Shown piece by piece: positions 1 to 64,000 of a stretch of DNA of 64,000 nucleotides; within the stretch, counting starts at the first letter, position 1, and every line of letters begins with the position of its first letter. Both the position numbers and the translations under genes were made by a program. Source of the DNA: Chelativorans sp. J32 (lineage in GTDB: Bacteria; Pseudomonadota; Alphaproteobacteria; Rhizobiales; Rhizobiaceae); the NCBI RefSeq assembly GCF_000518985.1, contig NZ_JAEQ01000015.1:1-64000 (forward strand), read 5' to 3'. Below the pieces are notes generated by a model. The model made no database searches. It was not told the DNA's origin and saw nothing but the letters and a program-made list of their open reading frames with translations.

Positions 1-795
<795 letters not shown>

Positions 796-1183
796 CTCAA
801 ATTCCCTTGGGCGGCGTGGTTTTGGATTTCAGTTGCGGGGCGATTAACGACAAAGACCGCAAAAAACAAGCCCCTATCGCCCGGAGCACCGGGGGAGCGC
901 AGCATATCTGGCTGATGCGGTACACCGATAGGTGGCAGTTCAGAGCCACTCGACCCTCCGGGATCAAAGCTGGGTGCTGCATTTCGTCCGATTTCTCTCG
1001 CGGACACATCAAACCGCCGACAGTTTATCACACACAATAGGGAAGAACTGATTATTCCACCGGCAACCCTGTCGGAAAAACGGGCCGGCGGGCCAGGCAA
1101 CGCGCAGCGTAATCTCGTCGTCATACTCGGGTTGCGGAAACCGGCTAAACCGGCTCTACTGCGCGCTCCCACGAGAGAAGGTA
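796..1183. promoter_or_regulatory. Divergent intergenic region upstream of tuf and the ExoD gene
   Basis: This 388-bp stretch has no convincing gene. It must hold the tuf promoter and leader and the start of the ExoD transcript. In the tuf leader, GGGCGAT at 838-844 is complementary to ATCGCCC at 876-882, while GGGGC at 837-841 is complementary to GCCCC at 870-874, so two pairings compete for one segment. A small hairpin CCCGG/CCGGG (880-884/889-893) follows. I could not assign definite -35 and -10 boxes. Confidence 0.5.
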
Positions 1184-1837
1184 ATGCTCCACAGAACTCC
1201 GGACGACGAAAACGCCGACATCGACAGAGGCCGCAGGTCACCCCGCCGCTTTTCTCGTCTTCTCCAGGCCATGGCGGAGGACACGACCCGCGAGCGCATC
1301 TCGGTGAACGATCTGGTTCATGCCATGGGTGACCGCGCGTTCGGCGCCCTGATGCTGGTCTTCGCGCTTCCTAATGTTCTGCCCATGCCGCCGGGAACCT
1401 CCGGCCTGCTCGGGCTGCCGCTCGTCTTTCTCGCCGCGCAGCTCATGCTCGGCCAAAGTCCCTGGCTGCCCAAATTCATCGGAACCCGGTCGATCCGCCG
1501 GGCCGACTTTGCGGTGTTCATCGAGCGCGCCGCGCCTTGGCTGCGTCGAGCCGAGCGCTTGCTTCGCCCTCGCCTCCTTCCCCTTGTCAGCCCGGCCGCC
1601 GAGCATGTCATCGGGGCATTCTGTCTGGTGCTGGCGATCGTCCTTCTTCTGCCGGTCCCGCTCGGCAACATGCTTCCGGCCCTTTCCATCTCCGTTTTCT
1701 CGTTCGGCATTCTCGGCCGCGATGGCGTCTGGATCGTCGTCGGCGTGTTGCTTGCCGGCGTGTCCGCGATCGTCGCAGGTGGCGTGGTTTTCGCGCTTGT
1801 GAAAGGGGCGATCTTCCTCCTGACGCGGCAACTCTAA
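1184..1837 (+). CDS. exoD: ExoD family exopolysaccharide-associated membrane protein
   Basis: This 217-residue protein matches the ExoD family (PF06055), inner-membrane proteins first linked to exopolysaccharide production and alkali tolerance in Sinorhizobium; the molecular activity is unknown. The N-terminal 45 residues are polar and charged. They are followed by typical ExoD features: a GDRAFGALMLVFALPNVLP stretch around residues 47-65, then membrane segments near 68-85, 143-165 and 180-210. Length agrees with the family. GAGAAGG lies just upstream of the ATG. It stands alone on the plus strand, 67 bp before the ZIP-like gene, and may be co-transcribed with it. Confidence 0.85.
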   Translation: MLHRTPDDENADIDRGRRSPRRFSRLLQAMAEDTTRERISVNDLVHAMGDRAFGALMLVFALPNVLPMPPGTSGLLGLPLVFLAAQLMLGQSPWLPKFIGTRSIRRADFAVFIERAAPWLRRAERLLRPRLLPLVSPAAEHVIGAFCLVLAIVLLLPVPLGNMLPALSISVFSFGILGRDGVWIVVGVLLAGVSAIVAGGVVFALVKGAIFLLTRQL

Positions 1838-1904
1838 ACCAGGCCGGGCGAGGAACTTTCCCCTCAGCGGCCCGTTCACGGGCTTGCGTTGAGGGATCGC
1901 CAGC

Positions 1905-2684
1905 ATGGATGGACAAGCTCTGACCGTACTCGCCGTCGCGTTCTCGGCTGCGCTTGCTTCCACGGCCGGTGGTGTTATCGCCATCTATCTGCGGGCGGGC
2001 AGTTTCTTGCTTTCGATGGCCGTCGGATTTGCCGCTGGTGTCCTGCTCGGCACCTTCGCGTTCGAGATGGTGCCTAAGGCGCTGGAACAGTCCTCGCTCG
2101 TGATAACCGTCGGCGGCTTCGCTTTAGGATTTGCCCTTGTTTATGGTCTCGATCTCCTCGTGAACCGTGGTCGCATGGCCGGTGGTGAAGCCGACCAAAT
2201 CGGCTTCGTCAGATCTTTCCATCGGCGCCACAAGCCTCATGGCAGCCAAGTAACGGTCCTTGCCGGCGCAACGAGTGCCGAGGAGCTGATCGAGGGCATC
2301 ACCATTGGTGTGGGCGCCGCAATAGATCCCAGTGTTGCTTTCATCGTTGGCGCCGCGATTTTCATCGACAATATCAGCGAGGCCCTCAGCATCGGTGAAC
2401 TCGTTCGCAAGGAAACCGAGAAGGGTTACAAATGGCGCATCCTGAAATGGACCAATATCATTGCTCTGTCGCTGTTCGTCTCGGCTATGGTGGGATGGTT
2501 CGCGTTACGCGGCCTGCCGCCCGGGCTTCTCGGTTTCCTTCTGGCCATAGGCGCCGGAGGCATGTTCTACCTGACCGTCACGGACCTGGTGCCCGAGGCA
2601 GAGGACCATCACTACCAGGAGTCCTCTGCGATCGCGATCTGCGCCGGCTTCCTCACGATCCTCATCTTGTCCGAACTGATGTAG
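1905..2684 (+). CDS. ZIP family metal transporter-like protein with altered metal site
   Basis: The 259-residue protein has about eight hydrophobic segments arranged as in ZIP (SLC39-like) divalent metal transporters, with a charged loop around residues 88-118. Two ZIP signature helices are recognisable. The first reads EELIEG where HNxPEG is usual; the second reads DNISEA where HNIPEG is usual. The histidines that bind zinc in characterised ZIPs are thus Glu and Asp, while the following Glu is kept in both. I infer a ZIP paralogue with different metal preference or activity. The ATG follows GAGGGAT. It is downstream of exoD and convergent with the DUF1003 gene. Confidence 0.75.
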   Translation: MDGQALTVLAVAFSAALASTAGGVIAIYLRAGSFLLSMAVGFAAGVLLGTFAFEMVPKALEQSSLVITVGGFALGFALVYGLDLLVNRGRMAGGEADQIGFVRSFHRRHKPHGSQVTVLAGATSAEELIEGITIGVGAAIDPSVAFIVGAAIFIDNISEALSIGELVRKETEKGYKWRILKWTNIIALSLFVSAMVGWFALRGLPPGLLGFLLAIGAGGMFYLTVTDLVPEAEDHHYQESSAIAICAGFLTILILSELM

Positions 2685-2697
2685 TATTCGCGGGGGA

Positions 2698-3249
2698 TTA
2701 CGAAGTACCCTCCTGTTCCCTCCTGTGCGCCTCGATCTCGTCCAGCACCGCCTCCGGCGCGATATCGCTCTTTATTTCCCGGACTTCCCGGTCCGATAGC
2801 GGCAGCCTTGAATCCAGCCGGTCCGCGATCGCGGTGATCATCTCGGCCAATTTCGTCAGTTCATGCTCGGTGAGGAGGTTGATCTGCAGATCGAGGTCGG
2901 CTCGCTTGTCGGCCGCCGCGGCCATTCGGTTCTGACTGATGAGCACGAAGGTCGACAGGAATATCGCTTCTACTGAAGCCACCATCGCCAGAACGACGAA
3001 AGTGGGGTCGAAGCGCGGGACTCCGGGTATGAAACCCAGATTGGAAACGATCCAGAAGCCGTAGACAGCAAGATGCAGGTAGACGAAGCGCATGCTGCCG
3101 GTAAAACCGGTGATCGCATCCGCGATCCGCTCCTCCAGCTTTGCCTGCTCTGCTTCGTCGGCGCGTCGTTTCTCGATGGCTTCGATGTTGCGCTTGAGCG
3201 CGCTGCTCAGCTTGTCCGCGGGAGGTGGAGGCAGTGTGGGTGAAGTCAT
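2698..3249 (-). CDS. DUF1003 family membrane protein
   Basis: The 183-residue product fits DUF1003, small bacterial membrane proteins of unknown function. Residues 1-50 are polar and charged. Two membrane helices follow at about 54-75 (HLAVYGFWIVSNLGFIP) and 86-108 (LAMVASVEAIFLSTFVLIS), then a basic, helical cytoplasmic tail with QNRM/ADKRADLDLQ, as is typical. It ends 13 bp from the ZIP-like gene, which converges on it, and lies downstream of the manganese catalase on the same strand with a large inverted repeat between them. No function can be assigned. Confidence 0.85.
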   Translation of the reverse strand: MTSPTLPPPPADKLSSALKRNIEAIEKRRADEAEQAKLEERIADAITGFTGSMRFVYLHLAVYGFWIVSNLGFIPGVPRFDPTFVVLAMVASVEAIFLSTFVLISQNRMAAAADKRADLDLQINLLTEHELTKLAEMITAIADRLDSRLPLSDREVREIKSDIAPEAVLDEIEAHRREQEGTS

Positions 3250-3265
3250 AATGGAACGTCCATGG

Positions 3266-3293
3266 GCAATCCGGCAGCCTCCTGCCGGATTGC
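3266..3293. repeat. Perfect 12-bp inverted repeat between catalase and DUF1003 gene
   Basis: GCAATCCGGCAG (3266-3277) and its exact complement CTGCCGGATTGC (3282-3293) flank a 4-nt loop. It lies 50 bp downstream of the catalase stop and 17 bp upstream of the DUF1003 start. On the minus strand it lacks a following T-run, so it may be a weak terminator, an mRNA-processing hairpin or a protein-binding palindrome. Confidence 0.6.
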
Positions 3294-3343
3294 GAAAACC
3301 GGAAACCTCGCCGGAATGTTCCTCGAGATGCCGCTTCCGGTCG

Positions 3344-4225
3344 TCAGGTCGAAGAAGGCGGCATCGGCGCCTTGGGCGTGCCGTGCAGCAGTGGATCGCC
3401 CTGGCTTAACTCTTCAACGACCTCGCCCAAAGGCTGCGGATCGGCTAGATATTCGAATTCGCCCTGCCCATCGGGCGACGGTCCCGCTGCCCAGCGCCCC
3501 TGCTGGCTTTCGGTACCGCCGGAACAGTTCCAGAACTGGTAGGCGACTTCCGCCATTTCCTTCTCCTGCGGGAAGCTCATCGGCACCGGCGTCATGTCGA
3601 GGCCATCTGCTTCCAATTCGGCTATGGCGGCCAGCCACTGGTTCTGATGCATGGTGTCGCGGGCGATCAGGAAGGAGAGCATATCGCGCACGCCCGGATC
3701 GTCCGTCAACTCATAGAGCCGGCAGACTTGCAGCCTGCCCTGCGATTCGGCGGTAACATTGAAGCGGAAGTCGGCCAGCAGATTGCCCGAAGCGATGGTG
3801 TAGCGCGCATTCCAGGGATAGCCTACGCTGTCGGTTGGGGTCGCTCCCTGTCCGGAAACGATCGCATGTTGCGGGTTCATGCCCGAGACGATCACGTCCT
3901 CCAGGCGCGAGCCGCCGAGCACTGCTCCGATCGCCGAATTCTTCGCCGCATCCTCCCTAGCCTCGACCGGCGAGGTCTCCAGGAGCCTGGCGATCATCGT
4001 TGCCAGCATTTCCACATGCGCGATCTCTTCGGTGCCGATGTCCAGGATCATGTCGCGGTATTTGGCGGGCGCGCGACAGTTCCAGCCTTGGAAGAGATAG
4101 GTCATCATGACGCTGATCTCTCCCCACTGGCCGCCCAACACCTCCTGCAGCTTTTTGGCGTAGACCGGATCCGGACGTTCGGGCTTTGCGTGATATTGAA
4201 ATTGGTTCGTTCGAAAGAACATCAT
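3344..4225 (-). CDS. Manganese catalase
   Basis: The protein belongs to the manganese (non-heme) catalase family (PF05067), which disproportionates hydrogen peroxide at a dimanganese site. From the ATG at 4225 it is 293 residues and starts MMFFRTNQFQYHAKPE. Ligand motifs are visible: GQWGEISVMMTY, DIGTEEIAHVEML (Glu and His ligands) and RDTMHQNQW (His ligand), in family order. AGAGGAGAG precedes this ATG at good spacing; the frame stays open 32 codons further upstream but that extension does not resemble the family. Such enzymes commonly belong to stress regulons; no regulator site was identified here. The gene is followed by an inverted repeat and DUF1003. Confidence 0.93.
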   Translation of the reverse strand: MMFFRTNQFQYHAKPERPDPVYAKKLQEVLGGQWGEISVMMTYLFQGWNCRAPAKYRDMILDIGTEEIAHVEMLATMIARLLETSPVEAREDAAKNSAIGAVLGGSRLEDVIVSGMNPQHAIVSGQGATPTDSVGYPWNARYTIASGNLLADFRFNVTAESQGRLQVCRLYELTDDPGVRDMLSFLIARDTMHQNQWLAAIAELEADGLDMTPVPMSFPQEKEMAEVAYQFWNCSGGTESQQGRWAAGPSPDGQGEFEYLADPQPLGEVVEELSQGDPLLHGTPKAPMPPSST

Positions 4226-4415
4226 GCTCTCCTCTGGTTCGGGAAGGACCGCGGGCTGAAGCGGCATATCCTCGCGAACCTCGGCGGGTGCCGCATGTTC
4301 CCGGCACCCTCGAGCGAGCACAATTTATGATCGAGCCAAGTTCCGGTTATCGGGAGACGGTGCGAAGCGCGAAAACAAAGGGCGCCGCATGGGCGCCCGG
4401 TCCTGGAAAGCTGAT

Positions 4416-4489
4416 TGGAGGCCTCGCCCGGAATCGAACCGGGGTGCAAGGATTTGCAGTCCTCTGCGTAACCACTCCGCCACGAGGCC
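4416..4489 (-). tRNA. tRNA-Cys (GCA anticodon)
   Basis: The minus strand folds into a cloverleaf: acceptor arms GGCCTCG (5') and CGAGGCC (3'), anticodon loop CTGCAAA giving anticodon GCA, T arm CCGGTTCGATTCCGG, discriminator T and an encoded CCA at 4418-4416. Total 74 nt. It stands alone between the catalase and the FkbM gene. I saw no duplicated 3' end that would mark an integration site. Confidence 0.97.
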
Positions 4490-4753
4490 CCTCGACGAAA
4501 ACACAAGGTTTTTCAGTCGTTTGCACAGGACGTGAATTTTCATTCCGAAAAATCGCCTTTGCGCATCCCGAATAAGCGTTTTCAGTTTGTCCCGTCAAGG
4601 ATCAAAAACCGATGTCCATGTTTTTCCTTGTTAGCGCCTTGATCAGCGGCAGATTCACCTTTTTTTGGAACTCCCAAGGGCAGTCATCCCATCAACGCCT
4701 GCCCGAATCCAGGCGGGCTCAGGCTGCTTGCAGCCACTCGTTGATCGTGACCG

Positions 4754-5650
4754 CTAGTCTCCTCCAGCAAAGACTGCTCGAGGATGGGTTCGTGGCTGCA
4801 ACTCGAGAACTTTGGTCAGGCACGACCTAAGACACGGTTTAGCCACCTTATCGCGCACCCCTCGCGATCGTTCGATGCTCTCGATATGAGACAGGAGCAC
4901 CTGTTCCCGTTCCTTAAGGTGCTGAAGTGTATGCTCCAGCCGGCAGATCGCTTCATCTGCGTCGTTGGAATATTCAGCCGGCATCCGCGATCGTCTGAGC
5001 GCGAACAAGGGGAGGACATCCCTTCTCACAAAAAACGCATTTGCATTCGAGCTGATGTCATATTCATAGCCAAGGCTGCTCATCTCAGATCGGAGTCTTC
5101 CCAGGCCAATATGGCCATACTCGATGCACATGACGAGCGGCCAAACCCGGCCGCCTTTCATGCCCTTCAGAACCTGCATCTCATGGCCTTCCACGTCGAG
5201 GACCAAAAGGTCGACTTGATCGATCCCCTCTTTATCCGTGAAATCGCGCCAAGTGATCGTGAGCACTTCGATCTCCTCTACCGTGCACCCGCGCGCCTTT
5301 AAGTCCGCCAGGTGATCCGGCGCGTGGGTTATAGACCCATTACCGAAATGCTCACCGAGATTAGGATGGTGCACGTGCCGAAAGAGAGACAACCCACCCC
5401 TATCCGAGAGGGCAAGCTGGAGATTGCGGGAGTTCGGGCGGTTGCGTTGCAACGCCGCAAATAGGGCTGGAACGGGTTCTAGATTGAAGCCGCTCCAACC
5501 CAACGATTCTTCGAAGAACTTGCATGAGCACTCGGTCAGGCCGTCAAATGCGCCGCACTCTACGAAGATACCGGAAATGCCTCGGTCGGGGAAATAGCGT
5601 TCAAATAGGAAGCGATCCACCGGAGGATCAAACTGTCCGTAGAACTTCAT
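4754..5650 (-). CDS. FkbM family methyltransferase
   Basis: The 298-residue protein resembles FkbM-type SAM-dependent methyltransferases, often used to O-methylate sugars or polyketides. The core is FVECGAFDGLTECSCKFFEE (SAM-binding loop, near residues 29-48), NLEPVPALFAAL with the acidic residue that usually contacts SAM ribose, and LLVLDVEGHEMQVLKG with the EGxE-like motif typical of FkbM proteins. The C-terminal 90 residues are charged and predicted helical. I chose the ATG at 5650 because GGAGATGGGGA precedes it; an ATG 30 bp upstream is possible. No glycosyltransferase or polysaccharide gene sits beside it, so the substrate is unknown. Confidence 0.85.
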   Translation of the reverse strand: MKFYGQFDPPVDRFLFERYFPDRGISGIFVECGAFDGLTECSCKFFEESLGWSGFNLEPVPALFAALQRNRPNSRNLQLALSDRGGLSLFRHVHHPNLGEHFGNGSITHAPDHLADLKARGCTVEEIEVLTITWRDFTDKEGIDQVDLLVLDVEGHEMQVLKGMKGGRVWPLVMCIEYGHIGLGRLRSEMSSLGYEYDISSNANAFFVRRDVLPLFALRRSRMPAEYSNDADEAICRLEHTLQHLKEREQVLLSHIESIERSRGVRDKVAKPCLRSCLTKVLELQPRTHPRAVFAGGD

Positions 5651-5688
5651 TCCCCATCTCCGCAGCCCGATAGGCTCCATGCCATATC

Positions 5689-6003
5689 TCAGGCGCGGGT
5701 GGAAGGCAGTCTAGCCTTTCTGGCCTGCTTTCTCGCCGGTGTGCACAACAGAGTTCGCTGACGATGCACGCCGTCAAGGATTGACATAGATTTTGCTGCT
5801 AAGGGGCAATCCACTCGCGCAGATCGCGGATGTTGGATCGAGCGATAGCGGTTTGCAGCATGTAGGCCCTTATAAGCAGCACGCGTGGTGGAAGCCTCGA
5901 CATCGATAAGCGCGCTCGTCTTCGCACTCTTCTGCTCGATGGCCTGCCGGGTCTCCACGAATTTTGATCGAGTGCCCGCGAAAGCCTGCGCTTGCTCGAT
6001 CAT
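5689..6003 (-). CDS. Doubtful open frame, 104 residues, in a gene-poor stretch
   Basis: This is the longest sensible frame in the 557 bp between the FkbM gene (start 5650) and the end of the translocase gene (6208). The first 45 residues look protein-like (charged, helical, starting MIEQAQAFAG), but the C-terminal half is rich in Arg, Ser and Pro, as shadow frames often are. I recognise no domain and no strong ribosome site. It may be a remnant of a degraded gene. The rest of the interval (6004-6207) has only a short palindrome, TGAAC-N10-GTTCA, at 6150-6169. Confidence 0.2.
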   Translation of the reverse strand: MIEQAQAFAGTRSKFVETRQAIEQKSAKTSALIDVEASTTRAAYKGLHAANRYRSIQHPRSARVDCPLAAKSMSILDGVHRQRTLLCTPARKQARKARLPSTRA

Positions 6004-6207
6004 GAGGTATTCCGCCCTTCGACTTCTTCATCGTCGTATGGGGTCAGGTGGGGTGTACCCGGCCTCGATCTGTTCCGGGACGTCTGGACCGGGCAAACAG
6101 GCTACTCAAGCCAGCGGCTGCTACCGCGTCAAACGGTGACGGCTCATTCTGAACGATTTCCATGGTTCATTCAGAACGACGCCACCCGCCCGACCCAGAC
6201 CTCAGCG

Positions 6208-8808
6208 TCAGTCCGCCTCCTGCTCCCTGGGGGCGGTATCCCGGCTGCCCATCAGGATATCCCGCTTGCCGACATGGTTGGGCTTGCCCACAAGCCCCTC
6301 CTGCTCCATCCGCTCGATCAGCGAGGCGGCGCGGTTATAACCGATGCCAAGCCGCCTCTGGATATAGGAGGTGGAGCATCTCTTGTCCCGCAGGACCACC
6401 TTGACCGCCTGGTCGTAGAGATCATTCCCGTCCTCGGACGCGATCGCACCCTTGTCGAACACGGCGCTGTCCTCTTCGGCAGCCTGCTCTTCCTCTTCAT
6501 CCGCGGTGACGGTCTCGAGATATTCCGGCCGCCCCTGCGTCTTCAGGTGAGCGACAACCTGCTCCACCTCCTCGTCGGAAACGAAAGGCCCATGCACGCG
6601 CACGATGCGCCCGCCGCCGGACATATGGAGCATGTCGCCCTGCCCCAAAAGTTGCTCCGCCCCCTGCTCGCCCAGAATCGTGCGACTGTCGATTTTCGAT
6701 GTCACCTGGAAGGAAATGCGGGTCGGGAAATTGGCCTTGATCGTGCCGGTGATCACATCCACCGAAGGACGCTGGGTCGCCATGATGAGATGGATGCCGG
6801 CGGCGCGCGCCATCTGCGCCAGCCGCTGGATCGCGCCCTCGATCTCCTTGCCGGCGACCATCATAAGGTCGGCCATTTCATCGACAATAACGACGATGTA
6901 AGGCATCGGAGCAAGATCCATTTCCTGCTCTTCAAAGATCGGTTCGCCTGTCGACCGGTCGAAGCCGGTCTGCACGGAGATGAGCACCGGTTCGCCCTTG
7001 TCGCGCGCCGCCGCGGCGCGCTGGTTGTAGCCGTCGATGTTGCGCACGCCGAGCCGCGCCATCTTGCGATAGCGGTCCTCCATCTCGCGCACCGCCCATT
7101 TCAGCGCCGTCACAGCCTTCTTGGGGTCGGTAACGACAGGGGTGAGCAGATGCGGAATGCCATCATAGACGGAGAGCTCCAGCATCTTGGGATCGACCAT
7201 GATCAGCCTGCACTCTTCGGGCCGCAGCCGGTAGAGCAGCGACAGGATCATTGTGTTGATCGCGACCGATTTGCCCGAGCCCGTCGTGCCGGCCACCAGC
7301 AGGTGCGGCATCTTGGCGAGTTCGGCGATCACCGGCTCGCCTCCGATCGTCTTGCCCAGGCAGAGCGCCAATTTGTAGCCCGTCTTGTGGAAGTCGTTCG
7401 ACTGGATGAGCTCACGGAGATAGACCGTTTCGCGCGAGACATTCGGCAGTTCGATGCCGATGACGTTGCGCCCCGGGACGACTGCCACGCGGGCCGAAAC
7501 AGCCGACATGGAGCGGGCAATGTCATCGGCCAGATTGATGACGCGCGAGGATTTCACACCCGGTGCCGGCTCGAATTCGTAGAGGGTCACGACCGGGCCC
7601 GGGCGGACATGGATGATTTCCCCGCGCACGCCGAAGTCTTCGAGAACGCTTTCCAAGAGGCCGGCATTCTGCTCGATCTGTTCCTGGGTCATGTAGAAGC
7701 CCTGCCCCTCGGGCGCGTCCTGCAGCAGATCCTCGGACGGGAACTCGTAGGAGCCTTCCACGGACATGCGCTTCCGCGCCACCGCCCCAGGGCGCTTCAA
7801 GGAGGCCGGCGGGAAAGGCACGACCTGCGCTCCCGACTGGACGCGCTCATACGCCTCGGTAACCGGCCCGTCGGCATCGGCCGCAGCGGTCTGCGTTTCA
7901 GCCAGTTCCTCCGACGTGCAGGTGCTTACCTCCTGGCTCTGGATCTCCGGATCCCTTGCGCTGGCAGATGCAGAAGCAGGCCGGCACTCGATTACCTTGA
8001 AGAGCGACGTGATCTCGGAGGGCTGCCGCACGGGAATCTGGATCGGCCTGGTCGTGACAGCGTTCGCGCTCGATTTTGCTTCGGCTATCGGGGACTGCGC
8101 GGACGAGACGGTGTCCCGCTCTTGAGGGCCCTCGAAGGGCATCAGCTCGAAGAAGGCGTGATCGGAAAGGTGGGACCAAAGGGCCCGCCCCGACTGAGCC
8201 TGTCCAAGGGCTTGGCGAGCGAGAGGATTGGCGTTCAGGATCGCACCCGCCTGCCACTCAGGCCGATGTGAATGGGAGCCCTCGGCGCGCATAGTGGCGG
8301 CTTCCGCTGCCTGAGCCTGATCGAGCAAAGATCCAAACGGATATGCGCTGCGCGGCAGCGCAACCGATTCGAGCGGCGCATGCGTCTCGCCACCGGCATT
8401 TTCCTGCGCACCGATGTCTTCAGCCCGCACGGCTTCCTGCCGGGGTTCTGTATCCAGAACCTGCTCGGGCTCAGCCGGGCGACGCCTAATGAACTCTCGT
8501 TCCGGCGTGCGGGTGAAGCGCACATTGGGGGCAAGGAAAAAATAGCTTTGCCAGGGCTGATCCCGGAACTTCTCCTCCGATCGTTCCAGCATGGGATGCG
8601 CTGGAGAACCGGCTGCCTCCGCGCGCTGCCTTTCCAAAGGTCGGCCTTGCTGGACGAGCGCACGGCCTGCCACCTGCGAGGTGTCTTCACCAAAACGGCG
8701 GTGCGTTAGAGGTGGCCGCGCGGCTGTGTCGCTGCCCCTGCGATCATCTCTCACGGACTGATCCTGGTGCAAGCTTTGAGCGGAAAAATTCGACCGGGGA
8801 AAATGCAT
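6208..8808 (-). CDS. ftsK: FtsK/SpoIIIE family DNA translocase lacking the membrane domain
   Basis: FtsK-type motors pump DNA during chromosome segregation at the septum. From the ATG at 8808 the protein is 866 residues. Roughly the first 370 are polar, low-complexity linker with no run of four membrane helices. The motor follows: alpha/beta region (YEFEPAPGVKSSRV), Walker A GTTGSGKS near residue 512, Walker B VVIVDEMADL, and MATQRPSVDVITG. A C-terminal winged-helix gamma domain ends the protein (SYIQRRLGIGYNRAASLIE). Rhizobia such as S. meliloti are known to carry two FtsK paralogues; I infer this is the soluble one. The frame is open to a GTG at 8940. The gene stands alone. Confidence 0.85.
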   Translation of the reverse strand: MHFPRSNFSAQSLHQDQSVRDDRRGSDTAARPPLTHRRFGEDTSQVAGRALVQQGRPLERQRAEAAGSPAHPMLERSEEKFRDQPWQSYFFLAPNVRFTRTPEREFIRRRPAEPEQVLDTEPRQEAVRAEDIGAQENAGGETHAPLESVALPRSAYPFGSLLDQAQAAEAATMRAEGSHSHRPEWQAGAILNANPLARQALGQAQSGRALWSHLSDHAFFELMPFEGPQERDTVSSAQSPIAEAKSSANAVTTRPIQIPVRQPSEITSLFKVIECRPASASASARDPEIQSQEVSTCTSEELAETQTAAADADGPVTEAYERVQSGAQVVPFPPASLKRPGAVARKRMSVEGSYEFPSEDLLQDAPEGQGFYMTQEQIEQNAGLLESVLEDFGVRGEIIHVRPGPVVTLYEFEPAPGVKSSRVINLADDIARSMSAVSARVAVVPGRNVIGIELPNVSRETVYLRELIQSNDFHKTGYKLALCLGKTIGGEPVIAELAKMPHLLVAGTTGSGKSVAINTMILSLLYRLRPEECRLIMVDPKMLELSVYDGIPHLLTPVVTDPKKAVTALKWAVREMEDRYRKMARLGVRNIDGYNQRAAAARDKGEPVLISVQTGFDRSTGEPIFEEQEMDLAPMPYIVVIVDEMADLMMVAGKEIEGAIQRLAQMARAAGIHLIMATQRPSVDVITGTIKANFPTRISFQVTSKIDSRTILGEQGAEQLLGQGDMLHMSGGGRIVRVHGPFVSDEEVEQVVAHLKTQGRPEYLETVTADEEEEQAAEEDSAVFDKGAIASEDGNDLYDQAVKVVLRDKRCSTSYIQRRLGIGYNRAASLIERMEQEGLVGKPNHVGKRDILMGSRDTAPREQEAD

Positions 8809-9035
8809 GACAATAGACTCGAATGCTGACGACGACTCTCCCCCTCGGTAATAGAAAATGAAGGTTAACAGCTTCCCTAAGAGAGGGCCCTGCCGAAGGA
8901 AAAATTCGGATAGAGGGAGCGCGGATAACCGAGACGTCACGACCGTAAGCGCTGGCGTACGGTGCGATTCTGACTGTAAAACAGATGCTTATCCCTGCGC
9001 GTTAAGCTGAGATGTCAGTTTAAGAAGGTTGCCGA

Positions 9036-9197
9036 TCACTTGCGACCAGCTTCGGAGCGTCGGCGCTCCATTTCGGCCTGGTATTCTTCGGCCGACATAT
9101 AGCCAGCATCGACCCATGCACGAATTTGAACTTCATCCATATCGCCGAGGCGAATTTGCGTTGAGGTAAGATGGCGATTTTTCGGTGCGGTTTTCAT
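9036..9197 (-). CDS. Small hypothetical protein, 53 residues
   Basis: A complete small frame runs from ATG (9197) to TGA (9036). The product starts MKTAPKNRHLTSTQIRLGDM and ends in ERRRSEAGRK. It is strongly charged, with a compact middle (DEVQIRAWVDAGYMSAEEYQAEM) that looks like one or two helices of a folded small protein. Codon use is like that of neighbouring genes. It lies between the translocase gene and the transglycosylase lipoprotein gene, all on the minus strand. I recognise no family; a nucleic-acid-binding role is possible but unproven. Confidence 0.6.
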   Translation of the reverse strand: MKTAPKNRHLTSTQIRLGDMDEVQIRAWVDAGYMSAEEYQAEMERRRSEAGRK

Positions 9198-9320
9198 GCC
9201 TGCCAACATCCAATGCCCGTCTCTTATTCACCAATTAGCGGGCACTTAATGTTTGGCAATTTCCGGCAGATCAAAAAATGGCGATCCTCCTCGCCGGCTG
9301 GAGCAAGACGGGCTAACCGG

Positions 9321-9893
9321 TTATCTGCAGCCGGATAGTTGCGCCTCATACTGATTGGCCATCGCCGCGGCCCTCTCTGCAGCCTTTTTCATATGGGCGT
9401 TGTTCTTCCACACACCGCGTGCGTAGCCCCCATGGCCGGCATAATAGGCAAGGTAGAGGTTATAGGCGTCGTTAAGGGGAATGCCGTTTCGCAAATGGCT
9501 GCTGCGGTGATACCAGCCGACGAAATCCACCGCGTCGCTGAAGCGGTTGCGGTCAGCAGTCCAGCGTCCCGTTTCCTGCTTGTATTGCGTCCAGGTCCCG
9601 TCCAGCGCCTGCGAATAGCCATAGGCGCTTGATGCCCGCTTCCACGGTATGAAGCCGAGGATCTTTTTGCGAGGTGGCCTCGCATGGGCCTGATAGCCGG
9701 ATTCCACCCGGATCGTAGCCATCAGTATAGGCACCGGAACGCCATAGGCTTGCTCTGTGCGCTTTGCGGCACTGTACCAATTGGCGAACCAGCCGTCCTT
9801 CTGGTCGAAAACGGCGCAGACATTGTTGATGTTGCGAGGGGTACTTGCACACCCGGCTAGTGCGAGCAGCAAGATGAGGGCCGCGGCGCGCAT
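9321..9893 (-). CDS. Lipoprotein with SLT-type transglycosylase fold
   Basis: From the ATG at 9893 the 190-residue product starts with a lipoprotein signal, MRAAALILLLALAGC, with the lipidated Cys at residue 15. The mature part resembles soluble lytic transglycosylases: IRVESGYQ carries the likely catalytic Glu, followed by SAYGYSQALDGTW (in the place of the usual GLMQ region) and NLYLAYYAGHGGY. Such enzymes cleave peptidoglycan between MurNAc and GlcNAc in the periplasm. An alternative GTG start 15 bp upstream would spoil the signal peptide. GGAGTG lies upstream of the chosen ATG. The neighbours give no further clue. Confidence 0.85.
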   Translation of the reverse strand: MRAAALILLLALAGCASTPRNINNVCAVFDQKDGWFANWYSAAKRTEQAYGVPVPILMATIRVESGYQAHARPPRKKILGFIPWKRASSAYGYSQALDGTWTQYKQETGRWTADRNRFSDAVDFVGWYHRSSHLRNGIPLNDAYNLYLAYYAGHGGYARGVWKNNAHMKKAAERAAAMANQYEAQLSGCR

Positions 9894-10052
9894 GGGCGAA
9901 CACTCCACTTTTGCGCGGAGATGTATCGGGAGAATCCTAACATTCCCCTTAGGCAGGCGTTAACGATCGGGAAATCTGCAGGCTTCAGGCAAGCCGGATG
10001 ACGCCGCTTGGAACGGGCGGCCCGGCAATCGCGCAATGAGGCTGAAGAAGAG

Positions 10053-10127
10053 TGGCTCCCCGGGCCGGATTCGAACCAGCGACCAACCGGTTAACAGCCG
10101 GTTGCTCTACCGCTGAGCTACCGGGGA
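10053..10127 (-). tRNA. tRNA-Asn (GTT anticodon)
   Basis: The minus strand forms a standard cloverleaf: acceptor TCCCCGG paired with CCGGGGA, D arm GCTCAGCGGTAGAGC, anticodon stem CCGGC/CCGG around CTGTTAACC (anticodon GTT), T arm CTGGTTCGAATCCGG, discriminator G and encoded CCA. Length 75 nt. No att-like repeat or integrase is seen next to it. Confidence 0.97.
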
Positions 10128-10310
10128 ATGCCTCGCTCTGAGCGTGTGGCGGAGCCTATAGCAAAGACATTCGAGCTTTGCAAAGCAGGTTTCTGCAATT
10201 TTTTCACAAAGTCCGAATTGACGCTTCGCATTCGGTGCTGCCTCACTACATATGGGTGACGCAACGAGGGCATCGCAAGAGCGCCAAACCAATAGAAAGC
10301 CAAGCAACGC

Positions 10311-10610
10311 ATGCGGCAAAGCGAAACTCCTGAGAGCGGTGATCCCGGTAGAAAACATCATCACATCTCCTTTGCCGGGCGGCGGATTCGGATGCCCCGG
10401 TCGCGCGGAGCGCGAATCGCAATCGGCTCGATACTGATTGTGCTTGGCTTTTTCGGCTTCCTCCCGATACTGGGTTTCTGGATGGTGCCGCTTGGACTGT
10501 TTGTCCTGTCCTATGACGTTCCCGCAATACGAAGGTTCCGTCGCCGTCTGGAGGTGTGGTGGCATCGCCGAAGGCGCGAAAAATCGTCCTCCAGTTCGGC
10601 ACACCGTTGA
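10311..10610 (+). CDS. Small membrane protein, PGPGW-like
   Basis: The 99-residue product has a basic N-terminus, one hydrophobic hairpin (IAIGSILIVLGFFGFLPILG, then FWMVPLGLFVLSYDVP, around residues 36-70) and a very basic C-terminal tail (RRFRRRLEVWWHRRRR). This layout, with a Pro/Gly turn followed by an Asp-Pro motif, resembles the PGPGW-type small transmembrane proteins common in rhizobia, of unknown function. An internal ATG at 10392 could be the true start, giving a 72-residue protein. It precedes the hybrid kinase by about 130 bp on the same strand. Confidence 0.65.
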   Translation: MRQSETPESGDPGRKHHHISFAGRRIRMPRSRGARIAIGSILIVLGFFGFLPILGFWMVPLGLFVLSYDVPAIRRFRRRLEVWWHRRRREKSSSSSAHR

Positions 10611-10736
10611 CGAAGATCAGGCCCGGATAAGGAAAATGCACACCTTGAAATCACATTTTCTCCATTTCGGTGTGCAATCCGCAACCTTTGCGCCTATAGC
10701 GGCGTTTTCGGCCTGGAATTGCGGGACAGCAAAATA

Positions 10737-12707
10737 ATGGGCGGGAACCAAATGCTACGCGGCAACCGGGACGTCTTGTCAGGGTCGTTTGAACATCGAT
10801 ATCGCCTTCTGGTAGAGGCGATCGTCGATTACGCGATCTATATGCTTGACCCAGACGGCTATGTGGTGAGCTGGAACCCGGGCGCCCAACGCTTCAAGGG
10901 ATATAAGGCCGCAGAAATCATCGGCCACCATTTCTCGCAATTTTATACGGAGGAAGACCGCGCGGCTGGACTTCCGGAACGGGCCCTCGCTACGGCTGCC
11001 TCGGAGGGGCGTTACGAATCGGAAGGATGGCGCCTGCGCAAGGATGGTTCCCGCTTCTGGACGCATGCGATCATCGATCCCATTCGGGACCCTTCCGGCA
11101 AGCTGATCGGCTTTGCAAAGATCACCCGCGACCTTACGGAACGCAAAGCCGCCGAAGCCGCGCTCAAGCAGAGCGAGGCGCAGTTCCGCCTGCTGGTTCA
11201 AAGCGTTACCGACTACGCCATCTACATGCTCGACCCCAGCGGCCGGATCGTGAGCTGGAATGCCGGCGCTGAGAGAATTAAAGGCTATGACGCCAACGAG
11301 ATCGTCGGGCAGCATTTCTCGCGATTCTACATGGACGAGGAGCGGGAAAGGGGCGAGCCGCAGCGCGGCCTTAGAACTGCCGCAAAGGAAGGCCGTTTCG
11401 AGAAGGAAGGTTGGCGCGTCCGCAAGGACGGTACACGCTTCTGGGCCAGCGTGGTGATCGATGCCATCCGCGACGAACGGGGGGAGCTCATCGGCTTCGC
11501 CAAGGTCACGCGGGACATCACGGAAAAGAAGGAAGCACAGCGCGCACTTGAGGAAGCACGGGAAGCGCTGTTCCAAGCCCAGAAGCTGGAGGCGATCGGA
11601 CAGCTCACCGGTGGCATTGCGCACGATTTCAACAATTTGCTCATGGTGATTTTGAGCAGCCTCGATCTCTTGGTTCGCAGGCTGCCGGCGGAAGATGCAC
11701 GGGTCCGGACCCTTGCCGATAACGCCATGCAGGCGGCGCAACGCGGCGCCGCGCTCACGCAGCGCATGCTTGCCTTTGCGCGACGCCAGGAACTGAGGCG
11801 GAGTGCGGTCGATATTCCGATGCTGGTCAACGGCATCAGTGAACTCCTCCAGCGTACGCTCGGCCCCCAGATACGGCTTGAATTCCGTTTTCCCGCTGCC
11901 CTTCCGAAAGTCCACACCGACGCCAACCAGCTCGAGTCCGCACTTCTCAATCTGGCGCTCAATGCCCGGGACGCCATGCCTTCGGGAGGACCGCTGATCA
12001 TCTCCGCACGTGAGGAGTTCGTGGAGACGGGATATGTGCCCCGGCTCTCTCCGGGCCATTATATCTGCCTCTCGGTCGAGGACCGCGGAGAGGGCATGGA
12101 CCAGGAGGTTCTCGCGCGTGCGACGGATCCATTCTTCACCACCAAGGGAGTTGGCAAGGGAACAGGCCTTGGCCTTTCGATGGTACAGGGGCTGGCGGAG
12201 CAATCGGGCGGGTGGCTGCGTCTCGACAGCAAGAAAGGGGAAGGCACCACGGCGGAGATATGGCTGCCGATTGCTACCGCCGAGGAACTGGCCGAAATCT
12301 GTGAGCCTGCTGCCGAAAACGCGGTACCGGATCAGCAAAGTCGACTGGTGGCCATGGTCGTCGATGACGACCCGCTGGTTCTCCTGAACACGGCGGCCAT
12401 GTTGGAGGATCTCGGGCATACCGTCATAGAGGCTTCTTCCGGTGAAGAAGCCTTGAATGCATTGCGGCGAAAGAAGGATGTCGACATCGTCATCACCGAC
12501 CAGGCGATGCCGGGCATGCGAGGTGACGAACTGGCCAATGCGATCAGGGCGGAGTGGCCGGACCTTCCGGTCATTATCGCGACAGGGTTTGCCGAGCTTT
12601 CGCAGAGCATCAGGGTCCAGTTCCCGCGTCTGTCGAAGCCCTTCAACCAGGAGCAGCTCGCAAGCAAGCTCTCTGAAGCGCTCGCTGCCCACGCCCTCTC
12701 CAGATAA
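10737..12707 (+). CDS. Hybrid sensor histidine kinase with two PAS domains and a receiver
   Basis: The 656-residue protein has, in order, PAS-PAC 1 (about 20-137), PAS-PAC 2 (about 145-260), a phosphoacceptor domain with GGIAHDFNNLL (His 296), a HATPase domain (DRGEGMD, DPFFTTK, GTGLGLSM) and a C-terminal receiver (MVVDDDP; phospho-Asp 588 in ITDQAMPG). No membrane segment is present, so it probably senses a cytoplasmic signal; the ligand is unknown. The two PAS domains are highly alike, implying tandem duplication. With no DNA-binding domain, output must pass through another regulator. The ATGs at 10737 and 10752 are both possible starts. No partner regulator is adjacent. Confidence 0.92.
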   Translation: MGGNQMLRGNRDVLSGSFEHRYRLLVEAIVDYAIYMLDPDGYVVSWNPGAQRFKGYKAAEIIGHHFSQFYTEEDRAAGLPERALATAASEGRYESEGWRLRKDGSRFWTHAIIDPIRDPSGKLIGFAKITRDLTERKAAEAALKQSEAQFRLLVQSVTDYAIYMLDPSGRIVSWNAGAERIKGYDANEIVGQHFSRFYMDEERERGEPQRGLRTAAKEGRFEKEGWRVRKDGTRFWASVVIDAIRDERGELIGFAKVTRDITEKKEAQRALEEAREALFQAQKLEAIGQLTGGIAHDFNNLLMVILSSLDLLVRRLPAEDARVRTLADNAMQAAQRGAALTQRMLAFARRQELRRSAVDIPMLVNGISELLQRTLGPQIRLEFRFPAALPKVHTDANQLESALLNLALNARDAMPSGGPLIISAREEFVETGYVPRLSPGHYICLSVEDRGEGMDQEVLARATDPFFTTKGVGKGTGLGLSMVQGLAEQSGGWLRLDSKKGEGTTAEIWLPIATAEELAEICEPAAENAVPDQQSRLVAMVVDDDPLVLLNTAAMLEDLGHTVIEASSGEEALNALRRKKDVDIVITDQAMPGMRGDELANAIRAEWPDLPVIIATGFAELSQSIRVQFPRLSKPFNQEQLASKLSEALAAHALSR

Positions 12708-12971
12708 CGGCGGCCGAGTTCCCGTCCTGACCGGTTAGGCACCAAGGACCGAATTCCGAACTGCCGTTGCGGAATCCGTGGCTAAGACGCAGCGAGCGCT
12801 GCATCCGGCCGCGGCCACTCGGAGCCGCTGCACTTTCCGACATTCGCGTTTTCAATGGGGTAGGATTAAGCTATCCTGTCCGGGCATATCTAATGCGTAT
12901 TGGGGGGCGGCACGGCGATCTGGGCCAACGCAGGCTCGGCACTCATCCCGAAGGGCGAGGAGGTGGATCCG

Positions 12972-14378
12972 GTGCGTTTCATACGTTTTCTTGCAGTCGT
13001 ATTGATATTGATCCTTATTGTTGCGGCGGGGTTGTTTGCGATTGCCTGGCGCGGCGAGATCGAGCCTGTGGCTGCTGTCGATCCATCTTCTTTTAACGAG
13101 GATCTCGTCGCGCAAGGAGCACAGCTTGCCGCTGTCGGCAACTGCATCGCCTGCCACACGGTGCCGGGCCAGCCCGCCTTTGCGGGAGGCCTTGCCATCC
13201 CGACACCTTTCGGAACGATCTATTCCACCAATATCACGCCGGATCCCGAGAGCGGCATCGGAAACTGGAGCGAGGAAGCCTTCCAGCGTGCCATGCGAGA
13301 GGGGGTGGATCGCCAAGGTCGTTACCTTTATCCCGCCTTCCCCTATGATCATTTCACGCTTGTTACGGATGAGGACAACCGGGCACTTTACGCCTTCCTC
13401 ATGACGCGCGAGCCGGTGCGCTCTACCCCGCCGCAGAATGACCTGCCCTTCCCTTTCAACATGCGGATGATCCTGGCCGGATGGAATCTTCTCTTTTTGG
13501 ACAAGGGCCCGTTCCAGCCCGACACAGCCCAGAGCGAGGAGTGGAACCGCGGCGCCTATCTCGCCGAAGGCCTCGGCCATTGCGGCGCCTGCCATACGCC
13601 GCGAAACCGCTTTGGCGCCGTTGATTCCGACCGTCATTTTGCCGGCGGCGAGGCAGAGGGCTGGCAGGCCTATGCCATCAATGCCACCTCCCCCGCTCCC
13701 ATTCCTTGGGACGCGGACAGTCTCGCCTTCTACCTGCGCAACGGCTGGCATGAGTGGCATGGCGTCTCCCGTGGGCCGATGGCTGAAGTCACAGGCAATC
13801 TAGGTCTTCTGCCGGACCGCGACATTGCCGCGATAGCGACCTATGTCGCCTCGGTCATGGGCGAACCCGACCAGACCCGCCGCGAGCGCGCCGAGCAGCT
13901 GAAGGCGGAAATCTCCCAGGGGCAGACGGCGGTTCAAGCTGCCCCGGCAACCGACACGCAGGCGGGCGATGCGCAGCATCCGGGGGCGGCGATCTACGCC
14001 AGCGCCTGCGCCGGATGCCATAATGGAAGCAAACCCCTGCCCTTTGGCGGACTGCGCTTTTCGCTCAGCACTGCCGTAAATGCACCCAACCCGCAGAACA
14101 TAGTGAATGTGGTGCTCTTCGGGCTTCCACCATCGGATGGGGAGGCAAGTGCGGTAATGCCGGCCTTTGCGAATGTGCTCGATGACCAACAGATGGCCGA
14201 CCTGCTCGCTTACATGCGCGAGCGGTATTCGGAGGCGCCTGCCTGGGAGGACGTCGCGGACCTTGTCGCCCGCACCCGCTCAGGTCAGTACAAGGTGGCG
14301 GTTCGCCCTGCTGACGGCATCGAAAGAGGGCCGGAAAATGTCGGCGCCAGTGGTGGCGCGGAGGATGCGGAGGATTAG
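12972..14378 (+). CDS. Triheme cytochrome c, electron acceptor of the molybdenum dehydrogenase
   Basis: The 468-residue protein begins with a membrane anchor or signal segment (residues 3-26) and contains three CxxCH heme-binding motifs: CIACH (58-62), CGACH (204-208) and CAGCH (346-350). This resembles the cytochrome subunits of membrane alcohol and aldehyde dehydrogenases, which pass electrons from the periplasm to the respiratory chain. The GTG start at 12972 is preceded by AGGAGGTGG at good spacing; upstream residues in the open frame do not look like a signal. Its stop is 2 bp before the 2Fe-2S subunit, so the three genes form one operon. Confidence 0.92.
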   Translation: MRFIRFLAVVLILILIVAAGLFAIAWRGEIEPVAAVDPSSFNEDLVAQGAQLAAVGNCIACHTVPGQPAFAGGLAIPTPFGTIYSTNITPDPESGIGNWSEEAFQRAMREGVDRQGRYLYPAFPYDHFTLVTDEDNRALYAFLMTREPVRSTPPQNDLPFPFNMRMILAGWNLLFLDKGPFQPDTAQSEEWNRGAYLAEGLGHCGACHTPRNRFGAVDSDRHFAGGEAEGWQAYAINATSPAPIPWDADSLAFYLRNGWHEWHGVSRGPMAEVTGNLGLLPDRDIAAIATYVASVMGEPDQTRRERAEQLKAEISQGQTAVQAAPATDTQAGDAQHPGAAIYASACAGCHNGSKPLPFGGLRFSLSTAVNAPNPQNIVNVVLFGLPPSDGEASAVMPAFANVLDDQQMADLLAYMRERYSEAPAWEDVADLVARTRSGQYKVAVRPADGIERGPENVGASGGAEDAED

Positions 14379-14380
14379 CA

Positions 14381-14875
14381 ATGGCGATATCCCTGAATGT
14401 TAACGGCGAAACGCATGAGATCGATGTCGATCCTGCGACGCCGCTTCTCTATGTGCTGCGAAACGATCTGGAGCTGAACGCAGCCAAGTTCGGCTGTGGC
14501 CTCGGGCAGTGCGGCGCCTGCACGGTGGTGGTCGATGGCGAGGCGGTGCTGTCCTGCGTCACCCCTGTGTCCTTGATGGAAGGCCGCGAAATCACGACCG
14601 TGGAAGGGCTCGGCACGATCGAGGAGCCCGGGCCGCTGCAGGCCGCCTTCATGGAGATGCAGGCAGCCCAATGCGGCTACTGCATTCCGGGCATGATGAT
14701 GAGCGCCCATGTGCTGCTCAGGAAGAACGCGGAACCCAGCGATCGGGAGATCCGCGACGCGCTTATGACGAATCTCTGCCGCTGCGGCACGCATATGCGC
14801 ATCCTCGCTGCGATCCGCCGTGCGGGCGAACTGATGCAGCAGGCATCTGCCCCGACCGAGAGGAGGGCTGGATAA
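14381..14875 (+). CDS. iorA: 2Fe-2S subunit of isoquinoline 1-oxidoreductase/aldehyde dehydrogenase type enzyme
   Basis: The 164-residue protein is a small iron-sulfur subunit of the xanthine oxidase family. The plant-type 2Fe-2S cluster ligands are Cys 39, 44, 47 and 59 (GCGLGQCGACTVV); the second cluster ligands are Cys 98, 101, 133 and 135 (QCGYC, NLCRCGT). It carries electrons from the molybdenum centre to the cytochrome. It starts 2 bp after the cytochrome stop and its TAA overlaps the ATG of the large subunit by one base. The symbol iorA reflects family resemblance; the real substrate may be another N-heterocycle or an aldehyde. Confidence 0.9.
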   Translation: MAISLNVNGETHEIDVDPATPLLYVLRNDLELNAAKFGCGLGQCGACTVVVDGEAVLSCVTPVSLMEGREITTVEGLGTIEEPGPLQAAFMEMQAAQCGYCIPGMMMSAHVLLRKNAEPSDREIRDALMTNLCRCGTHMRILAAIRRAGELMQQASAPTERRAG

Positions 14876-17142
14876 TGACCATTATTCCCAAGGACGAGTT
14901 CAACACGCAGGGTCGCAATGGCATCACCCGCCGGCGTGTCCTTGTTGGTACCGGTGCGCTGATCGTCAGCTTCGCCATCGCCCCGCATGTGTCGGCACAG
15001 CCGCAGCCCGCGCCGCCCGCCGCAGCGCCCGAGCCTCCCCAATTGCCCGGCAGCCTGAACGACGCACGTCGCCTTGATTCCTGGATTCGCATCGATGCCG
15101 AGGGCGAGATCACGGTGTTCACCGGCAAGGTGGAGCTTGGTCAGGGCATCAAGACGGCATTGCGGCAAGTAGCTGCCGAAGAGCTGGAGGTGGAACCCGG
15201 CGAGATCAACCTCGTCACCGCGGACACGGGACGCACCCCCGATGAGGGTTTCACCGCCGGCAGCCAATCCATGCAGAATTCCGGCACGGCGATCCGGAAC
15301 GCTGCGGCGCAGGTCCGGGAGATCCTGATCACCGAGGCCGCGCGCCGCTGGAACGTGCCGCGCGAAACGCTTCGAGCCGAGGCCAAGAGCATCGTAGCCC
15401 AGGACGGCCGGACGATTGGCTATGGCGAACTCGTCACAGATCAACTGCTCGCAGTCGAGGCGCAGCCGGAATCGCTGCTCAAAAGCCCGGACAAGCTTCG
15501 CGTAATGGGCCAGTCGCTGCCCCGCGTCGATATCCCCGGCAAGGTCACCGGCGGTGTGGCCTATGTCCAGGATCTGCGGCTGGAGGGCATGCTGCACGCC
15601 CGCGTCGTGCGCCCGCCGAGTCCTTCCGCACAGCTGCAGGAGGTGGATACCGCAGCGGTCGAACAGATGCCGGGCGTGGTCTCGGTGATCCGTGACGGCA
15701 GTTTTCTCGCGGTAGTCGCTGAAGGTGAGTTCCAAGCGATCAGCGCCATGCGCGCTCTACAGCAGGCGGCACGCTGGACGGAACAACCGGTGCTGCCCGA
15801 CCAGAACAATCTGCAGGCATTCCTGGAGGCCACCAAAGGTGACATTGGTACCGTGGCCGAGGAGGGTTCGCCCGAGGTCACCGGCAAGATTTTCGAGGCA
15901 ACTTTCCGGCGCCCCTACCAGATCCATGGCTCCATCGGTCCTTCCTGCGCCGTCGCCCATATGGACAATGGCCAGCTCACCGTCTGGTCGCACACCCAGG
16001 GCGTCTATCCCGACCAGGAAGCCATTGCCGAAATGCTGGGCATGGACATCGCCCAGGTCCGTGTGATCCATATGGAAGGCTCCGGTTGCTACGGTCACAA
16101 CGGCGCCGACGATGCAGCCGCGGATGCGGCCTTGATCGCCTCCGCCGTACCGGGACGGCCCATTCGGGTGCAGTGGATGCGCGAGGATGAGCATGCCTGG
16201 GAGCCTTTCGGGCCGGCGATGCTGACGAAGATCCGCGCCGGCGTGGGCGACGACGGGCGGATCACCGGGTGGAACTACGAGCTTTGGAGCAATCTTCATT
16301 CCTCTCGCCCCGGCGGCGCAGGCAACCTGCTCGCGGCGCGGCATAGGGCACAGGCTTTCGCCGTTCCGGCCCCGCGATTCAATATCAGCCAGTCCGGCAA
16401 TGGCGATCGGAACGCCAACCCGCTCTATGTCTTCCCGAACCGCCGGGTTCTCTGGCACTATGTGCCGGAAACGCCGCTCAGGGTCTCGGCGCTGCGCGCG
16501 CTGGGCGCCTATGCGAACGTCTTCTCCATCGAGAGCACGATGGACGAACTCGCACTCCTCGCTGGCACGGACCCGGTGGAATTCCGGCTGCGCCACCTGG
16601 AAGATCCTCGTGCCCGGGCTGTTGTGGAAAGGGCGGCGGAGGAGTTCGGCTGGTCTTCCGGCGCGCCGAAAGGTGACAGAGGCCGCGGCTTTGCTTTCGC
16701 GCGCTACAAGAACCATGCAGCCTATCTGGCCGTCGCGCTCGAACTCGAACTTGAGCGCGAAACTGGCCGCACCCGCGTTTCCCGCGCCGTGGCTGCGATC
16801 GACAGCGGCGAAGCGGTAAACCCCGACGGCATCCGGAACCAGACGCAGGGTGGCATCATCCAGGCCACGAGTTGGACGCTCTTCGAACAGGTGACCTTTG
16901 ACAACACTCGCGTCACCAGCACGGATTGGTCGAGCTATCCGATTTTACGTTTCCCAAGCGCACCGGATAGCGTGGAGGTCCACGTGATCGATTCGCCGGG
17001 ACAGCCCTTCCTCGGAACCGGAGAGGCGGCCCAGGGTCCGACGCCCGCCGCGATTGGCAACGCTTTTCGCCAGCTGACCGGCGTGCGGCTTTACGACCTG
17101 CCTTTTACGCGCGAGCGGGTGAAGCAGGCGATCGGCGTCTGA
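14875..17142 (+). CDS. iorB: Molybdopterin-binding large subunit, isoquinoline 1-oxidoreductase/aldehyde dehydrogenase type
   Basis: The 755-residue protein is the molybdenum cofactor subunit. Residues 18-44 form a twin-arginine signal (TRRRVLVGTGALIVSFAIA), so the folded enzyme is probably exported with its small subunit. Family motifs include GKVELGQGIKTAL, EGSGCYGHNGADDAAADAA and a C-terminal FLGTGEAAQGPTPAAIGNA with the conserved Glu region. The ATG overlaps the iorA stop (TAATG); a longer frame upstream overlaps iorA out of register and is spurious. No XdhC-like or MobA-like maturation gene is adjacent. A GATCTCCC inverted repeat follows the stop. Confidence 0.92.
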   Translation: MTIIPKDEFNTQGRNGITRRRVLVGTGALIVSFAIAPHVSAQPQPAPPAAAPEPPQLPGSLNDARRLDSWIRIDAEGEITVFTGKVELGQGIKTALRQVAAEELEVEPGEINLVTADTGRTPDEGFTAGSQSMQNSGTAIRNAAAQVREILITEAARRWNVPRETLRAEAKSIVAQDGRTIGYGELVTDQLLAVEAQPESLLKSPDKLRVMGQSLPRVDIPGKVTGGVAYVQDLRLEGMLHARVVRPPSPSAQLQEVDTAAVEQMPGVVSVIRDGSFLAVVAEGEFQAISAMRALQQAARWTEQPVLPDQNNLQAFLEATKGDIGTVAEEGSPEVTGKIFEATFRRPYQIHGSIGPSCAVAHMDNGQLTVWSHTQGVYPDQEAIAEMLGMDIAQVRVIHMEGSGCYGHNGADDAAADAALIASAVPGRPIRVQWMREDEHAWEPFGPAMLTKIRAGVGDDGRITGWNYELWSNLHSSRPGGAGNLLAARHRAQAFAVPAPRFNISQSGNGDRNANPLYVFPNRRVLWHYVPETPLRVSALRALGAYANVFSIESTMDELALLAGTDPVEFRLRHLEDPRARAVVERAAEEFGWSSGAPKGDRGRGFAFARYKNHAAYLAVALELELERETGRTRVSRAVAAIDSGEAVNPDGIRNQTQGGIIQATSWTLFEQVTFDNTRVTSTDWSSYPILRFPSAPDSVEVHVIDSPGQPFLGTGEAAQGPTPAAIGNAFRQLTGVRLYDLPFTRERVKQAIGV

Positions 17143-17162
17143 ACGATCGAAATTAAGTCGAA

Positions 17163-17187
17163 GATCTCCCTCCTAGCGGGGGAGATC
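17163..17187. terminator. Inverted repeat after the dehydrogenase operon
   Basis: GATCTCCC (17163-17170) pairs with GGGAGATC (17180-17187) across a 9-nt loop, 20 bp downstream of the iorB stop. No T-run follows, so it is a weak candidate terminator or a copy of a dispersed palindromic element. Confidence 0.45.
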
Positions 17188-17247
17188 CGCCGCGCGCTGC
17201 TGCGCGATCCGGACTATGCGAATTAGGCCTGCGCCAAGCAGATTTCG

Positions 17248-17793
17248 TCAAAACTTGCGGCTAACGAAGTTCGATCCCTCCAGACCGAATCTCCATTCCA
17301 TCTCGGCCGCCCGCGAAATTCCGATGCGCGTGCCCGTCATGAACGGGGCTCTTGCATTTGCAAGGCAAAGCCTGAACGGCGGCTCGGCGAGATTCAGCCC
17401 ATCCAGGGATCGATCGATACCGAGCGCTTCCCCTACCCGCCCCGGGCCGGAACAAAGCTGTTTCAGCGAATCTGTCCGCCGGCGTTGCTGCATAAGACCA
17501 ATGCCCATTGTAGGCTGAAGGGCACGTATAAGGACCGCGCTACCCGGCAGGCAGACGAAGTTCAGGCACCAGTGTATCCCGTAGGAGCGGTAAATATAGG
17601 TATGAGCCGGGGGACCGAACATCGCCTTGTTGCGAGCCGTGGGACCGCGAAAGCTGTGCGAGGCCGGATCCTCCAGCTCATAAGCTTCCGTCTCCACAAT
17701 GATGCCACCCGTCGGGCCGACTAAGAATTCCGCTCCGATCAGGTCTTTTGCAACGTCGATTGCAGAACGTGAGAAGAAGGTGGTGAGAGACAT
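17248..17793 (-). CDS. 3-methyladenine DNA glycosylase (AAG/MPG family)
   Basis: The 181-residue protein matches the AAG/MPG family, which removes alkylated purines such as 3-methyladenine. Motifs seen are ARDLIGAEF-like ([11 protein letters not shown]), [18 protein letters not shown] (the catalytic Glu region), [31 protein letters not shown] and the [11 protein letters not shown] loop. The frame opens at an upstream TTG, but the ATG at 17793 gives the expected N-terminus. It converges on the dehydrogenase operon. Base excision repair in the cytoplasm is the expected role. Confidence 0.93.
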
Positions 17794-18068
17794 AGCTGAA
17801 CGAAAGGCCTTTGCCTTCGATTGCAATAAGGAGGCTGGAGAGGTCAAGCACGAACGTGTGAACGATCGTCTCGTCTTGCATTGTGGAAAGCTTTTACACC
17901 AGACCGAACTACTCTATTTTATGAAGCAACGATGGAGGTGTCGTGTAGCGGCATGACGGAACTCTCGTGCAAGCCCAGATATGACGACCGCCGGACAACT
18001 CGGCAAAGTCCCCGGGACGAAGGGAAGCGAGGCTTGCGGAAAAGCTACCCGCCTCGCAATTATCGATC

Positions 18069-19049
18069 TTGACCCTGCGAAACGATATTTCCACTGGTCT
18101 AAAGCGCACCGCTGGCAGATTGTGGCCCGCGGCTGCAGCCGACACGAACGATAAGCGCTCGTCAAGGTCGCTCCTTCGAGCGCTCGCGGTGCTGTTGCTC
18201 CTGGGGTTCGTGACCCTCACTGCTTTGCTTGTCTGGGCGCTGCAGGACGTGCCCTGGCGCGATGTCGCCAGCGGTTCAATCGGGGCTATGCAAGCTGAAG
18301 AAGCCAACTCTGGATCTCCCGCCGAGCAAAACGGCTATGCATCAAGAGCGGACTTCCCGCCGCATCTCGTCGATGCCGTGCTCGCGGTTGAAGATCGTCG
18401 TTTTTACGACCATTTCGGCCTCGATTTACGCGGCATCGCCAGAGCGGTGGTGAGCAATTTCCAGGCCGGCGCGATCGTGCAGGGCGGGAGCACGATTACC
18501 CAGCAACTCGTCAAGATCGCCTATCTGCGCCATGACCGCACGTTCAAGCGGAAAATCCAGGAGGCAGTGATCGCCGTGTGGCTGGAGCAAAGACTCGATA
18601 AGGACGAAATCCTTACCCGCTACCTCAACAGCATCTACCTTGGCGCAGGTGCGACGGGCATGCCAGCCGCGGCGCGTGTGTATTTCGACAAGAAGGTAGA
18701 AGATCTCGATCTTGCCGAATCGGCACTGTTGGCCGGCCTGATCCGCGCCCCCTCAATGCTCAATCCATTGGAAAATCCGGAAGGAGCCGTCACGCGCGCC
18801 AATCTGGTGCTCGATCTCATGGTTGCGGACGGAAAGCTGACCGCGGCTGAGGCCGAGACTGCAAAAAGACGCTACGGGGAGCTGGTGTTATCTCCGGGAT
18901 CGGACAGACGCTCCACCATCTTGCCGGCTGGTTCGGGAAGCCCCGCGGCATGCAACGTCAACGCCTGTGCACGGGCTTATCGTTCGTTCCACCCGTCAGA
19001 TTGCACGTACCAGCCCTATAGCGGCCCGCGCCGGCTGTGCGAGAAATAG
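18069..19049 (+). CDS. Monofunctional GT51 peptidoglycan glycosyltransferase with BA14K-like tail
   Basis: The 326-residue protein has an N-terminal membrane anchor (about 33-57), then a complete GT51 transglycosylase domain: LVDAVLAVEDRRFYDHFG (catalytic Glu), GGSTITQQLVK, RKIQEAVIAVWLE, LNSIYLGAGATGM and ESALLAGLIRAPS. There is no penicillin-binding transpeptidase domain. The last 27 residues (ACARAYRSFHPSDCTYQPYS onward, ending RRLCEK) resemble the BA14K motif of rhizobial and Brucella surface proteins, with paired cysteines. It should polymerise glycan strands from lipid II. The start is a TTG at 18069 or one 17 codons later; neither has a clear ribosome site. Confidence 0.85.
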   Translation: MTLRNDISTGLKRTAGRLWPAAAADTNDKRSSRSLLRALAVLLLLGFVTLTALLVWALQDVPWRDVASGSIGAMQAEEANSGSPAEQNGYASRADFPPHLVDAVLAVEDRRFYDHFGLDLRGIARAVVSNFQAGAIVQGGSTITQQLVKIAYLRHDRTFKRKIQEAVIAVWLEQRLDKDEILTRYLNSIYLGAGATGMPAAARVYFDKKVEDLDLAESALLAGLIRAPSMLNPLENPEGAVTRANLVLDLMVADGKLTAAEAETAKRRYGELVLSPGSDRRSTILPAGSGSPAACNVNACARAYRSFHPSDCTYQPYSGPRRLCEK

Positions 19050-19051
19050 GC

Positions 19052-19342
19052 CTATACGCGCGAAACGAAATCCGCAGCAATGCGCAACTCGCGCAACGGG
19101 CGTACCTTGGCCGTTGTCTCGGAATAGATTGGGTGCGCCTTGTAAGCGGCCAAGGCAGCCTCGTCGCGGAACTCCCCATAGACCACGACGTCTACCTCGG
19201 TCCCGAGTTGGTCCACCTTGCGATTAATTCCTATTTCGAAGAAATCGCTGTGCGGAATCTGGCCCAGCCCACGCAGATGTTCGGCGATCAGATCGACATC
19301 CTCCTGATTCCTGGCACTGAAGAAAACGATGTGACGAATCAT
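19052..19342 (-). CDS. Dabb (stress-responsive A/B barrel) domain protein
   Basis: This 96-residue protein has the Dabb pattern: MIRHIVFFSAR at the start, a central acidic region, VDVVVYGEFRDEAALAAYKAHP and a final RELRIAADFV strand. Dabb proteins form dimeric ferredoxin-like barrels, with roles from stress response to small-molecule catalysis; no specific activity can be named. The ATG at 19342 follows AGGAGG at 8 nt. It ends 2 bp from the glycosyltransferase gene, which converges on it. Confidence 0.88.
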   Translation of the reverse strand: MIRHIVFFSARNQEDVDLIAEHLRGLGQIPHSDFFEIGINRKVDQLGTEVDVVVYGEFRDEAALAAYKAHPIYSETTAKVRPLRELRIAADFVSRV

Positions 19343-19456
19343 GTGGTCGCCTCCTAGGCTGGGTGTCGCGGGCAAAGGCGCCCTCATGCGGAAGAAGTCA
19401 AGCGGGACGGATCGTAGCCTTTGCCTGATTTACATGCCGGCCGTGTTCGGCCGCCG

Positions 19457-19930
19457 CTAGCCCACCTCAGGTCGGATGCCAATGTCCGTGCGGTCGACCA
19501 CCTCCCGTAAAGCGAAGGCAGAGACGATCTTGATGACATGAGGCATCCCGCTCAGCCAATCCTTGTGGATGCGTTCATAGTCCTCCAGATCGCGGGCCGC
19601 GATGCGCAGGATGTAGTCATACTCCCCCGACATCAGGTGACAAGAAAGGACATTGGGGCAACGCTTGATCGCCGCCTCGAAGTCGCTCAACGTTTTCTCG
19701 AACTGACCTGAAAGTGAAACATGCACGATCACCGTCATACCGTGGCCGAGCGCTGCGTTGGAAATCTTGGCGTGATACCCCTTGATGAAGCCGGCCCGCT
19801 CGAGATTGTCGAGTCGCCTGGAACAAGCCGATTGCGAGAGACCTACTCTTTCCGCGAGAGCCGCATTGGGCATGCGGCCGTCTTCCTGGAGCGCACTTAA
19901 AATTGCAATATCGATCCGATCTAAAGCCAT
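19457..19930 (-). CDS. aldR: Lrp/AsnC family regulator, probable regulator of alanine dehydrogenase
   Basis: The 157-residue protein has an N-terminal winged helix-turn-helix ([20 protein letters not shown], then [21 protein letters not shown]) and a C-terminal RAM ligand-binding domain ([28 protein letters not shown]). It is divergent from ald with 142 bp between the starts. That arrangement is seen for AldR-type regulators that activate ald in response to alanine, so I infer the same here. The ATG at 19930 follows GGGAGGAA; 23 extra codons upstream are out of character. Confidence 0.9.
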
Positions 19931-20072
19931 TTTTCGCAATTCCTCCCGTGAAATGTTATCGGAGCGCAAGAATTCGCGGTACCGACGGGGATGGGTCAAT
20001 ATATTCGCAAGGACCTTTCGGGCCCTTTGTGATTTCCTAAAACCGTCGAATTACGGCCGGCTGGAGGCAGCA
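19931..20072. promoter_or_regulatory. Shared regulatory region of the Lrp-type gene and ald
   Basis: The 142-bp gap between the divergent starts must hold both promoters and any Lrp-type operator. It is AT-richer than the genes around it (for example AATATATTCGCAAGG-like sequence on the minus strand and TGTGATTTCCTAAAA on the plus strand), as expected for Lrp-type sites. I could not define one operator. Confidence 0.5.
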
Positions 20073-21188
20073 ATGCGTATCGGATGTCCCAAGGAAATCA
20101 AGAACCATGAATACCGCGTCGGACTGACACCGGGCGCGGTGCGCGAATATGTTGCTCATGGTCACGATGTTCTCGTCGAGACCGGTGCCGGCACCGGGAT
20201 TGGAGCCGATGACAATGCCTATAGGATCGCCGGCGCTAAAATCGCGAAGACGGCTGAGGAGGTTTTTGCCCGCTCGGACATGATCGTGAAGGTGAAGGAG
20301 CCGCAGCCCTCCGAATGGGTGCAGCTTCGCGAAGGTCAAATCCTCTACACCTATCTCCACCTTGCACCGGATCCCGACCAGACCAAGGGGCTGATCGAAA
20401 GCGGCGTGACGGCCGTTGCGTATGAAACCGTAACCGACGATCGCGGAGGACTGCCATTGCTTGCGCCCATGTCAGAGGTAGCGGGACGGCTTGCCATTCA
20501 GGCCGGCGCCGCTGCGCTGCAAAAGGCAAATGGCGGGCGGGGCGTGTTGCTGGGAGGCGTGCCCGGTGTCCTCCCGGGAAAAGTATCCATCATCGGTGGC
20601 GGAGTCGTCGGGCTTAACGCGGCCAAGATGGCCGTAGGTCTGGGAGCTGACGTAACGGTCATCGATCGTTCGATTTCCAGATTGCGCCAGTTGGATGATT
20701 TGTTCGGCGGGCGTATCCACACGAGATATTCGACCGTTGAAGCCGTCGAAGAGGAATGTTTTTCAGCGGACTTGGTAATCGGCGCCGTGCTGATTCCCGG
20801 TGCGGCCGCTCCCAAGCTGGTCACCCGCGAAATGCTATCCGGCATGAAGAAAGGTGCCGTACTCGTGGACGTCGCAATCGATCAAGGCGGCTGTTTTGAG
20901 ACTTCGCGTCCAACCACACACTCGGACCCGACCTACGAAGTGGACGGAATCATCCATTATTGCGTTGCGAACATGCCGGGGGCGGTGCCGGTCACGTCTG
21001 CGCACGCCCTCAACAACGCCACCCTGCCCTTTGGCTTGCAACTTGCGGACAGAGGTCTTCAGGCACTGGCGGACGATCCGAACCTGCGCAACGGTCTCAA
21101 TGTGCATAAGGGCCGCATCACCAACCGTGCGGTTGCGGATTCCCTAGGCTACGAAATGATCGAACCGAAAGCGGCCATTGCTGCATAG
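20073..21188 (+). CDS. ald: Alanine dehydrogenase
   Basis: The 371-residue enzyme interconverts L-alanine and pyruvate plus ammonia with NAD. It begins [20 protein letters not shown], has the substrate-binding region [11 protein letters not shown] and THLHLAP-like YTYLHLAPD, and the nucleotide-binding [20 protein letters not shown]. The family motif [13 protein letters not shown] and [20 protein letters not shown] are present. Length is as expected. The ATG follows GGAGG; a longer open frame upstream is spurious. It is divergent from its probable regulator. Confidence 0.97.
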
Positions 21189-21235
21189 GAAGACCGGAAG
21201 GCGTCAGCCGTCCGACCTCCGAAGCCAATGATCCG

Positions 21236-21802
21236 CTAGCGCACGAAATCATCGATCCTGCGCAACGTGACGCGGCGGTTCTCCCAATTTTCGTAAGGAG
21301 TCTGCACGAGCAAGGACTCCTCTCCATAGCCGACCGTCTCGAGCATACGGGAAGGGATACGGAAGCGGCGGACAAGGAGATTCTTCAGCGATTGCGCGCG
21401 CGCTTCGGAAAGGGGCAGATTATAGTCCTGTGAGCCGACAGCATCAGTATGGCCCTCCAGGAGGATACGCGTCCCTGGCCGACGGCGCAGTATCTGGCGC
21501 AAAGCAGAGGCTATGCGTTCCACCTTCTGATATTGCGAAGGCGGGATATCCGCGGAGTTGAATTCGAAATTGATCGCCTGAATGTCTATTGAAGGCGCGC
21601 GCCGGCGCAGATCCGGGCGTCTCTTCAACTGTTCGACGGTCACCCTTTCTTCAGGCCTGACGCGCTGACGAGGTGCGGCATCCAAGCGGCGCAGGATCTG
21701 CGTCTCCGAAGGCATCTCTGCCTGCGCAAAAGCCGACGGAGAAAGAGCGGTCACCGTGGCAGCGGTGAAGCTCGTGAAAATGAAAGAGCGGCGATTCAAC
21801 AT
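21236..21802 (-). CDS. OmpA-family periplasmic peptidoglycan-binding protein
   Basis: The 188-residue protein has a signal peptide, probably twin-arginine type (NRRSFIFTSFTAATVTALSP, ending SAFAQA), then a polar linker and an OmpA C-terminal domain: INFEFNSADIPP, ILLEGHTDAVGSQDYNLPLSE ARAQSLK (the peptidoglycan-binding Asp and Arg region) and VGYGEE. It lacks an outer-membrane barrel and a lipobox, so it is likely a soluble periplasmic protein holding onto peptidoglycan. GGAGCATATT precedes the ATG. It lies between ald and the GNAT gene. Confidence 0.88.
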   Translation of the reverse strand: MLNRRSFIFTSFTAATVTALSPSAFAQAEMPSETQILRRLDAAPRQRVRPEERVTVEQLKRRPDLRRRAPSIDIQAINFEFNSADIPPSQYQKVERIASALRQILRRRPGTRILLEGHTDAVGSQDYNLPLSEARAQSLKNLLVRRFRIPSRMLETVGYGEESLLVQTPYENWENRRVTLRRIDDFVR

Positions 21803-21890
21803 AATATGCTCCGAACATTGATACGGGCGGCATCATGCTGAGCACAGCTGAATCGCAAATGCACGGGACCGGCAGAACGCCTGGAGGGCC

Positions 21891-22460
21891 TTAATGAAGA
21901 AGCACGTCTGCGCGCGCTTCAGGGGAGAGCTCACGTACCGTCTCTTCCTTCCGCCAGATCGGGGAAAAGCCGAGCTTCTGGTAAAGCGGCAAGGCGGCCG
22001 GGTGGTCCAGAGTGCACGTCTCCACCGATACCACCCGCGGCTGGTGTTCCCAACCTGCCTGGATTGCCGCTCCCAGGAACCACCTCCCAAGCCCGCACCC
22101 GATGGCGTGGGGCATCAGCCCGAAATGGACGAGACGACATTCCTGTTCGGTAATCCGCCGCAACTCGAAGAAGCCGGCCGGTGCCCCGTCCATGTAGAGA
22201 ACGCGGATATCGGTTCTGGGACTATCCAGCCTTTCCTTGAGATCCGTGTCGGAAAGCGTCAGCGCTGCGGTCCAGTGCCAATCCCTGCCGACACGGTCGT
22301 AAAGATAGCGATAGAAATGAATGGGCATGGAACGGCATTTGAGGAGCGCCAAATGCATCCCCATCGGTGACGGCGGATATCGCTGCGGCTGAGCGTCCAT
22401 CCGCAGATGCGTCACAACCGCCGTCAGCGTGCGGGTACGGGAGTTCGGCTTCCCGCTCAT
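21891..22460 (-). CDS. GNAT family N-acetyltransferase
   Basis: The 189-residue protein shows the GNAT fold: DRVGRDWHWTAALTLSD, VLYMDGAPAGFFELRR, CRLVHFGLMPHAIGCGLGRW (acetyl-CoA pyrophosphate loop, G-C-G-L-G) and DHPAALPLYQKLGF. The acceptor substrate cannot be told. Its ATG at 22460 overlaps the TGA of sseA (ATGA), so translation is probably coupled to sseA. Similar GNAT-SseA pairs occur in rhizobia, but no shared pathway is established by the sequence. Confidence 0.88.
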   Translation of the reverse strand: MSGKPNSRTRTLTAVVTHLRMDAQPQRYPPSPMGMHLALLKCRSMPIHFYRYLYDRVGRDWHWTAALTLSDTDLKERLDSPRTDIRVLYMDGAPAGFFELRRITEQECRLVHFGLMPHAIGCGLGRWFLGAAIQAGWEHQPRVVSVETCTLDHPAALPLYQKLGFSPIWRKEETVRELSPEARADVLLH

Positions 22461-23302
22461 TTCTCCCCCGTCACCACCGGCGTATCCTGCTGCTTTCCCC
22501 ACTCGCTCCATGAACCGTCATAAAGACGATTGTCCCTATGGCCGAGTGATTCGAGCGCCAAGGTAATGACGGCCGCCGTCACACCCGAGCCGCAGGACGT
22601 CACAACAGGCGTGGAAAGATCGATTCCCGCCGCCTCCAGGCGTTCGCGCAGGCGGTCGAGCGGCAGAAACGACCCATTCTCGGCAAGGGAGGAGGAAGGA
22701 ACATTCACCGCTCCGGGCATATGGCCGCCGCGAAGGCCGGGCCTCGGCTCGGGCTCGGTTCCGTTGAAGCGGCCGGACGCGCGGGCATCGGCAATCTGCG
22801 CTTCTCGCCGCTCCACGATGCCGCGCATCTCCTCGAGGAGAACGACGCGGTTTGAATCGAATTCCGAAACGAAGGCGGACGGAGCGATCTTGGTCTGCTC
22901 GCGCGTGACCGGCCGGCCCTCGGATCGCCACTTATCGAAGCCGCCATCGAGCACGAACACTTTCCTCGCACCCATGATGCGAAACAGCCACCAGACGCGC
23001 GGAGCGGACATAAAGCCCGGACCGTCATAGACGACGATGGTGTCGTCCTTCGAAATTCCCATCGAACTTGCATGGCGCTCGAAGGTCAACGGGTCCGGCA
23101 ATGCATGTGGCAAATCGGACTCGGGATCCACCACCAGATCCTGATCGAAGAACACCGCGCCGGGAATATGCGCAGCGTCATACTCGGCCCGCGCGTCGCG
23201 GCCTGGAAAGTACCAGGACCCGTCGATGATCGACAGTCCTGGACTGCCAAGGCGCTCTTCGAGCCAATCGGCGGACACAACAAATGGACTCTTCTCGCTC
23301 AT
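22457..23302 (-). CDS. sseA: 3-mercaptopyruvate sulfurtransferase
   Basis: The 281-residue protein has two rhodanese domains. The N-terminal one has IIDGSWYFPGRDARAEYDAA and HIPGAVFFD; the C-terminal one carries the active-site loop SCGSGVTA with Cys 237, which matches mercaptopyruvate sulfurtransferases rather than thiosulfate ones. The enzyme moves sulfur from 3-mercaptopyruvate to thiol or cyanide acceptors. The ATG at 23302 gives the usual N-terminus, with AGGTAG upstream; an ATG at 23332 is an alternative. It overlaps the GNAT gene by 4 bp. Confidence 0.93.
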   Translation of the reverse strand: MSEKSPFVVSADWLEERLGSPGLSIIDGSWYFPGRDARAEYDAAHIPGAVFFDQDLVVDPESDLPHALPDPLTFERHASSMGISKDDTIVVYDGPGFMSAPRVWWLFRIMGARKVFVLDGGFDKWRSEGRPVTREQTKIAPSAFVSEFDSNRVVLLEEMRGIVERREAQIADARASGRFNGTEPEPRPGLRGGHMPGAVNVPSSSLAENGSFLPLDRLRERLEAAGIDLSTPVVTSCGSGVTAAVITLALESLGHRDNRLYDGSWSEWGKQQDTPVVTGEK

Positions 23303-23403
23303 GCCATCTACCTGGGATGTTTGGGTGATCATCCACCCAATCGCGCGGAAAGAAAAGATTTTATCTAACCTCGACAGGAGGACCGGTTTTGGCGCGCTGG
23401 CAA

Positions 23404-24141
23404 TCAGGTGACGGGTAGCGGCCCGAAGCGGATACGGAAACGGCGGTTCTCCCGCCCCTTCTTTTCGATCTTCCCGATGTGGATTTCCCCAACTTCCCCC
23501 GTCCGCTCCACATGAGTGCCGCCGCAGGGCTGGCTATCGACAGAAGAATTCTCGCCGATGCAAACCAGCCGGATACGGCCGGCGCCAACGGGCGGCCGCA
23601 CATTCTTGGACTTCACAAGCCCCGGATTGGCGGCGAGCTCCTCCTGGCTGATCCAGCGGGTAAACACCGGATGATCGGCCCTCACCAGTTCCATCAATCG
23701 CTCGGTGACCTCCTCCTTAGTCCAGCCCGCCTCAGGGACGTCGAAATCGACGCGGGAATCCACTTCGTCCACGGCAGCGCCCGTTATGGGAAAAGGGCAT
23801 ATCACGCTCAGCAGGTGGCAAGCGGTGTGCATGCGCATCAGTTTGTAGCGGCGCTCCCAATCGATCGCGAGCTGTACCGTTTCACCCGCTTCCGGCAACG
23901 TTTCACCTTCGGCAGGCACATGGATTATGTCTTCCTTCGTTTCACCGGTGACGGTGGTGGCGATGGTTGTCTTCGACCCGTCCGGACGAAGGAAATGACC
24001 GCTATCGCCGGGTTGGCCGCCAGACGTGGCGTAAAAAATCGTGCGGTCGAGAATGATGCCACCGCGATCCGTGATTCCGAGGACCTTCGCCTCGGCCGAA
24101 GTCAGGTAGGGTTGTTCGCGAAAGAGCGCTTCAGTGGGCAT
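23404..24141 (-). CDS. Trans-acting alanyl-tRNA editing protein, AlaX type
   Basis: The 245-residue protein resembles the editing domain of alanyl-tRNA synthetase. It keeps the zinc motifs HTACH (RMHTACHLLS) and CGGTH (DSQPCGGTHV), and the glycine-rich FYATSGGQPGDSG near residue 40. AlaX proteins hydrolyse Ser- or Gly-mischarged tRNA-Ala. There is no synthetase core. GGAGAAG precedes the ATG. It is separate from sseA by about 100 bp and divergent from the broken lipase-like gene. Confidence 0.93.
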   Translation of the reverse strand: MPTEALFREQPYLTSAEAKVLGITDRGGIILDRTIFYATSGGQPGDSGHFLRPDGSKTTIATTVTGETKEDIIHVPAEGETLPEAGETVQLAIDWERRYKLMRMHTACHLLSVICPFPITGAAVDEVDSRVDFDVPEAGWTKEEVTERLMELVRADHPVFTRWISQEELAANPGLVKSKNVRPPVGAGRIRLVCIGENSSVDSQPCGGTHVERTGEVGEIHIGKIEKKGRENRRFRIRFGPLPVT

Positions 24142-24271
24142 CGCTTCTCCAGTCGGTTCGGGTTGACGATTTCAAGCAGGAATAACCATCTCGACAGGTC
24201 AGGGAAACGGCTGGTTTGGCTTTCTGCCGGGATGATGTCAAATGTCCTGCTGAATTGTCAGTCTCGCGGGA

Positions 24272-25457
24272 ATGCGCATGGCCCACCAAATCCCTAATTT
24301 CGTTTTCCGTGCGACCGCGGTTGCGGCGGCAGCCATCTTGACCACCGGATGGCTGGCCGAGCCATCAGGCCCCGGTCCCTTCTACAGGATTGATGAGGAG
24401 ATCAAAGCCTCGCCGGGAGACGTTCTTCGTGTGGAGCCGTTCCCTGGGCCGGTGGTCGTCGATGCGCAGGCTTGGCGTGTGCTGTATGTTTCGACGGGAC
24501 TTGCAGGCGAGCCCATAGCGGTCTCGGGTGTCATTGCCGCTCCGAAAGGCGGAGCGCCCGCGGATGGAAGGCCTGTCGTTGGCTGGGCGCACGGCACCAC
24601 AGGCGTGACGAGCCGCTGCGCCCCTTCTCTGCGCGCGGACTTTTTCGAACATGTTCCCGGCGCTGCTGAGCTCTTGAAGCGCGGCTATGTGGTCTCCTCA
24701 CCCCTATCTCGTTGGCGACAGCGAGGGGCGGGCCGTACTTGATTCCGTTCGTGCTGCAACAAAACTCAAGAATGCCGGCGCCTCGATGCGGTTTGCCCTC
24801 TGGGGGCATTCTCAAGGCGGCCATGCCGCGCTTTTTGCCGGTCAACTCGCTGCCGACTACGCGCCGGATCTCGAGCTTGCCGGCGTTGCGGTAGCCGCAC
24901 CGGCGACCGATCTCCCGAAACTTTTGGATGACGATCTTCAGAGCAAGGCCGGTAAGGTGCTCACTGCGTTTGCCATATGGTCGTGGAACAAGGTCTTCGA
25001 CGCCCCCTTGTCTCCCCTCCTCGATGCGCCCGCGATTGCCGCAGTCGATCGCATCGCAGACGATTGCATGGAGGACATTCTGCAGGGAATCGTTCTTATG
25101 GAGCGGGAGAAGGCGATCGATCGGGATTTCATTCACGGTGATCTGACGGAGGCCGAACCCTGGCGGACCTTGCTGCAGAGAAACACGCCTGATGCAAAAG
25201 CGGCTGGCGCGCCGCTATTCATCGCTCAGGGGAGTGCGGACCCGGTCGTCCGACCGGAGGTGACGCGAGATTTCGCAGAAGCGGCCTGCCGGAGTGGTCA
25301 TTCAGTCCAATTCCTTGTCGGAAAAGGGCTCGATCATATGGGGATCCTTTCGCGGGCCACGAGCTCTGCCGTTCAGTGGATATCTGACCGTTTCGCAAGA
25401 TCCCCGGCGCCAACTGATTGCGCAGATCTGCCGCGCGTCGATGACGGCACCGATTGA
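24272..25457 (+). pseudogene. Frameshifted secretory-lipase-like alpha/beta hydrolase
   Basis: Two plus-strand frames together match one alpha/beta hydrolase of the secretory lipase type. The first (24272-24742) has a hydrophobic signal region, VLYVSTGLAGEPIAVSGV and VGWAHGTTGV, and runs through LLKRGYVV at about 24690. The second (from about 24690 to 25457, next reading frame) starts PHPYLVGDSEGRAVLD and has the nucleophile motif WGHSQGGHAA, a later FIAQGSADPVV (Asp) and KGLDHMGI (His). Homologues carry a short segment with an ATDYxGLGTPG-like sequence between the two halves; it is missing here. I infer a small deletion of a length not divisible by three. A sequencing error is the other explanation. 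Confidence 0.8.
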
Positions 25458-25461
25458 AGGC

Positions 25462-26502
25462 TTAACCCGCCGGCGTCGGCTCGAAAGGCATCGAAATATT
25501 CGGCGTCTCTTCCATCCATCTCGGCACAGGAAGCTTCTTCTCGCGCAGGAAGGCGGGATTGAAGAGCTTGGATTGGTAGCGGGTGCCATAATCGGCCAGG
25601 ATCGTCACGATCGTGTGGCCGGGTCCCAAATCCTTGGCCATGCGAATCGCACCGGCGATGTTGATGCCGGTCGAGCCGCCCAGGCAAAGTCCTTCTTCCT
25701 GAACGAGCGAAAAGACGATCGGCAGCGCCTCCTCGTCGGGGATCTGATAGGAGAAATCAGGGCGGAAACCTTCCAAGTTGGCGGTGATACGCCCCTGCCC
25801 GATCCCCTCCGTAATCGAGCTTCCCTCCGCCTTCAGTTCTCCGGCGGTGTAATAGCTGAACAGCGCTGCTCCCAACGGATCGGCCAGCGCGATCTTTATG
25901 GCCGGGTTTCTATCCTTGAGACCCGCGGCCACGCCGGCAAGCGTGCCGCCGGTTCCGACCGCCGAGACGAATCCGTCAACCCTGCCATCCGTCTGGCGCC
26001 AGATCTCTTCCGCCGTGGTGCGGATATGCCCGTCGCGGTTGGCCACATTGTCAAACTGATTTGCCCAAATGGCGCCCTTCGGCTCCGTTCTGGCCAGCTG
26101 TTCGGCGAGCCTGCCTGAGATTTTCACGTAGTTGTTCGGATTCTTGTAGGGGACGGCGGGCACCTCTAGGAGTTCAGCCCCGAGGACGCGCAGCGCATCC
26201 TTCTTCTCCTGGCTTTGGGTGTCCGGAATCACGATCACCGTGCGATAGCCGAGTGCCTTGGCCACGACGGTTAGTCCAATCCCCGTATTTCCGGCCGTCC
26301 CCTCGACAATGACGCCGCCAGGCCGGAGCAGGCCGCGCCTCTCGGCATCGCGGATGATGAAGAGCCCTGCCCTGTCCTTGACCGATTGTCCTGGATTCAT
26401 GAACTCGGCCTTGCCGTAGATCTCGCAGCCCGTCTCCTCCGAGGCGCGCTTCAGACGGATCAGTGGCGTGTTTCCGATTGCTTCGATGACGGACGGGTGC
26501 AT
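25462..26502 (-). CDS. cysK: Cysteine synthase family protein (O-acetylserine sulfhydrylase)
   Basis: The 346-residue PLP enzyme makes cysteine from O-acetylserine and sulfide. Motifs are the PLP-lysine loop NPGQSVKDRAG, EGTAGNTGIGL (substrate loop, where many CysK proteins read TSGNTG), SAVGTGGTLAGVAAGLK (phosphate loop) and EEGLCLGGSTGINI. The ATG at 26502 follows GAGGAT; a 30-codon open extension is unlike the family. The protein is longer than E. coli CysK by about 20 residues at the C-terminus. It converges on the broken lipase-like gene. Confidence 0.9.
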   Translation of the reverse strand: MHPSVIEAIGNTPLIRLKRASEETGCEIYGKAEFMNPGQSVKDRAGLFIIRDAERRGLLRPGGVIVEGTAGNTGIGLTVVAKALGYRTVIVIPDTQSQEKKDALRVLGAELLEVPAVPYKNPNNYVKISGRLAEQLARTEPKGAIWANQFDNVANRDGHIRTTAEEIWRQTDGRVDGFVSAVGTGGTLAGVAAGLKDRNPAIKIALADPLGAALFSYYTAGELKAEGSSITEGIGQGRITANLEGFRPDFSYQIPDEEALPIVFSLVQEEGLCLGGSTGINIAGAIRMAKDLGPGHTIVTILADYGTRYQSKLFNPAFLREKKLPVPRWMEETPNISMPFEPTPAG

Positions 26503-26715
26503 GGCGGATCCTCGTTTCTGCGCGGGCGGAGACACATCTTGCCGCGTGCGGGATATCTGGTGCGTTCCAATCGAGCCTAGAAACCGGTTCATTCCGTTGC
26601 AAGTTCTCGTTTTCGCGCCGCTAGTGCCAGGTTGGCAAATAATTCGCGCTTAAGGCTCTTACGCAGACGAATTTTCCCGAAAACGGCCGCCGGTGCAGAA
26701 TAACCAGACCGCTAC

Positions 26716-26751
26716 AAAAACGCCCCACGGAAGATAAGCTTCCGTGGGGCG
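26716..26751 (-). terminator. Rho-independent terminator of the RhlE-like helicase gene
   Basis: A perfect 12-bp stem CGCCCCACGGAA/TTCCGTGGGGCG (26721-26732 and 26740-26751) with a 7-nt loop is followed on the minus strand by TTTTT (26720-26716). It lies 26 bp past the helicase stop. Confidence 0.9.
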
Positions 26752-26777
26752 TCGGACTTTACCTATCGAGCGGAGTG

Positions 26778-28127
26778 TCAGGCCGCACGAGACGCGGGGC
26801 TTTGCGCTCCGCCCTTCTGGCCACGGCGGCGATTTCGCCTCGAGCGCGGCGGCTTGGACCTGGCTCGCTTGACTTCGCCCTTTCGCTCCGGTCTGCCGGC
26901 AGCACTTTCCCTGACCGGCTTTTCCGGTGAAGCGCTGCGGGGCAGCGGTGCCGGGTCCGCTTCGTTGGTGATATCGCGGGAGATCGGAAGACGCTTGCGT
27001 ATCACGCGCTCGACTTGGCGGAGTTTTGACACTTCACCCGGGTCGCAGAGCGTGATGGCCTCACCTTTCGCGCCATTGCGGCCGGTACGGCCAATGCGGT
27101 GAACATAGCTCTCCGCCTCGTCCGGTAGATCGAAATTCACGACATGGCTGATACCAGGCACGTCGATGCCGCGAGCGGCGATATCCGTCGCTACCAGAAT
27201 CCGCACTGCGCCCTCGCGGAAGTCGTTGAGGGCACGTTGCCGGGCATTCTGCGACTTGTTTCCATGGATAACGGCAGCTTCGAAACCGTCGCGCTCGAGA
27301 TCCTTGGTCACCCGGTCCGCGCCGTGCTTCGTCCGGGCGAAGACAATCACCTGTTCCATCTTGCCGTCGGCCAGCATTTCGCTGAGAAGCTTCCGCTTCT
27401 GCTTGGTGCGTGCCATCACTACGCTCTGCCGGATCTCGGCGGCAGTGGTTCCCTGGGGCGAAACTTCCACACGTACGGGCTCCCTGAGGAGGCTCGCCGC
27501 CAGTGCTTCGATCTCTTTCGGCATGGTTGCGGAAAACAGCGCGGTCTGGCGCGCCGGATGGGTCGCTTTCGCGATCCGGCGAACGTCGTTGATGAAGCCC
27601 ATGTCCAACATGCGGTCGGCCTCGTCGAGCACGAGCCACGTCGTTTCCGACAGGATGACCTGACCTTCCCGAACGAGATCAGTCAGCCGGCCGGGGGTCG
27701 CAATCAATATGTCGACGCCCTGCGCCATCCGCTTGATCTGGGAATGCCGGGAAACGCCGCCAAGAACGAGTGCGGTGGAAACATGGGCGCCCTTGGCGAG
27801 GTCGCGCACCACCTTCTCGATCTGCACGGCCAATTCGCGTGTCGGCACAAGGATGAGAGCGCGTGCCGTGCGCGGCCGCCTCTTTGTCCCGAGGCCGAGG
27901 ATCTTCGCCAGGATGGGCAAGGAGAAGGCGGCGGTTTTGCCGGAACCGGTCTGGGCAACGCCAAGAATGTCACGGCCGGCCAGGAAATGAGGAATGGCTT
28001 CCCGCTGAATGGGCTTCGGCTCGGTCATGCCGGAAGCGGTAGCAGCCTTCAGAAGCGTTGCACCGATGCCGAGATCGGCAAAGCCGGTCGTGGGCTGAAG
28101 ATTTTCGTGGTTCAATATTTGATTCAA
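26778..28127 (-). CDS. rhlE: DEAD-box ATP-dependent RNA helicase, RhlE type
   Basis: The protein has all core helicase motifs: Q-motif FADLGIGATLLKAA and PKPIQREAIP, Walker A AQTGSGKT, PTRELAVQ, DEAD in VLDEADRM, SAT in LFSATMP and HRIGRTGRNG, then a basic, Arg/Lys-rich tail (KRARSKPPRSRRNRRRGQKG). RhlE-type helicases remodel RNA in ribosome assembly or cold adaptation. The start is uncertain: no ATG lies near the Q-motif, so I chose the TTG at 28127 (449 residues); the frame stays open to 28379 with unlikely sequence. The region 28128-28426 upstream has no gene and may include a long leader. Confidence 0.88.
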   Translation of the reverse strand: MNQILNHENLQPTTGFADLGIGATLLKAATASGMTEPKPIQREAIPHFLAGRDILGVAQTGSGKTAAFSLPILAKILGLGTKRRPRTARALILVPTRELAVQIEKVVRDLAKGAHVSTALVLGGVSRHSQIKRMAQGVDILIATPGRLTDLVREGQVILSETTWLVLDEADRMLDMGFINDVRRIAKATHPARQTALFSATMPKEIEALAASLLREPVRVEVSPQGTTAAEIRQSVVMARTKQKRKLLSEMLADGKMEQVIVFARTKHGADRVTKDLERDGFEAAVIHGNKSQNARQRALNDFREGAVRILVATDIAARGIDVPGISHVVNFDLPDEAESYVHRIGRTGRNGAKGEAITLCDPGEVSKLRQVERVIRKRLPISRDITNEADPAPLPRSASPEKPVRESAAGRPERKGEVKRARSKPPRSRRNRRRGQKGGAQSPASRAA

Positions 28128-28426
28128 TTTTGCTCTTTCTAGCACCCGCCTCGATGGCAAGCGCAACCTTTGCGGCAGGGCGCAACCCGCCGAACTATGA
28201 ATTTGATGAACGACAAGGCGGCGGAGAAACTCCGCGCGGCTGCGCTGTCGCGCCCGAATCTCATCGGGCTTTTCCGCCTGCGATTTCATGGGAATTCGAG
28301 GAGGAGAAGACGCAACCTGTCTCGTTAGGAGAAAGCCGGATTGCCGGCCCATGCGCCCTGTACCGCTCATATGGAGCATCGCCGGGCAAAGCGCAACTTA
28401 TATTTTGTGCGGTGCGGGACACGGTC

Positions 28427-28972
28427 TTAAAGCGCGACCGCGCCGGCAAGATCCCTCAGTGCCAGGACTGTGCGCCAGTTGCGCGCCGTCATTGCGACCT
28501 TCAGCGTCGGTTCGATCTTGGGCACGAACAGCGAACGCCCCATACCGTCAGGAGTGTGCAGATAAAGCGACCTGCCCCGTACTGCAAGGCGCTCGGTACC
28601 GGTAGCTTTTGCCTGGAGAGCTTCAATGTCCCGCTGCTCCGGCTCGCTATCCAACGTAAAGAGATGCAGCTTGGTGGGCTCGCCGACCGCTTCCGGGAAA
28701 GGGTTATGTTGGATCGATTCCACCCATTCCGAGTGGCTGCGCACGAGCACGCTCTTTTCGAAGTTCATCTTTTCCTTGACCGCCGCAGCCACGCCTCGGG
28801 CCACCTCGCCTTCCGACAAGCCCGACGCAAGAACAGCGTTGCCGCTGTTGATATAGGTGGCCACATTCCGAAAATCGGCTTCCTCCAACACCTGCCTCAA
28901 CCGTGCGATCGGGAGCTGGGTGGCACCGCCCACGCCCCGGAAAAGCACGATATATGCCGTCATCGGTTTCAT
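28427..28972 (-). CDS. DUF1697 family protein
   Basis: The 181-residue protein fits DUF1697: AYIVLFRGVGG at the start, LRQVLEEADFRNVATYINSG, then VLVRSHSEW and LHLFTLDSEPE. Its function is unknown. Its ATG overlaps the stop of ilvA (ATGA), so it is translated with ilvA; whether it has a metabolic link to threonine is not shown. The next gene downstream is the helicase, on the same strand after about 300 bp. Confidence 0.88.
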   Translation of the reverse strand: MKPMTAYIVLFRGVGGATQLPIARLRQVLEEADFRNVATYINSGNAVLASGLSEGEVARGVAAAVKEKMNFEKSVLVRSHSEWVESIQHNPFPEAVGEPTKLHLFTLDSEPEQRDIEALQAKATGTERLAVRGRSLYLHTPDGMGRSLFVPKIEPTLKVAMTARNWRTVLALRDLAGAVAL

Positions 28973-30225
28973 ATCAGCAGGTTCGCGATCGTCTCATCGT
29001 CGGTGATGTCTTGATAGCCCCAGCCGGCCTCGTCGAAGCGCTTTCTGAGTATGGAAAAATTGCGCCGATCCTTTGTTTCGATGCCGATCAACACTGATCC
29101 GAAGTTGCGCGCGGACTTCTTCAGATATTCGAAGCGGGTGATGTCGTCGTCGGGGCCCAGCAGATCGAGGAAATCCCGCAAAGCGCCGGGACGCTGCGGA
29201 AAGCGGAAGATGAAATATTTCTTCAGCCCCTCAAAGCGGAGCGAGCGCTCCTTCACATCCGGCAGTCGCTCGAAATCAAAATTGCCGCCGGAGACGACAG
29301 CAATGATCGTGCGTCCCCGGATCTCCTTCCGGGAGAAGTCCTTAAGAGCATCGATCGCCAACGCGCCGGCGGGTTCAAGGACAACGCCTTCCACGTTCAG
29401 CATCTCGATCATCGTCGAGCAAAGGCGGTTTTCTGGAATTAAACGAACATCTTGCGGAGAAAATCTCTTCAGACTCTTGAAGGGCTCGCGCCCGATTTCG
29501 GCGACCGCCGCGCCGTCCACGAAATTGTCCACCTGAGGCAGCTTCATCCTCTTGCCGGAGGATAGGCTGCGCTCCAGGCTTGGGGCGCCGGCCGGTTCTG
29601 CGAACACGAATCGTGTGTCGATCCGTTCCTCCTGGAGGAAGCTGCTGATTCCCGCGGCAAGTCCGCCGCCTCCTACCGGCAGGATAACCGTCGCGCCCTC
29701 AAGTTCCGCCCCCAACTGGCTGACCAGTTCGTGGGCCACGGTCGCCTGACCTTCGATGATGTCGGAGTGGTCGAAGGGCGGAACCATCAGGGCATGGCTC
29801 GTCTCGGCGAAATCCGTGGCGGCAGAATAGCAATCCTCGAAGAAGTCGCCGACGAGCCTGATCTTGATCCACTCTCCGCCAAAGAGCTTTGTCTTGTCGA
29901 TCTTTTGCTGCGGCGTGGTGACGGGCATAAAGACAACCCCCTCTCGGGAGAAATGCCGGCAAGCATAGGCAAAACCCTGTGCGTGATTGCCTGCCGAAGC
30001 ACAGACGAATCCTTCCGTACCTGCCCCATTTGCAATGACCTTGCGCATGAAATTGAAGGCGCCGCGGAGCTTGTAGGACCGCACCGGCGTCAGATCCTCC
30101 CGTTTGAGGAAGATCCTCGCTCCCGTCTTCTTCGAGAGGTAATCGTTTTCCTGAAGCGGCGTCTCGGGAAAGAGATCGCGCAGGGCCTGCGCTGCCAAGC
30201 CGACGCGCTCCGTGAAAACGCTCAT
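28969..30225 (-). CDS. ilvA: Threonine ammonia-lyase (threonine dehydratase)
   Basis: The 418-residue PLP enzyme converts threonine to 2-oxobutyrate and ammonia, the first step of isoleucine synthesis. The PLP-lysine motif VRSYKLRGAFN, ASAGNHAQGFA, PVGGGGLAAGISS and VSGGNFDFERL are clear. The C-terminal 80 residues form a single ACT-like region (YFIFRFPQRPGALRDFLDLL, then GSVLIGIETKD), as in the short class with one regulatory domain. GGGAG lies just before the ATG. It forms an overlapping pair with the DUF1697 gene and is divergent from the arylamine N-acetyltransferase. Confidence 0.95.
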   Translation of the reverse strand: MSVFTERVGLAAQALRDLFPETPLQENDYLSKKTGARIFLKREDLTPVRSYKLRGAFNFMRKVIANGAGTEGFVCASAGNHAQGFAYACRHFSREGVVFMPVTTPQQKIDKTKLFGGEWIKIRLVGDFFEDCYSAATDFAETSHALMVPPFDHSDIIEGQATVAHELVSQLGAELEGATVILPVGGGGLAAGISSFLQEERIDTRFVFAEPAGAPSLERSLSSGKRMKLPQVDNFVDGAAVAEIGREPFKSLKRFSPQDVRLIPENRLCSTMIEMLNVEGVVLEPAGALAIDALKDFSRKEIRGRTIIAVVSGGNFDFERLPDVKERSLRFEGLKKYFIFRFPQRPGALRDFLDLLGPDDDITRFEYLKKSARNFGSVLIGIETKDRRNFSILRKRFDEAGWGYQDITDDETIANLLI

Positions 30226-30326
30226 CTCCCGCTCCTTGCCCGACTGGAAAACCTTAGATCGAGCTTGCTATTGCATATGAAACTGATCGAGGTCACTAGC
30301 AGACTGCGGGTCAAGCGGAGGAAAAG

Positions 30327-31163
30327 ATGGGTGAGAAACTCGATAGGATGGGTCTGGAGGCTTATTTTCGGCGCATCGGTTATGAGGGACCTCAGGAGGC
30401 AACGCTCCAAACGCTTTGCAGGCTTCACTTTCTGCACCCACTTGCGATCGCCTTCGAAAACCTGGATCCGCTGTTGCAACGCCAAGTGAAGCTTGATCTG
30501 GCTTCCCTCGAACAGAAGCTGGTGCAGGGCAATCGTGGCGGTTATTGCTTCGAGCAGAACTTGCTCTTCATGGCAGCTCTGATGGCCCTCGGCTTTCGGG
30601 TTTCCGGACTTGCAGCACGTGTACTTTGGGGCCGCGGTGAAGACGCGGTCACACCGCGCAGCCACATGCTTCTGAAGGTCGAACTGCCGGAAGGCACCTA
30701 TTTGGCTGACGTGGGATTCGGCGGATTGACGCTTACCGCTCCGCTTCGCCTGGAAGCCGGTTGGGAACAAGCAACACCGCACGAAATCTTCCGGCTAGAT
30801 CGCGAGGGCGACATGTGGCGAATGCGGGCCAAGCTCGGAGAGGAATGGCGTTCACTCTATCGCTTCAGCCTCGACGAGCAGTTCCTTGTCGACTACGAGA
30901 TCACCAACTACTTCATCTCCACGAGTCCGGAGTCCCACTTCCTGCATTCGCTGATGGCTGCCAGGCCTACTTCCGAGGGGCGCCATGCCCTTCTCAATGA
31001 CCAGCTCAAAACCTACGATCTGAACGGCAGCTATGATCTGCGAATGCTTTCCTCTGGCGAGGAAGTCGTGGCAGTCCTCCGCACAATTTTCGGCATTCAG
31101 CCAACTGATCTCAGCGGCTTGGGTGATGTGCTGGAGAAAAAGGTGATCCTCAAGCAAGCTTGA
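30327..31163 (+). CDS. nat: Arylamine N-acetyltransferase
   Basis: The 278-residue enzyme transfers acetyl from acetyl-CoA to arylamines or hydrazines. The Cys-His-Asp triad is visible: Cys 74 in RGGYCFEQN, His 113 in RSHMLL and Asp 128 in YLADVGFGG. The N-terminal helical part (LEAYFRRIGYEG, FENLDPLL) and length agree with bacterial NATs. AGGAAAAG lies upstream of the ATG. It is monocistronic, divergent from ilvA. Native substrate unknown. Confidence 0.95.
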   Translation: MGEKLDRMGLEAYFRRIGYEGPQEATLQTLCRLHFLHPLAIAFENLDPLLQRQVKLDLASLEQKLVQGNRGGYCFEQNLLFMAALMALGFRVSGLAARVLWGRGEDAVTPRSHMLLKVELPEGTYLADVGFGGLTLTAPLRLEAGWEQATPHEIFRLDREGDMWRMRAKLGEEWRSLYRFSLDEQFLVDYEITNYFISTSPESHFLHSLMAARPTSEGRHALLNDQLKTYDLNGSYDLRMLSSGEEVVAVLRTIFGIQPTDLSGLGDVLEKKVILKQA

Positions 31164-31192
31164 TTTTCAGAGCCGAGAAGAGCGTATTTTCT

Positions 31193-31405
31193 TCAACCGA
31201 GAAGAGATCTTTCCGACCAGTTTCGAGGGTTGGCCCGCTCAGCCAGACGCAGGCGGCAAGTTGGGCAAAGTTCGTATTCGCCCTTGACCAGCTCAGAACC
31301 CTGCCGGGTGGTGATCCTGATCTCCACCCAGCGCCATTCATCGATTTTCCGCAAGGCGCTTTCGACGCCGCAACCATCGCAAGCCCAAAAAGAAGAGCGG
31401 CTCAA
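31193..31405 (-). CDS. Small protein with two Cys pairs (possible zinc ribbon)
   Basis: This frame codes for about 70 residues with CDGCG near the start and CPTCR about 45 residues later, a spacing suited to a zinc ribbon, with a middle region (DEWRWVEIRITTRQGSEL) that looks like beta-strands. I chose a TTG at 31405 because GGAGGGG lies 6-7 nt before it; the frame is open to 31453. It converges on the NAT gene. The cysteine pattern and ribosome site make it credible, but I recognise no family. Confidence 0.5.
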   Translation of the reverse strand: MSRSSFWACDGCGVESALRKIDEWRWVEIRITTRQGSELVKGEYELCPTCRLRLAERANPRNWSERSLLG

Positions 31406-31529
31406 GACATCCCCTCCAAGTTCCCCGTCTTGAGTCTCTATCAAAGCGCGCAATGCGCGAAAAGGCCTGCAACCTCAAATACCCATTTCGTGGTAGGGAA
31501 CCCCCCGGATTATTTCTCGGAGAATGGAC

Positions 31530-31565
31530 GAACAAATAGGCGCCGCGCATTCCCTGCGGGCGCCT
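31530..31565 (-). terminator. Probable terminator of dksA
   Basis: AGGCGCC (31538-31544) pairs with GGCGCCT (31559-31565) around a GC-rich loop. On the minus strand it is followed by ATTTGTT. It lies about 33 bp past the dksA stop. Confidence 0.55.
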
Positions 31566-31597
31566 CATGACGGGAAGGAAATATGCCTGCGGTCGAC

Positions 31598-32014
31598 TCA
31601 GTCGTCCCGATAGACCTTTTCGCGCCTCTCGTGACGTTCCTGGGCTTCGATGGACAGTGTTGCGATGGGGCGAGCATCCAGCCGCTTCAGTGAGATCGGC
31701 TCACCCGTTTCCTCGCAATAGCCATAAGTGCCGTCCTCGATACGCTGCAACGCGGCATCGATCTTGGCAATCAGCTTGCGCTGACGGTCACGCGCGCGCA
31801 GTTCGATGGCGCGGTCTGTTTCGGAGGAGGCGCGATCGGCGAGATCCGGGTGATTTGCGTTTTCCTGCTGCAATGCCTCAAGCGTCTCGCGAGCTTCCTT
31901 CAGAATCTCGTTCTTCCACTTGACCAGCTTGGCCCGAAAATACGCCCGCTGGCGCTCGTTCATGAAGGGCTCTTCCTCAGAGGGGACATAGTCGGCATCG
32001 ACGAGATCGGACAT
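31598..32014 (-). CDS. dksA: DksA/TraR family RNA polymerase-binding factor with reduced zinc site
   Basis: The 138-residue protein matches DksA, which binds the RNA polymerase secondary channel and works with ppGpp. The coiled-coil region (FMNERQRAYFRAKLVKWKNE, then DLADRASSETDRAIELRARD with the acidic tip) is present, then the globular part YGYCEETGEPISLKRLDARP. Of the four zinc Cys in E. coli DksA only the first is kept; the others read Thr, Ser and Ala. The ATG at 32014 gives the expected N-terminus; 39 codons upstream are spurious. It is monocistronic. Confidence 0.92.
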   Translation of the reverse strand: MSDLVDADYVPSEEEPFMNERQRAYFRAKLVKWKNEILKEARETLEALQQENANHPDLADRASSETDRAIELRARDRQRKLIAKIDAALQRIEDGTYGYCEETGEPISLKRLDARPIATLSIEAQERHERREKVYRDD

Positions 32015-32251
32015 GGATATACCCCACAGCTTTCCAGCGGCGCCTATATATTCGGGAGTGACGTCTGCGACAAGCGCTAACGCAATCTGGATAACGCATT
32101 TGTCATCTTTAAGTGGAAGACCTCCATGCAATGCAACGCGTTTCCTTCCCGTCAGAGACCTCTGCGTGCGTCGAGATGGCCAGCAGTTTTGGTATCGGAA
32201 CGGGGATATCGTATAGATTGGACCGGGGGACCCTCAATCTAGGAGGCACGC

Positions 32252-32755
32252 TTGTATCGGCTCTATCTTCTGCGGCACGCCGAGGCTGCTCCTGTGATGG
32301 TGGGCGGACGCGACATTGATCGTCCCCTTTCCGATCGAGGTCGTCAGGACGCGGAGAAACTCGGGATTTCCATGAGGGAAGCCGGATTTATGCCCGTCTC
32401 GGTGCTCAGTTCGAGTGCAGTTCGGGCCCGTGAGACGTGGGAAAAGGTGGCATCCAGATTGGCAAGCACACCCATCGAAACCTGCTATGCACCGGAGCTT
32501 TATCGGGGGGATGCGGAGGATTACCGCATCCTCATTGCCACAGCTGCCGTTGAAGAAGGACTTCTGGTCGTGGGCCATAATCCCATGATCCACGAATTGG
32601 CCTTGGTATTGCTTCGCGCTGACGATCAGGCGCGCTCTGCGATTTCCGGCGGTTTCCTGCCTGGCGCGCTGGCTGTTCTGGATTTCCCCGAACCCTTATG
32701 GAGCATCAGGCCACGAACCGCGTCCCTCACGGCCTTCCTTTTACCGGGCCAATGA
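32252..32755 (+). CDS. sixA: SixA-type histidine phosphatase
   Basis: The 167-residue protein is a small histidine-phosphatase-superfamily member. The catalytic LRHAEA is at residues 7-12, with DRPLSDRGRQDAEKLG, SSSAVRARETW and VVGHNPMIHELA (second catalytic His). SixA removes phosphate from phosphohistidine, for example on Hpt or PTS proteins. The TTG start is well supported by AGGAGG at 6 nt. It precedes ycjX and ycjF on the same strand. Confidence 0.9.
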   Translation: MYRLYLLRHAEAAPVMVGGRDIDRPLSDRGRQDAEKLGISMREAGFMPVSVLSSSAVRARETWEKVASRLASTPIETCYAPELYRGDAEDYRILIATAAVEEGLLVVGHNPMIHELALVLLRADDQARSAISGGFLPGALAVLDFPEPLWSIRPRTASLTAFLLPGQ

Positions 32756-32848
32756 CACGGCCCGTTTCGGCGGCTGCTGAACCCTTTTCATCATCCCGCC
32801 CTATCGCCTATATCCGGTTTGCCGCAGAGAGCAGATGAGGACCGGCCC

Positions 32849-34312
32849 TTGCCATCGCTGACCACGATTGCCGACGAAGCCCGCATCGCCCTCGATACGA
32901 TGGCCGACCGTACAACCGGCCTTTGGTCGCCCTCGATCCGACTTGGCGTAACGGGACTCTCGCGTGCAGGGAAGACCGTGTTCATCTCAGCGCTGGTCCA
33001 TAACCTGATCCATGGCGGTCGCCTGCCCCTCTTCGACGCACAATCATCAGGCCGCATCGCCAAGGCCTATCTCGAACATCAACCCGATGATGCCGTCCCG
33101 CGGTTCCAATATGAGGATCACATCGCCGATCTCGTGGACCGGCGTATCTGGCCGGCTTCGACCCGCGCAATCTCGGAGTTGAGGCTCACGATCGAGTATG
33201 AATCGGCCTCGGCCTGGGGCCGGCTCCTTTCGCGTGGCAAGATCTCGGTTGATATCGTCGACTATCCCGGCGAATGGCTTTTGGATCTTCCCCTTCTCGG
33301 CAAGGACTTTGAGACCTTCAGCCGCGAAGCCATCGAGCTTTCGGAGCTGCCCGGCCGCGAGGACATCGCGCGGCCTTGGCGGAATCTTGCCGCAAGCATA
33401 GACCCGGATGCGGAAGCCGACGAGGTGCTCGCCCGCAAGCTCTTCGAGAGTTTTGCGTCCTATCTGAGGGCCTGCAAAGAGGAGAGCCGCGCTCTATCTA
33501 CCCTTCCGCCTGGGCGCTTTCTGATGCCTGGTGACCTGGAAGGATCGCCGGCTCTTACTTTCGGGCCGCTTTCCAATTTCGACGGGCGTGCGCGTGCAGG
33601 TTCCATGCGCGCCATGATGGAACGGCGCTATGAAGCCTATAAGACCCATGTCGTGAAACCGTTCTTTCGCGAGCATATCGCCCGTCTCGACCGCCAGATC
33701 GTCCTTGTCGACGCCATGCAGGCCATCAATGCCGGCCCCTCGGCCGTGAATGATCTCGAGCGCTCCCTCATGGAGATCCTCTCCTGCTTCCGGCCCGGCC
33801 GCAGCAATCTCCTGACGGGTCTCGTCTCGCGGCGGATCGACCGGATCCTGATCGCTGCCACAAAGGCGGACCACATCCATCACGAGAGCCATGACCGGCT
33901 GCAGGCGATCGTGCGTCGGCTCGCCGAAAGGGCAATCGCACGGGCGGACTTTTCAGGCGCGTCTGTGGACGTGGTGGCAATGGCTGCGATAAGAGCCACC
34001 CGGGAGGGCACTGTCACGCGCGGCCGGCAGACACTTCCCGTCATAATCGGCACGCCGCTCACCGGCGAAAGCATTGGTGATGATGTCTTCGATGGAGAAA
34101 CCGAAACGGCCATTTTCCCAGGGGATTTGCCCGAAAGCCCCGCTGCCCTTTTCCGAAAGGACGCACCCCCGCCTGCCGGCGACCCGGCGATACGTTTCGT
34201 GCGCTTCCGTCCACCCAAGCTCGAACGCACGGCTGAAGGCATGACCCTGTCGCTGCCTCACATTCGGCTGGATCGGGCGCTGCAATTTCTACTCGGAGAC
34301 AAGCTCGCATGA
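32849..34312 (+). CDS. ycjX: YcjX family P-loop NTPase (DUF463)
   Basis: The 487-residue protein is a YcjX-type GTPase-like protein. The P-loop is GVTGLSRAGKTVF near residue 34, followed by VDIVDYPGEWLLDLPLL (a Walker B-like DxPG) and LIAATKADHIHHES (NKxD-like TKAD). The family is often paired with YcjF and linked to envelope stress, but its role is unproven. The frame opens at a TTG at 32819; I prefer the TTG at 32849 because GATGAGGA lies before it. Its stop overlaps the ycjF ATG (ATGA). Confidence 0.9.
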   Translation: MPSLTTIADEARIALDTMADRTTGLWSPSIRLGVTGLSRAGKTVFISALVHNLIHGGRLPLFDAQSSGRIAKAYLEHQPDDAVPRFQYEDHIADLVDRRIWPASTRAISELRLTIEYESASAWGRLLSRGKISVDIVDYPGEWLLDLPLLGKDFETFSREAIELSELPGREDIARPWRNLAASIDPDAEADEVLARKLFESFASYLRACKEESRALSTLPPGRFLMPGDLEGSPALTFGPLSNFDGRARAGSMRAMMERRYEAYKTHVVKPFFREHIARLDRQIVLVDAMQAINAGPSAVNDLERSLMEILSCFRPGRSNLLTGLVSRRIDRILIAATKADHIHHESHDRLQAIVRRLAERAIARADFSGASVDVVAMAAIRATREGTVTRGRQTLPVIIGTPLTGESIGDDVFDGETETAIFPGDLPESPAALFRKDAPPPAGDPAIRFVRFRPPKLERTAEGMTLSLPHIRLDRALQFLLGDKLA

Positions 34313-35367
34313 GCCAACCGCGCCGTCCTGCAGCCTTCCGGATCGATCCCGCGCCGGCTGAAGTCACCGAGCAAGCTCGGGAGAACGGCCGCAAGCCACG
34401 CGCCATCAGGGTGGACGAGTCGGTAAAGATCACTCCTGCAGAAATCGACGTCTTCGATACGTTGGAGCCCGCAGCTTCCGCTCCTCCGCCGGCCATCGCA
34501 CCCAAGCGCCGCTCCCGGCTCGGCACCGTTTTCTTTACGGCCCTTGGCATGCTTGTTTCGCTCGCGGCCGGGCTTTGGGCGGACCGCCTCATCCGCGACC
34601 TCTTCTCGCGCTCGGACTGGCTGGGCTGGCTGGGCACAGTGCTCGTAGCAGCGGTGGCTTTGGCGCTGATCGCCATTGTGGCGCGAGAAGCCTTCGCGGT
34701 CATGCGCCTTGCCTCCGTGGAAAAGATGCGCCGCCGCTCCGACGACGCCTACGAACGTGATGATCCAAAAGAAGCGCGCGCCGTTATCGCGGATCTGTCC
34801 GCGCTGCTCGCAAGCCACGCCGACACGGCGGCGGGCCGCGAGCGCCTGAAGCAATTGGAAGGCGATATCATTGATGGACGGGACCTTCTCCGCATCGCAG
34901 AGAAGGAACTCCTGGTCCCTCTGGACAAACGGGCGCAGAAACTCGTTCTGGATGCAGCCAAGCGTGTCTCGGTGGTGACGGCGGTCAGCCCCCGCGCCTT
35001 GATGGATATCGGCTACGTCGTTTTCGAAGTCGTAAGGCTGCTTCGCCGATTGGCTGAGCTCTATTGCGGCCGCCCCGGATTTTTTGGATTCTTGCGGCTG
35101 TCGCGCAATGTGCTCGCCCATCTGGCGGTTACCGGCTCCATGGCCTTGGGCGACGGCATCGTACAGCAAGTCGTCGGGCATGGTCTTGCTGCGCGCCTTT
35201 CCGCCAGACTTGGCGAGGGCGTTGTGAATGGCATGATGACAGCGCGCATCGGCATCGCCGCCATTTCCGCAATACGCCCCCTCTCCTTCCGGGCAGTCGA
35301 GCGGCCGGGCGTAGGGGATTTCGTAAAGGCCCTGACGCAATTCGCGGCGAAATCCGATCAAAAATGA
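34309..35367 (+). CDS. ycjF: YcjF/TIGR01620 family membrane protein (DUF697)
   Basis: The 352-residue protein has a long polar N-terminus, two membrane helices (about 70-90 and 102-122), a charged helical middle (RRRSDDAYERDDPKEARAVI) and the DUF697 C-terminal region with hydrophobic segments (SRNVLAHLAVTGSMALGDGI). It is the standard partner of YcjX, whose stop it overlaps by 4 bp. Together they probably act as a membrane-associated GTPase pair. The gene ends about 130 bp before the secreted hypothetical protein. Confidence 0.9.
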   Translation: MSQPRRPAAFRIDPAPAEVTEQARENGRKPRAIRVDESVKITPAEIDVFDTLEPAASAPPPAIAPKRRSRLGTVFFTALGMLVSLAAGLWADRLIRDLFSRSDWLGWLGTVLVAAVALALIAIVAREAFAVMRLASVEKMRRRSDDAYERDDPKEARAVIADLSALLASHADTAAGRERLKQLEGDIIDGRDLLRIAEKELLVPLDKRAQKLVLDAAKRVSVVTAVSPRALMDIGYVVFEVVRLLRRLAELYCGRPGFFGFLRLSRNVLAHLAVTGSMALGDGIVQQVVGHGLAARLSARLGEGVVNGMMTARIGIAAISAIRPLSFRAVERPGVGDFVKALTQFAAKSDQK

Positions 35368-35494
35368 ATCGGATCTCCGTTGATACACAAGTTTACTGCG
35401 CTCTGGTCGCTGAAGCTGGCTCGACAGTGATAAAGCTTTAACCAAACTTCTTCATGCTTCTGAAATCGTTATCGCCACTGGATTGTCGGTCCCC

Positions 35495-36037
35495 ATGTTC
35501 CTGCGCAGTCTCGTCCTTATGCCCTTCGCTGCCGCCATCGCTTCGGCCGGCACCGTAGCCTCCGCAACGGCCGCCGACCATGAGCGGCGGTTTTTCGAGC
35601 AGATCCAGGGCTCCTGGATCGGTCCCGGCGAGATCGTAGCCGGCAAGTACAAGGGTACAAAATTCGTCTGCAACTTCGCCGGCACCACGCCCGAGGACCG
35701 GGTGGGGATGGCGCTCGACGGCGGCTGCCGCGTCGGGGTTTTCAACCAGGACATGTCGGCCCGGGTGGAACGCAGCAAATCCGGATTCAGCGGGACGTTT
35801 CTAGATGGCGCGGAAGGCAAAGGGCTCGATGTGATCGGTGGCGCGGTCAAGGGTGAGTCCGCGGTCTTCGCCATTCACCGGAAGGCGCTCACAGGGGCAA
35901 TGCGAGCGCAGCTTTCCGGTAAGAATACGATGAACGTGACGATCTCGGTCAATGTGGACGACGAACTTGTCCCGGTGATCGGGATGACGCTTAAACGGGT
36001 GGATGCAAAGACCGTGAGTGCCCTCACCGGCGAATAG
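35495..36037 (+). CDS. Secreted hypothetical protein
   Basis: The 180-residue product has a signal peptide (MFLRSLVLMPFAAAIASAGT, cleavage near ATA-ADH). The mature part starts HERRFFEQIQGSWIGPGEI, a lipocalin-like opening in which an early GxW motif is followed by beta-strands; two Cys (CNFAG, GGCRVG) could form a disulfide. I recognise no named family. The ATG at 35495 is preferred over a TTG four codons upstream. Its 3' end overlaps folK, which converges on it, by 14 bp. Confidence 0.65.
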   Translation: MFLRSLVLMPFAAAIASAGTVASATAADHERRFFEQIQGSWIGPGEIVAGKYKGTKFVCNFAGTTPEDRVGMALDGGCRVGVFNQDMSARVERSKSGFSGTFLDGAEGKGLDVIGGAVKGESAVFAIHRKALTGAMRAQLSGKNTMNVTISVNVDDELVPVIGMTLKRVDAKTVSALTGE

Positions 36038-36554
36038 GATCTTCCCACCACCAGCTTTCCGGCTTGAGCCGCTCTATTTTGGCGGTATCAAGCCGAGCGA
36101 GATGTTTTTTGATGGGCTGCCCGTCCAAAACGAGGTCGGGCGCGATTTCCGCCAGCGGTACCAGCACAAACGCCCGCATCAGCATCTGCGGATGGGGTAC
36201 CTGCAGCGTGTTGTCAGAGATCACCGCATCACCGAAGATCAGAATGTCGATGTCGACGAGGCGCGGGCCCCAGCGCTCGCGACGTTCGCGTTTCAGAACG
36301 CGCTCGATCTCCAGGCAGAGCGAAAGCAGGGCGTGAGGATCAAGGTCCGTCCAAACTTCGGCGACCGCGTTCAGAAAATCCGGCTGATTCGTCTGCCCCC
36401 ATGGGGGCGTTCTATAGATCGAGGAGACACGTTCGACTTCGACGCCCGGATTGGCATCGAGCGCCCGCAACGCGGCGGCCATGGTGGGTTCCGGCTGGCC
36501 GAGATTGCCGCCAAGGCCAAGAAAGGCCCGTGTTTTCCTATTGAGGCCAGTCAA
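36024..36554 (-). CDS. folK: 2-amino-4-hydroxy-6-hydroxymethyldihydropteridine pyrophosphokinase
   Basis: The 176-residue enzyme (HPPK) activates 6-hydroxymethyldihydropterin with ATP for folate synthesis. Motifs: FLGLGGNLGQPEPTM, SSIYRTPPWG, QPDFLNAV, RERRERWGPRLVDIDILIFG (the ATP- and metal-binding DxD) and PHPQMLMRAFVLVPLAE. It begins with TTG at 36554, with GAGGTG before it, and overlaps folB by 17 bp. With folP and folB it forms a three-gene overlapping operon. Confidence 0.95.
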   Translation of the reverse strand: MTGLNRKTRAFLGLGGNLGQPEPTMAAALRALDANPGVEVERVSSIYRTPPWGQTNQPDFLNAVAEVWTDLDPHALLSLCLEIERVLKRERRERWGPRLVDIDILIFGDAVISDNTLQVPHPQMLMRAFVLVPLAEIAPDLVLDGQPIKKHLARLDTAKIERLKPESWWWEDPIRR

Positions 36555-36900
36555 CGGTCACCTCGACATGATCGAGAATGCCCTGCACCGGCGCACTGGG
36601 CTTGCGAACCGTGATGGTGGCCCGCTTGATCTGCGGAAACCGTGAGCTGAGAGCCTGCGCTATCTGAAGAGCAAGCGTTTCGATCAGGTGGCGTCTGCCT
36701 CCGGTAACGATCTCCTCGATCACCGAGAAGGCGACGCCGTAGTCGACAGTGCTCCCGATGGCGTCCTCCTCCAAGGAGGCTCCCGGCTCAACGACGAGTT
36801 CGGCATCCACATAGAACCTTTGGCCGAGCACCTCTTCCTCATCGAGCACCCCGTGCCGTCCATAGAAGGCGCAGTTTTTCAACCGGATGGTATATATCAT
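36538..36900 (-). CDS. folB: Dihydroneopterin aldolase
   Basis: The 120-residue enzyme splits dihydroneopterin to 6-hydroxymethyldihydropterin and glycolaldehyde. Seen: LKNCAFYGRHGVLDEEEVLGQRF (family signature), STVDYGVAF and the substrate-binding Glu and Lys regions (LIETLALQIA, ITVRKPSAPV). The ATG at 36900 follows GGGGGAG and overlaps the folP stop (ATGA). It acts between FolP's pathway partner FolK and the neopterin pool. Confidence 0.95.
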   Translation of the reverse strand: MIYTIRLKNCAFYGRHGVLDEEEVLGQRFYVDAELVVEPGASLEEDAIGSTVDYGVAFSVIEEIVTGGRRHLIETLALQIAQALSSRFPQIKRATITVRKPSAPVQGILDHVEVTVDWPQ

Positions 36901-37745
36901 CCCCGTTCTCCCCCTTTCGCAGCCAACATGGCATCGGCGATCCGCAGCGCGTCCCTGTTCGCTGCCACATCGTGCACGCGAAAGACGGAAGCGCCCTTGA
37001 TGCGGAGCAGCGCGCTCGTGGCTGCCGTCGCCACGTCGCGCTCGCCCACCTCCCGTCCAGTAATGCGCCCGATGAAGCGCTTTCGAGAGGTGCCTACCAG
37101 AATCGGATAGCCGAGACCCGTGAGTTCCTCGAAGCGGGCCATGAGCTCGGTGTCTTCGTGCCATTCCTTGGCAAAACCAAAGCCGGGATCAAGGATGATC
37201 TGGTCGTCCCGGTTGCCTGCTTGATGGGCGATCTCGATCGATCGCCGTAGATAGAAGTATTGATCGGCGACAACATCCGGCAGCTTTTCCCTCCCCCGGC
37301 CGGTATGCATGAGAATGAGCCCTGCCCCCGCCTCAGCCGCCACGCTAGCAACGGCAGGATCTCGTTGCACGCCGAAGATATCGTTGACGATGTGCGCACC
37401 GGCGCGAATCGCGAGCTCGGCCGTCTCAGACCGGTAAGTGTCGATCGAGAGGACAAAGCCCTCTTCCGCTGCAAGCGCTTCAACGACGGGAATTACCCTT
37501 CTCTGTTCTTCGAGGGCGCTGACCGGTTCAGCTCCCGGACGCGTCGATTCTCCTCCGATATCGATGATGACTGCCCCATCCGCAGCCATTCTACGGGCGG
37601 CTTCGACAGCGCTTTCCACTGAAGAGAAGCGGCCGCCGTCCGAAAAACTGTCGGGCGTGATATTTAAGATGCCCATGATCAGGGCTTCTTCCCCAAGCGC
37701 AAGGTTGCGCCCGTGAGCCAAATTCCACTGCCGCGGCTCGGTCAT
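36897..37745 (-). CDS. folP: Dihydropteroate synthase
   Basis: The 282-residue enzyme joins 6-hydroxymethyldihydropterin pyrophosphate to p-aminobenzoate and is the sulfonamide target. Signatures: IMGILNITPDSFSDGG (pterin loop), IIDIGGESTRPGAEPV, DTYRSETAELAI, IVNDIFG, LDPGFGFAKEW and PILVGTSRKRFIG. The ATG at 37745 gives the expected N-terminus; 46 extra open codons upstream are rejected. It is the first gene of folP-folB-folK, each overlapping the next. Confidence 0.96.
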   Translation of the reverse strand: MTEPRQWNLAHGRNLALGEEALIMGILNITPDSFSDGGRFSSVESAVEAARRMAADGAVIIDIGGESTRPGAEPVSALEEQRRVIPVVEALAAEEGFVLSIDTYRSETAELAIRAGAHIVNDIFGVQRDPAVASVAAEAGAGLILMHTGRGREKLPDVVADQYFYLRRSIEIAHQAGNRDDQIILDPGFGFAKEWHEDTELMARFEELTGLGYPILVGTSRKRFIGRITGREVGERDVATAATSALLRIKGASVFRVHDVAANRDALRIADAMLAAKGGERG

Positions 37746-37922
37746 GCTCTCATTCCGTCCAATCCGGTCCATGTGCGGCGCATAATCCGCAAAATCAACT
37801 GCCATGGTCGAGCCACACATTCTTTTTACGTTGAGGAAGATGCGGCTATTCCACGCCCTGATTCTCATTGCTTCCGCTTGCATCTGAACGCAATGTCATC
37901 CTGGGCGTCTCTGGAGATTTTT

Positions 37923-38549
37923 ATGTCACGCTTCCTCCCGCTACTTTTGTTTCTCGCGACGGGGCTCAACCCTGCCGCTGCCGCTACTATTTCCAAGACC
38001 TATAGTTATTTTCCGATCAGCGGGCGGACTTTGCCGGAAATCGAGGAGCAACTCCATACACGCGGCCCACGCCTCAACAGCACTGGCCAGCGGCACCCCG
38101 GCGCTACCAATATGGAGTTTACCACCCGCATCGATTACGCCGAGGCTCGCGGCCAGTGCCATGTCGCCAATGCCCGCGTGTCCGTCAAGGCCAAGGTGAT
38201 CCTGCCGCAATGGCGCGACAGGCGCCGCGCGGAAACCGAGGTGAGGCTGATCTGGGATACGCTTTCGCGCGATATCAAGCGCCACGAAGAGAGCCATTTA
38301 AGCATCGCAAAAAATCACGCCCGCCTGCTCGAAGACACTTTGAAGACTCTGCCCCGGCGCAAGACGTGCAAAGCGCTGGCTGCGGAGGTGGAGGCGACCA
38401 CGCAGCGCCTTCTCGCGGCGCACGATGTCGCGCAAGACGAATTCGACCGTATCGAAAGTATCAATTTCGAGAGCCGGATGATGCGCCTTCTACGCTACCG
38501 GCTGGAACAGATCGAGGCCGTGCAGAGACGACAGGAACAATCCCGCTAG
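37923..38549 (+). CDS. DUF922 family secreted protein, putative zinc protease
   Basis: The 208-residue protein has a signal peptide (MSRFLPLLLFLATGLNPAAA), then the DUF922 domain: TYSYFPISGRTLPEIEEQL, CHVANARVSVKAKVILPQW and the HEESH motif (KRHEESHLSIAKNH) that fits the HExxH zinc-protease signature. A helical, charged C-terminus follows. Members are predicted periplasmic Zn-dependent proteases with no defined substrate. GGAG lies 6 nt before the ATG at 37923; the longer open frame overlaps folP and is spurious. Confidence 0.87.
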   Translation: MSRFLPLLLFLATGLNPAAAATISKTYSYFPISGRTLPEIEEQLHTRGPRLNSTGQRHPGATNMEFTTRIDYAEARGQCHVANARVSVKAKVILPQWRDRRRAETEVRLIWDTLSRDIKRHEESHLSIAKNHARLLEDTLKTLPRRKTCKALAAEVEATTQRLLAAHDVAQDEFDRIESINFESRMMRLLRYRLEQIEAVQRRQEQSR

Positions 38550-38626
38550 GGGCGTTCGCCTCGATGCAACCTTTCTGAACTGATGCGATAGCGGCTCCGC
38601 CACACTACAATTCTTGCCAGGCGAGG

Positions 38627-38947
38627 CTACCCCTGCCGCGCCGGAACCTGCAACGTAACACCGTCCAGGTCATCGCTTACCCGGATTTGGCAGGAGAGCC
38701 GCGACGTCGGCCTCACGTCATAGGCGAAATCAAGCATGTCTTCCTCCATCGGTCCCGGAGGGCCGACGATCTCCGCCCATTCCTCGTCCACATAGACATG
38801 GCAGGTGGCGCATGCGCAGGCGCCACCACATTCAGCCTCGATGCCCGGGACGCCATTGCGCACCGCGTTCTCCATCACGGTCGAGCCGTTCTCTGCCTCG
38901 ATGTCGAATTCCGTGCCGTCGAACGCGATTATCTTCAGCTTTGTCAT
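38627..38947 (-). CDS. 2Fe-2S ferredoxin
   Basis: The 106-residue protein is an adrenodoxin/putidaredoxin-type ferredoxin. The cluster motif [20 protein letters not shown] gives three of the four Cys ligands, and SRLSCQIRV gives the last. Such ferredoxins serve P450s, Fe-S assembly or, in alphaproteobacteria, heme A or ubiquinone steps; no partner is adjacent. Two start choices, 38947 and 38953, differ by two residues. Confidence 0.93.
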
Positions 38948-39029
38948 CAGCAAGAACCTGGAGAAAGCAGCACAGGCTGCGGAAGGATTGCCGCGGAGAT
39001 AATCACTGCGTGGGGCGTGTCAACCCGTG

Positions 39030-39368
39030 CTAGCCGCCGTTCACATGCTGCGAGACGAAAAGCTTCATTTCATCGATGAGGCGCGGCAGGCGTTGCGCGA
39101 GCTCCTCAGAATTCGGAGCAGCTTCAAGCTCGGCGGCACAGGCGGCGATCGCAAAAGCGCCGACGGCGCGGGCTGAACCAACAAGCCTGTGGGCAACGCA
39201 ACGGCGGGTCGCCGCGTTTATATCCGCAATTTCCGTCTTTGCCGCCGTGGCCTGCACAAGGAAGAGATCGAGGATCTCTCGCTTAAGCTCCTCGTCGCCC
39301 ATGGTCTGCTTAGAAAGATGTGCTAGATCTATAGGCAACTGGCTGAAATGGCTGTAACTTTCAGACAC
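39030..39368 (-). CDS. Hpt domain phosphotransfer protein
   Basis: The 112-residue protein is an isolated Hpt domain. After DLAHLSKQTMGDEELKREIL comes the phosphorylation motif RRCVAHRLVGSARAVGA with the likely phospho-His, then helices ending MKLFVSQHVNGG. It relays phosphate between receivers in phosphorelays. The GTG at 39368 follows GGGGGA. It is separate from the hybrid kinase near 11 kb, and divergent from the giant coiled-coil gene. Confidence 0.87.
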   Translation of the reverse strand: MSESYSHFSQLPIDLAHLSKQTMGDEELKREILDLFLVQATAAKTEIADINAATRRCVAHRLVGSARAVGAFAIAACAAELEAAPNSEELAQRLPRLIDEMKLFVSQHVNGG

Positions 39369-39647
39369 CGACTTATCCCCCGCCCTGTCCGGCCAATGGC
39401 CTATAACAACTGGCCGATCCTGTTTAACTCCGGTTAACTCCTGTGGACAAGACCTTAAAGTTATGCCCAAAAAATACCGCATTCAGCCAGTCTGCCGTTA
39501 ACCCTATGTTTAAACTTCTGGGCATGGCTTTTAAAACGTATTTTAATCACAACCCTGTGCCACTACGATACGGGTGGCAATTTGTGGGCGGAAACGGGTC
39601 GTGAAGAGTCCCACTTCGGGACGCCCAATGACAGGGTAGGCGGCGGC

Positions 39648-42600
39648 ATGGCACGCATTACGAGCAGGAAAGAAGACGAGTTCGCGAAGGAGCTCGAGGA
39701 CGCGCTGGAACTTGAAACCGCGTCGTTCGCGGTGGAGAGCGAGGAACTCGACGTAGCTGCCTCCATGGAGGAGCTCGAAGCGCAGATCACGATGGCGGCC
39801 GAGGAGCTTGCCCGTGAGGGCCGGAGCGAACCGGAAGCCCCCTCGTCCGAAGAAGCGGCGAATGCTGCGACGCAGCCGTTCGTGGCAGAATTCGAGCCGC
39901 TGGAGGAGCCAGATGTCGAGGAGGACCAATTCCCCGACACCTTCGAACCTGCGGAAAATCTAACCCGGGCGGAGGCCCTGCCCCCAAGCAGCCCCGCGCT
40001 CTTGCCGGCGAATGACGACAAGCAGACGGGAGACTATCTGCGCATCGCCCATAATATGGAGCAGCGGCCGTCGCGGGCGATCTATTGGGTCGCCACGGCG
40101 CTTTCCGTCGCGTGGGTGGTGCTCGGGGTGATCGTTGCCCGCTTGGGCTTCGGCACTCAGATCGGGCAGATCGGATCCATCGGCGAGCTGTTCTCCACGC
40201 CTTCGGTACTCGGCCTGATAGCTGCAGTTTTATTGCCGGTGCTTCTCATCTGGGGCTTTGCCGTGATGATCCGGCGTGCCCAGGAGATGAGGCTCGCCGC
40301 CCGCAACATGGCGGAAATCGCCTTCCGGTTAACGGAGCCCGAAAACCTGGCGCACGAGCGCGTTATGATGGTCGGCCAGGCCATCCGCCGTGAAGTGCAG
40401 GCCATGAGCCAGGGCATCGAACGCACGCTGGCGCGCGCCGTCGAGCTTGAGACACTCGTCCATACCGAAGTGAATGAACTGGAGAGGGCCTATTCGGAGA
40501 ACGAAGCCCGCATCCGGCTCCTGGTGGACAGCCTCGGAAGTGAGCGCGAGGGCATCGTCGGCCACGCGGAGCGCGTCCGCGCTTCCATCACGGGCGCCCA
40601 CGAGGTCATCAAGGAGGAGCTCAATTCCGCGAGCGACCAAATCCGTCTGACGGTGGATGGTGCAGCCCAGCGCCTCTCCTCCGTGCTGGGAGAGTCAGGT
40701 GAGACTTTCGCCCAGCGCATAAATTCGACCGGCGATTCGGTTGCCCATCTGCTTAATGAGCGCTCTGAACTTTTGTCCCGCCAGCTCGCCACTTCCAGCG
40801 AGACCCTGGCAGGTCTCCTCGATTCGCGGATTTCCGCACTGAGTGAATCGAGCACAGCCTTCATCGAACGCGTCGGCTCCTCCAGCGACGCCGTCAGTCG
40901 CCTTCTCGAGGAGCGCGCCGACACGCTCTCGCGGCAGATCACGACATCGGGGAGCGGCATTGCCGAGTTGCTCGATACCCGTATTGCCACGCTGACCGAG
41001 CGGACCGATCATGCGACGCGGGCGCTCAGCGAGCTGTTCGATGAGCGCGTTGACGGATTCGTCTCCTCCGTGGGAAGCGCGTCCGACCGCTTGAATGCGA
41101 TGTTTGCGGACCGTCTCCGCGAGATCGAGCGCACCTTTACGGATCGCGGCGAGACCCTGCTGTCGGAGTTCTCCACACGCGCACAGGCTCTCGATACCGG
41201 CATCGAGCGGCTCGAGTCGGCTCTTGATGCACGCGCACGCAGCATCAACGAGGCCTTGGTCGAACGGGCCCGCGAAATTGCCGACACCTTTTCCCGTGGC
41301 AAGCAGGATGTGGTCTCCACGATCGAGGCGGGACGCAACGCCATCGATGGTGAACTTTCCGATCTGGTCGCGTCCACGTCCATCATGCTGCAAGGCAAGG
41401 CCGAAGAATTCGCCGAGCGGCTCAAGGAAGGCCACGCGGATCTGGATGCGCGGCTCGATCAGGGCTTTAGCCGTTTCCAGGATGTGCAGACGCGCATGGA
41501 CGAGGCGATCGGCAACCAGATCACGGTGTTCGAGCAAAACCAGGGACGTCTTGCAGAGCTTCTGCACTCCGATATCCGCAAGCTGGACGAAATCCATGCG
41601 AGCTTCGAGAACCGTGTCGCTGGCCAGATCGATAAGTTGATCGAGACACGCGGGACCTTCGCTGCCGCGCTTGAGGACGATATCGCCAAAATCGGCGAGC
41701 AGCGCGACGGCCTCACCACGGCCATCCGCGCCGATATCGAGCACATCAATAGCGCGTTTGCGGCTCAGACCGGTCTCATCGAAGAACGCACGCGGACGAT
41801 GGAGAAGGCGCTCACGATCGGTGTCGACAAGGTTCGTCAGACATTGGAAAGCAGCGCCATCGTGGTCGCATCCGCGCTTCGCGACAAGGTGACCGAGGCC
41901 ACCTCTTCGCTGGGCCAGGAGACCACGAAGCTGCTCGAAAGCATCGACCAGCGCGTCGCCGCCCGGGTGGAAGGCACCACGCGTCTGTTTACCGAACAGG
42001 CCGACCGGATCGATGTAACCTTCGACGGCGCTGCCGACCGTATTGCGGCGCGCGCCGAAGAGGTTGCGCGCAGGCTCGGGGAGCACGTCGAGCAGATCGA
42101 CCGCACTTTCGACGGTGCGGCGGAGCGTGCGGCGGGGCGTGTCGAAATGGTGGCTCAGGCCATTGCCGGGCAAGTCAGCCGCATCGACACCGTCGTGGAT
42201 ACGGCCGGGGATCGCATTGCCGGTCGCGTCGAGACAGTTACCCGATCGCTTGCCGAACAGGTGGAACAGATCGACCGCACTTTCGACGGAGCCGCAGATC
42301 GGATTGCGGGCCGCGTCGAGGGCGCCGCAAGCCTACTTGGCGAGCATGTCGAAGCGATCGACCAGACACTCGATACGGCGGCGCGTCGCATCGCTCAGAG
42401 GACCGAAGCGTTCCAGAACAACTTCAATGAAGTCGACCGGCGTGTTGCGGCACGCATTGACGATGTGTCGTCGCTGCTCTCCGATCGTGCAGAAACTGTC
42501 GCGCGTACCTTCGAGGAAGCCGATCAGCGTATCGTCGCACGCACGCAGCAGACTTCTGCCGAGCTCGAGGCGCAGGCAGCGTCGATCGTCGAGCAGATCG

Positions 42601-44519
42601 CCAATCTCGAGAGCCGCCTGCGCACGGCGACCGGTTCCACCGCTACTGCCATCGTCGGCAGCGCAGCGGAGGTCGAGCGGCGGCTCGGCGAGACGATCGG
42701 CCGTACGACTGCAGCCCTCGAGGAAGGGGTCGGCGGTGCCGAGGAGCGCCTCAAGACCACCGCCGAACAGGCTGCTCAGCACCTCAGCCAGCAGCTTGCC
42801 CGGACACAGGCCGATCTGGTCTCGACTGCCGACACGATCGGGCAGACCTTCGCCACGATCAACGAGCATATCGCCAGGCGTACCGGTGAGACCGTGCGGA
42901 CGCTCGAGGAGCGCACGCGGGAGTTCAACAACGTCCTTGCAGGCCGTACCTCCGAGATCGCTCGTATCCTTGACGAAACGGCACGGCCGCTCGTTGAGCG
43001 TTTCGAAAATAGCGGTGGCGAACTGCGCGAAGGCATCGAAGCTATCACGCAGCAAACCGCGGAGCGTCTGCGCCAGGAGAACGCGGCCCTTGTCAACGCA
43101 CTGGCAAGCCGCACGGCGGAAACCCTCAGTGCAATGGAGCGAGCCCGCAGCAACCTCCTCGGGAATGTGGACGAGCTTCTTGGCAGCCTGGAAGCTTCCG
43201 GCAACAGGATCGGCCAGTTGGTCGAGGTCGCGGCGCAAAACATGTCCCAAGTGGACGAGAAGCTTGCCGGTACGACTCAGGAATTCGCGCGCAATGCGGA
43301 AAGGGCGGCCGAAACCATCGCCAATTCCGCCAGCCTCATCAATGCGAATTCCGGCAGGCTTGCCGACTTCTCCGAACGCACTCTGCGGGAAATCTCGGTT
43401 ATCGCCAGCCGCTTCGAAGATCACAGCCGCGTGCTCGAAACGGCTTCCGAGCTGCTTGAAAAGGCACAAGGCAGCCTCGGTACGAGCCTCGAGGGCCGCC
43501 AGCAGGCGCTCAATGAACTCGCCAATGGACTGGTGGAAAAGTCCGAGCATGTCGAGCGCATCATGAAGTCTTTCGAGCATCTCATTGAGAACACTGTGGA
43601 AGCGGCTGAAGGCAGAACCCGCGTATCGATGGAGGCCATCCGCGAATCCATCAACGAGGTGGTGGAAGCGGCTACCCGCCGCTTCGCGGGTGCAACCGAC
43701 GATCTACGGCAGAGCGCCAGAGAAATCCGCGAGGAGATCGAAGCGACGCGCGCCGACGTGAAACGGGGTATCGTGGAGCTTCCGGAAGAAGCGAAGCAGT
43801 CGACCTCTGCCATGCGCCGCGCGATCACGGAACAGATCAATGCGCTCAAGGAGCTCTCGGACATCGTCGCGAAGTCCGGTCGTCTACACGATGTCGGCGG
43901 CAGCGCGCGCGATGCCGGCCCTGCCCTGGACCGTCATCGCCAGAGCTCTGCCCATATCGTGGCCGAGGCCGTCCCGCCGCAAAACTTCTCCCGCATTGTG
44001 GAGAGACCGCGCACGGAACAGCGGACACGGCAGCCGGCCCCCCGCCAGGCGGCCCCGGTCCAGGACGTGCAGCCGTCCACGCCCACCGGAGGAGGCTGGA
44101 TTCGCGATCTCCTGCGCAGTGCATCGCGCGAAGAGGACGCGACTGCAGAAGCCCCTGCAGACAAGTACCCGGCGCATGTCGTGGAGTCTCTGAACTCCTT
44201 GTCGCTGGACATCGCCAGGGCGATCGATCACGACGTGTCTGTCGAGCTGTGGGAAAGATATCGCCGCGGAGAGCGCAATGTGTTCAACCGCCGGCTTTAC
44301 ACCCTGAAGGGCCAGCAGACTTTCGATGAGATCCAGCGGAAGTATCGAGCCGATGCCGAATTCCGCAAGGCGGTCGATCAATACTGCCGCGATTTCGAGA
44401 AGCTCCTGGCCGATGTCTCCCGCACGGACCGCGACAACACGATGAGCCAGACCTACCTGACCTCCGATACCGGAAAGGTGTATACGATGCTGGCGCACGC
44501 AAGCGGGCGCCTGCATTAA
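39648..44519 (+). CDS. Giant membrane-anchored coiled-coil protein, growth pole ring protein (GPR/RgsE) candidate
   Basis: The 1623-residue protein has an acidic N-terminal domain (1-140), two membrane helices (about 145-165 and 187-208) and more than 1200 residues of charged heptad-like helix with apolipoprotein A1/A4/E-like repeats. The region around 780-925 holds clear repeats with the unit QIDRTFDGAADRIAGRVE. A C-terminal globular part (from RDLLRSASREED) has FNRRLYTLKGQQTF. This layout matches GPR of Agrobacterium tumefaciens and RgsE of Sinorhizobium, which form a ring at the growing pole. The Agrobacterium protein is about 2115 residues. A strong terminator follows. An ATG at 39582 is also in frame. 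Confidence 0.75.
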   Translation: MARITSRKEDEFAKELEDALELETASFAVESEELDVAASMEELEAQITMAAEELAREGRSEPEAPSSEEAANAATQPFVAEFEPLEEPDVEEDQFPDTFEPAENLTRAEALPPSSPALLPANDDKQTGDYLRIAHNMEQRPSRAIYWVATALSVAWVVLGVIVARLGFGTQIGQIGSIGELFSTPSVLGLIAAVLLPVLLIWGFAVMIRRAQEMRLAARNMAEIAFRLTEPENLAHERVMMVGQAIRREVQAMSQGIERTLARAVELETLVHTEVNELERAYSENEARIRLLVDSLGSEREGIVGHAERVRASITGAHEVIKEELNSASDQIRLTVDGAAQRLSSVLGESGETFAQRINSTGDSVAHLLNERSELLSRQLATSSETLAGLLDSRISALSESSTAFIERVGSSSDAVSRLLEERADTLSRQITTSGSGIAELLDTRIATLTERTDHATRALSELFDERVDGFVSSVGSASDRLNAMFADRLREIERTFTDRGETLLSEFSTRAQALDTGIERLESALDARARSINEALVERAREIADTFSRGKQDVVSTIEAGRNAIDGELSDLVASTSIMLQGKAEEFAERLKEGHADLDARLDQGFSRFQDVQTRMDEAIGNQITVFEQNQGRLAELLHSDIRKLDEIHASFENRVAGQIDKLIETRGTFAAALEDDIAKIGEQRDGLTTAIRADIEHINSAFAAQTGLIEERTRTMEKALTIGVDKVRQTLESSAIVVASALRDKVTEATSSLGQETTKLLESIDQRVAARVEGTTRLFTEQADRIDVTFDGAADRIAARAEEVARRLGEHVEQIDRTFDGAAERAAGRVEMVAQAIAGQVSRIDTVVDTAGDRIAGRVETVTRSLAEQVEQIDRTFDGAADRIAGRVEGAASLLGEHVEAIDQTLDTAARRIAQRTEAFQNNFNEVDRRVAARIDDVSSLLSDRAETVARTFEEADQRIVARTQQTSAELEAQAASIVEQIANLESRLRTATGSTATAIVGSAAEVERRLGETIGRTTAALEEGVGGAEERLKTTAEQAAQHLSQQLARTQADLVSTADTIGQTFATINEHIARRTGETVRTLEERTREFNNVLAGRTSEIARILDETARPLVERFENSGGELREGIEAITQQTAERLRQENAALVNALASRTAETLSAMERARSNLLGNVDELLGSLEASGNRIGQLVEVAAQNMSQVDEKLAGTTQEFARNAERAAETIANSASLINANSGRLADFSERTLREISVIASRFEDHSRVLETASELLEKAQGSLGTSLEGRQQALNELANGLVEKSEHVERIMKSFEHLIENTVEAAEGRTRVSMEAIRESINEVVEAATRRFAGATDDLRQSAREIREEIEATRADVKRGIVELPEEAKQSTSAMRRAITEQINALKELSDIVAKSGRLHDVGGSARDAGPALDRHRQSSAHIVAEAVPPQNFSRIVERPRTEQRTRQPAPRQAAPVQDVQPSTPTGGGWIRDLLRSASREEDATAEAPADKYPAHVVESLNSLSLDIARAIDHDVSVELWERYRRGERNVFNRRLYTLKGQQTFDEIQRKYRADAEFRKAVDQYCRDFEKLLADVSRTDRDNTMSQTYLTSDTGKVYTMLAHASGRLH

Positions 44520-44546
44520 GCCCGATCAGCCGCTGTCTCATAATGC

Positions 44547-44572
44547 AAAGCCCCGGCAACCGCCGGGGCTTT
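44547..44572 (+). terminator. Rho-independent terminator after the giant coiled-coil gene
   Basis: An 11-bp perfect stem AAAGCCCCGGC/GCCGGGGCTTT (44547-44557 and 44562-44572) with loop AACC is followed by GTTTGT. It lies 27 bp after the stop. Confidence 0.9.
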
Positions 44573-44663
44573 GTTTGTGGGAGGGTTTTCGCGCAATTGA
44601 ATACACCTCTTGCAATCCTCCACTTTGCCGAGCATTCTCAGACTAGGAGAGCGAGGGGTTCGT

Positions 44664-45395
44664 ATGTACGGCGGCGGTGGCGATGCCTTACGGTCTGAAT
44701 TCGGCATCGTAGAGACTGTTCGGCGCGCTAAGAACATCGAGGAAGCAATATTCCTGGTGCGCGATGGTTTTGGGCTTCTGCACGCAACCTTCTACATGAA
44801 CGTTTCGGGCGCAGCGCCGCTGGACTATTCCTTCGTCCGGACCACTTTTCCACCACAATGGATTTCGCGATATGTCCTGCGCGCCTATCTTAGCCAAGAT
44901 CCGGTGATTCGCGCAGGCTTCTCGTCGATGCAGCCTTTCGCCTGGCACGAGCTGGAACTGAGCGAGCGCGAGCGTGAATTCATGGAAGACGCTCGCATGC
45001 ATAGCGTTGGTCCGCAGGGCTATTCGATTCCGACCACGGATCGCTTTTCCCGCCGCTCGCTTTTCTCGCTGGCGGCAGATCTGGATCTCAGCATCTGGGT
45101 GGACTTCATCCGCAAACACGCGCGCGCGGCGATCGAGATCGCCCAGATCCTGCACCAGAAGGCGATAGATGAACTGGAACTCGGTCCCGCAGCCGGCACG
45201 ATTCTGGCGCCGCGGGAATTGGAGTGCCTGCTGTGGACGGCCAAGGGTAAGGACTCGAAGGCGATCGCCGGAATTCTGAACCTTTCCGAATATACGGTGC
45301 GCAGCTATTTGCGGACGGCCCGCCAAAAGCTTCAATGCCGGACGCTGTCTCAGGCGGTGGGCAAGGCGGTGCGCCAGCGGCTCATTGATCCGTAA
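44664..45395 (+). CDS. LuxR-type regulator with autoinducer-binding domain
   Basis: The 243-residue protein has an N-terminal autoinducer-binding domain (about 15-165) and a C-terminal LuxR helix-turn-helix ([20 protein letters not shown], then [19 protein letters not shown]). Residues that hold acyl-homoserine lactones in TraR are mostly matched: QW and RY, then DPV and PFAWHEL. No luxI synthase is in the window, so it looks like a solo receptor. AGGGG lies 7 nt before the ATG at 44664. Its stop overlaps the 3' end of glpK by 14 bp. Confidence 0.88.
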
Positions 45396-46896
45396 TTGAA
45401 CGGGTTCTGAAGCTCAGCGTCCTCTGAACGGCGTCACGCCAGCCCTGTAATTTAAGTTTCCGCTCCGCTTCGCCCATTGCTGGTTCGAAGCGGCGCTCAA
45501 GCGCCCAGGCCTGTGAAAACTCGCCCATTCCAGGCCACACGCCGGCGCGCGAACCGGCAAGCCATGCCGCTCCGAGCGCGGTCGTTTCGAGAATCGCGGG
45601 ACGGTCGACCGGGGCATTCAGGATGTCCGCTAGGCATTGCATGGTCCAGTCGCTCGCCACCATGCCCCCATCTACACGCAACACAGTCTTTTCATGGCCG
45701 GCGGGCCAATCCCTGCGCATGGCATCGAGCAGGTCGCGCGTCTGGAAAGCGACAGATTCCAACGCGGCGCGGGCGAATTCCGCTGGTCCTGTGTTGCGCG
45801 TCAGGCCAAAAATCGCGCCCCGCGCTTCCGAATCCCAATGGGGAGCGCCCAGTCCGACGAAAGCTGGTACCAGATAGACGTGCTGGAGCGGATCTGATTT
45901 TTCGGCAAGCAGGCCGGAGTCGGCTGCCTTGCCAATGATCTTCAATCCGTCACGGAGCCATTGTACGGCTGCCCCGGCGATGAAGATGGAGCCTTCAAGC
46001 GCATAGGTCGTCCTACCACCGAGCCGATAAGCGATGGTCGACAGGAGCCTGTTCCTGGAACGTACGAGCGTGTCACCCGTGTTCAGCACCGCAAAGCAGC
46101 CCGTTCCATACGTGGATTTCAGCATTCCCGGCTTGAAGCAAGCCTGGCCAAGCGTTGCAGCCTGCTGATCGCCCGCAACGCCGAGTATAGGAATTTCGGC
46201 TCCGAAAATGGATTTTTCGGTGAACCCAAAATCATCGGCGCTGTCTCTTACATCCGCCAATAAGGCACGGGGAACCTGAAGAGCCGAAAGCAGTTCCTCG
46301 TCCCACTCGTTAGTCTCGATATTGTAGAGGAGCGTGCGCGAGGCATTCGTGGCATCGGTGGCGTGAACGCGCCCCGCCGTCAGGCGCCATATCAGGAAAC
46401 TGTCGATTGTCCCTGCAAGCAGCTTGCCTGCCTGAGTTCCGCCCCGCAGGCCAGCCACATTGTCGATCAGCCATTTCAGTTTCGTGCCGGAAAAATAAGG
46501 ATCGAGCAGTAGCCCTGTCTTGGCCGTGAACAGCGGCTCGAGCCCCCCTTCTTTCAACCTTTCGCAAATGGCAGCCGTGCGCCGGTCCTGCCATACAATC
46601 GCATTATGAACCGGCCTTCCCGTCTCCTTGTCCCAAACGACCACAGTCTCGCGCTGATTGGTGATCCCGATAGCAGCCAAATCACGCGCCGCCAGACCGC
46701 TTGAGGCGAGCGCTCGTCGCACGGTGGACAGCACTGTGGTCCAAATATCCTCGGGATCGTGCTCCACCCACCCGGATGCAGGATAATGCTGCGGAAATTC
46801 CTCCTGGCCAATCCCGACCGTGCGCATATTGCGGTCGAAGATGATGGCCCTCGTCGACGTCGTTCCCTGGTCGATCGCCAGAACAAAGCCACTCAT
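45382..46896 (-). CDS. glpK: Glycerol kinase
   Basis: The 504-residue FGGY kinase phosphorylates glycerol to glycerol 3-phosphate. It has the ATP-binding [25 protein letters not shown] (glycerol-contact Arg-Glu), [35 protein letters not shown] and [12 protein letters not shown]. Length is normal. It lies 21 bp downstream of glpD on the same strand, an operon of two genes for aerobic glycerol use. No glpF or glpR is in view. Confidence 0.97.
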
Positions 46897-46917
46897 CCTC
46901 TCCTCCCGCTCCTGATA

Positions 46918-48477
46918 TCAGTTGCTTAGCGTCGCCTGCCGATTGTTATGCGCTCTATCGCGGATGAACGCATCCACGGCCTCGGCCTGCTCCGAGTTCA
47001 GCCGCAGTCCCAGTTTCGTGCGCCGCCAGAGGACATCCTCGCCGGTGCTCGCCCATTCCCGCTCGGCGAGAAAGCGCAGCTCCGCCTCGTAAAGATCCGC
47101 GCCGAAGGAGCGCCCGAGATCCTCCCGATTCGTGGCTTGGCCCAGGAATTTCCGCGCTGCCGTACCGTAAAGCCGCACCAGCCGTTCTGCATGGCCGGGT
47201 TCCAGAAAGGGATAATCGTGGATCAGGCCTGCCACGATCTCACCGAATTCAAGCGGGCCGAAATCCCCTCCCGGCAGCGGCACGTCCGCCGTCCAAGATT
47301 TGCCGTTCTCCCCGATCGCTTCACCCACCAGCGCAAGAGCGGTCTCGGAAAGGCGCCGGAACGTCGTAATCTTACCGCCGAAGACATTGAGCATGGGTGC
47401 GCCCGACGAGTGGTCGATCTTCAGCACATAGTCGCGCGTCGCTTCCTGTGCCTTCGTCGCGCCATCGTCATAAAGCGGCCGGACGCCGGCATAGGTCCAA
47501 ACGATATCCGCTGGTTCGACGGGCTCGGAAAAATACTCCCCGGCCGTCGAGCAGAGATAGGCGATCTCGCGCTGGTCAATCTCGGCCGTGCCCGGATCTC
47601 CGGTGAAATCCTGGTCTGTGGTGCCGATCAAAGTGAACTCGCCTTCATAGGGGATGGCGAAGATGATGCGACCGTCCTTGTTCTGGAAAAAGAAAGCGCG
47701 TGGATCCGCAAACTTCCGTCTGACGACGATATGACTGCCCTTGACCAGGCGAACGTGGTGAGCCGGGCGACTGCCGAGCACATCCGAAATGATCTCGTCC
47801 ACCCACGGGCCGGCGGCGTTTACGAGCATGCGCGCGCGCACCTCGCTCGTCGAGGACTCATCCTGGACCGTGACGACCCAGATGCCTTCCTCTACCCGCG
47901 CTTTCACCACCTTCGTCCGCGTACGGATCTCTGCATTGTGATCCGCTGCATCACGCGCGTTGAGCACTACGAGCCGTGCATCATCCACCCAGCAGTCGGA
48001 ATATTCGAACGCCCTGCTCAAACCGGGTTTGAGCGGCTTGCCCGCCGGATCGCCTCGAAGATCGAGACTTCGAGTTGGGGGCAAAAGCCTCCGGCCGCCG
48101 ATATGGTCATAGACAAAGAGGCCAAGCCTGATGAGCCAAGCCGGCCGAAGCCCCTTCTGCACAGGCAGCACGAAACGCATCGGCCGGATAATGTGCGGCG
48201 CGTTCCGCCACAGCACCTCGCGTTCCCTTAGCGCCTCGCGCACCAGTCGGAACTCGTAATATTCCAGATAGCGCAGGCCGCCATGGATGAGCTTGGTCGA
48301 GGCGGAAGAGGTTCCGCTGCCAAGATCGTCCTTTTCTGCCAGGAAAACCGAATAGCCGCGGCCGGCGGCATCTCTTGCAATGCCGCACCCGTTGATTCCG
48401 CCACCGATTATGAACAGGTCACGGACGACGTCTTCGCGCAAGCTCACCTCCGGAGTTGCCCCTGGACAATCCAGCAT
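46918..48477 (-). CDS. glpD: Aerobic glycerol-3-phosphate dehydrogenase
   Basis: The 519-residue flavoprotein oxidises glycerol 3-phosphate to dihydroxyacetone phosphate and passes electrons to quinone at the inner membrane. Seen are FIIGGGINGCGIARDAAGRG (FAD-binding), SSASTKLIHGGLRYLE, NAAGPWVDEI, SHIVVRRKF, TLIGTTDQDF and YAGVRPLYDD. The ATG at 48477 gives about 15 residues before the FAD motif. It leads glpK. A TGAAC-N10-GTTCA palindrome sits about 42 bp upstream. Confidence 0.96.
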   Translation of the reverse strand: MLDCPGATPEVSLREDVVRDLFIIGGGINGCGIARDAAGRGYSVFLAEKDDLGSGTSSASTKLIHGGLRYLEYYEFRLVREALREREVLWRNAPHIIRPMRFVLPVQKGLRPAWLIRLGLFVYDHIGGRRLLPPTRSLDLRGDPAGKPLKPGLSRAFEYSDCWVDDARLVVLNARDAADHNAEIRTRTKVVKARVEEGIWVVTVQDESSTSEVRARMLVNAAGPWVDEIISDVLGSRPAHHVRLVKGSHIVVRRKFADPRAFFFQNKDGRIIFAIPYEGEFTLIGTTDQDFTGDPGTAEIDQREIAYLCSTAGEYFSEPVEPADIVWTYAGVRPLYDDGATKAQEATRDYVLKIDHSSGAPMLNVFGGKITTFRRLSETALALVGEAIGENGKSWTADVPLPGGDFGPLEFGEIVAGLIHDYPFLEPGHAERLVRLYGTAARKFLGQATNREDLGRSFGADLYEAELRFLAEREWASTGEDVLWRRTKLGLRLNSEQAEAVDAFIRDRAHNNRQATLSN

Positions 48478-48518
48478 AACGTGCGGGACCAGCCGTGACG
48501 ATCATTGTCACATGCTTC

Positions 48519-48538
48519 TGAACAATCCTGCCGGTTCA
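48519..48538. promoter_or_regulatory. Palindrome upstream of glpD (candidate operator)
   Basis: TGAAC (48519-48523) and GTTCA (48534-48538) are separated by 10 bp in the region before glpD. The spacing is one helical turn, suited to a dimeric regulator. No regulator is identified; a chance match is quite possible. Confidence 0.3.
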
Positions 48539-48586
48539 CAACGTATCGAGACCACCTGAGGATCCGCCACAGGTATGGCTCGCGTC

Positions 48587-49717
48587 TTACAGGGCCTGTA
48601 TGTCCCCTCGAGCCCATTCTTCCTGAATTTCACCGGCACGGTCGGTAAATCTGCCTGCCTGGATCGCGTTGCGAATGTCCGCCATCAGGTTTTGGTAATA
48701 CCAGAGATTGTTCCAGGTGAGCAGCATACCGGCAAGCGACTCGCCCGACTTGACCAGGTGGTGCAGATAAGCACGGGAATAGTCGCGCGCCGCAGGACAG
48801 TCGCTCTCCTCATCCAAAGGGCGCGGGTCTTCCGCGTGGCGCGCGTTCTTCAGGTTGATCTTGCCCCGCCGCGTGAATGCAAGTCCGTGGCGCCCGGCTC
48901 GCGTGGGCATGACGCAATCGAACATATCTATTCCCCGCGCCACCGACTTCAGGATGTCATCGGGTGTGCCGACGCCCATCAGATAGCGGGGCTTATTGTC
49001 GGGAAGCGCCGGGCAGGTCGCCTCCAGGATTTCGAGCATCACCTCCTGAGGCTCACCGACCGCCAAGCCGCCAACCGCATAACCCTTGAGGTTCATGGCT
49101 GCGAGCGCTTCCGCCGAACGCAGGCGCATCCCGATATTGTCGCCGCCCTGGACGATGCCGAACATCGCCTTGCCGGGCTGATCGCCGAAGGCGGTCTTGC
49201 ATCGCTCTGCCCAGCGCAGTGAACGCTCCATAGCCCGCTCGATCTCCGTCTCCGCAGCGGGTAGACCGACCAATTCGTCGAGCTGCATCTGGATGTCGGA
49301 ATCCAACAGACCCTGGATTTCGATCGAACGTTCCGGGGACATCTCGTGCACCACGCCATCGACATGAGAGCGGAAGGTGACGCCCTCCTCCCTCACCTTC
49401 CGAAGTGCCGCGAGCGACATTACCTGAAATCCGCCGGAGTCGGTGAGGATGGGGTAAGGCCAGCGGGCGAATTCATGCAGGCCGCCCAGCCGTGCGACCC
49501 GCTCCGCGCCGGGCCGCAGCATCAGGTGATAGGTGTTGCCCAGGATGATATCCGATCCCAGCGCACGCACCTGCTCCATATACATGGCCTTCACGGAACC
49601 TGCGGTGCCGACGGGCATGAAAGCGGGCGTGCGAATGGTGCCGCGCGGCATCGAGATTTCGCCGCGACGTGCGGCTCCGTCCGTAGCGAGCACGCGGAAT
49701 GTGAAACTATGGCTCAC
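48587..49717 (-). CDS. tgt: Queuine tRNA-ribosyltransferase
   Basis: The 376-residue enzyme exchanges guanine 34 for preQ1 in certain tRNAs. Motifs: [34 protein letters not shown] (catalytic Asp), [29 protein letters not shown] and [12 protein letters not shown]. In the usual zinc site (CxCxxC with a later His) this protein has [16 protein letters not shown], so two of the three Cys are Ser and Ala. Its ATG overlaps the queA stop (ATGA). The queA-tgt pair is transcribed after the two cyclophilin genes' opposite neighbours, downstream of coaD on the same strand. Confidence 0.95.
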
Positions 49718-50790
49718 GTCTGTTCCCTGAAAAGCAGGCTGGAATCGCCGTAGGAGTAGAAGCGATATTCCCGCTCGATCGCGTGGTGATAGGCTACCTG
49801 CATTGTCTCAAGTCCGCTGAAGGCGGATACCAACATGAACAGGGTCGAACGCGGCAGGTGGAAATTGGTCATGAGGATGTCGACCATCCGGAACCGATAG
49901 CCAGGGGTGATGAAGATATTCGTCTCGCCTGACCATGGTTTGAGAATCCCGGACGGGTCCGCCGCGCTTTCCAGCAGCCGCAGAGAGGTGGTGCCGACGG
50001 ACACAATGCGGCCGCCGCGCGCACGCACAGCATTCAAGGCACCCGCCGTCTTTTCGTCCACCTCGCCCCATTCGGCGTGCATCTTGTGTGCTTCGGTATC
50101 CTCTGCCTTTACGGGCAGGAATGTACCGGCACCGACATGCAGCGTCACGAAGTACCGCTCAATCCCAGCTGCATCGAGTGCCGCAAACAAATCCGGCGTG
50201 AAGTGGAGACCGGCCGTGGGAGCGGCGACGGCGCCTTCTTCCCGGGCATAGATGGTCTGGTAATCGCGCCGGTCCTGCTCGTCATCGGGGCGCTTGGAAG
50301 CGATATAGGGCGGCAAGGGAATGTGACCCGCTGCCGCTATGGCTTCATCCAGAACAGGGCCGGAGAAATCGAAGACGAGAAGCGCCTCGCCACCTTCGCC
50401 CTTTTCGGCGACCGTCGCCTCCAACGTGCCGAGGAAACAGCTCTCGCCGTCATGTCCGAACTGGATACGATCCCCGACGGAGACGCGCTTTGCCGGCTTC
50501 AAGAATGCCTTCCACCGGTCTGCGCCGGTGCGCATGTGCAGGGTCGCTTCGATATGCGCAACCGCTTCGCCTCGCCGGCGGATTCCGGACAGCCTTGCCG
50601 GGATGACCTTCGTGTCGTTGAAGACAAGGGCATCACCGGCGCGCAAGAGAGAAGGCAGATCGCGAACGATACGATCCTCCAGCCGCTCCCCCGGTCTGAC
50701 GACCAGCAGGCGTGCCGAATCGCGCGGGCTCGCCGGCCTCAGCGCGATCCGGTCTTCCGGAAGATCGAAATCAAAGAGATCGACACGCAT
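49714..50790 (-). CDS. queA: S-adenosylmethionine:tRNA ribosyltransferase-isomerase
   Basis: The 358-residue enzyme adds the epoxycyclopentanediol part of queuosine from SAM. It starts [20 protein letters not shown] with DSARLLV, has [49 protein letters not shown] and [19 protein letters not shown], all family signatures. It overlaps tgt by 4 bp and lies 32 bp after the cytoplasmic cyclophilin. Functional link: both act on queuosine at tRNA position 34. Confidence 0.97.
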
Positions 50791-50822
50791 GGCGCGCGCG
50801 TGGCGGAATCATTGTGAGCTCG

Positions 50823-51299
50823 TTACGCCAGATCCGCTGCCACGCGCATGGAAACGATGGAGTCGGGATCGCGCACCGGCTCGCCGCGCTTGATCTTGTC
50901 GACATTCTCCATGCCTTCGATCACCTGGCCCCAAACCGAATATTGCTTGTTCAGCCAAGGAGCCTCTTCGAAGCAGATGAAGAACTGCGAGTTGGCGGAA
51001 TTCGGGTTCTGAGAGCGGGCCATGGAACACGTGCCGCGCACATGCGGCAGGTTCGAGAACTCGGCCTTGAGATCCGGTTTCTCGGATCCCCCCATACCCG
51101 TTCCCGTCGGGTCGCCGGTCTGGGCCATGAACCCGTCAATCACGCGGTGAAAGACAATACCGTCGTAAAAGCCCTCACGCGCGAGCTCCTTGATACGTGC
51201 GACATGCGCCGGCGCAGCATCCGGAAACAACTGGATTACGACATTTCCTTTGGTCGTCTCCATGACGATCGCGTTTTCCGGGTCTTTTATATCAGCCAT
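50823..51299 (-). CDS. Cytoplasmic peptidyl-prolyl cis-trans isomerase, cyclophilin type
   Basis: The 158-residue protein has no signal peptide and starts with a short acidic lead. Cyclophilin motifs: FYDGIVFHRVIDGFMAQTGD (catalytic Arg region), SMARSQNPNSANSQFFICF and WGQVIEGMENVDKI. It catalyses prolyl isomerisation in the cytoplasm. It is the downstream member of a tandem pair, 27 bp after the exported paralogue. Confidence 0.95.
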   Translation of the reverse strand: MADIKDPENAIVMETTKGNVVIQLFPDAAPAHVARIKELAREGFYDGIVFHRVIDGFMAQTGDPTGTGMGGSEKPDLKAEFSNLPHVRGTCSMARSQNPNSANSQFFICFEEAPWLNKQYSVWGQVIEGMENVDKIKRGEPVRDPDSIVSMRVAADLA

Positions 51300-51326
51300 G
51301 AGAGACGCCTCTTCCTTGTCGTTTTG

Positions 51327-51911
51327 TTACTGATCCGCGGCGATCCGTACGCTCAGCATGCGGTCCGGGTTCTGGACCAGGCCGTTTGCTGACGGATCGC
51401 CCTTTTTGATGTTGTCCACGAGTTCCATGCCGGATTCCACCTGGCCTACCACCGTGTAGGCTCCATTGAGATGGGATGCCGGTGCGAACATGATGAAGAA
51501 CTGCGAGTTGGCAGAATTTGGATCTTGCGAACGCGCCATGCCGAGCGTGCCGCGATCGAAAGCCGTGCTCGTGAACTCGGCCGGCAAATCCGGCAGATCG
51601 GAACCACCGGTCCCAACGAGCTGTGCATTATAGCCGTCTTCCATATCGCCATACTGAACGTCGCCGGTCTGAGCCATGAAGCCCTCGATCACGCGGTGGA
51701 AGGCTACATTGTCATAGGCCTTCTCCCGTACGAGCTTCTTGATCTGCTCGACATGCTTGGGCGCGAGATCAGGCCTCAGCGCGACCACGACCTCACCATC
51801 CTTTAGCTTGATGATCATGGTGTCTTCGGGGTCCGCCGCGAGTGCGGCTCCTGCGCTGAGGGCCAGGCTTGCGGCAACGCACAAAGGTGCAAGACGAGAA
51901 AAAAGGCGCAT
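51327..51911 (-). CDS. Exported peptidyl-prolyl cis-trans isomerase, cyclophilin type
   Basis: The 194-residue protein has a signal peptide (MRLFSRLAPLCVAASLALSA, cleavage near GAALAA-DPE) and a complete cyclophilin domain: YDNVAFHRVIEGFMAQTGDV, MARSQDPNSANSQFFIMF and VVGQVESGMELVD. It should act in the periplasm. It is a paralogue of the next gene downstream and lies 16 bp after coaD. The pair suggests a tandem duplication followed by different targeting. Confidence 0.95.
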   Translation of the reverse strand: MRLFSRLAPLCVAASLALSAGAALAADPEDTMIIKLKDGEVVVALRPDLAPKHVEQIKKLVREKAYDNVAFHRVIEGFMAQTGDVQYGDMEDGYNAQLVGTGGSDLPDLPAEFTSTAFDRGTLGMARSQDPNSANSQFFIMFAPASHLNGAYTVVGQVESGMELVDNIKKGDPSANGLVQNPDRMLSVRIAADQ

Positions 51912-51927
51912 GCAATATTTCTCCCGA

Positions 51928-52428
51928 TTAAGCTGAGAATTTGTTCTTCAAGGCTTCGGCTACTACGGCCGGTACAAAGGGCGAGACATCCCCATCCATT
52001 GACGCTATCTGCCGTACGAGCGTGGCAGTAATGGTACGCACCGAGGGACTCGCCGGCAGGAACACGGTTTGCAGATCCGGCGCCATGGTCTCGTTCATGC
52101 CGGCCATCTGCATTTCGTAGTCGAGGTCGGTGCCGTCCCGCAGGCCACGAATCATGATCGAGGCACGGTGCGTGCGCGCAGCATCGATCACGAGATTGGC
52201 GAAGGAAACCACTTTGATGCGTTCGGCCTTCATGCCCAGCTCGTCGGCTGCCGCGCGCTGGATCAATGACACCCGCTCCTCGTAGGAGAACAAGGGTTTC
52301 TTGCCGGGATGAATGCCGATGCCGATGACAACGCTGTCGGCAAGGTTCAGTGCCCCCTTGAGCACGTCGAGGTGACCATTGGTCAGCGGATCGAAGGAGC
52401 CGGCATAAAAGGCAATTCGCTCAGTCAT
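51928..52428 (-). CDS. coaD: Phosphopantetheine adenylyltransferase
   Basis: The 166-residue enzyme makes dephospho-CoA from 4'-phosphopantetheine and ATP. Seen: [18 protein letters not shown] (nucleotidyltransferase T/HxGH motif), [39 protein letters not shown] and [20 protein letters not shown]. Length as usual. It leads the cyclophilin, queA and tgt genes, all on the minus strand. Confidence 0.97.
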
Positions 52429-52467
52429 GGCCGCTTCTAACGCTCCTCTCCAGGGAAGGCAATTCGT

Positions 52468-53085
52468 TTACAACCGCCGCGTCAGGGCGAGCCAAAGACC
52501 ACCGCCAATCAGGCAGGTGCCGGAGATCCGCTCCAGAAGCATCACCCGCGCCCTCGTGAGCTTCGCCCCTGCCCCGCCCGCGGCAATTGCGTAAAGTGAA
52601 TCGGAGACAGCGGCAGTGAACATGAAGATCCCTCCCAAAAGCAGGGTCTGCCACGCGGTGTTCTGCGCAGGATTGATGAATTGCGGGATAAACGCACCGA
52701 AAAAGAAAAGCGTCTTCGGATTTGACCAGAAGACGGCGAAACCCTGCAGCACCAGCGAGCCGACTGGGCGCCGAGGCACTTCTGCCACGCCCAGCGAGCC
52801 ATGGGAGCGCCACATGCGAATGCCGATCCAGATAAGATAGGCGGCACCGACCAGCCGGACGATCTCGAACACGTTTCCCATGCCCGCCACTACAGCCTGG
52901 AGACCAAACGCCAGGACAACGATCATCGAGGCCAGGCCGATCTGGGTCCCCACGACGTTGAGCAGTCCGGCACGCGTGCCGTGCCGCATCGAGTTCGCAA
53001 TGATGATCGTCACCGTCGGGCCCGGTACGATGATGATCGCGACGCAGGCAAGCGTATAGGAAATCAGCGCGGCGATGTCGGGCAT
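52468..53085 (-). CDS. LysE/RhtB family amino-acid exporter
   Basis: The 205-residue protein has about six membrane helices and the family start: AALISYTLACVAIIIVPGPT (PGP motif near residue 25), MRHGTRAGLLNVVGTQIG and AAYLIWIGIRMWRSHG. Then WSNPKTLFFFGAFIPQFI. Members export amino acids or related compounds; the substrate is not predictable. The ATG at 53085 follows AGGAAACGG; six codons upstream are possible but less likely. Confidence 0.92.
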   Translation of the reverse strand: MPDIAALISYTLACVAIIIVPGPTVTIIIANSMRHGTRAGLLNVVGTQIGLASMIVVLAFGLQAVVAGMGNVFEIVRLVGAAYLIWIGIRMWRSHGSLGVAEVPRRPVGSLVLQGFAVFWSNPKTLFFFGAFIPQFINPAQNTAWQTLLLGGIFMFTAAVSDSLYAIAAGGAGAKLTRARVMLLERISGTCLIGGGLWLALTRRL

Positions 53086-53103
53086 GTCCGTTTCCTGCGG
53101 CAA

Positions 53104-53416
53104 ACGCTACAGCAAAGACATACGTGTCTGCCCTTGGCAAGCGAACAACAGCGATAACCACGGGCTCCTCAACAGGCTGCGCCCGGGCGGGTTTCTTCTG
53201 ATGGTGGCGGCAGAGGGAATGCGTCAGATTACTCAAGCCCGCATCCTGCCTCGGAAGTCAGGCCGATCTCCCAGCCGACTATGGTAGATTGCTTTGTGAA
53301 TATCCGCTGAACGTTTTCTTCAGGGCTGGTTCGTATGGAATCGGCCACATGAGGGGCGTCTAAGACGGTGAACCAAACGGCCGTCTCATCGTTAACACTG
53401 CCAAGGAGGCAGTTCG
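53104..53416. other. Intergenic region before the small membrane gene
   Basis: These 313 bp carry no supportable longer gene. A short hairpin AGACGG/CCGTCT (53362-53367 and 53380-53385) lies near the right end, just before the small gene's ribosome site. Confidence 0.5.
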
Positions 53417-53551
53417 ATGCTGATATTTACGCTCGCAGCCGCCATGACGGTAGCCATGCTCATCGCCACCGGTCTTGGCCTTCATCAGGAAGCCCAGCGC
53501 GTGAGGCTGGAAAACCGGGTGCAGAGAAACCGCTATCCGTTCCAGCGATAG
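53417..53551 (+). CDS. Small membrane protein, 44 residues
   Basis: ATG at 53417 is preceded by a strong ribosome site AAGGAGG (53403-53409). The product is one hydrophobic helix (MLIFTLAAAMTVAMLIATGL) followed by a basic, polar tail (HQEAQRVRLENRVQRNRYPF). It looks like a single-pass inner membrane protein. I recognise no family. It ends 108 bp from gyrA, which converges on it. Confidence 0.65.
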   Translation: MLIFTLAAAMTVAMLIATGLGLHQEAQRVRLENRVQRNRYPFQR

Positions 53552-53658
53552 CGGTTCTACGGCATTCGCTCGTAATCGGATGGGTTTCGGAGAGCACCAC
53601 GGGTGGGACACGTGCCGCGCCCTTAGATTCAAGGCGCGCAGGGCTGAAGGGAGTGGCG

Positions 53659-56451
53659 TCAGGCGCCGTTCCCTTCATCTCCCGCTCGGTCAGGTTGGAT
53701 ATCTGCGGACTCTGCGGAGCCGGGACCGGTCTCCTCTTCCCCATTCTGGGGCTCTGAGATCCGTTCGACGGAAACCACCCGTTCTCCATCAGCCGTATTG
53801 AAGATGGTGACACCCTTCGTGGCGCGGCTCGCTATGCGTATTCCGGAGACGGGCACACGAATGATCTGACCGGAATTGCTGACCAGCATGATCTGATCGT
53901 CGGCCGCGATCGGAAAAGCGGCAACCAAGGGACCGATTTCGTCCCGCTTCGAAACGTCGGTTGCGCGAATTCCCTTGCCGCCTCGGCCGATGACGCGGAA
54001 GTCATAGGAGGACGAGCGTTTGCCGTAGCCATATTCGCTGACGGTCAAGACGAACTGCTCGCGGGCCTTCAACTCTTCGTAACGCTCCGACGAGAGCATC
54101 GTCTCCTCACCCACATCCTCATTGGTAAGAGCGATCTCTTCCTCGTCTCCACCATTGGAGAGCCGGCGTTCGGCCGCCGCCTGCTTCAGATAGGCTGCTC
54201 GCTCAGCGGGTGTCGCCTCTACATGGCCGAGAATGGCCATCGAGATGACTTTATCGCCACCGGGCAGATTGATGCCGCGCACGCCGATGGAATTACGCCC
54301 GGCAAACACGCGCACATCCGTGACGGGGAAGCGGATGCACTGGCCTGAAGCGGCCGTCAGCAGTACATCGTCATCCTCCGTGCAGGTTTCAACGGCGAGG
54401 ATCTCGTCACCCTCCTCGTCAAATTTCATGGCGATCTTGCCGTTACGGTTGACCTGCGTGAAATCGGAAAGCTTGTTGCGTCGGACGGTGCCGCGTGTCG
54501 TCGCAAACATCACATCGAGCGCAGCCCAGCTGTCCTCGTCCTCCGGCAACGGCATGATGGTGGTGATCCGCTCACCTTCTTCCAGCGGCAACATGTTGCG
54601 CAGGAACTTGCCCACCGATTGCGGCGTGCCTACCGGCAAACGCCACACCTTTTCCTTGTAGACGATACCACGTGAGGAGAAGAACAGGATCGGCGTGTGC
54701 GTATTGGCGACGAACAGTCGGGTGACGAAATCCTCGTCCTTGGTCGACATGCCTGAGCGGCCTTTGCCGCCGCGCGCCTGCGCCCGGTAGATTGAGAGCG
54801 GCACCCGCTTGATGTAGCCCTTATGGGTAACCGTGACGACCATGTCCTCGCGCGGGATCAGGTCCTCGTCCTCCATATCCGCGCCGCCTTCGGTGATCTC
54901 CGTGCGTCGTGGGGTGCCGAACTCGTCGCGAACGGCGATCAGCTCGTCCTTGACGATGCCTTGTACCCGCGCGCGGGAAGACAGAATGTCCAGGTAATCC
55001 TGGATCTCGGCTCCGATCTTGTTCAACTCATCCGCGATCTCGTCGCGACCGAGCGCGGTCAGCCTCTGCAGGCGAAGATCGAGAATGGCGCGGGCCTGCT
55101 CCTCGGAGAGGTTGTAGGTGCCATCGTCATTGATCTTGTGGCGCGGGTCGGCGATGAGGAGGATCAACGCCTCGACGTCTTGAGCCGGCCAGCGGCGCTC
55201 CATCAGCTGTTCGCGCGCGGATTGCGGATCAGGAGCTTGCCGGATCAGCTTGATCACCTCGTCGATATTGGCGACGGCAATCGCAAGACCCACCAATACA
55301 TGTGCCCGCTCGCGGACTTTGCGCAGCAGGTATTTCGTCCGGCGGGTCACCACTTCCTCTCGGAAGGACACGAAGGCCCTTAGCATGTCGAGAAGTGTCA
55401 TCACTTCCGGCTTGCCGCCATTGAGCGCCACCATATTGGCGCCGAATGAGGTTTGCAGCGGCGTGAAGCGGTAGAGCTGGTTGAGGATTACCTCTGCATT
55501 GGCATCGCGCTTCAGCTCGATCACGACGCGATAGCCTTGGCGGTCGCTTTCGTCGCGGATGTCGGAGATGCCCTCGATGCGCTTGTCGCGCACAAGCTCG
55601 GCCATCTTCTCGATCATCTGCGCCTTGTTCACCTGATAGGGAACCTCGGTGATGACGATCGCTTCCCGTTCGCCTCGGCTCTGCTCGATCGAGGTCTTGC
55701 CGCGCATCACGATCGAACCGCGGCCGGTCTCATAGGCGCTGCGGATGCCGGAGCGCCCAAGAATAATACCTCCTGTGGGGAAATCCGGGCCGGGGATGAT
55801 ATCGAGAAGCTGCGAAAGTTGTAGCGCGGGATTGTCGATCAGCGCCACGCAACCATTCACCACCTCCGCCAGATTGTGCGGGGGGATGTTGGTTGCCATG
55901 CCGACGGCAATGCCGCCGGAGCCGTTGACGAGCAGATTTGGAAAACGCGCCGGCAAGACGCGCGGCTCGCTGCCGGTCGCATCATAGGTATCCTGGAAAT
56001 CGACGGTCTCCTTGTCGATATCCTCCAGCAATTCATGCGCGACCTTGGTCAGCCGCGCCTCGGTGTAGCGCATGGCCGCCGGCGGATCACCGTCGATGGA
56101 GCCGAAATTGCCCTGTCCATCGATCAAGGGCACGCGCATGGACCAGTCCTGCGCCATGCGCACGAGCGCGTCGTAAATGGACGCGTCGCCGTGCGGGTGA
56201 TACTTACCCATCACGTCGGCGACAGGGCGCGCGGACTTCACATATTTGCGGTTCCAGTGATAGCCGCTCTCATGCGAGGCGTAGAGGATGCGTCGATGCA
56301 CCGGCTTCAGGCCGTCGCGAACGTCCGGCAGCGCCCGGCTCACGATCACGCTCATCGCGTAATCGAGATAGGAACGCTGCATTTCCTCGATGATCGAGAT
56401 GGGCTCGATGTCGTCGGGCTCGCCCGGCCCGCGCGTCGTCTGGTCAGTCAA
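53659..56451 (-). CDS. gyrA: DNA gyrase subunit A
   Basis: The 930-residue subunit cuts and rejoins DNA during negative supercoiling with GyrB. Catalytic Tyr 129 is in [12 protein letters not shown]; the GyrA box reads QARGGKG in the C-terminal DNA-wrapping domain. The quinolone region [13 protein letters not shown] has Ala 90 where E. coli has Ser 83, and keeps Asp 94. Length is a little longer than E. coli (875) owing to an acidic insertion and tail. It is convergent with the small membrane gene and divergent from marC. Confidence 0.98.
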
Positions 56452-56715
56452 AACGGATCACATTGGCTAAAAGAATCATACTCGTCTTATATAGGAAGCC
56501 TTAACCGGACTCCAATGGGGCTGCGCTTTATTAACCGAGATTTTGTGCATATTTTTCAAAAGGATAAGATGTGGATTTCGCAGTCGCAGCAAAAGTGTGG
56601 CCAAAAAATGGGACGGTAGCCCCGACAGCCTCTTCCCAGACGACATCATTTACCGACAGTTGCATTTTGGCCCGCAGCGGAGGCTTATCCTCAAGCGTGA
56701 GATTCGGAGGTGTTC

Positions 56716-57348
56716 ATGCCGCCCCATGAAGCGATCCTGAGCGCTTTCATCACCCTGCTGGTAACCGTGGATCCTCCAGGTCTGGTGCCGCTGTTCCTCG
56801 TACTGACTGCCGGAATGAACAAGCAGGAGCGCAACCAAGTCGCCATCCGGGCAAGCCTCATTTCGTTCGGCATCTTCATGTTGTTTGCCTTGGCGGGAAG
56901 CACGATTCTCACGGCCCTCGGCATAACCTTGCCGGCTTTCCGAGTGGCTGGCGGGCTCCTTCTCTTCGTCATAGCGTTCGAGATGATTTTCGAGCACCGC
57001 CAGGAGCGGCACGAAAGAAGTGCGGAACGCGCCATCACGCGCGACCTGATCGACAACATCGCAGCCTTTCCCCTGGCTATGCCGCTCATTGCAGGGCCCG
57101 GCGCCATTTCGGCAACGGTCCTCCTATCCGGCAGTTTTGCGACCACCGAGGGAAGATTGGTCCTGGTGGCCATTTTGGCCGCGACGATCTTGATCACATA
57201 TGTGGTGTTCGTGCTCGCTCACCGGATCGACAGGATTTTGGGGGAGACTGGGCGCTCCATCCTAACTCGTCTCCTCGGCTTGCTCCTCGCGGCACTCGCC
57301 GTCCAGTTCGTCGCCGATGGAGCCAGGGCTCTTGTCAACGCAGGTTGA
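56716..57348 (+). CDS. marC: MarC family membrane protein
   Basis: The 210-residue protein has six membrane helices and the MarC/UPF0056 pattern: FITLLVTVDPPGLVPLFLVL, then IAAFPLAMPLIAGPGAISAT and LTRLLGLLLAALAVQFVADG. Despite its name, MarC is not shown to give antibiotic resistance; its function is unknown. GGAGG lies 5 nt before the ATG at 56716; a GTG two codons earlier is less likely. It is divergent from gyrA. Confidence 0.93.
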   Translation: MPPHEAILSAFITLLVTVDPPGLVPLFLVLTAGMNKQERNQVAIRASLISFGIFMLFALAGSTILTALGITLPAFRVAGGLLLFVIAFEMIFEHRQERHERSAERAITRDLIDNIAAFPLAMPLIAGPGAISATVLLSGSFATTEGRLVLVAILAATILITYVVFVLAHRIDRILGETGRSILTRLLGLLLAALAVQFVADGARALVNAG

Positions 57349-57486
57349 TGGCGCGCGTTGAACCCTACCGAAGCTTGAGTGATTGGGCGGCTCTCGATTC
57401 TATGAAAGCCTGTATACCGTCCTACACGCATCCTACACTGTCCTCTGCGGACGCGGTCGCGGCGCAGCGTGCCACTATGTAAAGGC

Positions 57487-57517
57487 CAGTCCCCCATCCG
57501 GATTTCCGGCGGGGGAC
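57487..57517 (+). terminator. Inverted repeat between marC and the DUF4168 gene
   Basis: AGTCCCCC and GGGGGACT (57487-57494 and 57510-57517) flank an inner CCGG/CCGG pairing. It lies about 140 bp past marC. The following ATTGGTTGG is only mildly T-rich, so terminator function is tentative. Confidence 0.45.
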
Positions 57518-57545
57518 TATTGGTTGGGACGCGATTAAGACGCCG

Positions 57546-57565
57546 GCGCCTGCTTCCGCAGGCGC
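57546..57565 (-). terminator. Hairpin just past the DUF4168 stop
   Basis: A perfect 8-bp stem GCGCCTGC/GCAGGCGC (57546-57553 and 57558-57565), loop TTCC, sits 5 bp after the DUF4168 stop on the minus strand. The downstream sequence CGTCTTAATC is a weak T-tract. Confidence 0.5.
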
Positions 57566-57570
57566 GGCCA

Positions 57571-57987
57571 TTACTGTTCTGTCTGTCCCATGGCTTTGGT
57601 AAGCCGCTGTGCGAAGGCGGGATCACTTTGTGCCGACTGGATTATCTGGTTGTATTCGTCGACCGAGATCCCCTTGCCTTCGACGGCCTGCAGCATCTTC
57701 TGACCCGCCTCGTTCTGGATCTGCTGCTGCTCCTCTTGGGAGCCGGCAGTCTGTAGCCGCTGCGAGTATTCCTGCTTGATCTTCTCGACCTCGGCCAGCG
57801 CGACCGCGAAGGATTGCAGCTTCTCGTCACTGACGTCCGGCGCCTGGGCGGCCGGTTGCGACGGCTCGTTTGCCGCAGGTGCCGAGGGTTGGGCCGGTGC
57901 CTGCGCCAGCACAGGAGAAGAAATGGCCACACCGGCGGACAGGCAGGCTGCCACGAGCAGGTTTCGAGAACCGTTCTTGAAAGTCAC
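57571..57987 (-). CDS. DUF4168 domain secreted protein
   Basis: The 138-residue product has a signal peptide (TFKNGSRNLLVAACLSAGVA, cleavage after VLAQA), a Pro/Ala/Gln-rich linker, and a DUF4168 domain: VSDEKLQSFAVALAEVEKIK, QQQIQNEAGQKMLQAVEGKG and ISVDEYNQIIQSAQSD. Function unknown; members are periplasmic. The GTG start at 57987 is supported by AAGGAAGGA; upstream codons in the open frame are rejected. Confidence 0.88.
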   Translation of the reverse strand: MTFKNGSRNLLVAACLSAGVAISSPVLAQAPAQPSAPAANEPSQPAAQAPDVSDEKLQSFAVALAEVEKIKQEYSQRLQTAGSQEEQQQIQNEAGQKMLQAVEGKGISVDEYNQIIQSAQSDPAFAQRLTKAMGQTEQ

Positions 57988-58252
57988 GTTCTGATCCTTC
58001 CTTGGATTTTTCGTCCAACGGGTGAGCAAGTCCTCAGCCCGCAACACTGCCCGCATTGTTCGCTTGCGGGCAGGAATAAGGATGAAAAGCGAATGTGGCG
58101 ATTGAGAATCCCCTAGGTACTTTCCGACTTCATTTCCGCTTAACGCGGGTAAGAAATCCTGACCTGCGGGGGGTTGCCATTGAGATTTCGGAAGAATATC
58201 GCCCCGCTCTGCTTTGGAACATGCGGCAGAAGCGATAGGTTTGCGGAAAGTC

Positions 58253-59191
58253 TCAGGGTATTTCTGCCAAAAGTGCCTTAACCACTGCGGCAGAGTTCGT
58301 CGCAGCAAGCGCCATGAATGTACTCATCTCATTGGTGCCTTCTCCACCGCCGGCGAGATCGGAAAGACTCCGCACCGCCAGAAATGGCACGCCATTGCTG
58401 TAGGCGACATGGGCGACGGCAGCACTCTCCATGTCCAGCACCCTGGCTTGGAAGGTCTTCATGACATATTCGCGGAAAGCGGCATTATCGACGAAAACCG
58501 GGCCGGATACGCCATTCCCGCCGACCACTATACGGGGACGTTTGGACAGGCACTTGTTCGCCTCGACGCAGTCCTCCAGTTCGAGTTTCGAAGCCACCGT
58601 TCCGGCGATCTCTAGGAGATCCTCATCAACCGGAAACCAGAAACGTGCTTCTTCCTCGCCACTCCCCTTTCGATGCAGGGTCACCGACTTTGGTACGATC
58701 ATGCCGAAACCGGGGAATTCCTGCTTGAAAAAGGGCGGGATCGTAAAACCGTCCTCGGTTTCCCGTGCGAAGATCGCTTCCAGATATTGGCCCCACTGAC
58801 CGGCTATGACCACGTCGCCGATATGGAGTGCCGGATCGACGCCGCCTGCGATGCCTGAAAAGATGACGGCAGTGACGACAAACCGGTCGAGTGCCGACTG
58901 CGTGGTCATGGCAGCGTTCACCATGCTGACGCCGCTGAGATACATGACGACGTCCCTGCCCGCGAGCTTTCCGGTCAGGTATGTGTTGCCATTGATCTCG
59001 TATTCCTGACGCTCGGTCAATTCATCCTGGAGCGAAACCCATTCCGGAGCAAAGGCCGACACGATGGCGATCCGTGACTTCCCATCCAGTAATTCGGCCG
59101 CTTGCGCCGGTGTAAAGATCGCCAAAAGACCGAGGGTCACGCAGAGAAAACGGATTGCCGAAAGAAGGATTGAAAAGCCTCGAGCCTTCAT
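58253..59191 (-). CDS. Exported MTA/SAH nucleosidase-like protein
   Basis: The 312-residue protein belongs to the purine nucleoside phosphorylase/MTA-SAH nucleosidase superfamily. An N-terminal signal peptide (residues about 10-32, ending PAQAAE) indicates export, unusual since the E. coli enzyme is cytoplasmic. Motifs: IAIVSAFAPEW, FSGIAGGVDPALHIGDVVIA, LDMESAAVAHVAY (ribose-contact Glu) and AVRSLSDLAGG (catalytic Asp). A central insertion of about 60 residues, including CVEANKCL, lies between the halves. It could hydrolyse exported nucleosides or bind a purine-like ligand. It is minus-strand and upstream of the DUF4168 gene. Confidence 0.85.
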   Translation of the reverse strand: MKARGFSILLSAIRFLCVTLGLLAIFTPAQAAELLDGKSRIAIVSAFAPEWVSLQDELTERQEYEINGNTYLTGKLAGRDVVMYLSGVSMVNAAMTTQSALDRFVVTAVIFSGIAGGVDPALHIGDVVIAGQWGQYLEAIFARETEDGFTIPPFFKQEFPGFGMIVPKSVTLHRKGSGEEEARFWFPVDEDLLEIAGTVASKLELEDCVEANKCLSKRPRIVVGGNGVSGPVFVDNAAFREYVMKTFQARVLDMESAAVAHVAYSNGVPFLAVRSLSDLAGGGEGTNEMSTFMALAATNSAAVVKALLAEIP

Positions 59192-59269
59192 TCGTTCAAC
59201 ACCTCAAACCCGTTCCGCGCGACCGCTGTGCCGGATTGACCCTGTTCACCAATCCTGGCCTGCATGGAA

Positions 59270-59294
59270 AGCGTTCCGCTCGCAGCGGAACGCT
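59270..59294 (-). terminator. Hairpin after ssb
   Basis: AGCGTTCCGCT and AGCGGAACGCT (59270-59280 and 59284-59294) form an 11-bp perfect stem with a 3-nt loop, 10 bp past the ssb stop. On the minus strand it is followed by TTTCC, a short T-run. Confidence 0.65.
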
Positions 59295-59303
59295 CAAAAA
59301 CTG

Positions 59304-59780
59304 TCAGAATGGAATTTCGTCGTCGAGATCGCGCGAATATCCGCCTCCGCTCTCGGCTGGGCTTGACTGACCGAAATCGGAACCACGGCCACCCCCGCCA
59401 TAGCTCACCTGGCCTTCACCACCCTGCCCCCGCGAATCCAGCATCTGCAATTCGCCTCGGAATTTCTGAAGAACCACTTCCGTCGTATAACGGTCCTGAC
59501 CAGACTGGTCGGTCCACTTCCTGGTCTGCAACTGCCCCTCGATATAGACTTTCATGCCTTTCTTCAGATACTGCTCGGCAACCTTGGCGAGGTTGTCGTT
59601 GAAGATAACGACGTTGTGCCATTCCGTCCGGTCGCGGCGCTCGCCCGTATTGCGGTCACGCCAATTCTCCGACGTGGCGATCCTAAGATTAACGACCGGA
59701 TCTCCGGAATTGAGCCGCCGGATCTCTGGGTCCGCCCCCAGATTGCCGACCAGGATCACCTTGTTGACGCTACCCGCCAT
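59304..59780 (-). CDS. ssb: Single-stranded DNA-binding protein
   Basis: The 158-residue protein has the OB-fold ([18 protein letters not shown], then [20 protein letters not shown] and [12 protein letters not shown]) and the C-terminal acidic tip DDEIPF that recruits repair and replication proteins. The middle is Gly-rich. A LexA box lies about 155 bp upstream. It is divergent from uvrA, an arrangement common in proteobacteria. Confidence 0.97.
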
Positions 59781-59934
59781 GACGTTACTCCACTCGTCCT
59801 AAATTTCACATCCTGGAAGGCCGTCTTCCGGAGTCATCGAAAAGCAGGGCTTCCACCAAGCCGCCATCTTACCCGATCGACCCGTCCCGCGCTCCTTCCA
59901 ATCAGCGTCGCGCCCGCCCGTCCACAGGTCATTT

Positions 59935-59949
59935 GTTCCTTTTTTGTTC
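59935..59949. promoter_or_regulatory. LexA (SOS) box upstream of ssb
   Basis: GTTC-CTTTTTT-GTTC matches exactly the alphaproteobacterial LexA operator GTTC-N7-GTTC. It lies 155 bp before the ssb start, so ssb is likely SOS-induced. Confidence 0.8.
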
Positions 59950-60121
59950 TAGCATCTATGCGTTCAACAAGCAAGCCGCATTCGGCGGCTCCAAACCTCA
60001 TACGAAAGGCCCCGCCGCCGCTTGGTTCTAGGGCGCGCAGGGGCCGATCTGGATTTTACAGTTGCCGGGAGTATGTTACCGGCACTTTCTTCGGGCAGCT
60101 CATAGGAGCTATCCGCGCATT

Positions 60122-60462
60122 TCTCTGATTGTCGGCAGCCGATCTGCGTGAGAACCCACCTGGACGGCCTCAGCCTCCATGTTTCCCACGGCCCAAGCCT
60201 TTAGGGGACCTGCTGGTGGATCAGTCAGCCCAGTATCGACTGTGGCTCCACATCCTGGTGGAGCCGTAAGAACAGTCCGGTGGAGTCATGCCTCCCTCCT
60301 GTTCCGTTGCTCCAACGTCACGAAACCTCTACCAAGCCGACTGCCTGGATGTTTCTGACGTGTCGTGATTTTGCTCCCTTCCCATCGTTGCGTCAACCCT
60401 TAAGCGAAGCCGCATCCCGTTGTCCTTGCAACTCGCTCCCGACAGCATTATGTCAGGAGACT
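60122..60462. other. Intergenic region with inverted repeats and GGTGGA repeats
   Basis: Part of the 854-bp ssb-uvrA gap. A perfect hairpin GGCTCCAC/GTGGAGCC (60244-60251 and 60258-60265) and three copies of GGTGGA occur within about 90 bp; CCACC at about 60159 is complementary to GGTGG at about 60214. I see no credible gene. A structured RNA is possible but I could not match a known family. Confidence 0.35.
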
Positions 60463-60477
60463 GTTCGTTCTTTGTTC
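60463..60477. promoter_or_regulatory. LexA (SOS) box upstream of uvrA
   Basis: GTTC-GTTCTTT-GTTC is a second exact GTTC-N7-GTTC operator, 157 bp before the uvrA start. uvrA is a classic SOS gene. Confidence 0.85.
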
Positions 60478-60634
60478 CTTTCTGCTTGCTCTGATCGCAA
60501 AAAACTGGAAAAGGTGAACAGGATCCACATCCGGCGAGTTGCGGCCGCGCCATCGATATCGGGTCTGCATCTCCTATATTAGCATCGCCGGCGGAGCCCG
60601 GCTGTTCTGGACAATCGGAAGGCATCGACGGGGC

Positions 60635-63547
60635 ATGCCCGATCATAAGCTTATTTCTATTCGCGGCGCGCGCGAGCACAATCTCAAGAATGTCGACCTC
60701 GATCTGCCTCGCGAGAAGCTGATCGTGATGACCGGCCTGTCGGGATCCGGCAAGTCCTCACTTGCCTTCGACACGATCTATGCCGAAGGCCAGCGCCGGT
60801 ATGTGGAGAGCCTCTCGGCCTATGCGCGCCAGTTCCTGGAGATGATGCAGAAGCCGGATGTCGATCAGATCGACGGGCTGTCTCCGGCCATCTCCATCGA
60901 GCAGAAGACCACCTCGCGCAACCCGCGCTCGACCGTAGGTACGGTCACCGAGATCTATGACTATATGCGCCTGCTTTTTGCACGCGTGGGCGTGCCCTAC
61001 TCACCCGCGACCGGTCTTCCTATCGAAAGCCAGACGGTGAGCCAGATGGTCGACCGTGTGCTGGCGCTGGAGGAAGGCACCCGCCTTTATATCCTTGCGC
61101 CCATCGTGCGCGGACGCAAGGGAGAGTACCGCAAGGAGCTGTCAGACCTTCAAAAGAGGGGCTTTCAGCGCGTCAAGGTAGATGGCGAATTCTACGAGAT
61201 TGCCGATGTGCCGGCCCTCGACAAGAAATACAAGCACGACATCGACGTGGTGGTGGACCGCGTCGTCGTGAGGCTGGACATGGCAACCCGGCTTGCGGAC
61301 TCGCTCGAGACCTGCCTTCGTCTTTCGGACGGCTTGGCCGTGGCCGAGTTCGCAGACAAGCCCCTCCCCGACGAGGCGAAAGAAGGTGCGAACAAGTCCA
61401 AGAACGACACACATGAACGGCTGATCTTTTCGGAGAAATTCGCCTGCCCCGTGTCGGGCTTCACAATACCGGAGATCGAGCCCCGGCTGTTCTCCTTCAA
61501 CAACCCGGCTGGTGCTTGCCCCGCCTGCGACGGACTGGGCAGCGAGCGGGCGATCGATCCCGATCTCGTCGTGCCGGATGAGAATGTGGTGTTGCGGGAG
61601 GGAGCCATTGCCCCGTGGGCCAAGTCCACGTCGCCTTATTATCTCCAGACCCTGGAAGCCCTGGGCAAGGAATATGGGTTCAAGGCCAGCAATCGCTGGA
61701 AGGACCTGTCGCAAGAGGCAAAGCAGGCGATCCTCCATGGCACCGGCGAGCGGAAGATCACTTTTGAGTATAATGACGGCCTGCGCAGTTATCGCACGAC
61801 GAAGCCGTTCGAAGGCGTGGTAAGCAATCTTCAACGCCGTTGGAAGGAGACGGAATCCGCCTGGATGCGCGAGGAGATCGAGCGTTTCATGTCGGCTCAT
61901 CCCTGCCCGGCCTGCAACGGCTATCGCCTGAAACCCGAAGCTTTGGCGGTCAAGATCGCCGGTCTGCATATCGGTGAAGTCACGGAGATGTCGATCCGCA
62001 GGGCCGGCGGATGGTTCGAGGCGCTTCCGGAACAGCTCAACGAGAAGCAGAATGAAATCGCCGCCCGCATCTTGAAGGAAATCCGCGAACGCCTTCGCTT
62101 CTTGAACGATGTCGGCCTCGATTATCTGACACTTTCGCGCAATTCCGGCTCCCTCTCCGGAGGCGAGAGCCAGCGCATCAGGCTCGCCTCACAGATCGGT
62201 TCCGGGCTTACCGGCGTCCTTTATGTGTTGGACGAGCCGTCCATCGGCTTGCACCAGCGCGACAATGACCGGCTGCTTGCGACGCTGCGGCATCTGCGCG
62301 ACCTGGGCAACACGGTTATCGTCGTCGAACATGATGAGGATGCGATCCTGACCGCCGATTACGTGGTGGATATCGGGCCGGCAGCCGGCGTCCATGGGGG
62401 GCGCGTGATCGCCGAAGGCACGCCCCATGAGATCATGGCGAACCCGAACTCGATCACGGGGAAATATCTCACCGGCGATCTTTCAATCCCGATGCCTGGG
62501 CAACGCCGCGAAATCTCCAAGAAGCGGCGGATCCGGGTGGTCGGCGCACGCGGCAACAATCTCAAGAATGTGACCGCCGATATCCCCCTCGGCACCTTCG
62601 CCTGCGTCACCGGAGTGTCGGGCGGCGGCAAGTCGACTTTCCTGATCGAAACGCTCTACAAGGCCGCCTCGCGGCGCATCATGGGTTCGCGGGAGCACCC
62701 GGCGGAGCACGACCGTATCGAAGGTCTCGAGTTCCTCGACAAGGTCATCGATATCGACCAGTCGCCGATCGGCCGGACCCCACGTTCCAATCCTGCCACT
62801 TACACGGGCGCCTTCTCACCCATTCGCGACTGGTTCGCAGGTTTGCCGGAAGCCAAGGCGCGCGGCTACCAGCCGGGCCGCTTCTCCTTCAATGTAAAGG
62901 GCGGGCGCTGCGAGGCATGCCAGGGCGATGGCGTCATCAAGATCGAAATGCACTTCCTGCCGGACGTCTATGTGACTTGCGACGTCTGCCATGGCAAGCG
63001 GTACAACCGCGAAACGCTCGAGGTCCTCTTCAAGGGCAAGTCCATTGCTGACGTGCTGGAGATGACGGTCGACGAAGGCGTCGAGTTCTTCTCTGCGGTG
63101 CCGGCGGTTCGCGACAAGCTCCAGACGCTTTCGCGGGTGGGCCTCGGCTATATCCACATAGGTCAGCAGGCAACAACGCTTTCAGGCGGCGAAGCGCAGC
63201 GCATCAAGCTTGCGAAGGAGCTGTCGAAGAAGGCGACGGGCAAGACGCTCTATATTCTTGATGAGCCGACGACCGGATTGCATTTCCACGACGTGGCCAA
63301 ACTGCTGGAGGTGCTGCACGAATTGGTCGACCAGGGCAACACTGTCGTGGTCATCGAACACAATCTGGAGGTCATCAAGACAGCGGACTGGGTTCTCGAT
63401 CTGGGACCTGAAGGTGGTGATGGCGGCGGCGAGTTGGTGGCGGCCGGCTCCATCGATGATGTCATGACCGAACCGCGCTCCTATACCGGCAAGTTCCTGA
63501 AGGAGCTGCTGGAACGGAGGCCGGCGCGGCGGCAAGCGGCGGAGTAG
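60635..63547 (+). CDS. uvrA: Excinuclease ABC subunit A
   Basis: The 970-residue ATPase finds bulky DNA lesions in nucleotide excision repair. First Walker [10 protein letters not shown], second [12 protein letters not shown] signatures [12 protein letters not shown] and [12 protein letters not shown]; zinc-finger Cys pairs in [16 protein letters not shown] and CDVCHGKR. The ATG at 60635 begins [16 protein letters not shown], the usual N-terminus; 32 more open codons upstream are rejected. A LexA box lies upstream. The stop is 3 bp before the DUF72 gene. Confidence 0.98.
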
Positions 63548-63550
63548 ACG

Positions 63551-64000
63551 ATGGAGAAATCCAGCACCATCCGCGCCGGGATCGGCGGTTGGAACTTCGA
63601 GCCTTGGGAGGGGACCTTCTATCCCGATGACCTGCCGAAGAAGCGGCAACTCGAATATGCCAGCCGGCAAATGCCCACGATCGAGATCAATGGCACCTAT
63701 TACGGCAACCAGAAGCCCGCGGTATTTGCAAAATGGGCTTCAGAGGTGCCGGACGGGTTCGTGTTCTCGCTCAAGGGCAATCGCTTCGTCACCAATCGCC
63801 GTGTTCTCTCGGAAGCGGGCGAATCGCTCGAGAAATTCCTGGATTCCGGGATTACCGAGCTCGGCGATCATCTCGGCCCGATTCTCTGGCAATTCGCCCC
63901 GAGCAAAAAATTCGATCCGGAGGATTTCGAAGGTTTTCTGAAGCTCCTGCCGGAAGAACGCGATGGAGTGCGGCTTCGCCATGTCCTGGAAGTGCGCAAT
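63551..64000 (+). CDS. DUF72 (YecE) family protein, N-terminal 150 residues
   Basis: The product starts MEKSSTIRAGIGGWNFEPWE and has the DUF72 motifs IRAGIGGWNFEPWEGTFYP, PTIEINGTYYG, FVFSLKGNRFVT and LGPILWQFAP. It forms a TIM-barrel-like fold of unknown function. It is cut by the right edge. GGAG within the end of uvrA precedes the ATG, and only 3 bp separate the genes, so they are probably co-transcribed. Confidence 0.93.
   Translation, partial: MEKSSTIRAGIGGWNFEPWEGTFYPDDLPKKRQLEYASRQMPTIEINGTYYGNQKPAVFAKWASEVPDGFVFSLKGNRFVTNRRVLSEAGESLEKFLDSGITELGDHLGPILWQFAPSKKFDPEDFEGFLKLLPEERDGVRLRHVLEVRN

Follow-up and report, generated by a model that had tools for sequence, protein, structure and literature searches.

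A Chelativorans orthologue of the growth pole ring protein GPR/RgsE, with a phase-coherent and probably coiled-coil rod and a divergent Hpt neighbour

The gene at positions 39648-44519 of the stretch of Chelativorans sp. J32 DNA analysed here (64,000 nucleotides, hereafter the window) is an orthologue of gpr/rgsE. Its product probably acts as a membrane-anchored protein whose non-heptad coiled-coil rods form a ring-like scaffold at the new pole, a reading to which we assign a probability of about 0.8. The gene itself is an ordinary orthologue and adds one more representative to a known family, and the comparative results obtained around it may be of interest to specialists. The features referred to below are as follows (coordinates are those of the window).

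39030..39482, minus strand: gene of a single-domain histidine phosphotransfer (Hpt) protein of up to 150 aa, divergent from gpr (PF01627)
39483..39647, no strand: 165-base spacer separating the divergent hpt and gpr genes (from the coordinates)
39648..44519, plus strand: gpr/rgsE orthologue, 1,623 aa (translation, Pfam, reciprocal searches)
39648..40079, plus strand: acidic N-terminal head, residues 1-144 (charge count; N-terminus common to L001)
40080..40136, plus strand: predicted membrane helix 1, residues 145-163 (hydropathy peak)
40215..40271, plus strand: predicted membrane helix 2, residues 190-208 (hydropathy peak)
40272..40637, plus strand: conserved stalk following the hairpin of membrane helices, residues 209-330 (identity with RgsE; hairpin-stalk profile)
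40338..43217, plus strand: first rod segment, residues 231-1190, with one phase-coherent hydrophobic stripe (period, phase)
43218..43397, plus strand: break of the rod phase, about residues 1191-1250, possibly a hinge (amplitude drop, phase shift)
43398..43862, plus strand: second segment of the rod, about residues 1251-1405 (61% identity with RgsE over residues 1345-1405)
43863..44165, plus strand: proline-rich linker, residues 1406-1506 (sequence and alignment)
44088-44135, plus strand: conserved GGGWIRDLLRSASREE motif inside the proline-rich linker (sequence and alignment)
44166..44516, plus strand: C-terminal domain, residues 1507-1623 (best-conserved part of the aligned region)
44454..44516, plus strand: C-terminal YLTSDTGKVYTMLAHASGR motif (invariant columns in alignments A1, 26 rows, and A2, 34 rows)

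The coding frame (39648-44516, stop codon 44517-44519) yields the 1,623 residues claimed in the earlier note, which had also described an acidic head, confirmed here by a net 26 acidic charges in residues 1-100, and membrane helices near residues 145-208, where the two hydropathy peaks were indeed found. The open frame comprises 1,645 codons, and the start codon is backed by the orthologue of Chelativorans multitrophicus (84% identity over the whole length), nearest of all named relatives found by the scan, which begins with MARNTIKKEDDFAKELEDALELET where the window protein begins with MARITSRKEDEFAKELEDALELET. The long open frame, the whole-length relatives in related genomes and the periodicity of the rod put the gene far beyond chance. 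Like GPR and RgsE, the protein has two N-terminal membrane helices, predicted from hydropathy only, with its bulk following them, and a long continuous helical region matching the Pfam Apolipoprotein model; prolines are absent from residues 232-1113 and 1115-1378.

Sequence comparison shows the window gene to be the sole GPR/RgsE orthologue of this Chelativorans-like genome. When the 2,089-aa protein of Sinorhizobium meliloti was searched against the genome (4.7 Mb, 45 contigs), five pieces fell in the window gene (best E = 1.3e-85), the next place having E = 0.087, and in the opposite direction the window protein matched S. meliloti record CP090106.1 (3.7 Mb) in six pieces, all in the 2,089-aa gene only. 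The S. meliloti sequence used, the 'kinesin' UIJ93612.1 of CP090106.1, is a stand-in for RgsE SMc00190, and was taken as its counterpart because its 2,089 aa equal the published length and it is the sole match in the record. In the public annotation of strain Ak57 the name 'kinesin' is attached to RgsE at 2044121-2050390 of CP090106.1 (L084), and this 3.7-Mb replicon, which bears RgsE, is labelled plasmid pSymB. The tie to GPR of Agrobacterium tumefaciens (Atu1348) goes through the published identity of 42% between RgsE (2,089 aa) and GPR (excerpts of PMC7327166) and through the Agrobacterium vitis orthologue L029, with which the window gene has synteny and domains in common. The gene order YcjF, folB, folP, DUF922, Hpt (minus strand), gpr is common to the window, S. 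meliloti and A. vitis L029. The window protein and RgsE are alike in architecture, gene order, reciprocal best match and conserved ends, and they differ in the length of the rod (about 470 residues shorter in the window protein) and slightly in its period (3.642 against 3.654). As to GPR (2,115 aa), its description in the excerpted text of PMC8262873 agrees with the window protein in the two N-terminal membrane helices, the continuous apolipoprotein-like helical region and the proline-rich stretch near the end.

The BLAST alignment with RgsE shows 28% identity over 1,527 columns, the regions differing considerably: 55% in the hairpin plus stalk (107/195), 61% at the rod end (37/61) and 79% in the C-terminal domain (90/114). 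The identities outside the rod (55-79%), together with the reciprocal best matches and the synteny, contradict the supposition that the protein is an unrelated long coiled coil (a ZorA tail or a structural coiled-coil protein), resembling GPR by composition only. What speaks for that supposition are weak NCBIfam matches to ZorA tails (E = 4e-12) and to spirochaete coiled-coil models; however, the best ZorA score, 45 bits, compares with a curated cut-off of 190 and covers the tail only, with no N-terminal membrane part. Cut-offs, reciprocal searches and synteny rule out such a protein here, and we give this explanation hardly any credence. The identity as GPR/RgsE, proposed in the earlier note, is therefore borne out by the reciprocal best match with RgsE, synteny and architecture, the S. 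meliloti search and the comparison of gene order both agreeing with it. That note had regarded best hits to an unrelated coiled-coil family, or a second and better GPR match elsewhere in the genome, as grounds for abandoning its proposal; the reciprocal best match proved to be RgsE, and the search of the genome with its own gene returned no second gpr copy, the only match besides itself having E = 0.05.

The window protein is shorter than the roughly 2,100 aa typical of GPR and RgsE: the shortfall of some 500 residues against the Agrobacterium protein anticipated earlier is about 490 by the published length, and that against RgsE (1,623 against 2,089 aa, about 470 residues) is due almost entirely to a shorter rod. 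Measured from one conserved landmark to the other, the rod of the window protein has 1,015 residues; the corresponding lengths are 787 (L027), 1,489 (S. meliloti), 1,798 (A. vitis) and 2,321 (L038), and the same landmark comparison shows that the protein ends stay alike while rod length varies. Complete orthologues in the scan range from 1,387 aa (L027) to 3,115 aa (L038), and length is therefore not a defining trait of the family.

The rod has a strong non-heptad periodicity. Hydrophobic residues between positions 231 and 1410 give a spectral peak at 3.640 residues per turn with a power of 79, whereas none of 200 shuffles exceeded 12.5; in the first rod segment the period is 3.640-3.642 and the heptad power 0.4. 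A coherent period of 3.634-3.666 with a heptad power not above 2.0 was found in all 36 long orthologue rows (out of 42, six fragments shorter than 1,300 aa being left out; L024, L025 and L039 are partial, and L010 and L011 near-identical), and chance periodicity is ruled out by the difference in power and the agreement of all long rows. Starting at residue 231, the local phase varies only between about -27 and +65 degrees until about residue 1190, so that the stripe is held over some 960 residues; then it breaks and resumes. Self-similarity of the rod peaks at lags 29, 11, 22 and 18. On a helical wheel framed on the local phase, which is a statistical pattern and not a structure, the hydrophobic face is narrow (a hydrophobic fraction of 0.83-0.84 up to 30 degrees to either side of the stripe centre and 0.24-0.30 in the next bins), while the wheel of shuffled sequences is flat at 23-26% hydrophobic. 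Arginine makes up 18-19% on one edge of this face; in all other positions outside the face it does not exceed 8%. Aspartate plus glutamate peak at about one third towards the opposite edge; since they also form about one quarter of the polar-face middle, the charge asymmetry is clearest for arginine.

Insertions and deletions within the rod respect this stripe. Among 39 events of at least 5 residues, 34 shift it by no more than 45 degrees (p = 1.3e-15 against a base fraction of 0.258). The events come from 11 sequence pairs in which each sequence was used once, gaps close to the ends being excluded; they are not independent, 12 of them belonging to one pair at 51% identity (L020-L022). Random indels simulated through the same aligner gave an in-register fraction of 0.25-0.30, and the effect was not seen in either of two simulations, which disposes of an aligner artefact. 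These regularities, taken from the sequences, suggest that the rod is a non-heptad coiled coil whose length may change in structural quanta.

In helices of class A, which bind lipid, the hydrophobic face is broad and is flanked by basic residues at either edge, a combination that the window rod does not display. This bears on the possibility that the rod is a lipid-binding, apolipoprotein-like array at the growing pole, its length setting the lipid capacity. Such an array would account for the match to Apolipoprotein PF01442 (E = 6.3e-37 with 10 stretches, the whole protein scoring 127.6 bits where the cut-off is 90), for the 11-residue self-similarity, which the rod has in common with the apolipoprotein A1/A4/E family as an amphipathic periodicity, and for the acidic residues at the centre of the polar face, and it has on its side the published modelling and deletion data of PMC8262873, whose excerpted text favours an apolipoprotein-like, lipid-related role. 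However, PF01442 gives a loose signal: every single stretch stays below the cut-off when the genome is searched, and under a permissive threshold matches also turn up in 13 of 14 named control genomes, none above the cut-off. Unlike apolipoproteins, the window rod has a narrow hydrophobic face, arginine raised on one edge only, a phase lock over about 960 residues and a membrane anchor, and a phase kept over this distance with indels in register is what side-by-side packing, and not lipid binding, needs. The rod thus looks more like a non-heptad coiled coil than a lipid-wrapping apolipoprotein, and we consider the lipid array rather unlikely. As for the apolipoprotein-like helical part reported in the earlier note, the PF01442 match and the periodic rod stand, while the label is probably misleading as to the mechanism.

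The C-terminal domain (44166-44516) has no significant match to any Pfam or NCBIfam model, and a search of PDB sequences returned nothing better than E = 0.27; two AlphaFold models of it (mean pLDDT 67.0 and 66.4) found no match at E <=0.001 in a PDB structure search. Its YLTSDTGKVYTMLAHASGR motif is near-invariant across Rhizobiales (alignments A1 and A2), and we regard the domain as a candidate for a new alphaproteobacterial family. The C-terminal profile (A1, with all 26 rows from the first scan) matches 191 of 199 Rhizobiales genomes, 100 of the 289 genomes of the Alphaproteobacteria sample and 64 of the 299 genomes of the Pseudomonadota sample, all 64 within Alphaproteobacteria. Homologues of RgsE were reported from every Rhizobiales family, with distant ones in Emcibacterales and Rhodospirillales (excerpts of PMC7327166), a range to which Sphingomonadales can be added (L085).

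To follow the family further, 41 loci were collected, namely L085 and L087-L126, the latter being the best 40 of the 99 other domain-positive genomes of the class. A long protein is in frame in 40 of them (L107 is cut to 116 aa). N-terminal hydrophobic segments are predicted in these 40 except L120, which lies at a contig end, the two segments overlapping in L114, and the rod of each of the 40 is dominated by a single non-heptad period (3.558-3.658) that stands out above 20 shuffled controls. The Rhizobiales hairpin-stalk profile matches 23 of the 41 at E <=0.01 (E = 2e-12 to 3e-24 on L087-L093) and misses 18, so that full-length homology is shown for a part of these loci only. Outside Rhizobiales the period lies at 3.558-3.590 in 34 of 39 rods and at 3.618-3.636 in five (L092, L102, L110, L115, L119); a period that depends on lineage, mostly 3.56-3.59 outside the order (e.g., L094, L095) and 3.63-3.67 inside it, would imply a different superhelical twist. 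The C-terminal domain of L121 is 74% identical to that of Sphingomonas parapaucimobilis.

This genome gave no match to MreB, in agreement with what is expected of a polar grower. In the Alphaproteobacteria sample MreB is present in 264 of 289 genomes. Among the 100 domain-positive ones 90 have it and 10 do not, the 10 having been obtained by comparing two listings, with five of the MreB-negatives deduced from missing handles, and four being assemblies only 67-84% complete. Because these 90 genomes contain MreB, the GPR family is not tied to polar growth, and its use as a polar-growth marker is ruled out. Within Rhizobiales MreB was found in 24 of 199 genomes, all 24 with the GPR domain, and here the length of the gpr frame differs. 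The median open frame is 1,106 with MreB (n=22) and 1,899 without it (n=160), and frames of at least 1,500 aa number 0/22 and 129/160, respectively, a comparison uncorrected for the tree; lengths were taken from stop to stop in 191 rows, of which nine below 700 aa, two of them with MreB, were dropped as likely cut. Medians of families with and without MreB also differ (8 vs 35 families, p = 0.004, again uncorrected for the tree). A strict rule by which loss of MreB means a long rod fails, since 31 of the 160 MreB-less Rhizobiales frames are shorter than 1,500 aa and 15 of 98 frames outside the order, many in MreB-containing genomes, reach this length. Among the matches listed in literature searches on the growth pole ring and MreB, no title concerned this length link. 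The association of the longest Rhizobiales versions with the loss of MreB makes a role in MreB-less growth more testable.

The wide occurrence of the family alongside MreB, in those 90 domain-positive genomes, is also a ground for supposing that the homologue is here a general polarity landmark like TipN and not a factor of polar growth. GPR was called similar to Caulobacter TipN (PMC8546619) and TipN was called analogous (PMC13170164), both in excerpted text, and the window copy is shorter than GPR and RgsE. TipN of C. crescentus (882 aa) is likened to GPR through published description, and its length resembles that of the 700-1,000-aa family members in MreB-containing genomes; the excerpts of PMC7403779 and PMC10127582 offered nothing useful on the TipN sequence or its homologues. 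However, the genome studied has no MreB match, the gene is an orthologue from an organism that shares its order with A. tumefaciens and S. meliloti, its neighbours are the same, and its frame of 1,686 codons is longer than those in all 24 MreB-containing Rhizobiales genomes, the longest of which is 1,498. We therefore hold a purely TipN-like role to be improbable in this organism and retain the polar growth scaffold as the preferred reading.

The gene transcribed divergently from gpr encodes a single-domain Hpt protein, with the only PF01627 match above the cut-off in the genome (27.6 against 24.6 bits). The usual Hpt motif is HxLKG-like, with a phosphorylatable histidine; the window's Hpt protein keeps the histidine in AHRLVGSA, with valine in place of lysine. 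In the Sphingomonas counterpart (L085 5622-5915) leucine replaces the histidine (ALRLKG), which suggests that some copies may not be phosphorylated. A divergent Hpt gene lies beside gpr in 33 of the 34 first-scan loci with upstream sequence, the exception being L015; seven other loci of that scan start inside gpr or too near it to be counted. With an Hpt profile built from these 33 genes and the window's own, the pair was recovered at 12 of the additional 41 loci: L112 in Rhizobiales and 11 of the 36 testable loci outside it (L107, L115, L120 and L123, with a cut gene or short upstream sequence, fall outside the test). Because these loci are the highest-ranked ones, such pairs will make up a lower share across the class. 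The 11 pairs span six families, f11 (3), f5 (2), f117 (2), f122, f124 and Sphingomonadaceae (2), a count which assumes that f14 is Sphingomonadaceae; the third f14 locus, L113, has no pair. Pfam recognised Hpt above the cut-off in eight of nine submitted proteins, the Sphingomonas one scoring 16.6 against 24.6. Of the 10 window neighbours tried at L085 and L087-L106, no other was kept, save a weak glpD-like match in L087.

Since such genomes hold 1-12 matches to PF01627 (20 genomes examined), chance adjacency of gpr and Hpt is unlikely. In a tree of the C-terminal domain (58 rows, midpoint root) the paired families f11, f5, f117, f122 and f124 group with Hyphomicrobiales (99/98), as does L115, and the Sphingomonadaceae pair stands apart. 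Our literature searches, with most subscription journals outside their scope, returned no report of the gpr-Hpt pairing, and the excerpts of PMC9022086, which mentions both Hpt and the growth pole ring, do not discuss the pair. We infer a functional link between the two proteins from this conserved neighbourhood, and the Hpt signalling gene becomes a conserved candidate partner of GPR.

Other neighbours are of more local occurrence. Directly 3' of gpr the window carries a gene of a LuxR-type regulator with an autoinducer-binding domain (44610-45395, plus strand), which follows gpr in all seven Chelativorans loci and in Nitratireductor L006 and was not seen in the other first-scan loci, some of which end soon after gpr. 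Two tandem peptidyl-prolyl isomerase-like genes, named by eye from the translation, lie at 50823-51299 and 51327-51911 on the minus strand.

The scaffold reading can be worded as follows. The two-helix hairpin near the N-terminus would anchor the protein in the inner membrane, and the very long, nearly uninterrupted alpha-helical rod would extend into the cytoplasm, ending in the proline-rich linker and the strongly conserved C-terminal domain. Rods of several copies would most likely pack side by side in a non-heptad (hendecad-type) coiled coil and assemble into a ring-like scaffold at the new pole, where the conserved head, stalk and C-terminal domain may dock partners and so confine wall and membrane synthesis to the growing tip. 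Rod length, evolving by gain or loss of in-register helical steps that would leave the packing stripe intact, may be an adjustable dimension of this scaffold. Published work provides its experimental background. GPR orthologues form a polar ring and their depletion results in round cells (PMC8262873), the protein was localised to the new pole in another Rhizobiales genus (PMC9938171), and RgsA, RgsS and TolQ were found as partners of RgsE in S. meliloti (PMC8262873, PMC7327166 and PMC9938171, jointly for partners, ring and role in shape). In the excerpts of PMC8262873, C-terminal deletions of GPR block complementation, paired foci persisting without the last 332 residues; deletion of the large A-IV-1 rod region abolishes the paired foci, and deletion of short predicted coiled coils leaves them formed in the complementation assay.

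GPR/RgsE is a candidate scaffold for one-pole wall growth in bacteria lacking MreB, and reading the rod as phase-locked and non-heptad, rather than as a lipid wrap, makes the scaffold idea more testable. A broader and quite tentative conjecture, which we think more likely wrong than right, is that GPR and the divergent Hpt protein form an ancient alphaproteobacterial polarity module older than polar growth, the landmark having been co-opted as the chief shape scaffold in Rhizobiales lineages after the loss of MreB and its rod lengthened. If this were true, a phosphorelay component would regulate a membrane-anchored coiled-coil landmark or be positioned by it, the rod would have grown by in-register steps after MreB was lost, and its length may serve as a ruler of the growth zone.
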